Below, piece after piece: positions 1 to 24,530 of a stretch of DNA of 24,530 nt. This DNA comes from a virus. The notes under the pieces are model-generated. The model made no database searches and had not been told where the DNA came from. It saw nothing but the letters and a program-made list of their open reading frames with translations. How positions within the stretch are numbered: the stretch's first letter is position 1; the number at the start of each line of letters is the position of its first letter. The position numbers and the translations under genes are program-made. Where the stretch lies: positions 1-24,530 of IMG/VR virus record IMGVR_UViG_3300021598_000033, one strand, 5' to 3'.

Positions 1-445
1 TTGCGTTAAAGGCTAGGACTGTACCAGCACGAGTTGCCTTAGCTGGCAAGGTCATGTTGATGTCTGTAGGATCTACTACTGGAGCCTTGAGGCCACGCTC
101 TGCGGTCTCGGCTACTTGCTGTGCGTAGATAGTCTGTGAGTCTAGGTCAGTATTAAGGGTGCTGGCGAACAAATCACCGCCTGTCGTATAGTCGCTAGTG
201 CGTTGAATTGCTCTTGCGCCAACAATCGTAATATTGCCTGTGCCAGCGGTTACTAAGGTAATTGATCCTGTGCCGTTAGCATTGATGGTTACGCTGTAAT
301 CTGTGGTCAGAGTCAGTAATGTACTGCCCCGATATACAGCGATATCGGTATTGGCAAGAATTTCAAACGTAAACGAGTATGGCCCGACACCAGTATTGGT
401 GTAGACCACACGTCTTGCTACGTTAGATATCGCATAATCAGCCAT
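1..445 (-). CDS. Tail fibre protein, N-terminal part (cut by window edge)
   Basis: This is the last gene of the late tail block. Only its first 148 codons are in the window; the rest lies beyond position 1. Translation starts MADYAISNVARRVV and continues as a beta-rich domain: a TFEILANTDIAVYRG stretch, then DYSVTINANGTGSITL, NITIVGARAIQRTSDY, and a helix ending TIYAQQVAET. This pattern matches the N-terminal domain of T7 gp17-type tail fibres, which anchors the fibre to the tail tube; the AIQRTSDY part corresponds to the 'R.t.l.R..dy' segment of that family. A ribosome site (AGGG) lies about 9 bp upstream of the ATG, in a 45-bp gap after the 992-aa gene. The missing C-terminal part would carry receptor binding, so host range cannot be read here. 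The domain is confidently placed, the name fairly so. Confidence 0.8.
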   Translation of the reverse strand, partial: MADYAISNVARRVVYTNTGVGPYSFTFEILANTDIAVYRGSTLLTLTTDYSVTINANGTGSITLVTAGTGNITIVGARAIQRTSDYTTGGDLFASTLNTDLDSQTIYAQQVAETAERGLKAPVVDPTDINMTLPAKATRAGTVLAFNA

Positions 446-490
446 AATATTTCCCTAATCTAATTGATTTTTGAATAAAAATCTACTACG

Positions 491-3469
491 TTATTTTGGT
501 ACACCATAAATCGGTAGCTTTGCCTCAGCCTCTTGCGCCCTAATAGATATCGCTGGGAAACGCTCAAGCAAATCCTCTTTTGCTAAGTTAACAAATTCTC
601 TGTATACCTCTCTAATAGTCTCTTGTTTCTCATTTTTCCCAAGAGAATTAAAGCCAGGCATATTGGCTGTTTCAACAATGGCTTTTTGCACATTGTTATC
701 GCCAATCTTTACTTTGCCAATTCGGCTTAACCAGTATTGGTATTCCTCTGGTGTAATCTTTACCTTAACATCGCCAACATCAATGATGCGCTTTGGCTTT
801 TGAATTGGCAGACCCAAAGAAATAATTATCTTGTCGGATGTTCTTTGCTTGCTTTCTTGATACCTAATGCCAGACAGAGAGGATAGCCCTGGATTAGATG
901 GGTCATCCCTGTACTCTGGATCACCAAACATATCATACCGATCAGGCAAATCCTTAGAAAGTCCTGGGGTCTTGGATCTGTATTTGTTTATGGCTTGACG
1001 AGCAGCCTTAGTTATCATGTCTTCGTTTGGATCGGCTGCCACATCCTTTGCCGCTGGATCTACAATCCTTGCAACCGCACCTCTAGCCGAGCTGAATATA
1101 CCAGCCGGAGAACCCTCTATTGCGTATGTTGCGCCACCAGATAAAATGGACTCTATGGCTGCCTTAAACGATGCCTTGGGATTCTCTATGGTTGACGAGA
1201 ACGCACCAGTTACAGAGCTTAGAGCTGTTAACCAAGGTTGCTGACCAACGTAATTGTAAAGGCCCCATACAGCACCAAGCACAACTTGTGCTACTAGGTC
1301 TTGGTCATCCTCGTACCTTGCGTACTCAACCGCATCAGCCACCATAGCCAATGAACCAGCTATAGGATCTAAGCCCCTGAATGGAACATATAGTTTCCCA
1401 TCCTGTCCAATCGATGGATCCATACGCATCTTACCAAGGAAAGCAACAAACTCCTGATCCCACTCGCCATCAGAAAACACAAACGAGTATGGCCTCCACC
1501 CACTCGCCAAATAAACCGCTCTTAGGTTTTGGTTGGCTGGGCCACCGCCAGTTATCCTACCATCCGCAACATAAGATCCAGCGCCTATCATAATTCCAGA
1601 ACCCATTGCCCACTTGGCCATAGCAAGCTCACGAGTTGCGCCACCAGCTGCCATATCTTTTCGCCATTGACTTGATAGCGGGGCAATCATGCTGTTTTGC
1701 ATTGATTCGCTAGTAACCCAGATTGGACTCTTAACAAATGGCAAATTAATTCTGCCAATCAGGCTTTCTTGGGCTAACTCTTGTATTGCTTTTGATGCGC
1801 CAGTTAGCTTTCTGCTAAATGACAACATATGGCTAAAATCTGTGGCTGCCTCATCAATTGCTTTTGGTGTGTTTACAAAGATGTCGCTCATGGCTTTTAG
1901 ACCAATCTCTTCTATCTCGTCACTAGATTTTCCATCTAACCTTGCTTGGCGCCTGGCTTGCTCTGATGCCCTATAGGCTTGCGTATAAAGCTCGGCTCTG
2001 TAACCAAGAAACTTAGTTACCTCATCCATTGCCATAATTGGTCTATTGCCTAGCAATGATACAAATGTTGCGTATGAATTTATGGCTTTATAGTAGGTTT
2101 CGTCTTCTATTCCTAAAGGCTCAGTAATAAACTTTTTAAAGTAACCAGTTGGTGGTCCGTAGTCTTTAGCATTAAACTTACCAGACTGCACCTCAAACTT
2201 AACACCGGCATCGCTAAGCACGTCTTGACCCTCACGCATTTCTCTGGTGGTTCCTGTTTTTAAAGCAACCCAACCAAGACGTAACGCATCTCTCCAGGTG
2301 TGAGTTACTGCGGCTAGTGCAGATGCAGCCTCGCCTATCTCAACCTCTGCCTGTAATCCAAATCCACGTTTAATCGATCCAGCAATTCCAGCCAACTGTC
2401 TAGTCGCTAATGTACTAGCCATAAATGTTACGCTTGAACTTAGGTTAATAAGGTGTGTGCCTGTTGCAGATAGCAATCCATTTTTGTATGTTAAATCCCA
2501 CAGATCACGCAAAAGTCCAACCTTAGATACTTTGTTTAAGAGACCCTCTTTTGAGGATGTCTCAAGCAAGTTATCCATTGCGCCCATCAAATCCTTTAGC
2601 CCCTCATCAACCTTTGGATCAGCAAGCAACCTCTTCATTTCATCAGAATCTGGAGCTGGTATAACAATGTTGCCGGATGCGGTTGTTTGTGCAGCCTTAG
2701 TTCTGATAGATATACCAGACTCTAGGATTGCACTTTGTAGATTTAAACGATAAAGCAGCTCGGCCTTTAACTCTTGGTTGTTAGGATCAAGAGCAGACTT
2801 CTGCATTGTTTCGTAAAACTGGGAGACGTTATTGTGCGCTGCAAACCTAAACCGCATATAGTCAATAGGCAAGTCACCATACAGAGATTTAAGGTCTTCC
2901 ATCTCCCGAATAAACGATGTGCCAAAGCCACGCTCTACGGCTAACTTTTGCAACTGCTCAAAGGTGGTTCTTTCTACCTCAATGCCTGATGCTCTATTGA
3001 TTGCATCTGCTACACGCTTGAGGTCATCTGGCCCCTCAATGCGGTTAAGGTTTTGTAATAGCTCTGGTGGCACACCCTCAGTCTTAGCAAGGGGCAAAGC
3101 CTCCTCAAACTTTTGGATTGATATGGGTTGCTCTATGCCCTTAGCTTTGGGTACTTTTAATGGTACATCTGTGGTATCTGGCTTAATTATTTCTGGTGGA
3201 ACAACCTCGTCTACCGCATTCTTCCCCTTGTTTGCCAAGCCCTTGGTCTCTTTGCTAAACATCTTAGCAATGTTTTCAAAGGGGGTGAACTTGCCAGCGA
3301 CTTGAATAGACTGTGATTCGTCAATATCGCTTGGCTCAAAATCAAGAGGCTGGACATCCTGTAAATTGATTCCAGCGCCCTCCTTTGGCATTTCAACTAC
3401 TGGCTTAGGTTGCACCTCACCTTGACCAGCCAACTCATCTAACCGCTCGTTTAATGGCTTTATAGACAT
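491..3469 (-). CDS. Large internal virion (ejection) protein, polyvalent-like, 992 aa
   Basis: Very long protein directly before the tail fibre, where T7-type phages encode their largest internal core protein (gp16). Residues 1-110 are acidic and proline-rich, probably disordered. Residues 120-310 are helical. The segment around 328-346 (YKNGLLSATGTHLINLSSS) resembles the 'LLs.p.TH.vN..sn' signature I associate with large phage polyvalent/internal proteins. A long helical region follows, and a hydrophobic glycine-rich stretch near 619-634 (KWAMGSGIMIGAG) could contact membrane. No lysozyme motif is visible. The start codon overlaps the stop of the 777-aa gene (TAATG), with GAGGATAA as ribosome site. 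Expected role, by position and composition: packed in the capsid and ejected to form the cell-envelope conduit. A precise family cannot be named without a profile search. Confidence 0.7.
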   Translation of the reverse strand: MSIKPLNERLDELAGQGEVQPKPVVEMPKEGAGINLQDVQPLDFEPSDIDESQSIQVAGKFTPFENIAKMFSKETKGLANKGKNAVDEVVPPEIIKPDTTDVPLKVPKAKGIEQPISIQKFEEALPLAKTEGVPPELLQNLNRIEGPDDLKRVADAINRASGIEVERTTFEQLQKLAVERGFGTSFIREMEDLKSLYGDLPIDYMRFRFAAHNNVSQFYETMQKSALDPNNQELKAELLYRLNLQSAILESGISIRTKAAQTTASGNIVIPAPDSDEMKRLLADPKVDEGLKDLMGAMDNLLETSSKEGLLNKVSKVGLLRDLWDLTYKNGLLSATGTHLINLSSSVTFMASTLATRQLAGIAGSIKRGFGLQAEVEIGEAASALAAVTHTWRDALRLGWVALKTGTTREMREGQDVLSDAGVKFEVQSGKFNAKDYGPPTGYFKKFITEPLGIEDETYYKAINSYATFVSLLGNRPIMAMDEVTKFLGYRAELYTQAYRASEQARRQARLDGKSSDEIEEIGLKAMSDIFVNTPKAIDEAATDFSHMLSFSRKLTGASKAIQELAQESLIGRINLPFVKSPIWVTSESMQNSMIAPLSSQWRKDMAAGGATRELAMAKWAMGSGIMIGAGSYVADGRITGGGPANQNLRAVYLASGWRPYSFVFSDGEWDQEFVAFLGKMRMDPSIGQDGKLYVPFRGLDPIAGSLAMVADAVEYARYEDDQDLVAQVVLGAVWGLYNYVGQQPWLTALSSVTGAFSSTIENPKASFKAAIESILSGGATYAIEGSPAGIFSSARGAVARIVDPAAKDVAADPNEDMITKAARQAINKYRSKTPGLSKDLPDRYDMFGDPEYRDDPSNPGLSSLSGIRYQESKQRTSDKIIISLGLPIQKPKRIIDVGDVKVKITPEEYQYWLSRIGKVKIGDNNVQKAIVETANMPGFNSLGKNEKQETIREVYREFVNLAKEDLLERFPAISIRAQEAEAKLPIYGVPK

Positions 3470-5802
3470 TATTTATTATCCTCTTGTTGCATTGCAGCGC
3501 CAGCTCCACCTACAGCAAATAATGGTTGACCTTTAGTTAAAACAGATTCTTTCATTTTAGGGGTAATGTCAATGTACTGGACAGACTCAAACTTATCTAT
3601 TCCTTTTTTAACTGGGCCACCTTCAAGCCGCCTAATATTTGGTGGATAATTGTCACTAGCTTTTTGGGTAATTATGTCTGTCATGCCAACTTTAGCATCC
3701 CACTTCTTAGCGTACTTGTCTAAAAACTTAGGTAGGATTTGGTCATAAAAACCTTTCATGCCTTCACCGCCAATAGTTAAATCTGCTGGCTTAGAATCAT
3801 AAAACTTAAATTGGTCTTTACTTACCTTGCCACGATTAAGTTCATCAGATTTTTGCATAATTGTTTTGGCAACATCTTTACCTACTAACTCCTCAAACTC
3901 CTCTGGAGTTACAATTTTTTGACCATATTCGCCAAATCCATTTTGATTTCTAAATAAGGCATCGCCATTGTTGCCTTCAATATAAATGTTATATGTACCA
4001 TTTTTGTCAGGCATTGCGCTAATCATTTTTACTTGCTTACTCAAGTCATAACGAGCCGCCTGAGTCTTGCCAGTAGTAAACGCTACTCGGTCATAGCCGC
4101 CTTCTGACGCTAACTGAATAGCACGTTTCATAGCAAGTTCATGCCATGTGGTTTTGAATGGTGCGTCTGGTACACCACTTTCTATTTTTTTCTCAAGTTC
4201 AGTAAGCCTATCTGCATCATCAGAAAATAACAAACCATCTCCGTCAAGTTCTTTTTTGCGTAAATCTTTAAGTTCAGCAGTTTCTTCTTTTGAAAGTTTT
4301 GTTTTATACCCTTGCTTGCGCCCAGCTTGATGCCAATCAGATTGCACCTCTTCAACAAATAGAACCTTCTTGCCGTCAGCATCTACTCGGTCATTGACTC
4401 GCATATGGGCAAGGACGTTTGGCTGGTCAAAGTGAGACCCAAAATAATCTTTGTTAGCATTTTGTGGCAATTCATTAAAAAGTTTTGATGATGCAATAAA
4501 CTTTTCTACCTCTTCTAGATTTTTAGAAGTTATATCACTCCTATCAACCATTGCGTAATATTCGCCATTTGGCAACTTTTCAATATATGCTCCTGATGGA
4601 TAGTGCAATACTGTTGTTCCCTCAGCAAAATCACTTTCATACATACCAATTGTTTTTGCAGCTTGTGATGGAGTTAATTCATTTGGAGCGCCACCCAAGG
4701 CATCTCTTGCATTTCCTTTAGCTGGCAAAGTCAGCAATATCTCTCTGTAGTTCTCACCACCTGGTAGGGTGTATTTAGAGAATTTAGTTGAATCATCAAC
4801 GGCTGGGGCAAAGTCAACATTTTCAAGTCGATCTGCCACATTCTTAGGCAACTGTACATAGCGCAACTCTTGTCCGTCTGGGGCTATGTATTTGTATGTG
4901 TCGTTAACTCTATCATATTGAGCTTGATATCCTAAATCTCCAATAGCATCATTGATATCTTTTTCAACTATTTTGCCAACGCTTCCACCAAGACTAAATT
5001 CTTTAACCTCAACTCGATTCTTATCTAGGTACTCTTGAACCTCAGCCTTGGTTACAGACTTCTTAGACTTTAAGAAGTCATCCAAACCTGTCCACTTAAT
5101 CTCTTCTGGTTTAACTCCGGGAGTCTTTTCAATCTGTTTTAGGAATTGCTCGCCAGTTCCCTTTGGTTGCTGAATAGAATCTACAGCCTCTTTAGCTGCT
5201 GAATAGAATCCAAGCTCGCTAACACCTTCGCCAACCATCTGCGTACTCATGCCAACTGGCATACCCTTGGTAGCCTGTACTGCTTTAGTTGCACCTTTAA
5301 CAACACCCTTACCAACAACCTTTGCAGCTGCTCCAGCAATTGGCGCAATATTTAAAAGCTCTAGCGCTGGATCAGGTTTAATCCTAGTTGTGCCAGAGAT
5401 AAAACCACCAGCTCCCTCAACAGGATAAAAGCCTAGAGCCATATCCTCTAATACTTTGCCAGACTCTCCAACAGTTAAATCTTTGAGAGATATCCTTCCC
5501 AATACTGGTATATCTAAACCAACCTTATCAAGTTGTACACCAGCCTTAGTTAGCAACTCACCAATGTATCCCAATGCCTCTTGGGCTTTATTCTGTGGAA
5601 TAGGTCTAGCTACACCAAGCTCTGGCTGAACATCTGTCCTAACTTGCTGTGGCTTAAATCCAGACACAGTAACTTGACCAGTAGGCTCGGTAGTAGGTGC
5701 TGAGGCCAGCATAGTATCTTGAGGTTGTTCTTCCTCAACATCTGGATACATATTGTTTAAATATGCATCAACGTAGGTTTGTTCAAATTTAGTGTATGCC
5801 AT
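3469..5802 (-). CDS. Polyvalent-type internal virion protein, 777 aa
   Basis: Second of two giant proteins in the ejection block. Residues 1-70 are low-complexity and proline/glutamine-rich; 150-190 is a small-residue (G/A) helical region that may be membrane-active. From about 236 (KWTGLDDFLK) to the C-terminus it carries motifs recurring in phage and conjugative-element polyvalent proteins: HFDQPNVLAHMR (457-468), VEEVQSDWHQAGRKQGY (483-499), PDAPF (545-549), DRVAFTTGKTQAARYDLSK (571-589), and the closing KGQPLFA (757-763). I recognise this conserved module but know no established enzymatic role. The conserved E, D, H, R and Y residues suggest an enzyme-like fold. The gene overlaps its downstream neighbour by 1 bp and starts at TAATG after the 556-aa gene. 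Inference: carried in the virion and delivered into the host with the DNA. Confidence 0.7.
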   Translation of the reverse strand: MAYTKFEQTYVDAYLNNMYPDVEEEQPQDTMLASAPTTEPTGQVTVSGFKPQQVRTDVQPELGVARPIPQNKAQEALGYIGELLTKAGVQLDKVGLDIPVLGRISLKDLTVGESGKVLEDMALGFYPVEGAGGFISGTTRIKPDPALELLNIAPIAGAAAKVVGKGVVKGATKAVQATKGMPVGMSTQMVGEGVSELGFYSAAKEAVDSIQQPKGTGEQFLKQIEKTPGVKPEEIKWTGLDDFLKSKKSVTKAEVQEYLDKNRVEVKEFSLGGSVGKIVEKDINDAIGDLGYQAQYDRVNDTYKYIAPDGQELRYVQLPKNVADRLENVDFAPAVDDSTKFSKYTLPGGENYREILLTLPAKGNARDALGGAPNELTPSQAAKTIGMYESDFAEGTTVLHYPSGAYIEKLPNGEYYAMVDRSDITSKNLEEVEKFIASSKLFNELPQNANKDYFGSHFDQPNVLAHMRVNDRVDADGKKVLFVEEVQSDWHQAGRKQGYKTKLSKEETAELKDLRKKELDGDGLLFSDDADRLTELEKKIESGVPDAPFKTTWHELAMKRAIQLASEGGYDRVAFTTGKTQAARYDLSKQVKMISAMPDKNGTYNIYIEGNNGDALFRNQNGFGEYGQKIVTPEEFEELVGKDVAKTIMQKSDELNRGKVSKDQFKFYDSKPADLTIGGEGMKGFYDQILPKFLDKYAKKWDAKVGMTDIITQKASDNYPPNIRRLEGGPVKKGIDKFESVQYIDITPKMKESVLTKGQPLFAVGGAGAAMQQEDNK

Positions 5803-7472
5803 TATTGTGCTTGCAATATAGTTTGTAAACCAATTAAATAATTGTACTGACTCTCATCAATAATTTTTCTTTGACGCAAGTCATCTAGGCTAGTACTTTC
5901 ATCAATCACAAAACCTTCTTTAACTTTTTGTTTACTGACTAATGTTTTAACAACATTAGAAATATCTGTTCTTGCTTTATTTTTTACAATGTTAGCTTTG
6001 TCTTCATTTTCGTATCTTTGTATAGCAACACTAGCAACAGATTTTGGATCAAATGAACCAGTATCTAATAGCTGTGCTTTCTTAGCCTCGTTATAGTATT
6101 CGGTTATCTTTGCCTCTTTAGCGAAAGCATGAGCATTGGCTTTGTTTTTACCAACGCTAACATCCGGCAATCCAGCGTTTCTGCGGATTATGGCAGCTGC
6201 CTGTCCTTCATCTTTTTCGGTTCTATCTATTAGCTGTTTGGATAGATCAGCAAGTTGCTTTCCACTTATTCCGGCTCTAGCAGATATTTTACGCAAATCA
6301 TTCAAATCAGTAATAACACCAGTTCTGACTTGTAGGCTTATATTTGAGAAAACAGCAGAGTCACCATCTGATGATGGATTTAAGAACTTTTCCATTTGTT
6401 CTATTGACAGTACTTTTGATTTTGCTATTTTTAAACCAATATCACGTTTTCTTATTGCGTTAGTGGCTGGGTTATGATACTCAATCAACAGATCGTTTAC
6501 CATTTCTTCGTTGCCCAACTTCTCAATATTCTTAGCAGCACTTAATGAACTAGCTCTCTCTGTGGCTCTCTTTAAAAACATAGCACCCAACTTGTCTTTG
6601 TCTAGGCCTTTGTACAATTCACTTAGGTTGCCAACATCTCCCTTTTGCAACTTTAATAAAGCCTGTGTTGCGTTTGGGCTAGAGTCAATAAGGTGGTCAA
6701 CAATATTAGAATAAATCTTATCTTGTAACTCATCTCGTTTTTGTTTTACAAACTCAGGCCTTGAACTTCTTTCTATTAATTTAATTGCACTATATTCTTC
6801 AGCCTTAATTCTTTCTGCAAGCATTGTTGGATCTTGCTCTGCTTTTAAGACGTCTGCAATCATTGTTGAATACGAATTAAGAGATTCGGTAACCAACCTT
6901 TCGTTTTGCATTCCAACCAATTTTAAATATTGATCTGTTGCTTTTTTGTATACAGCATTACCAGCGCTTGTTATTGATGCGCTAAACTTCAAGGCCTCAT
7001 CAGCATCTACAGATGCAAGTACCTTTCGATAGCTACCATTTTTAGTAGTAATGGCTTTTATTTCAGTTTGTATTTGATTTAAGTCAAATGCTCCAGAATC
7101 AATGGCAGCACTTACTGCATCTAAGTTTTGTCTAGCTTTTGCTTCAAAATCAATGCGAACTTGTTGTGCTTGAACTTTTCTAGCTGCATCGCCAAAGTAT
7201 GTGCCTGGTTTAGCAAACAGCTCTTGTGGTGTTTGCCCAGCCTCTTGTGCTTTTAATACTTGCTCCATTGTTGGTGCGTTCTCTACACCATATTGAGCGC
7301 CTTCTCGTTGCGCTCTTTCTGCAGCTTCTTTAAAAGCAAATCCAGCCAATCGATCCAAGGCAGAATTAATACCCTGAGTCATTGCCACTTGCTCTTTAAT
7401 ATTGGCAAAGTCTAGACGTGGTATATCTGCTGGCAGATAGCCAGTTGGTTGGTAGCGTGGAAGTTCAGCCAT
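5802..7472 (-). CDS. Internal virion protein, helical, 556 aa
   Basis: Located between the small internal protein and the two giant proteins, the place of T7 gp15. Almost entirely charged, alpha-helical sequence: an N-terminal YLPADIPRLDFANIKEQV segment, then long A/K/E/Q-rich helices to the end, with no cysteine-rich or enzymatic motif. Such all-helical proteins form part of the inner core stack in T7-type virions and leave the capsid during infection. The weak ribosome site (AAGGACAAT, about 12-17 bp before ATG) suggests modest expression. The stop overlaps the next start (TAATG). The role comes from position and composition; no specific family is recognised. Confidence 0.65.
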   Translation of the reverse strand: MAELPRYQPTGYLPADIPRLDFANIKEQVAMTQGINSALDRLAGFAFKEAAERAQREGAQYGVENAPTMEQVLKAQEAGQTPQELFAKPGTYFGDAARKVQAQQVRIDFEAKARQNLDAVSAAIDSGAFDLNQIQTEIKAITTKNGSYRKVLASVDADEALKFSASITSAGNAVYKKATDQYLKLVGMQNERLVTESLNSYSTMIADVLKAEQDPTMLAERIKAEEYSAIKLIERSSRPEFVKQKRDELQDKIYSNIVDHLIDSSPNATQALLKLQKGDVGNLSELYKGLDKDKLGAMFLKRATERASSLSAAKNIEKLGNEEMVNDLLIEYHNPATNAIRKRDIGLKIAKSKVLSIEQMEKFLNPSSDGDSAVFSNISLQVRTGVITDLNDLRKISARAGISGKQLADLSKQLIDRTEKDEGQAAAIIRRNAGLPDVSVGKNKANAHAFAKEAKITEYYNEAKKAQLLDTGSFDPKSVASVAIQRYENEDKANIVKNKARTDISNVVKTLVSKQKVKEGFVIDESTSLDDLRQRKIIDESQYNYLIGLQTILQAQ

Positions 7473-7488
7473 AATTAATATATTGTCC

Positions 7489-8037
7489 TTAAACTATTTT
7501 GCCACCCATGTATGCAGCAGAACCTAATTTTCCAGCAGCATCAAAGTAGCCAGCCTGTTCAGCAATTTTCCCAGCCCCTTCATATAGACTTGCTTGGATA
7601 AGACCGCTACGCTTTGCCATGTCTGCATTTTGTAAAGCAAACACAAACTCTTTGCCACCACGAGTATTGTTGACTTGCTGTATCAATCCAGCCGATCCCT
7701 CAAAGCCTTGTGTGCCACCAGCAAAACCACGAGCCACTACAGCTGCGTTAGTTTGGTTGGTACGTCTAAGGATCTCGTTAGCCTGTAACTCATATTGCAC
7801 AGCTTTGCGGTCAGACTCAACCTCTGCTTGCTTGGCTTGCATCTGATACATTTTGTTTTTATCTTGGCCAGCTTTAATAGATCCATAAGCACTAACAGCG
7901 GTCAAAGAAACAGCAATAACAGTAGCCGTTACTGGGTCTTGATATTTCTGTCCAATATGCTTGTTTACGGCTGGGCCATTAAATGGATCACCGATTGGGC
8001 CATCAAAGTTTTTAAGGTCTTGTCTAGAAAATCTCAT
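7489..8037 (-). CDS. Small internal virion protein, T7 gp14-like, 182 aa
   Basis: Lies immediately after tail tubular protein B, matching the position of T7 gp14. One hydrophobic segment (ATVIAVSLTAVSAYGSI, about residues 38-54) is followed by a long glutamine/alanine-rich helix (AKQAEVESDRKAVQYELQA) and a glycine-rich stretch GFAGGTQGFEGSAG. A membrane segment plus a coiled helix is the usual plan of the gp14-type protein that forms an outer-membrane channel during DNA ejection. Ribosome site AGGAAC sits in the last codons of the upstream gene, with one base between stop and start. Role inferred from order and composition. Confidence 0.7.
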   Translation of the reverse strand: MRFSRQDLKNFDGPIGDPFNGPAVNKHIGQKYQDPVTATVIAVSLTAVSAYGSIKAGQDKNKMYQMQAKQAEVESDRKAVQYELQANEILRRTNQTNAAVVARGFAGGTQGFEGSAGLIQQVNNTRGGKEFVFALQNADMAKRSGLIQASLYEGAGKIAEQAGYFDAAGKLGSAAYMGGKIV

Positions 8038-8038
8038 A

Positions 8039-10033
8039 TTAAGTTCCTTGATGTGTTGCTACTTTGTACTCTAAACCGAGCAAGGTCATTTTTAATGGCA
8101 CGTCTTGCTCAACTGTAATCTTACCCTCTGTCGTATAACCCAATATGCCATGCAATGTCTTTGTGCCTGTGTATTCGTCAACTGCCTCATCAAGAATATC
8201 GCCAAACGCTCTGAATGGTACTTGGATTGTATTAATCTTTAAGTGTTGGGTATTGGCAACCAATGCGTTAACCTCAACAATTCTTTTCTTAAATCCAATG
8301 CGTGTGCCTGTCTGTAGCTTTAGGTCAACTGGCATGGTTACAGCTCGTACTGTGATTGGCAAGCCAACCTCGTATTTTGTAGCCGATGAGCGTGGGAATG
8401 TGACTGTGCCACCGCCTGGTACTGCTTGATTAGCTTGTACAGATCCATCAAGAATGACGTTAACTGTCTCTGTAGCTACATGGCTCATTGAGACGGATGC
8501 AGCAGCTCCACCAGTTTTAGATGAGTCTGTTAACAAATCATTGTCAAAAGCCTCAACGTAGTATTGGAATGTGCCGTTTACATTGCGCTTTGCTATTGTG
8601 TAGATGGTTGAAATATCCACACCCACATCAACAAAGGATCCATCAACTGTAGTGAACTCTGATGGAGCGATTACGTTTTGCGCTCTTAATAACGAGAATA
8701 CGGCCATTGTGCCGTCATCGCTATTAGTAATTAACAGTAAGTCGTTTTCGTCAGTAGCCACAGACCTACGCAAAGCCATGCGAGATGGAGTCCGTAAGAG
8801 ATGCCCAGCAAGAAGCGATATCTTTTGTGTGACGTATGTAAGTTGCGTATCAGTATAAGCAAACTCATTTAATGCCTTTCCTTGTCTCTGTACAAACAAT
8901 GTACCAGACTCTAACTGCTGAACCCGAATGCCTTCTTTAATGCCGTTACGGCTTGCTGTTTTAACAAAGAAATTCGTTGGAGTAATTGGGTCAAGACCAT
9001 TTTGGGGAACATAGAACTCACCTCCTGTAGTAAACACTTGCAAGTCTCGGCCAGAGATAATGTCAACAATAGCGTTAAATGTATTGGTGTCTAGAGTTGC
9101 CTCTACCGCATCATCATCCAAACCCTCTGTTGGGTCAAAGTCAAAGAACAATCCAACCTTAGAACCCCATATGGTTGATGGGCGAGACTTCGATCCACCA
9201 AAGTACAGACGGCCCTCATGGAATGTTACAGAGCGTGGCCAGCCTTTACCGCTTGACCAAACATCTTCATAGCCTGATTCGTATTCCCATGAGCCATTAG
9301 CAATGGCTGATGTGTTAAAAAATGGGAACTCAGTAATTGCATCAACTGACGTGCCAGATGTGTACTTAACAATCTTGGCTCTGCCTTGTGGAGTTGCGTT
9401 GACATATTGACCAACGCTGCCAGCAGTAAACACGCTAGACGATGCGGTCAATGTAATCTTGCCCGATACAGCAGATGGTGTTAGCGTACCGGCTGGATTG
9501 CTAAACGATGCTGTAAACGCATACTTTGGAATGGAATCAAACGTAATAGCAGATCCTGTCCAAGTTGCATCTGTGCCACCCCTAACAATCTTAATTGGAT
9601 TAATGTCAGGATGAACCACAATCAACGTGTCTGCCGATTGAGTCCATACAATATTAGCTAAACGTGTGCCAGTTAACCCAAGTGATGATGTATCAAGGTA
9701 TGGGTTGCCAGAGCCATTGATGTTGGTAATCTGATTCTTGTTTTTGAATACATACATCCGATTATGCGTAAAGCAAAGCATATAGGAATCAGATGTGCTG
9801 AACTCAAACTCAACTAAACGTGTGCCGTTACCGGCTGACTCTGTGCTACTGTTTGGTAGTGATGCGATGTACTTTGTGCCGGGTCTACGTCTAATGCCAC
9901 CCTGTGGCTGACAGACCACATTGGTGGCCTCTTCTAATGCGTTAGCGTAGGCTGCTAAATCAACCCTTGCTCGGAGCAATGGGTCTAACTCGCCTGTAGA
10001 AAAGTTTGTCTGGATAGAGACAAAGCGAGCCAT
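8039..10033 (-). CDS. Tail tubular protein B (tail nozzle), 664 aa
   Basis: The N-terminus FVSIQTNFSTGELDPLLRAR, then YANALEEATNVVCQPQGG and RRRPGTKYIASL (about residues 31-60) is the conserved opening of the T7 gp12-like nozzle family in environmental podoviruses ('nFs.GelsP...gR.Dl..Y......eN....p.Gg..rRpGt'). Another recognisable segment is WPRSVTFHEGRLYFGGSKSR, as expected for the beta-propeller part. The protein forms the distal tail tube through which DNA passes and to which fibres attach. The start overlaps the tail tubular A stop (TAATG). Length is within the usual range for this family. Confidence 0.85.
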   Translation of the reverse strand: MARFVSIQTNFSTGELDPLLRARVDLAAYANALEEATNVVCQPQGGIRRRPGTKYIASLPNSSTESAGNGTRLVEFEFSTSDSYMLCFTHNRMYVFKNKNQITNINGSGNPYLDTSSLGLTGTRLANIVWTQSADTLIVVHPDINPIKIVRGGTDATWTGSAITFDSIPKYAFTASFSNPAGTLTPSAVSGKITLTASSSVFTAGSVGQYVNATPQGRAKIVKYTSGTSVDAITEFPFFNTSAIANGSWEYESGYEDVWSSGKGWPRSVTFHEGRLYFGGSKSRPSTIWGSKVGLFFDFDPTEGLDDDAVEATLDTNTFNAIVDIISGRDLQVFTTGGEFYVPQNGLDPITPTNFFVKTASRNGIKEGIRVQQLESGTLFVQRQGKALNEFAYTDTQLTYVTQKISLLAGHLLRTPSRMALRRSVATDENDLLLITNSDDGTMAVFSLLRAQNVIAPSEFTTVDGSFVDVGVDISTIYTIAKRNVNGTFQYYVEAFDNDLLTDSSKTGGAAASVSMSHVATETVNVILDGSVQANQAVPGGGTVTFPRSSATKYEVGLPITVRAVTMPVDLKLQTGTRIGFKKRIVEVNALVANTQHLKINTIQVPFRAFGDILDEAVDEYTGTKTLHGILGYTTEGKITVEQDVPLKMTLLGLEYKVATHQGT

Positions 10034-10647
10034 TAATACCTCACAGCAATAAGTGAGAAATCATTAATAGCGTTTGTTGGCTGTCCTTGGCCATCAATAT
10101 TCATGGCTTGTCTTAGGTATCCACCTCTGCCATTCTCTGCTGGTGATCCAATAGCGACAGACTGCCAATACTGGCTCTTCTCGGTTTGATCCGTAATAGG
10201 TAAAGCAAGATGCCAAGTCATCATATATTTGAGCAACTGCACAAAATAACTGGGCATATCGTATTCGGGTACGGCATATTGATAATCAATATAAACCTCT
10301 TCATAGTCAGTCAATAACTTGCTGCCCATGATTCTGTATTCTTTGCGTGGTGGGATGCCAACAGCGTTTGTATCATATACGGCTCTAGGAGCGCCTAAGC
10401 GGTCTCCAGGCAATTGATATTCGTAGCGGTACTCATTGGTAGGAGTTGTCACCAATCGAGCAATAGAGGTCTTTTTAAAGCTAAATGACCAAGGGTAAAG
10501 TATTAAGGCTTGATTGCGAATATCCGCATACAAGCGGTCAGCAATCGATGCCTCATCAGTTCCCTCGTCAAATGAGGAGATAGGCTTTGCGCCTAACATC
10601 ACGCAAGCATCAGAACATATTGATAGTGCGGTATCGCCAGCTGCCAT
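10033..10647 (-). CDS. Tail tubular protein A (head-tail adaptor), 204 aa
   Basis: First gene of the tail block. It starts AAGDTALSICSDACVMLGA, followed by SSFDEGTDEASIADRLYADI and LILYPWSFSFKKTSIARL, the signature of the T7 gp11-like tail tube family ('a.iCn.AL..lGa..I.s.dd.s..A......y......L...pW.fA...'). It sits between the portal ring and the nozzle as a dodecameric adaptor. Ribosome site GGAG lies 6-10 bp before the ATG. A hairpin (10668-10700) lies just upstream, so its transcript level may be below that of the capsid genes. Confidence 0.85.
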   Translation of the reverse strand: MAAGDTALSICSDACVMLGAKPISSFDEGTDEASIADRLYADIRNQALILYPWSFSFKKTSIARLVTTPTNEYRYEYQLPGDRLGAPRAVYDTNAVGIPPRKEYRIMGSKLLTDYEEVYIDYQYAVPEYDMPSYFVQLLKYMMTWHLALPITDQTEKSQYWQSVAIGSPAENGRGGYLRQAMNIDGQGQPTNAINDFSLIAVRY

Positions 10648-10667
10648 TTAAATCTCCAATGTAAGAA

Positions 10668-10700
10668 TGGGCTATCGCCAGTTTTGCCAGCAATAGCCCA
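10668..10700 (-). terminator. Terminator-like hairpin between decoration and tail tubular A genes
   Basis: The arms TGGGCTAT (10668-10675) and ATAGCCCA (10693-10700) are perfect inverted repeats. In the minus-strand transcript the stem extends to about 11 bp with one U-G pair and closes on an 11-nt loop. It is followed only by UUCUU, not a long U run, so it is probably a leaky terminator or an RNA-processing or stabilising hairpin at the 3' end of the capsid/decoration message. Confidence 0.5.
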
Positions 10701-10718
10701 CCTTGATACTAGATACTA

Positions 10719-10991
10719 TTAGTCAGTATCGGTTGCACTTACAGTTGTACCATCAGCAATATCAACAGTTGATGACGTTACCGAGTTTACATATGTCAAG
10801 ACTAGGCTTGGAGTTGTGGTGTCATATACAAACAGAATGTCACCAACTTTAACCATGTCTTTCAACGCTGCAAAATAACCAACTGTGTTAACAGTAGCTT
10901 GGGTATCAGCAGTTTTATACAAATACATCGATGGAGCATTACCAGCCTTCGATGCACATACAGTTACTAAACCATCAGCAGAATATGCCAT
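10719..10991 (-). CDS. Putative capsid decoration/head protein, 90 aa
   Basis: Small protein 17 bp after the major capsid gene with a strong ribosome site (AGGAGAG). The sequence AYSADGLVTVCASKAGNAPS, then YLYKTADTQATVNTVGYFA and MVKVGDILFVYDTTT looks like a compact beta fold. I recognise the 'aGNaPs.y.Y.T.Dt.atV...gYF..a...l.vGD.i' layout from small genes following capsid genes in many podoviruses. Position and strong ribosome site suggest a high-copy head surface or stabilising protein, but no function has been shown from sequence. Confidence 0.6.
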   Translation of the reverse strand: MAYSADGLVTVCASKAGNAPSMYLYKTADTQATVNTVGYFAALKDMVKVGDILFVYDTTTPSLVLTYVNSVTSSTVDIADGTTVSATDTD

Positions 10992-11008
10992 ATCAGTCTC
11001 TCCTTAGA

Positions 11009-11851
11009 TTAAGATTCACGAGCGGTGATTTTGACAATACCCTCATCATCGATGTTAATTGCACCGGCTGAGAACAAGCTGTTCACGAGGAACGAGGTCT
11101 TCTCAGGGATGTAGTTAACTTCGGTGCGTGGAGCAATACCTTCTGCATAGCCGATGGCATCTTTGTGGAAAGCAAAGCAAGTGCGGTCTAAAGAACCATC
11201 AACTGCTAGGCCACCCTCAGAGCGGTCACCAAGGATATGGAAAGTAAAGCCCAAGAACGTATTGATTTCACCAGCAACAAGTGCTTTAACAGTATTGAAG
11301 TCAGAGCTGGTTACTGCTGTCTCAGACAACAACGATGCCAAACCATTTGCGTGGAGGATAATGTGACGGCCCTCTGGAGGTACGTTGTTTTTATCCAACA
11401 ACTTCTTAGCTTCACGCAACTTGGCTACGTTCATGTTGGTATCGCTACCACCGATATCGTTAGAAACAGTCAAGCTGGTGCTAGATGCTGTTAAAGCATC
11501 AAGAATCAACTGGTCTTGTCTACGGCCAATAGCGTTACCCAAAACTTGTACAAGCTCTTGGCGCTCGTCAAAGTTAACTTTAGCCTGGCTGAAAATGTCG
11601 CTGTACTCAGCTGCATTGTAGTCAGATAGGGTGCAAGTAACATTTGAGAATGCTACGTTTAATGGGGTTACATCAGATTGAGAAATGCGTGGGGTAGCCA
11701 CACCTTTGCCAACTTTTGGAAACTTAACAGTAGAACCTTCTACTCCACGACGCTGACGAACAGCACCAACCAGCATTGCCTTGCCCTGGTAGGCCTGTTT
11801 TACCTCAGCATCAAATAGAGTTACAAAGGCATTAGATAATGAAATGCTCAT
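11009..11851 (-). CDS. Major capsid protein, 280 aa
   Basis: Follows portal and scaffold in the canonical head-gene order. Recognisable parts are an N-terminal helical arm (LSNAFVTLFDAEVKQAYQ), a GSTVKFPKVGKGVATPR strand region, a long helix SQAKVNFDERQELVQVLGNA leading to RRQDQLILDAL, a KLREAKKLLDKNNVPPEGRH segment, and a C-terminal beta segment ending FSAGAINIDDEGIVKITARES. These are typical of the group of HK97-fold capsid proteins found with T7-like connectors. The HK97 fold is inferred, not seen. Ribosome site AGGAGAAAC lies 5-9 bp before the ATG. The gene has its own leader region behind a terminator. Confidence 0.85.
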   Translation of the reverse strand: MSISLSNAFVTLFDAEVKQAYQGKAMLVGAVRQRRGVEGSTVKFPKVGKGVATPRISQSDVTPLNVAFSNVTCTLSDYNAAEYSDIFSQAKVNFDERQELVQVLGNAIGRRQDQLILDALTASSTSLTVSNDIGGSDTNMNVAKLREAKKLLDKNNVPPEGRHIILHANGLASLLSETAVTSSDFNTVKALVAGEINTFLGFTFHILGDRSEGGLAVDGSLDRTCFAFHKDAIGYAEGIAPRTEVNYIPEKTSFLVNSLFSAGAINIDDEGIVKITARES

Positions 11852-12063
11852 GTGTTTCTCCTAAAAAGGTAAAAAAATAAAATAGGTTTTTGCTTTGGTG
11901 TGCCTGTTGTCAGGGCCTATGCTTGCTAATTACGTCAGCCAATCGTCAGATTCATCTGCATCAAGGGCCAATTAAATGGTATGCCTTAAATGAGTTTCTA
12001 GCAGAATTGTAGAAAAAATACAACATCTAGTTGCATATTTTTAATTTTTACTAAATGTTGATG
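11852..12063 (-). promoter_or_regulatory. Non-coding leader of the capsid gene
   Basis: AT-rich gap between the scaffold terminator and the capsid ORF, the longest leader in the late block. On the minus strand it has one weak sigma70-like arrangement (11995-12023), a short inverted repeat TTGTA/TACAA (12007-12011 and 12019-12023), and a T-rich run just before the capsid ribosome site. No ORF with a ribosome site was found in it. A separate capsid promoter is a reasonable inference because the terminator sits directly upstream. Confidence 0.45.
11995..12023 (-). promoter_or_regulatory. Weak sigma70-like promoter candidate for capsid operon
   Basis: Minus-strand TTGTAT (12018-12023) and TAGAAA (11995-12000) are 17 bp apart, matching the consensus boxes at 3 and 4 of 6 positions. 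The match is weak; support comes mainly from its place downstream of a strong terminator and about 145 bp before the capsid start. A phage-specific promoter of unknown consensus is equally possible. Confidence 0.22.
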
Positions 12064-12091
12064 AAAAACCCCCGGCAAACTGCACCGGGGG
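12064..12091 (-). terminator. Rho-independent terminator after scaffold gene
   Basis: In the minus-strand transcript CCCCCGG (12085-12091) pairs with CCGGGGG (12069-12075) around a 9-nt loop and is followed directly by UUUUU (12064-12068). This is a textbook intrinsic terminator, about 30 bp past the scaffold stop. It separates portal/scaffold from capsid transcription. Confidence 0.88.
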
Positions 12092-12122
12092 GAGGGTCAC
12101 TCTCGTGAGGAGATTCCTTATT

Positions 12123-12899
12123 TTAGCCGAAATTCTGAGCAAACATTCGCTCAACTTTGGCTCGGTAGGCTGGATCTGTCTTGTACTTAGGATCGCCAAC
12201 CATCTGGTACAACTCATCTTTCGATGGCGCACCTTCAATGGGTACTGACTCGGTGGGGATACGAGAGCCTTCATAAGTCTCACGCAATTTCATCAAAGCC
12301 TTTAAGCCCTTGGCTGTACCACCCATGTACTTAAACTCTTCAAAGTCATCTTTACCCCAAACTCCTTTGTTTACAAGGCCTCTAGCCCAATCTGTCATTC
12401 CTTTAATAATGACATCTGCGTTAGGACCAAGAGCTGCCTTTTCTTCAGCAAGTGATCTAGTGACAGTTTCTACTTTCTCTGCACTCATGCCAACCACTTT
12501 GCCAACCAAACTATCTAAGGCGAGTTGCGATATCCCATTCTCTTTAGCCCAATCCAAGACGTGGCTACGAACTGGGTCATTCTCTGGAATTGCGCCAAAT
12601 GCGGATGCATCGTATTTGCCATCTGCTGGAGCTTTGTGTTTGCCTTGCGATATCTGCTTACGCAAGTCCATCCACGATTTTGCTATGCCCTCAAGATCGG
12701 GGGCTGCATCGTCTTTCTTCCAAAAGTTCTCAGGCCACCAATCAGGCCTGTCTAGCGGAGTGTCATCCTCTTGCTCTGCTAAATGAGATATCTGTGATGC
12801 TTCTGGGTTTTGCTGCTCTGTACCTTGGCTGTCCTCAGTTGTTACTGAGTCCAGTAGGCCACCATCCTCTGTGGGCTGGACTGCTTCGGTAGTTTCCAT
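12123..12899 (-). CDS. Capsid scaffolding (assembly) protein, 258 aa
   Basis: Gene between portal and major capsid, highly charged and without cysteine. The N-terminal 45 residues are acidic and disordered (EDGGLLDSVTTEDSQGTE). Then comes RPDWWPENFWKKDD (about 51-64) followed by LEGIAKSWMDLRKQISQGK, the 'rP.WlP.kFW......d.e.LAkSY.eLEkk' signature of podovirus scaffolds. The C-terminus (DPKYKTDPAYRAKVERMFAQ) is basic and helical, as needed to bind the capsid protein. It directs prohead assembly and leaves before packaging. Ribosome site AGGA lies 10 bp upstream, at the stop of the Bbp19-like gene. An intrinsic terminator follows. Confidence 0.88.
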   Translation of the reverse strand: METTEAVQPTEDGGLLDSVTTEDSQGTEQQNPEASQISHLAEQEDDTPLDRPDWWPENFWKKDDAAPDLEGIAKSWMDLRKQISQGKHKAPADGKYDASAFGAIPENDPVRSHVLDWAKENGISQLALDSLVGKVVGMSAEKVETVTRSLAEEKAALGPNADVIIKGMTDWARGLVNKGVWGKDDFEEFKYMGGTAKGLKALMKLRETYEGSRIPTESVPIEGAPSKDELYQMVGDPKYKTDPAYRAKVERMFAQNFG

Positions 12900-12901
12900 T
12901 T

Positions 12902-13168
12902 TTACATTTTCCTCGCTTTATTAATCCTTGCTTCAAGATCCCGAATCACGCTGTTTTGTCCTTCTCGATAAAAAGCATAACTAGGATCAGCGCCAGGCAA
13001 GGCAACTGGCTGCTCTAACAAAGTGGCTCTTAACCACTTCATTAGTTTTTCGCCATCCTCTGAGCTGAGAACTCGGAGGCATAATTTGTTTAGGTCTTCT
13101 ACTGATTGGTCAACATCACGAATATCTGTAACTACACTTTCTAAGCCAGCCCATCCGTCAACATTCAT
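12902..13168 (-). CDS. Bbp19-like small phage protein, 88 aa
   Basis: Short helical protein between portal and scaffold. The core SSEDGEKLMKWLRATLLEQP and then PSYAFYREGQNSVIRDLEAR (about residues 63-82) fits the family named after Bordetella phage BPP-1 Bbp19 ('..F..t.~.G~~vl~~L......~~~d~...~yreGqr~li~~I'). Function is unknown; the constant place next to the portal suggests a head-assembly role. The ribosome site GGAGG is formed by the last portal codons, 7 bp upstream. Confidence 0.75.
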   Translation of the reverse strand: MNVDGWAGLESVVTDIRDVDQSVEDLNKLCLRVLSSEDGEKLMKWLRATLLEQPVALPGADPSYAFYREGQNSVIRDLEARINKARKM

Positions 13169-13171
13169 CTA

Positions 13172-14743
13172 TTAGCCTCCAGCCATTTTCAGCATTTCTG
13201 GTACAGCCTCTGGGTTTTGCTCGGCAACCTGAGATGCCTGTTGAGCAATCTGCTGGAGATTGTATTGGCGCTCTGCTGAGTCATTACGCAACCTTGATGG
13301 GATGCCTAGTTTGTCTGCAATGTAGTCTGTAATCTCGCCCATCTTAGGTGTTGCTTGGCCCTCTGGTCCAAAGCCTTGAGCCATCTGCACGAACTGCATG
13401 ACGTTGGTTACGTCTTCCATATTCTGAGCCATAGCTAATGGGGCAACTGGTGCTACCTTTACCTCTAGACCATTCACACGCAAAGGCATATCGATAATGC
13501 CTCTGTCATCCATTACTTGCAGTATCTTAGATACAAGCGGAATCATGGTCTCATTAATCAATCGGCCAAATGCAGATCCAAGATTCTGACTCAACTCCTT
13601 CATACGTTCTACGACTTCAGTTGCGGAGCGAGCAGACATATTATCGGGAGGCAAACTCTCGTCTAACAGTATGCGCTTGATGTTCCCTCGTAGGTCTCCC
13701 ATGATAATCTGAGCCACATTAAAGTCACCAGCTCGTGGCAATGGCTTTAGTGACTCGCCCTGTGGGCCTCCGTTTCTGGCTACAGGGATGATTGCTCCTG
13801 GGATAATCTTGACAGTTGCTGGGTTAAGAACTCCATCGTCAGCAGCTGTATACACACCAGATATAGCCAAAGATGCATTCTTTAATACTAGCTCTAGTGT
13901 TTTGTTCAATGTCTTGATATCAGGCAACGCAGTAATCAATGGGCCTCTGCCATATATCTCACCGGCCACCTTCATATAGCGACTGACTACCCAAGGACTC
14001 TTCTTGAGTCTGCGATAGACCAACTCTTGCTTAGATTCTTTGTGGATAACGTGATAGCAAAAGTCACCACGTTTTGGATCAAATACTGTAGCCTCAATCA
14101 ACTCAAAGTCTTCTGTTGGCTTTTGGTCAATCTTCTGCTGTAGGTCTGATGGGATTGTGGCATCTCTCCATTGCTGAATGATTGCCTCGCCCTTAATACG
14201 CATACGTCTGTATACATTGTCTACCTGACCATTAGCGCCCTCTTCAAAGGCAACTAAAAACTGTGGCACAGGAATGAAGTTGATTGGTGATGTGTCATCA
14301 CCAGGCTGAACCATCATTACTGCTGTACCAACTGCTAGGTCAAGCAAGAACTCACCCATCGCAATGTCAAAGTTAGACTGCTTGAGAGTTGCAAACATCT
14401 TGTCTGCATAGATATCAAGAGCTGCTGAGGCCTCTGCCTTGCGGTCTTCTGGAATATCTGGTCCAGTTTCTAATCTGCACCATTTACGCTGTGGCGGGAA
14501 TATTCCTGATTGTAGGCGGTTGGCAAAGCGCTGAGTTGAATTAATAGCGGTTGCATCAAACACACGATTCATCTTCTTAGCACCGCCAACCTTACCATCA
14601 TAATAGCCGTCATAGAGATTACGCTGTGGCAGAGCAAACTCATATGCCTCATCGTATAGGTCTCTAAAATCCTCTTTCTTACGCAACGCAATATCGTGGC
14701 GCTTGAGGATGTCTTCGGGTTTTAATCTCATCATTTCAGCCAT
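13172..14743 (-). CDS. Portal / head-to-tail connector protein, 523 aa
   Basis: Full-length member of the T7 gp8-like head-tail connector family. Features seen: N-terminal helices with LYDEAYEFALPQRNLYDGYY (about 29-48), KMNRVFDATAINSTQRFANR then LQSGIFPPQRKWCRLE, the mid-region QELVYRRLKKSPWVVSRYMK and EIYGRGPLITALPDIKTLNK, and RSATEVVERMKELSQNLGSA in the crown/wing helix. The C-terminus (QIAQQASQVAEQNPEAVPEM) is a helical tail. The protein forms the dodecameric ring through which TerL pumps DNA and to which the tail attaches. The start overlaps the upstream stop (TAATG), and GGAG is 8-11 bp before it. Confidence 0.93.
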   Translation of the reverse strand: MAEMMRLKPEDILKRHDIALRKKEDFRDLYDEAYEFALPQRNLYDGYYDGKVGGAKKMNRVFDATAINSTQRFANRLQSGIFPPQRKWCRLETGPDIPEDRKAEASAALDIYADKMFATLKQSNFDIAMGEFLLDLAVGTAVMMVQPGDDTSPINFIPVPQFLVAFEEGANGQVDNVYRRMRIKGEAIIQQWRDATIPSDLQQKIDQKPTEDFELIEATVFDPKRGDFCYHVIHKESKQELVYRRLKKSPWVVSRYMKVAGEIYGRGPLITALPDIKTLNKTLELVLKNASLAISGVYTAADDGVLNPATVKIIPGAIIPVARNGGPQGESLKPLPRAGDFNVAQIIMGDLRGNIKRILLDESLPPDNMSARSATEVVERMKELSQNLGSAFGRLINETMIPLVSKILQVMDDRGIIDMPLRVNGLEVKVAPVAPLAMAQNMEDVTNVMQFVQMAQGFGPEGQATPKMGEITDYIADKLGIPSRLRNDSAERQYNLQQIAQQASQVAEQNPEAVPEMLKMAGG

Positions 14744-15132
14744 TATTCAATCTCCGAATCCATTAACATTGTTCTACCTCTTAATCTTCCAGCTTTTTCA
14801 AGCCTCTCATAATCTGCTTTTGTTATGCCAACCTCGTCAGGATTTTTTCCTGTTTCACGCATGAAATATTCCTTCCATGCTGTTGGGTGGCTTTCAGATT
14901 TCAACATCTTTCCACCTTCATCAGATGATGGCCAATGGAATTTATTTTTATCGTATGGGTCTCTTTCTGGTCTAATGCCAGCCTTCCAAGCAGCTCGATA
15001 GTCGTAATCTGTCGTATCTAGGTCTGGAGCCTCGTCATATTCTTTGACGTACTCTTTAAACCATTCAGTACCTTTTATCCAAGATAGAAATGATTTTTCT
15101 TCAGCTGGAGATAATTCTGTCATTTCAGCCAT
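14743..15132 (-). CDS. Conserved phage protein of unknown function, 129 aa
   Basis: Starts MAEMTELSPAEEKSF. I chose the ATG at 15132 over one nine codons upstream because AAAAGGATT sits just before it and it lies 1 bp past the neighbour's stop. Conserved-looking parts are WFKEYVKEYDEAPDLDTTDY, DYRAAWKAGI and FHWPSSDEGGKMLKSESHPT then AWKEYFMRETGKNPDE. I associate the 'DYDyraawkag...h..d.y.H.p......K...HPT..k' layout with a small protein near the portal of many tailed phages. No catalytic motif and no known function. Probably an assembly factor or minor virion protein, by position only. Confidence 0.6.
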   Translation of the reverse strand: MAEMTELSPAEEKSFLSWIKGTEWFKEYVKEYDEAPDLDTTDYDYRAAWKAGIRPERDPYDKNKFHWPSSDEGGKMLKSESHPTAWKEYFMRETGKNPDEVGITKADYERLEKAGRLRGRTMLMDSEIE

Positions 15133-15133
15133 A

Positions 15134-15406
15134 TCAATCCTTTTTGTGTCTATTTGCAAAGTTACGAGCTGCCTCTTTGCTACCGAATCCCCACGCTTGC
15201 AACGCTTTCTTTAAGCGAGTTGGTCTGCCTTTCTCATCTACTAAAGGCCCAGCCATCCCACCAAAGCGAGCAGCAAAAGATACCCTTCTTGGGTTGGTTC
15301 CACCCTTAACTGGGGCCTGTAGATTGCCACCTTCTTTGCGCTCAAAGTATTTGCGCCCAGCCTCGTTAAGACCACCCTTTGGGTTTTGATGTTTTTTTAA
15401 TGTCAT
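15134..15406 (-). CDS. DUF6321-like small basic protein, 90 aa
   Basis: Sequence MTLKKHQNPKGGLNEAGRKY, then ERKEGGNLQAPVKGG, NPRRVSFAARFGGMAGP and DEKGRPTRLKKALQAWGF matches the layout of the phage family I know as DUF6321 ('npkGGLs.kGR..y....g.nLk.P.......R..SFcaR..gm.gp..d.kGrptRk..aL..W'). Strongly basic, so nucleic-acid or capsid-interior binding is possible; function unknown. The ATG at 15406 overlaps the upstream stop (ATGA), which I prefer to a GTG three codons earlier. Confidence 0.7.
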   Translation of the reverse strand: MTLKKHQNPKGGLNEAGRKYFERKEGGNLQAPVKGGTNPRRVSFAARFGGMAGPLVDEKGRPTRLKKALQAWGFGSKEAARNFANRHKKD

Positions 15407-15987
15407 TCGTACCACTCAATCATTAAGTGAGCCATATGCGCTTGCCCACTTCTGTTTGTCAATCTAAACAAATACGTTGTTAGCGGAGCCAATACATATT
15501 GGAATGAAAATGCAGCGGATCCAGTTGCCTGACCACCAGAGCCACCAGAAAGAAACTCACCAGTTAACTGTGTTCCAGTAGTGGTAACTGTTGGATTAAT
15601 TAATATTGCACTTGCGCTTGTGTTGGCTGATGACCTATAGCGATTGATTGCTGTAAACGATGTGCCACCAGTTACTGTTGCATTTTCAAAAATAGTAAAC
15701 TCTGCATCACCGCCACACTTAACATCAAATACTAGGTGAGGATACTTGCCAGTAGCCCAAGCAACAGCAATATTAATTGATGCATCGTCAGCTAATTGGT
15801 TTGCGTCACCATTTAAAAAATATGCGTAAAAGGCTCTGCCTTCATGCAATCTGATATGGTTAATGTCAGCCATAACAAATGGCTTCTCTGATCCGGCAAC
15901 AACTTGATTGCCATCCTTATCAATATATGTTGGTGTAACAAATATTGATTTGGTGTTATCAGACTCCCGCTGGACAATGATAGCCAT
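15403..15987 (-). CDS. Beta-rich putative virion surface protein, 194 aa
   Basis: Sequence is nearly all beta strands. Landmarks are EGRAFYAYFLNGDA, then AEFTIFENATVTGGTSFTAI, NRYRSSANTSASAILINPTV and the closing TTYLFRLTNRSGQAHMAHLM with final IEWYE. The 'e.....gt......NR....' core and 'p.t.Yl.r.tN.s......~~.~~WYE' end recall small jelly-roll-like structural proteins in tailed phages, often head decorations or fibres. No signal peptide or membrane helix. The family is recognised only by feel; role not proven. Confidence 0.55.
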   Translation of the reverse strand: MAIIVQRESDNTKSIFVTPTYIDKDGNQVVAGSEKPFVMADINHIRLHEGRAFYAYFLNGDANQLADDASINIAVAWATGKYPHLVFDVKCGGDAEFTIFENATVTGGTSFTAINRYRSSANTSASAILINPTVTTTGTQLTGEFLSGGSGGQATGSAAFSFQYVLAPLTTYLFRLTNRSGQAHMAHLMIEWYE

Positions 15988-16175
15988 TAGTCTTCTTCAT
16001 CCTCTAGCTCGGATGCTTTGTACATATCCATCTCGTTTGGCTTAGAACGGCCAGCCTTTTGAGCAAGCATCTTAGCCACCTTCTTTTGGAATGGTGTCAA
16101 CTTCATAGGCTTCTTCTCTTCCTCGCCCATGCCTTTGTGGTCTTCGCCAAACTCAAACGATAGTTCTACTTTCAT
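15987..16175 (-). CDS. Small charged protein, paralogue of upstream 50-aa protein
   Basis: 62 residues. An acidic N-terminus (MKVELSFEFGEDHKGMGEEE) leads to KLTPFQKKVAKMLAQKAGRS, then PNEMDMYKASELEDEED. The central 'KL(T/S)P.QK..AK.(M/L)A.KAGR..PN..D...A' block is shared with the upstream 50-aa gene, so the two look like tandem duplicates, this one with an added N-terminal strand and an acidic tail. ATGA overlap with the upstream stop. Function unknown. Confidence 0.55.
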   Translation of the reverse strand: MKVELSFEFGEDHKGMGEEEKKPMKLTPFQKKVAKMLAQKAGRSKPNEMDMYKASELEDEED

Positions 16176-16324
16176 TTTTTAGATGCTCTCATGTTATCTA
16201 CAAGATTTGGATATGGTCTACCAGCTTTCTTGGCCATTGCTTTAGCAGCAGCCTTCTGCATGGGAGACAACTTCTCAGGCTTACCTAAACCTTTTGGTCT
16301 TTCTTTATCCCAGACTTCTTTCAT
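16172..16324 (-). CDS. Small basic phage protein, 50 aa
   Basis: Translation begins MKEVWDKERPKGLGKPEKLS, continues PMQKAAAKAMAKKAGRPYPN and ends LVDNMRASKK. Lysine-rich helix with a KAGRP motif. Its frame is fully coupled: the start shares a base with the upstream stop (TAATG) and its stop shares ATGA with the next start, strong support for a real gene despite its size. Homologous to the core of the next gene. Small basic proteins in this position may bind DNA or assemble in the head; no function can be assigned. Confidence 0.6.
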   Translation of the reverse strand: MKEVWDKERPKGLGKPEKLSPMQKAAAKAMAKKAGRPYPNLVDNMRASKK

Positions 16325-16479
16325 TAGTAGCCCCCAGCTTTACGGCCTTCAGACATTGCGATTGCTTTTGCCTGAGCTGGTGTTTTTACTTTCTGACCAG
16401 AGCTTGACTTGAGCTTTCCTTTGGAATACTCACGCATTACTTTGGCAACTTTGGCTTGCATCTTATCTGTATCTGGCAT
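16324..16479 (-). CDS. DUF6496-like small protein, 51 aa
   Basis: Translation MPDTDKMQAKVAKVMREYSK, then GKLKSSSGQKVKTPAQAKAI and AMSEGRKAGGY. The 'kV.kVM.Eyk.GkLks..g.kV....QA.AIAmSE..kag' layout is that of DUF6496, a short basic family in phages and bacteria. Strong ribosome site AGAGGATAG 4 bp before ATG. Function unknown; it lies in a run of six small genes between the gp13-like and beta-rich protein genes. Confidence 0.68.
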   Translation of the reverse strand: MPDTDKMQAKVAKVMREYSKGKLKSSSGQKVKTPAQAKAIAMSEGRKAGGY

Positions 16480-16488
16480 ATCTATCCT

Positions 16489-16725
16489 CTATAGGTTTTG
16501 ATTGGAACCAAGTGTTTCTTGCATACCCATCTCTGGGTTTAGACGTGAATCAGAAAGGAGTTGACGGCCTCTACGTCTTGCGCCACGCATTCTTGCGCCA
16601 GCCTCTTCCTGTGCCTGTGTTGCTTGTGATTTTTGAGCCGCTGCTTTTCTTTCTGCTTCCGCTGCATCTGCCATTGGTTGTGATGCAACTGCTTTGGCGC
16701 TACCGCCTCCAAATACTCCACCCAT
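16489..16725 (-). CDS. Small MGG-FGG protein, copy 2 (78 aa)
   Basis: Begins MGGVFGGGSAKAVASQ, has an alanine/glutamine-rich helix, then a basic region RMRGARRRGRQLLSDSRLNP and ends MGMQETLGSNQNL. It parallels its upstream neighbour almost position for position, so the pair arose by tandem duplication. Small 'Gly-rich start, helix, RRGR..LLS' proteins occur near tail or internal virion genes. T7 gp7.3 has a comparable basic end, so a minor virion role is a plausible inference, not a demonstrated homology. Confidence 0.55.
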   Translation of the reverse strand: MGGVFGGGSAKAVASQPMADAAEAERKAAAQKSQATQAQEEAGARMRGARRRGRQLLSDSRLNPEMGMQETLGSNQNL

Positions 16726-16727
16726 GA

Positions 16728-16973
16728 TTAGCTCACTTTCATTTCGTTAGAGCCAAGCGTTTGAATGCCTGTCTCTGGGGTTAAACGTGTATCCGATAAC
16801 AACATACGGCTACCACCACGAACTCTTGCTTTAGCACGAGCTGCGTTTTGCTCTGCGAGCTGTCGCTTTTCTTCTTCAGCTTGCGCCCTAATTCTTTCGT
16901 TCTCTGCTTTAGTCTCAGCAGCTGCTCGTTCAGCACCGCTGGTATCTGGAGATCCACCAAATAGTCCACCCAT
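16728..16973 (-). CDS. Small MGG-FGG protein, copy 1 (81 aa)
   Basis: Begins MGGLFGGSPDTSGAER, continues as a charged coiled helix (ETKAENERIRAQAEEEKRQL), and ends with RVRGGSRMLLSDTRLTPETG then IQTLGSNEMKVS. The start and the 'R.RG.R.LLSD.RL.PE.G.Q..LGSN' end are shared with the next gene. It begins directly after the gp13-like stop and ends 2 bp before the next ATG. Probable minor structural or assembly protein by position; no family named. Confidence 0.55.
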   Translation of the reverse strand: MGGLFGGSPDTSGAERAAAETKAENERIRAQAEEEKRQLAEQNAARAKARVRGGSRMLLSDTRLTPETGIQTLGSNEMKVS

Positions 16974-17468
16974 TTAATACCTCGTCATTAGTAAGTAATC
17001 CACCTTGTCAGGGCCATACATCTTTAAAACCGCTTCGGTCTCAAACCTTAATGCTTTCGCATAACGTATTGCCCGAATATCGTCAGTTCTAACAGTTATT
17101 TGCAATCTATGCAAGTTGAGATATCTGGTTGCGATATCTACAAAGGATCTGCCACATCTGAGCATGGATGCTGGGTGTTCTCTAGCCTGATTATCAAAGA
17201 TGCTCCACATCTCGCCAACTCCACCCCAAAAGAATACAACTCCAAAGATGGCTATCGGTTTATTGCGGTAGAAAGCGGTAACCGCTGCGCCAAGCATAGA
17301 TTGGCTGTATATCATGGATCTGAGGTCATATCCTCTAGCCACAGCCAACAGCTCTGGCTGGGTGGTATCGAGCTGGTCAAAGTGGTCAATAACGAATGGC
17401 AGATAGAACACCCCTCTCTTGGGATGCATCTCCTCGTTTAATACCTCGTAGGGTATAGTCACTTTCAT
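16974..17468 (-). CDS. T7 gp13-like protein with GNAT-like fold, 164 aa
   Basis: Core 'AFYRNKPIAIFGVVFFWGGV' then GEMWSIFDNQAREHP, RSFVDIATRYLNLHRLQITV and DDIRAIRYAKALRFETEAVL fits the gp13 (internal virion protein A) family, which has an acetyltransferase-like fold: a beta pair with G..W, a long helix, and the 'N..airy.k.lGFe.e' strand-helix end. In T7, gp13 is needed for infectious particles. Here it directly follows terL (ATGA overlap), not the other internal proteins. A conserved acetyl-CoA P-loop is not obvious, so catalysis is doubtful. Confidence 0.7.
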   Translation of the reverse strand: MKVTIPYEVLNEEMHPKRGVFYLPFVIDHFDQLDTTQPELLAVARGYDLRSMIYSQSMLGAAVTAFYRNKPIAIFGVVFFWGGVGEMWSIFDNQAREHPASMLRCGRSFVDIATRYLNLHRLQITVRTDDIRAIRYAKALRFETEAVLKMYGPDKVDYLLMTRY

Positions 17469-19024
17469 CTTGAGAATATATCAAAGTCGCTGTTAGCCAC
17501 AGTCTGGGCTACATATGTTCTTGATGACACGTCTCCTGGGCGAGTCATCCGCTTGTATTCACCGCCACCGAGCAAGAGATATCCAAAGGCATCACCAACG
17601 TGGGAGTGTTCGTTTTTATTTGGGCTATCCCTAAACCGCTCCTGACCAGAGCCGACTGATACCCGCTTGAAATGGTAGCCACCCGCCAGAGACTTGCGTA
17701 GTAGCTTACATTTGCTGTCAACCATCAGCCCCGGCTTGCCGTTAATAAGACGTTGCATGGGCGCAGCAGCGGATTCTCTGCGAACCTTGAAGTCGTTTGA
17801 TGGGGTTGGCTGTGCCTTGAGGCCAAGAGTCCTTAAAAAGTCAAAGGCCGTTACCTCATAGATCGCATCTCTAGCCATACCAGCTGGATCGCCCCACACC
17901 AATACTTGCATTCCTGGGTACTTTGCGTTGATTTCAGCCACGAGTTGGTGGCCAAAGCGCTCTAATCCCATGTCAAAGGTAACAATCTCGTCAATTACTT
18001 GCCACCTACCACTAGGCAACCTCTGCCCAATCACCGCAGCTGGGGTTAAACCAAAGTCAAGACCAATCTGGATCGGCACAGAGTTGTCTAAAATTGTCTC
18101 TCCAGACATGATGTTATCGTCATATTCTGGCCAAACCGACTTGCCCTCTTGGACATAGGTATATTTGCCCTCTGCGTAGCATCTGATCCAATCTAGATTC
18201 TTACCCAAGAGCATCTGCTGATAGTAGCCAGCCGGTAGATTGGCTACGTTTTCAGCCTTCTTGTTTAACTGCCACCACTTACCCGCTGAGAAGATGCAGT
18301 CATTGGCCTCTGGGTTTTCGGGCAGATCGTCTTTGCCGACTTCAATAACCCCGCCAGGTTGCTTGTAAAACTTCCAAGCATATGGTCCCGTCATCTTTTC
18401 TTTCTCGGCCATCCTAAACCACCAATGGTCATCATCCATTGGGTTGGTATCCATCCAGATGCCATGCCAACTAGCGCCACCATCTCGCTTGGTAGGGTAT
18501 CTACCTACTCGGTGTGTAAGGCCATCAATTACAGCCTTGGGCAACTCTCGTGCCTCGTTAACCCATGCCCCTGTTAGCTCTAGGGATAATAGCTTTCTAA
18601 CGTCTTTCGGTTGGTCAAGCGCTAAGAAGATTACCTCGCAATCGAGACCCGCAGCTCCATCCCTTGCCGGTAGTCGGATGTGGTGGGTAATCGGTGGTGT
18701 ATAGAGCATTGGCCCAAAAGTATTCTCTGGGAAAAGGTCTTGCCACGTCTTAATTGTGGTTGTCTTGAGTTCAGGATAGCTATTGCGTACAATGACAAAA
18801 CGGGTATATCGGACACCATCGATAGGGGAGGGCTTTTGCTGAATGGCTCTGATGAACACCTCAGCAGCGCAAGCATAGGACTTGCCAGACCCTACTGGAC
18901 CCATCATCCCACGCACGAATGCATTGCTCGTTAGGAACTTATAAACCTCTGGGGATTTGGAAAAATCTAAGCTAATACCAGTAGTCGGTATCTGCTTACT
19001 TGACATCTCTTTTGTTTTAGCCAT
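17465..19024 (-). CDS. terL: Terminase large subunit, 519 aa
   Basis: DNA-packaging motor with ATPase and nuclease. Visible motifs: Walker A GPVGSGKS (42-49); Walker B and catalytic glutamate region LTGAWVNEARELP (150-162); motif III-like MDTNP (191-195); nuclease acidic residues in GLDFG (D323), WGDPAG (D379) and HVGDAFGY (D478). Both domains are complete, and the length is typical. The gene diverges from the plus-strand phosphoesterase gene; its ATG at 19024 lies 57 bp from that gene's start. Its stop overlaps the next gene (ATGA). It would act with the probable small subunit encoded at 21012-21434, 2 kb away. Confidence 0.95.
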   Translation of the reverse strand: MAKTKEMSSKQIPTTGISLDFSKSPEVYKFLTSNAFVRGMMGPVGSGKSYACAAEVFIRAIQQKPSPIDGVRYTRFVIVRNSYPELKTTTIKTWQDLFPENTFGPMLYTPPITHHIRLPARDGAAGLDCEVIFLALDQPKDVRKLLSLELTGAWVNEARELPKAVIDGLTHRVGRYPTKRDGGASWHGIWMDTNPMDDDHWWFRMAEKEKMTGPYAWKFYKQPGGVIEVGKDDLPENPEANDCIFSAGKWWQLNKKAENVANLPAGYYQQMLLGKNLDWIRCYAEGKYTYVQEGKSVWPEYDDNIMSGETILDNSVPIQIGLDFGLTPAAVIGQRLPSGRWQVIDEIVTFDMGLERFGHQLVAEINAKYPGMQVLVWGDPAGMARDAIYEVTAFDFLRTLGLKAQPTPSNDFKVRRESAAAPMQRLINGKPGLMVDSKCKLLRKSLAGGYHFKRVSVGSGQERFRDSPNKNEHSHVGDAFGYLLLGGGEYKRMTRPGDVSSRTYVAQTVANSDFDIFSR

Positions 19025-19080
19025 TGATTTTTAACACTTTTCAGTTAATATAAGCTAACTTTATCATTATAAGGTATGTC
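19025..19080. promoter_or_regulatory. Divergent gap, possible back-to-back promoters
   Basis: This AT-rich 56-bp gap is the only divergent gene junction in the window, so it or the adjacent coding ends must hold the plus-strand promoter. On the minus strand TATAAT and TATATT boxes can be read, and on the plus strand TTATAA, but no good -35 box is placed correctly for any of them. AAGGT 5 bp before the plus-strand ATG is a ribosome site. Confidence 0.35.
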
Positions 19081-20040
19081 ATGGTACGAAAAGCGTGTAG
19101 TGACGAAGAATTTATTGCGGCTTGGAAAGAACACCAATCCCCTGAAAAGGTAAGTTTGGCTATTGGTCTTAGCAATCGCAATGTTATGAAGAGGCGCAGA
19201 ATAATAGAAAATAAATATGGCATTATTCTAGAGGCTCTGTCACCCTCTGGCCAGCCTAAGATTTATATTCCCGATGAGCAGATGCAAGCTAACGTCACCA
19301 TCGACAATGGTGTCATCTTAGTTGGCTCTGATTGCCACTACAACCCAGAGTACGTTACGACAGCTCACCGAGGCTTTGTCCAATTTGTAAAGTATCTGAA
19401 ACCAAAGATTGTCATTCTCAATGGAGATATTGCGGATTTCGCTAGTATCTCAGCGCATCACCGCATTGGCTGGCAGAAAGGCCCCACAGTCAAAGAAGAG
19501 CTAGATGAGATTCAGGCAAGGCTTGGAGATATTGAGGCTGTGCGCCCAGCTGGTTGCAAATTGATGATTACGATTGGGAATCATGATTTAAGATTCTCAG
19601 GCAAGCTGTCTAACATCCTCCCACAGTACGAGGGCATCAAGGGTTTTGATATTGCTGACCACACAATTCATTGGAAATGGTACTGGTCTATCATGGTCAA
19701 CCAGACTTGCATGATTAAACACCGCTGGCATAACGGAATCCATGCGGTCTACAACAATACGATGAAGTCAGGCACGAGCTTTGTCTCTGGCCACCTACAC
19801 TCGCTCAAGATAACCCCTTGGACAGACTACACCGGCACACGATATGGGGTAGATACTGGAACGATGGCCTGTATTAAGGACAGCCAGTTCAGCTATACCG
19901 AGAACAACCCGGTCAACTGGAGAGCTGGATACGCAGTATTGACCTTTATCAACGGCAAACTCATGCCCCCAGAGCTGGCAGAGGTTATCAATGAGGATGA
20001 GGGTCTAATTTATTTTCGTGGTCAATTAATGAAAGTATGA
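19081..20040 (+). CDS. HTH + calcineurin-like metallophosphoesterase, 319 aa
   Basis: Residues 8-50 (FIAAWKEHQSPEKVSLAIGL, then RNVMKRRRIIENKYGI) read as a helix-turn-helix of the type 'f...w....sp..vA..lGls.r.v.~RRr.iE...gi'. From about 78 it is a calcineurin-like phosphoesterase with all main metal ligands: GSDCH (D84, H86), NGDIADF (D116), GNHD (166-169), RWH (H217) and SGHLH (236-240). It could hydrolyse phosphodiester or phosphomonoester bonds in nucleic acid or nucleotides; the HTH suggests DNA as target. It is on the opposite strand to all phage structural genes and coupled to the SprT-like gene by ATGA. Substrate unknown. Confidence 0.85.
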   Translation: MVRKACSDEEFIAAWKEHQSPEKVSLAIGLSNRNVMKRRRIIENKYGIILEALSPSGQPKIYIPDEQMQANVTIDNGVILVGSDCHYNPEYVTTAHRGFVQFVKYLKPKIVILNGDIADFASISAHHRIGWQKGPTVKEELDEIQARLGDIEAVRPAGCKLMITIGNHDLRFSGKLSNILPQYEGIKGFDIADHTIHWKWYWSIMVNQTCMIKHRWHNGIHAVYNNTMKSGTSFVSGHLHSLKITPWTDYTGTRYGVDTGTMACIKDSQFSYTENNPVNWRAGYAVLTFINGKLMPPELAEVINEDEGLIYFRGQLMKV

Positions 20041-20396
20041 TCCAGCTCACATCCACCATTCTCAAGAATATGTACACCATGCTTGTGGTGTGTAAGCCTT
20101 TTGATAATTGGAATATGCCTCTACCAGAGCAGATAAAGTTCATCGTGGATCACGATCCCGATACGATGGGAACGTACCTCTATGATGATGGAGCTGACAA
20201 GTATGAACACGTCATTACTATCTCAGCTGCTCGTTGTGGCTGGCTCGAAACCTGTATCCGTACCATGGCACACGAGATGATTCACGCTAGTCGGTGGAAT
20301 ACCTCCACAGCTGCATGGCAGAAACACGATAAGACATTCCGACACAGAGCCAAGATGGTAGCGGATGAGCTAGGATTTGATCCACTAGAGTTATAA
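20037..20396 (+). CDS. SprT-like zinc metalloprotease, 119 aa
   Basis: Contains HEMIH (79-83), the HExxH zinc-binding and catalytic motif, followed by HDKTFRHRAKMVADELGF with a further candidate ligand (H97), as in SprT/Spartan-type peptidases. The C-terminal zinc ribbon found in many SprT proteins is absent, so this is a minimal protease domain. Cellular relatives cleave proteins crosslinked to DNA; phage copies are common but unassigned. Start overlaps the phosphoesterase stop (ATGA), so the two are translated together and probably work in one process. Confidence 0.78.
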   Translation: MIQLTSTILKNMYTMLVVCKPFDNWNMPLPEQIKFIVDHDPDTMGTYLYDDGADKYEHVITISAARCGWLETCIRTMAHEMIHASRWNTSTAAWQKHDKTFRHRAKMVADELGFDPLEL

Positions 20397-20472
20397 AAAT
20401 GTTACGTTATGTATACATATGGTAATGTTTATGTATCAAATGTTACACATTATGCGGTAATTCATGCGGTGA
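20397..20472. other. Short AT-rich gap with palindrome and repeated words
   Basis: Convergent gap between the SprT-like gene and the minus-strand membrane protein. It has a perfect 12-bp palindrome TATGTATACATA (20408-20419) and repeated words: AAATGTTAC (20397-20405, 20438-20446), TTATGTAT (20407-20414, 20429-20436), ATGCGGT (20452-20458, 20464-20470). There is no GC-rich terminator hairpin for either strand. Confidence 0.4.
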
Positions 20473-20619
20473 TTATTTAGTGGCTAATATGTAAAGCCCT
20501 ACATTGCTAAACGCATAGCCACTATATACCACCGCCATAGGCACGTTACCCTTTAGTCCTTGCTCTACAGCTATGTAGCCATAAATCAGACCTGTAACGA
20601 TAATCAGCCAAGAACTCAT
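20473..20619 (-). CDS. Small two-helix membrane protein, 48 aa
   Basis: Translation starts MSSWLIIVTGLIYGYIAVEQ, continues GLKGNVPMAVVYSGYAFSNV and ends GLYILATK. Two hydrophobic segments (about 3-18 and 28-45) are joined by a short polar EQGLKGN turn, which predicts a helical hairpin in the inner membrane. Very similar small 'W..i..G..Y...A.eq...Gn..mA..y.gYa..N.gly' proteins are, from memory, frequent in phages, without known function. Coupled to the upstream 22-codon ORF (ATGA). A holin is possible but the sequence lacks the usual charged tail, and no endolysin is nearby. Confidence 0.6.
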   Translation of the reverse strand: MSSWLIIVTGLIYGYIAVEQGLKGNVPMAVVYSGYAFSNVGLYILATK

Positions 20620-20684
20620 TTACCAGCTTTTCTCAGCGCAATATGCTTTTGTAGGATGTGCCAGAACTCAGACTTGATTGGCAT
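20616..20684 (-). CDS. Possible 22-aa micro-ORF
   Basis: Reads MPIKSEFWHILQKHIALRKA then GK, with ribosome site GGGAGA 6 bp before its ATG, starting 1 bp after the zinc-protein stop and ending in an ATGA overlap with the membrane protein gene. The tight coupling on both sides argues that it is translated; it could be a real amphipathic peptide or only a translational bridge. Confidence 0.4.
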   Translation of the reverse strand: MPIKSEFWHILQKHIALRKAGK

Positions 20685-20685
20685 C

Positions 20686-20931
20686 TTAGTCTCCCGCCCA
20701 GCGGACACCAGAGCGCCCAAGCCTAGTATTAATACTGAACTCCATATCATTGGCTAGTCTGCACAGCTTTTCGTTATCAGACTCTTCATCCTCTAATGGA
20801 ATAAAGCCAGCAAATGGAACTGGCTCTGTATTGGCACAATGGTGGATCTCATCAATCGGCAACCGCTCTCCGCAATGCTCACAACTATTACGCATCGCTT
20901 CTTCTCTATCTTCAGTCGTAAACGTGGTCAT
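20686..20931 (-). CDS. Small zinc-knuckle protein, 81 aa
   Basis: Starts MTTFTTEDREEAMRNSCEHC. I chose the ATG at 20931, because AGGAG is 6 bp upstream; a GTG one codon earlier is too close. C17, C20, H30/H31 and C32 (CEHCGERLPIDEIHHC) can form one zinc site of treble-clef or ribbon type. An acidic stretch PLEDEESDNE precedes the C-terminal helix. The 'CehCge.Ip..R' look resembles DksA/TraR-type fingers (N-terminal 'A...sC..CGe.IP..R'), but it lacks their coiled coil. Function not assigned. Confidence 0.55.
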   Translation of the reverse strand: MTTFTTEDREEAMRNSCEHCGERLPIDEIHHCANTEPVPFAGFIPLEDEESDNEKLCRLANDMEFSINTRLGRSGVRWAGD

Positions 20932-20949
20932 CACAATCTCCTCAGTTAA

Positions 20950-20965
20950 ATAGCGATATCGCTAT
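20950..20965. repeat. 16-bp perfect palindrome
   Basis: ATAGCGATATCGCTAT lies in the 80-bp gap between the probable small terminase stop and the zinc-protein start, about 19 bp upstream of that ATG. As DNA it could bind a dimeric regulator; as RNA it would fold into a 6-bp stem with a 4-nt loop followed by UUU on the minus transcript, a weak terminator at best. Confidence 0.55.
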
Positions 20966-21011
20966 AAACGAGATTCTTTCCTAAAAAAATAGAAAAGTAA
21001 AGGGGTTGTTG

Positions 21012-21434
21012 TTATTTTATTTCGATGTCTTCAATATCGGGTGGCTTGATATTGATGCCGATAACCGATGGCTTATCTGAATCCTCTGGGCTATCCAGTA
21101 ATCCAGAGGCTTTGGCTAGTAGGCGCAGCACTCCAACCTTGTCGTACAGCTCTAACTCTAGGTTACCATCCTTATTAACCTTAATACTGCGGATGGCTTG
21201 TAGAGCGTGTTCGGGAATATCCTTAGATGCCTTGACTTGGATCTTGCCCTGGTCATCCCACTCCATAATATCCGTAATCTTGGTGTTGGCCATACAGAGT
21301 AGGCTATAAGCCACCGCCTCCTTGTTCTCCATAATGGTAGCGGAGCGCTCTAACCTCTTCTGTATAGACCGAATCCCACCCCAGTTCTGCATGGAGGGGA
21401 TCTGCGTACTTAGATTTGACTTAACTCTAGCCAT
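21012..21434 (-). CDS. Probable terminase small subunit, 140 aa
   Basis: The C-terminal half has the arrangement IPEHALQAIRSIKVNKDGNL then ELELYDKVGVLRLLAKASGL, which fits the 'lP....~aI.~ik.t.~G.~~i.l.dK..AL~lLak~.Gl~' end of phage small terminases. The N-terminal part (LSTQIPSMQNWGGIRSIQKR) is basic and helical, and MENKEAVAYSLLCMANTKIT may oligomerise. Small subunits recognise the packaging site and hand DNA to TerL; here terL is 2 kb downstream with the opposite-strand cassette between them. Start overlaps the upstream stop (TGATG). The N-terminal HTH is not clear, so this is a fairly sure but unproven call. Confidence 0.6.
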   Translation of the reverse strand: MARVKSNLSTQIPSMQNWGGIRSIQKRLERSATIMENKEAVAYSLLCMANTKITDIMEWDDQGKIQVKASKDIPEHALQAIRSIKVNKDGNLELELYDKVGVLRLLAKASGLLDSPEDSDKPSVIGINIKPPDIEDIEIK

Positions 21435-21685
21435 CAGAATGGAATATCGCTATCTGACTTGGGCATCTCATCGTTGCCACGAGGAGTAAAACCAGCTTGC
21501 TTGGGCTTACCGATCTTACCGGCTAGGTACTTCTTGCCTGTCTTAGCCTGTTTCTCATACGCATTGAACCAATACTCGATGCCATCAGCTAACTTGATGG
21601 ATCCTGTCCAATCAGCATCTGTTTCTCCACGCTTTCTGTCGTTAACAAATAGCGTAAAGCTACCTTCTTTCATTTCATATTTCAT
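21434..21685 (-). CDS. DUF736-like / SSB-like protein, 83 aa
   Basis: Reads MKYEMKEGSFTLFVNDRKRG, then ADWTGSIKLADGIEYWFNAY and KTGKKYLAGKIGKPK, ending PKSDSDIPF. The 'GsLF.N.rk......dytGsi.~.G.~Yw.naw.k....gkk~~sl~f.pk' layout is common in short phage and plasmid proteins of DUF736 type. The acidic end closing in DIPF copies the C-terminal tip of bacterial SSB proteins, which recruits replication and repair enzymes. A role at single-stranded DNA is a sensible inference. Good ribosome site GAGGAG 7 bp upstream. Confidence 0.6.
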   Translation of the reverse strand: MKYEMKEGSFTLFVNDRKRGETDADWTGSIKLADGIEYWFNAYEKQAKTGKKYLAGKIGKPKQAGFTPRGNDEMPKSDSDIPF

Positions 21686-21699
21686 TTATTGCTCCTCAC

Positions 21700-21870
21700 T
21701 TATGGTTTAAATTTACTTTCTTCAATTGCCTCTACTACGTTTGCTGACTCCGACAGCCTCTGAGACTCCACTATCATCGCATGAATAACTGCTTGTAGGG
21801 AGAAACCCTGTCTCAGTAAGCCAAGACTACAACTGTGCAGCTCTCGTTTCAACTTCTCTTGCTCTTCCAT
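21700..21870 (-). CDS. Small helical protein, 56 aa
   Basis: Translation starts MEEQEKLKRELHSCSLGLLR, continues QGFSLQAVIHAMIVESQRLS and ends ESANVVEAIEESKFKP. Wholly alpha-helical and amphipathic, with no known family. Strong ribosome site GAGAGGAG 7 bp before ATG, and the start directly abuts the stop of a 14-codon ORF, which support a real gene. Could be a small regulator or inhibitor; nothing more can be said. Confidence 0.6.
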   Translation of the reverse strand: MEEQEKLKRELHSCSLGLLRQGFSLQAVIHAMIVESQRLSESANVVEAIEESKFKP

Positions 21871-21915
21871 TTACTCGCTCCTCTCGTAAAAGTAATTGTC
21901 TGCGACTAATTCCAT
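21871..21915 (-). CDS. Possible 14-codon leader ORF
   Basis: Reads MELVADNYFYERSE, preceded by AAGGAGGT 3 bp before its ATG, the best ribosome site in the window. Its stop codon is directly followed by the ATG of the 56-aa gene, and its last codons contain that gene's ribosome site. It may serve to open or couple translation of the downstream gene and need not make a stable peptide. Confidence 0.4.
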   Translation of the reverse strand: MELVADNYFYERSE

Positions 21916-22096
21916 GTTACCTCCTTAAAAAAGTGGGGAAAAATTGTGAGATGCACCCCGCCCATAGTGGCAAGGGTGGGGGGAGAGGTATGCCACTCGC
22001 TGGCAGACCGCCTCCAGCCAAGCGCAGAGGGCATCGTGCTTTCTGTATACACACCCACCTCTGCCTGTGCCGTATGCATACCACCGATTGGGTACG
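21916..22096 (-). other. GC-rich structured gap, probably a leader RNA
   Basis: No convincing gene is seen here. A 64-codon frame exists but starts with TTG and has no ribosome site. Two hairpins are visible: CCCCGCCC (21956-21963) with GGGTGGGG (21974-21981), 8 bp with one wobble or mismatch depending on strand, and TGCCA (21991-21995) with TGGCA (22001-22005). The gap ends in T-rich sequence followed by the strong AAGGAGGT site of the leader ORF. It could be an untranslated leader, a weak terminator or a replication or packaging signal. Confidence 0.4.
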
Positions 22097-22387
22097 TTAC
22101 AAGCCATGGCTGTAGTCAATGATGGAGGCTGGTCGCTCTGGTCTGGCTCTCAGCCACAGCTCTAGGTCATGTGCGAACTGCTCATTGGTTAAACCTATCG
22201 ATTCTGCAACCTCGATAGCCTTCAGGTCTAGCTCATTTATTGTCTTCTTGTCTTTATATATTTTTCCATATAAGAGACTAACTATCTCCAACTTGCTGTT
22301 ATAAGCCAATACTGCCTCACCATTGCTCTCAACCACTCGCTTGCTACCTCGGTACTCGCAGCCACCGCTATCGCATCCGCTGCACAT
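22097..22387 (-). CDS. Unknown 96-aa protein overlapping the winged-helix gene
   Basis: Starts MCSGCDSGGCEYRGSKRVVE, with C2, C5 and C10 possibly forming a metal site, and continues as a helical domain (SLLYGKIYKDKKTINELDLK, then AIEVAESIGLTNEQFAHDLE). Its first 106 bp overlap the end of the preceding gene in another frame. CGAGAAG just before the ATG is an acceptable ribosome site, and the codons after the overlap look like normal protein. Either a genuine overlapping gene or the C-terminal half of the winged-helix protein after a frameshift. No family recognised. Confidence 0.5.
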   Translation of the reverse strand: MCSGCDSGGCEYRGSKRVVESNGEAVLAYNSKLEIVSLLYGKIYKDKKTINELDLKAIEVAESIGLTNEQFAHDLELWLRARPERPASIIDYSHGL

Positions 22388-22719
22388 AACTTCTCGTTAT
22401 AAATAACCCTCATCGTTGAGGTGAAGTTGAGCTTTCTGCCTTTATTCAATATCTCAACATAATTCTTTTTTTTTAATATGGTGATGTACTGCGTGATGGC
22501 AGAGCGTGTAACTCCGAGGTCTCGTGCCAGGCGCTCTTGCCCCACCCATGTAATCCCAGCTCTGTTGGCATAGCTACAGACTAAGCCAAGAACTCTGATA
22601 GCTCCATTCCTGAGAGTCTTATCCTTTAACGCTCTTAGTGGCATAACTGCTATCTGCCTTTGGTCTGGCATCGCAGTCTTTAGCTTTAGCTTAGGTTTCT
22701 TTGGGATATCAAAATTCAT
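22282..22719 (-). CDS. Winged-helix DNA-binding protein, 145 aa
   Basis: Start set at ATG 22719 (ribosome site GAGG 9 bp upstream) rather than a GTG five codons earlier. Core ITWVGQERLARDLGVTRSAI then TQYITILKKKNYVEILNKGR (about 56-95) is a winged helix-turn-helix with recognition helix TRSAITQYITILKK, followed by a wing. The basic N-terminus (MNFDIPKKPKLKLKTAMPDQ) may add DNA contacts. Proteins of this shape in phages serve as replication initiators or transcription regulators. The C-terminus CAADAIAVAAS seems native, whereas the last 25 residues overlap the next gene and look less so. Confidence 0.7.
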   Translation of the reverse strand: MNFDIPKKPKLKLKTAMPDQRQIAVMPLRALKDKTLRNGAIRVLGLVCSYANRAGITWVGQERLARDLGVTRSAITQYITILKKKNYVEILNKGRKLNFTSTMRVIYNEKLCAADAIAVAASTEVASEWLRAMVRQYWLITASWR

Positions 22720-22730
22720 TGAATAGAACC

Positions 22731-22934
22731 TCACCCGCTTATATAAGCGAGATATCTCTTTCGAGAGTGTCTATCGTTTATCGCCATGCTTAGGCTATTC
22801 GCCATCACAATGCTAGGCCCGATCTCTTCGATGGTCATCCCTTGTGATTCAGCTGCGTTTATCTTGGTCTGGCAACACTCCATTCCAAAGGGCTGGGTTA
22901 TGGCCCCGAATTGATGTTTTAGCAGATTAGCCAT
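22731..22934 (-). CDS. Unknown small protein, 67 aa
   Basis: Reads MANLLKHQFGAITQPFGMEC, then CQTKINAAESQGMTIEEIGP and SIVMANSLSMAINDRHSRKR plus YLAYISG. No family recognised. The 'INAAESQGMTIEEIG' part could be a short helix-turn-helix start, but it is not convincing. The start overlaps the NrdR-like gene's stop by 8 bp in a different frame. The 3' end is a 14-bp DNA palindrome just before the winged-helix gene, so its last codons may double as an operator. Confidence 0.5.
   Translation of the reverse strand: MANLLKHQFGAITQPFGMECCQTKINAAESQGMTIEEIGPSIVMANSLSMAINDRHSRKRYLAYISG
22736..22758. repeat. Two adjoining palindromes before the winged-helix gene
   Basis: CGCTTATATAAGCG (22736-22749, 14 bp perfect) and GAGATATCTC (22749-22758, 10 bp perfect) share a base. 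They lie 17-39 bp upstream of the ATG of a DNA-binding protein, a usual place for an autoregulatory operator, though inside the end of the preceding ORF. Confidence 0.45.
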
Positions 22935-23106
22935 GAGTTTGTAAAGGATTATCTTTCAATTCAAATTCACCGAGTTCTACTGTCCACCACGAGCAATAAC
23001 ACTCCTTGCACACTCTACGTCTTCTAATCCAGTTCTTAGTCTCATGCGCCCTCGTCTCAGCTACCTTAATCTCAAAGCTGTCACAGCCATCATTCACACA
23101 AATCAT
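22927..23106 (-). CDS. NrdR-like zinc-ribbon mini-protein, 59 aa
   Basis: Translation starts MICVNDGCDSFEIKVAETRA, continues HETKNWIRRRRVCKECYCSW and ends WTVELGEFELKDNPLQTHG. C3, C8, C33 and C36 with the stretch 'TR......WIRRRR.C..C' reproduce the zinc-ribbon of NrdR-type regulators ('M.CP.C.......TR......IRRRR.C..C...f.T.E') without its ATP-cone. It would bind DNA or RNA through the arginine strand. ATGA overlap with the upstream gene and 8-bp overlap with the downstream one support expression. Function in the phage unknown, perhaps transcription control. Confidence 0.65.
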   Translation of the reverse strand: MICVNDGCDSFEIKVAETRAHETKNWIRRRRVCKECYCSWWTVELGEFELKDNPLQTHG

Positions 23107-23597
23107 TGCTCTTGCTTTCTCTTCCAGATATCTAACATGGCTGCGTACAACTTAGCATAGCCAGCCTCGCCACGCACCCTTGCCACTTCCTTGAGGTACA
23201 GTTGCCGAGTTCGCTTGGATCTAAACTTTCGAAAGACCCATTTGGCCTCACAGTACACCCTAAACTCGTCTGAATAGGATCCAACCGCTCTGCCATTCGG
23301 CAGATGAACCAGCCTTGATGTTGGGTGAACCTTACGACAAGCGAAACAGATGGGTCGTAATACATTTATTTGCTCTCCCTCTCTGTCTTCCTTCGGTAAC
23401 AATCCTTGCACATCCACCGCCTGACTCTGGTAACAATCCTTGCACATCCACCGCCTGACTCTGCCCTTTGCGCTTACTTTCCAATTGCCACCTTCTATAT
23501 GTACGCTGTATTGACAATTACTGCACCAGCGCTTGCCAGTAATACTAGACTCAGCCTGTACAGCCTTTGTGTATACGTCTTTATCGTGTGTACCCAT
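23103..23597 (-). CDS. Double zinc-ribbon protein, possibly a duplication-made fusion, 164 aa
   Basis: The N-terminal ribbon has KRWCSNCQ (C25, C28) and RRWMCKDC (C52, C55), a standard CxxC-CxxC site. The second part has RPICFACRKVHPTSR (C84, C87) and C116, then a basic helical end KFRSKRTRQLYLKEVARVRG. Between them, residues 57-68 (QSQAVDVQGLLP) are an out-of-frame reading of a 34-bp duplicate. Without one copy the first ribbon would end after YRRKTERESK at 65 aa, and the second part would be a separate frame with GTG or TTG starts. The start overlaps the methyltransferase stop by 17 bp. Likely a nucleic-acid-binding accessory protein; not an HNH enzyme, since no H-N-H residues are seen. Confidence 0.55.
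   Translation of the reverse strand: MGTHDKDVYTKAVQAESSITGKRWCSNCQYSVHIEGGNWKVSAKGRVRRWMCKDCYQSQAVDVQGLLPKEDREGEQINVLRPICFACRKVHPTSRLVHLPNGRAVGSYSDEFRVYCEAKWVFRKFRSKRTRQLYLKEVARVRGEAGYAKLYAAMLDIWKRKQEQ
23395..23462. repeat. Exact 34-bp tandem duplication
   Basis: 23395-23428 and 23429-23462 are identical, with no spacer. The unit length is 3n+1, so it changes the reading frame within the zinc-ribbon gene. There are only two copies and no spacers, so this is not a CRISPR. Confidence 0.9.
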
Positions 23598-24530
23598 GCT
23601 CTAGCCTGTTTATTCGTTCACCAATCCATCGCATCACCGGCACAGCCATTGAGTTGCCCATTGCTTTGTATCTTGGGCCATCTGGGCAGTTCTCTCTAAT
23701 GTTTGTGTAGTTATCAGGAAATCCTTGCAATCTTTCGCACTCAACTGGTGTCAGTCTGCGGACAGCCATGTTATGCATTGTTGCTGGAGTTTTGCTTTTA
23801 TCCAATGTGGGGCTTATTGTATCCATAGACATACTTTGCGATGGTGAATTTTGCCAACCAAAGGCAACTGAGTGACGGCTTGACGTATCCAAAGTATTCA
23901 TTGGATCACCAGGATGTCCAACACCTAAACCATTGCCTTTGCCATCGTTATTTCTGCTGTTGCCGCCCCCCTTGAATTGTGTAGCCTGTGCGTGAATTGG
24001 TATGGCCAATGCACCTACGATAAATGTTTCTGAGCCACCGCTTAGGACTCCTCCACTTGCTTTGGTTGTTCCGGCAATGACATCTTCACGATATTGTCCA
24101 AAGCTGCTTTCAACATAGCCGGCAACACTTTGCCTCGTCTTTCTGCTCGGTTTAGGATTCCCTGACAGGCTCTCGGACTCAAATAATACTTCTGCGGGAG
24201 GTCTCCAGTCTCCAAGATATCCGACAACAAAGACTCTTCTACGTCTTTGTGGTACTCCAAAGTATTGAGCGTCAAGCACCCGATATGAGAACCCATACCC
24301 GCATTCGGCCACCGCTCCGAGAAAGGAACCAAAATCCCTTCCACCGCCTGAACTGAGGACACCCGGCACGTTTTCCCATATGAACCACTTGGGTCTAAAC
24401 TTGTCAAGAATTCCAACATAGGTAAGGGCAAGGTTTCCTCTTGGGTCTTCGAGTCCTTTTCTGAGTCCAGCAACTGAGAATGATTGGCATGGGGTTCCTC
24501 CAACCAAAAGTCCAACTGTGTCATTGATAT
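23581..24530 (-). CDS. C5 cytosine-specific DNA methyltransferase, N-terminus cut by window edge
   Basis: The frame is open to the window end, reading INDTVGLLVGGTPCQSFSVA. The catalytic cysteine lies in PCQSFS, followed by ENVPG (motif VI), FGVPQRRRRVFVVG (motif VIII), VRRLTPVECERLQGFPDNYT (motif IX) and KAMGNSMAVPVM (motif X). The S-adenosylmethionine-binding motif I lies outside. The variable region between VIII and IX (about 115 to 245 from the TTG at 24507) is rich in G, S and N and sets the target site, which I cannot predict. Such phage enzymes modify the phage genome to escape host restriction. A TTG at 24507 is not the true start. Everything visible of the enzyme is intact. Confidence 0.92.
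   Translation of the reverse strand, partial: INDTVGLLVGGTPCQSFSVAGLRKGLEDPRGNLALTYVGILDKFRPKWFIWENVPGVLSSGGGRDFGSFLGAVAECGYGFSYRVLDAQYFGVPQRRRRVFVVGYLGDWRPPAEVLFESESLSGNPKPSRKTRQSVAGYVESSFGQYREDVIAGTTKASGGVLSGGSETFIVGALAIPIHAQATQFKGGGNSRNNDGKGNGLGVGHPGDPMNTLDTSSRHSVAFGWQNSPSQSMSMDTISPTLDKSKTPATMHNMAVRRLTPVECERLQGFPDNYTNIRENCPDGPRYKAMGNSMAVPVMRWIGERINRLEHGYTR
24042..24524 (-). CDS. 160-codon overlapping ORF inside the methyltransferase gene
   Basis: Same strand as the methyltransferase but another frame. Starts MTQLDFWLEEPHANHSQLLD (ATG), then GSYGKTCRVSSVQAVEGILV, PNAGMGSHIGCLTLNTLEYH and LSDILETGDLPQKYYLSPRA with CQGILNRAERRGKVLPAMLK. The second half reads like folded protein, and from memory very similar 'kYyLSpkA..GILrRAekRGk.LP' and 'GrTsp' sequences are annotated in many phages. 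HANHS is the shifted reading of the methylase PCQSFS codons, so part of the similarity follows from the overlap. May be a real overprinted gene or a recurrent by-product of conserved methylase codons. Upstream ribosome site is outside the window. Confidence 0.35.
   Translation of the reverse strand: MTQLDFWLEEPHANHSQLLDSEKDSKTQEETLPLPMLEFLTSLDPSGSYGKTCRVSSVQAVEGILVPFSERWPNAGMGSHIGCLTLNTLEYHKDVEESLLSDILETGDLPQKYYLSPRACQGILNRAERRGKVLPAMLKAALDNIVKMSLPEQPKQVEES

Follow-up and report, generated by a model that had tools for sequence, protein, structure and literature searches.

A metallophosphoesterase gene coupled to a small protease gene in phages, with unrelated proteases exchanged in one slot

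The window, meaning the whole 24.5-kb stretch of DNA analysed here, is a fragmentary virus record in which all plausible genes except two lie on the minus strand. The sole plus-strand genes encode a metallophosphoesterase (MPE) and a SprT-like protease (Table 1), and we infer that the two are translationally coupled through the ATGA at which they overlap. A preliminary description had placed two such coupled reading frames between the terminase subunits; both the frames and their position were recovered, with TerL to the left and TerS to the right. Two minus-strand ORFs, one small and membrane-type and the other of 82 aa, separate the pair from TerS. Relatives of the membrane-type protein occur in 164 of the 319 loci then collected, at distances from the MPE gene that vary so widely that this ORF was rejected as a third part of the module and left out of the unit. 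At the right end of the window, the record stops short and truncates a C5 cytosine methyltransferase domain. Judged by TerL, the nearest isolate is Methylophilales phage MEP301 (77% identity), and this match suggests that the host of the window's phage may be a methylotroph related to Methylophilales.

Table 1. Features of the window at and around the metallophosphoesterase–protease pair.
Feature	Position	Strand	Remarks
TerL, terminase large subunit	17465-19024	-	phrog_2, 3.9e-20; directly left of the pair
Conserved core CTAACTTTATCA	19055-19066	+	inside a promoter-like site, 19038-19067
MPE gene	19081-20040	+	319 aa; HTH-like segment and calcineurin-like metallophosphoesterase domain
HTH-like N-terminal segment of MPE	19102-19218	+	residues 8-46; the linker after it is variable and of low confidence
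ATGA stop-start overlap	20037-20040	+	SprT ATG overlaps MPE TGA
SprT-like gene	20037-20396	+	119 aa; minimal zinc protease, catalytic core only
HEMIH zinc-binding/catalytic motif	20271-20285	+	SprT residues 79-83
Small membrane-type protein	20473-20619	-	48 aa; downstream of the pair
TerS, terminase small subunit	21012-21434	-	PF03592, 26.8 bits (cut-off 26.1)
C5 cytosine methyltransferase domain	23581-24507	-	cut by the record end

The window MPE matches phrog_221, annotated 'metallo-phosphoesterase' (1e-28), over residues 72–303, which correspond to the catalytic domain. Its score against Pfam PF00149, 20.8 bits, falls slightly below the cut-off of 21.5, which is exceeded by the relatives L001, L002 and L103. 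The metallophosphoesterase site had been read as complete, and the metal motifs DxH, GD, GNH, H and GHxH are indeed all found in the window protein. They are invariant in 31 representatives, and a regular expression finds them intact in 402 of the 407 unique relatives of full length. The AlphaFold2 model (pLDDT 84.3) contains N-terminal helices at residues 8–18, 21–28 and 32–46, with a pLDDT below 50 in the linker at residues 57–66. The three helices favour the helix-turn-helix (HTH) proposed earlier, but the window protein itself hit none of the HTH families, and weak HTH matches were obtained in a few of 28 relatives; the assignment therefore stays at 'likely'.

The closest folds to the MPE model are the archaeal PolD DP1 exonuclease (Z 14.5, 209 residues), LpxH and YfcE (both Z 14.3), with VPS29 and Mre11 (13.4) also near the top. 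As these leaders tie within about 1 Z, the fold does not name a substrate. A search of solved structures by sequence with the MPE profile found nothing. In one public genome (MW202713), the MPE gene of L006 (5291–6529) is mislabelled 'archeal DNA polymerase iI'.

The SprT-like protein scores 27 bits against PF10263, over the cut-off of 25.6, and matched no other family in that scan. The best match to its model (pLDDT 92.9), obtained with a second-look aligner, is human Spartan (6mdx; Z 11.2, 104 residues, 2.6 Å), followed by selecase and other minimal zincins (Z ≤ 9.4) and by yeast Wss1 (Z 7.8). Foldseek returned no match under E 0.001 for this model, and among the sequences of solved structures the SprT profile found only Spartan (E 0.017 and 0.019). 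Residues His79, Glu80 and His83 are invariant in 36 representatives, and the third zinc histidine, His97 in HDKTF, is conserved in at least 90%. HExxH plus HxxxF is intact in 229 of 231 full-length SprT partners. With PF10263 over its cut-off and the zinc ligands conserved, the HEMIH-type SprT protease core noted earlier stands. The core fold and zinc ligands are common to Spartan (SPRTN) and Wss1, both of which carry accessory domains outside the SprT core. In contrast, no accessory DNA- or partner-binding domain is present in the window protein, where the core fills residues 1–119, and neither Spartan nor Wss1 has a counterpart of the partner MPE.

In seven comparisons, dN was far below dS for the MPE gene (0.006–0.072 versus 0.18–1.13) and for the SprT-like gene (0.011–0.052 versus 0.30–1.0), so these are not chance ORFs. 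An unannotated SprT gene is present at L001 5966–6310 in the public phage genome MW202674. The SprT-like protein encoded at L040 6957–7310 looks mosaic by eye, with an N-terminal part like that of the window and a C-terminal part like that of L052.

The pair was surveyed in viral contigs, genome contigs and annotated phages; the viral contigs were scanned with the MPEs of the window, L001, L002, L330 and L323 and with SprT proteins. The counts are samples, made up of the best 80 loci per search. MPE matches above 150 bits were kept, giving 501 loci, or 425 unique loci after exact MPE-DNA duplicates were collapsed. Matches below 150 bits were excluded from the partner counts, whereby the L313-type MPEs were lost. 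The window cluster (L338) and the seven clusters of a main pairing clade, which form separate branches on the MPE tree, hold 271 unique loci. Five of these lie too near a contig end, leaving 266 that could be evaluated.

Among the matches listed, a protease gene adjoins the MPE gene in 261 of these 266 loci, and the preliminary description's proposal of a conserved pair is thus upheld; co-occurrence is not rare. These 261 listed proteases comprise 244 SprT-like proteins, 16 proteasome-like PPH proteins and one other HExxH protein. The SprT-like gene is directly downstream of the MPE gene in 243 of the 266 and directly upstream in one, and the 16 PPH genes are downstream, again among the matches listed. 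The ATGA overlap (−3 offset) occurs in 228 of 286 listed loci with a SprT-like gene downstream, duplicates included, and no fusion of the two genes was found in the collected loci. Five of the 266 listed MPEs have no adjoining protease. In the exceptions that were read, duplicates included, a GNAT acetyltransferase holds the protease slot in L151 (6966–7400) and L379 (downstream of the MPE), nothing was called in L333, L373 and L374, and in L114 an HNH gene is inserted after the MPE gene with SprT beyond it.

SprT pairing occurs on two tree-separated MPE branches, the main clade and that of the window. Among the matches listed, the remaining MPE branches hold 149 unique loci that could be evaluated, and 113 of these have no adjoining protease; of the rest, 33 have a HECLH-family HExxH protein upstream, two have a PPH and one has another HExxH protein. 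It follows that the MPE can work without a protease beside it, and that an adjoining protease is typical of two MPE branches, not of the whole family. Apart from the motif, the HECLH family bears little resemblance to SprT (hhalign 15%). Acetyltransferase, lysozyme and spanin-like genes recur next to the MPEs of these other branches, with a GNAT acetyltransferase upstream of the MPE in 35 of their unique loci among the matches listed.

The PPH partners match phrog_1040, 'peptidase HslV family' (3.5e-25 and 1.9e-27), and BPH (2.1e-5). Residues T2, D16 and K32 are invariant in nine aligned members and were recovered by regular expression in 17 of 17. The partner that replaces SprT fits the PPH of phages and hosts, described as having ~140 residues and a Thr/Asp/Lys triad (PMC8665760). 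Profile comparison shows no relationship between SprT and PPH (hhalign 0.3%). In the sampled records, some of which are fragments, SprT and PPH are mutually exclusive and were never seen together. None of 22 PPH-bearing records contains SprT, and the same SprT profile matches 15 of 18 long records; those 15 have no PPH, and the remaining three have PPH and no SprT. All 18 hold a single match to phrog_221. Fuchs et al. 2021 (PMC8665760) report no mutually exclusive proteasome homologues and nowhere use the word phosphoesterase, whereas here PPH excludes SprT beside the MPE.

On a tree of 92 MPEs, from which five long-branch rows (L004, L334, L003, L327 and L474) were left out, the PPH-bearing rows are scattered, giving seven changes, of which at least six are forced by strongly supported branches. 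As PPH is placed at least six to seven times on this tree, proteases without kinship to each other have taken turns next to one MPE. The DNA of L400 and L407 is alike as far as ~7 nt beyond the MPE stop codon, diverges across the partner gene and becomes similar again after it. The phage collection yielded no match to the L407 PPH; the L330 PPH gave 34 distant records, and three of these (L539–L541) were read and have no MPE in the stretch examined. Of 369 genomes from one bacterial class, one carries the MPE family and one carries PPH; both are therefore mainly virus genes.

The MPE is also exchanged. At the same site, beside TerL proteins 83–91% identical to that of the window, ten loci carry MPEs 40–45% identical, with SprT or PPH. 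SprT proteins 81–90% identical to the window's occur with MPEs that are ~38–45% identical, and MPEs that are ~90% identical occur with SprT proteins 47–97% identical. The unit thus persists while its parts change. L142 and L347, considered as an MPE exchange under one promoter, were ruled out because their MPEs are 88% identical.

The MPE–protease pair is a conserved, coupled unit with intact active sites and purifying selection on both genes. The repeated replacement of its protease by an unrelated one suggests that MPE and protease do one job together, and this strengthens the phosphoesterase-plus-protease function suggested in the preliminary description, whose DNA–protein adduct chemistry is drawn from fold and analogy. 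Tentatively, we favour joint action of MPE and protease on protein-bound DNA. In such a two-gene module of virulent phages, many of them from freshwater, a DNA-binding-type MPE and a small protease would be made together. The MPE, most likely a nuclease by family precedent, would cut DNA, and the protease would remove protein from, or degrade protein bound to, the same DNA. Protein-blocked or nucleoprotein DNA would thereby be taken apart.

Nuclease activity of the MPE is suggested by three precedents: Gp48 of cluster A mycobacteriophage A10ZJ24, an MPE of an 'exonuclease' PHROG beside SprT, and a DEDD-type exonuclease. Gp48 is reported to degrade DNA in vitro, to disrupt host DNA and to have a counter-defence role (PMC12287305). 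The link to the cluster A MPEs runs through the SWU1 protein, not Gp48. It belongs to the same phrog_221 (2.7e-111), and the MPE family profile matches it along its whole length (hhalign 99%, E 3.3e-18). The SWU1 protein differs in having 255 aa and no N-terminal segment, and its neighbours are an annotated phosphofructokinase and a hypothetical protein, with no annotated protease beside it. D29 Gp66 is reported to act on cAMP and on mono- and diesters, and Bxb1 Gp47 to lack phosphoesterase activity (PMC12287305); homologues of the MPE therefore differ. The second precedent is the MPE of L006, which belongs to phrog_284, 'exonuclease', and is paired with a SprT of a second group. The DEDD-type exonuclease, which has a zinc ribbon, is found, again with second-group SprT, in L005 (6301–7038) where L313 (7332–8036) has an MPE, within related SprT–lysozyme cassettes.

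The MPE nuclease fold is also common to SbcCD and Mre11–Rad50, with Mre11 among the tied structural matches, and Mre11-type complexes are reported to process protein-blocked DNA (PMC9240642). A Rad50/SbcC-type ATPase (PF13476) was found in none of 18 records, the window included and several of them fragments, and the control was positive in 14 of 14 genomes; an SbcCD-like complex was rejected for want of this ATPase partner in the 18 records.

Action on protein-bound DNA is suggested by the Spartan-type fold and by analogy with animal cells, where SPRTN and the proteasome are described as two alternative DNA–protein crosslink proteases (PMC8674535, PMC11098752). It speaks against this reading that the phage SprT and PPH proteins are without DNA-binding or unfoldase domains and that the activity of PPH is a predicted one. 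The module would likely be used to dismantle host nucleoprotein or to clear blocked DNA during infection, rather than in packaging. It probably serves host takeover, repair of phage DNA being the alternative; host takeover fits the SprT-like gp83 of mycobacteriophage LHTSCC, reported to be toxic, bactericidal and filamenting (PMC7474061).

A bolder version, argued by analogy, is a viral DNA–protein-adduct machine in which one MPE nuclease would work with whichever protease is present, Spartan-like or proteasome-like; we regard it as doubtful. If it were true, phages would have reached, in two genes, the pair of alternative DNA–protein crosslink proteases of animal cells, and PPH, so far without an assigned function, would be a DNA–protein adduct protease. 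Should both enzymes act on protein-bound DNA, phages would own a two-part tool for such DNA. Both enzyme families are known; what appears to be new is the unit, with unrelated proteases exchanged in one slot, and such a repeated swap is unusual. The pairing gives a testable function to the SprT-like and PPH phage proteases and to the linked MPE. No description of an MPE–SprT or MPE–HslV/PPH unit was found in the literature searched, which consisted mostly of open-access papers, preprints excluded; one paper mentioning a phage metallophosphoesterase and SprT lists both as separate genes.

The same two proteins could instead form a protease-controlled enzyme, in which the protease would cut the linker that joins the HTH-like segment to the MPE domain and so switch the phosphoesterase on or off. 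ImmA/IrrE proteases, which act on an adjacent HTH repressor, provide the model. The linker is variable and of low confidence in the structural model, the protease gene is tightly coupled to that of an HTH-bearing protein, and the HECLH partner family matches M78, weakly (E 0.095). A switch of this kind could be served by any protease, which fits the exchange between SprT, PPH and the other zincin. However, L313-type phages keep SprT with a 234-aa MPE that is without the N-terminal segment, a proteasome-like partner would be an odd site-specific activator, and many HTH-bearing MPEs have no adjoining protease. On these grounds a protease switch appears unlikely.

A counter-defence pair, in which the MPE would destroy a signal or defence nucleic acid and the protease would remove defence proteins, so that the two share a use and have separate substrates, was likewise judged unlikely; it and the protease switch are the principal rivals of the favoured reading. 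The counter-defence nuclease Gp48 of cluster A (PMC12287305) and the proposal that jumbo-phage SprT-like proteins cut host proteins (PMC7824862) speak for such a pair, and the exchange of parts would suit an arms race. An arms race would not, however, need the coupling seen in 261 of 266 loci among the matches listed, and both genes are under purifying selection. PADLOC, run on six module proteins, gave no defence-system match, and a known defence system was rejected; as evidence against counter-defence this is weak, since the same would be expected of phage genes.

MPE or SprT genes lie among holin, lysozyme, M15 and spanin-like genes in L002, L003, L006, L024, L283 and L313. The setting is similar in pelagiphage Baldr and in MEP301, which has a 235-aa MPE beside M15 peptidase and holin genes. 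The pair might accordingly be a late or lysis-linked helper that breaks down host DNA and protein late in infection, recycling building blocks or easing release. This seems improbable, as the pair also lies among replication and recombination genes and often runs against its surroundings with an upstream element of its own. Among the matches listed, both flanking genes were called in 216 loci, and the pair is opposed to both in 151; the window cluster contributes 49 of its 59 loci and the main clade 102 of its 157. The upstream element, a 12-base core (CTAACTTTATCA), is found with at most one mismatch 25–27 nt before the MPE start in 81 unique loci among the matches listed. These belong to three MPE clusters, and controls gave 3 of 7642 stretches. 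The promoter-like match that overlaps the core is weak alone, because seven were found against 4.1 expected by chance.

Placement varies and parts are exchanged, as would be expected of mere cargo, an accessory pair carried together without a joint function. This is very improbable, given that the protease slot stays filled through the exchange (261 of 266, among the matches listed) and that SprT and PPH exclude each other over whole records. A link to packaging, raised in the preliminary description, is unsupported; relatives carry the pair at varied places, an outcome which that description itself named as counting against such a link. In the window's lineage the pair is flanked by TerS and TerL, and a window-type TerL adjoins it in 43 unique loci, but no such TerL is found beside the pair in 196 unique loci from the same MPE clusters whose upstream sequence extends for 400 nt or more (both counts among the matches listed), and TerS and TerL of the closest isolate, MEP301, have no pair between them; packaging was thus rejected as the general function, and a packaging helper of terminase is the least probable reading of all. 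Elsewhere, the neighbours of the pair include RusA, VRR-NUC/Hjc-like or other Holliday junction resolvases, a Q-like activator, a giant late gene and lysis genes. In several phages the giant late gene (~1970 aa; L183 3–5921) directly precedes the pair, and that of L183 matches only PHROGs of unknown function.
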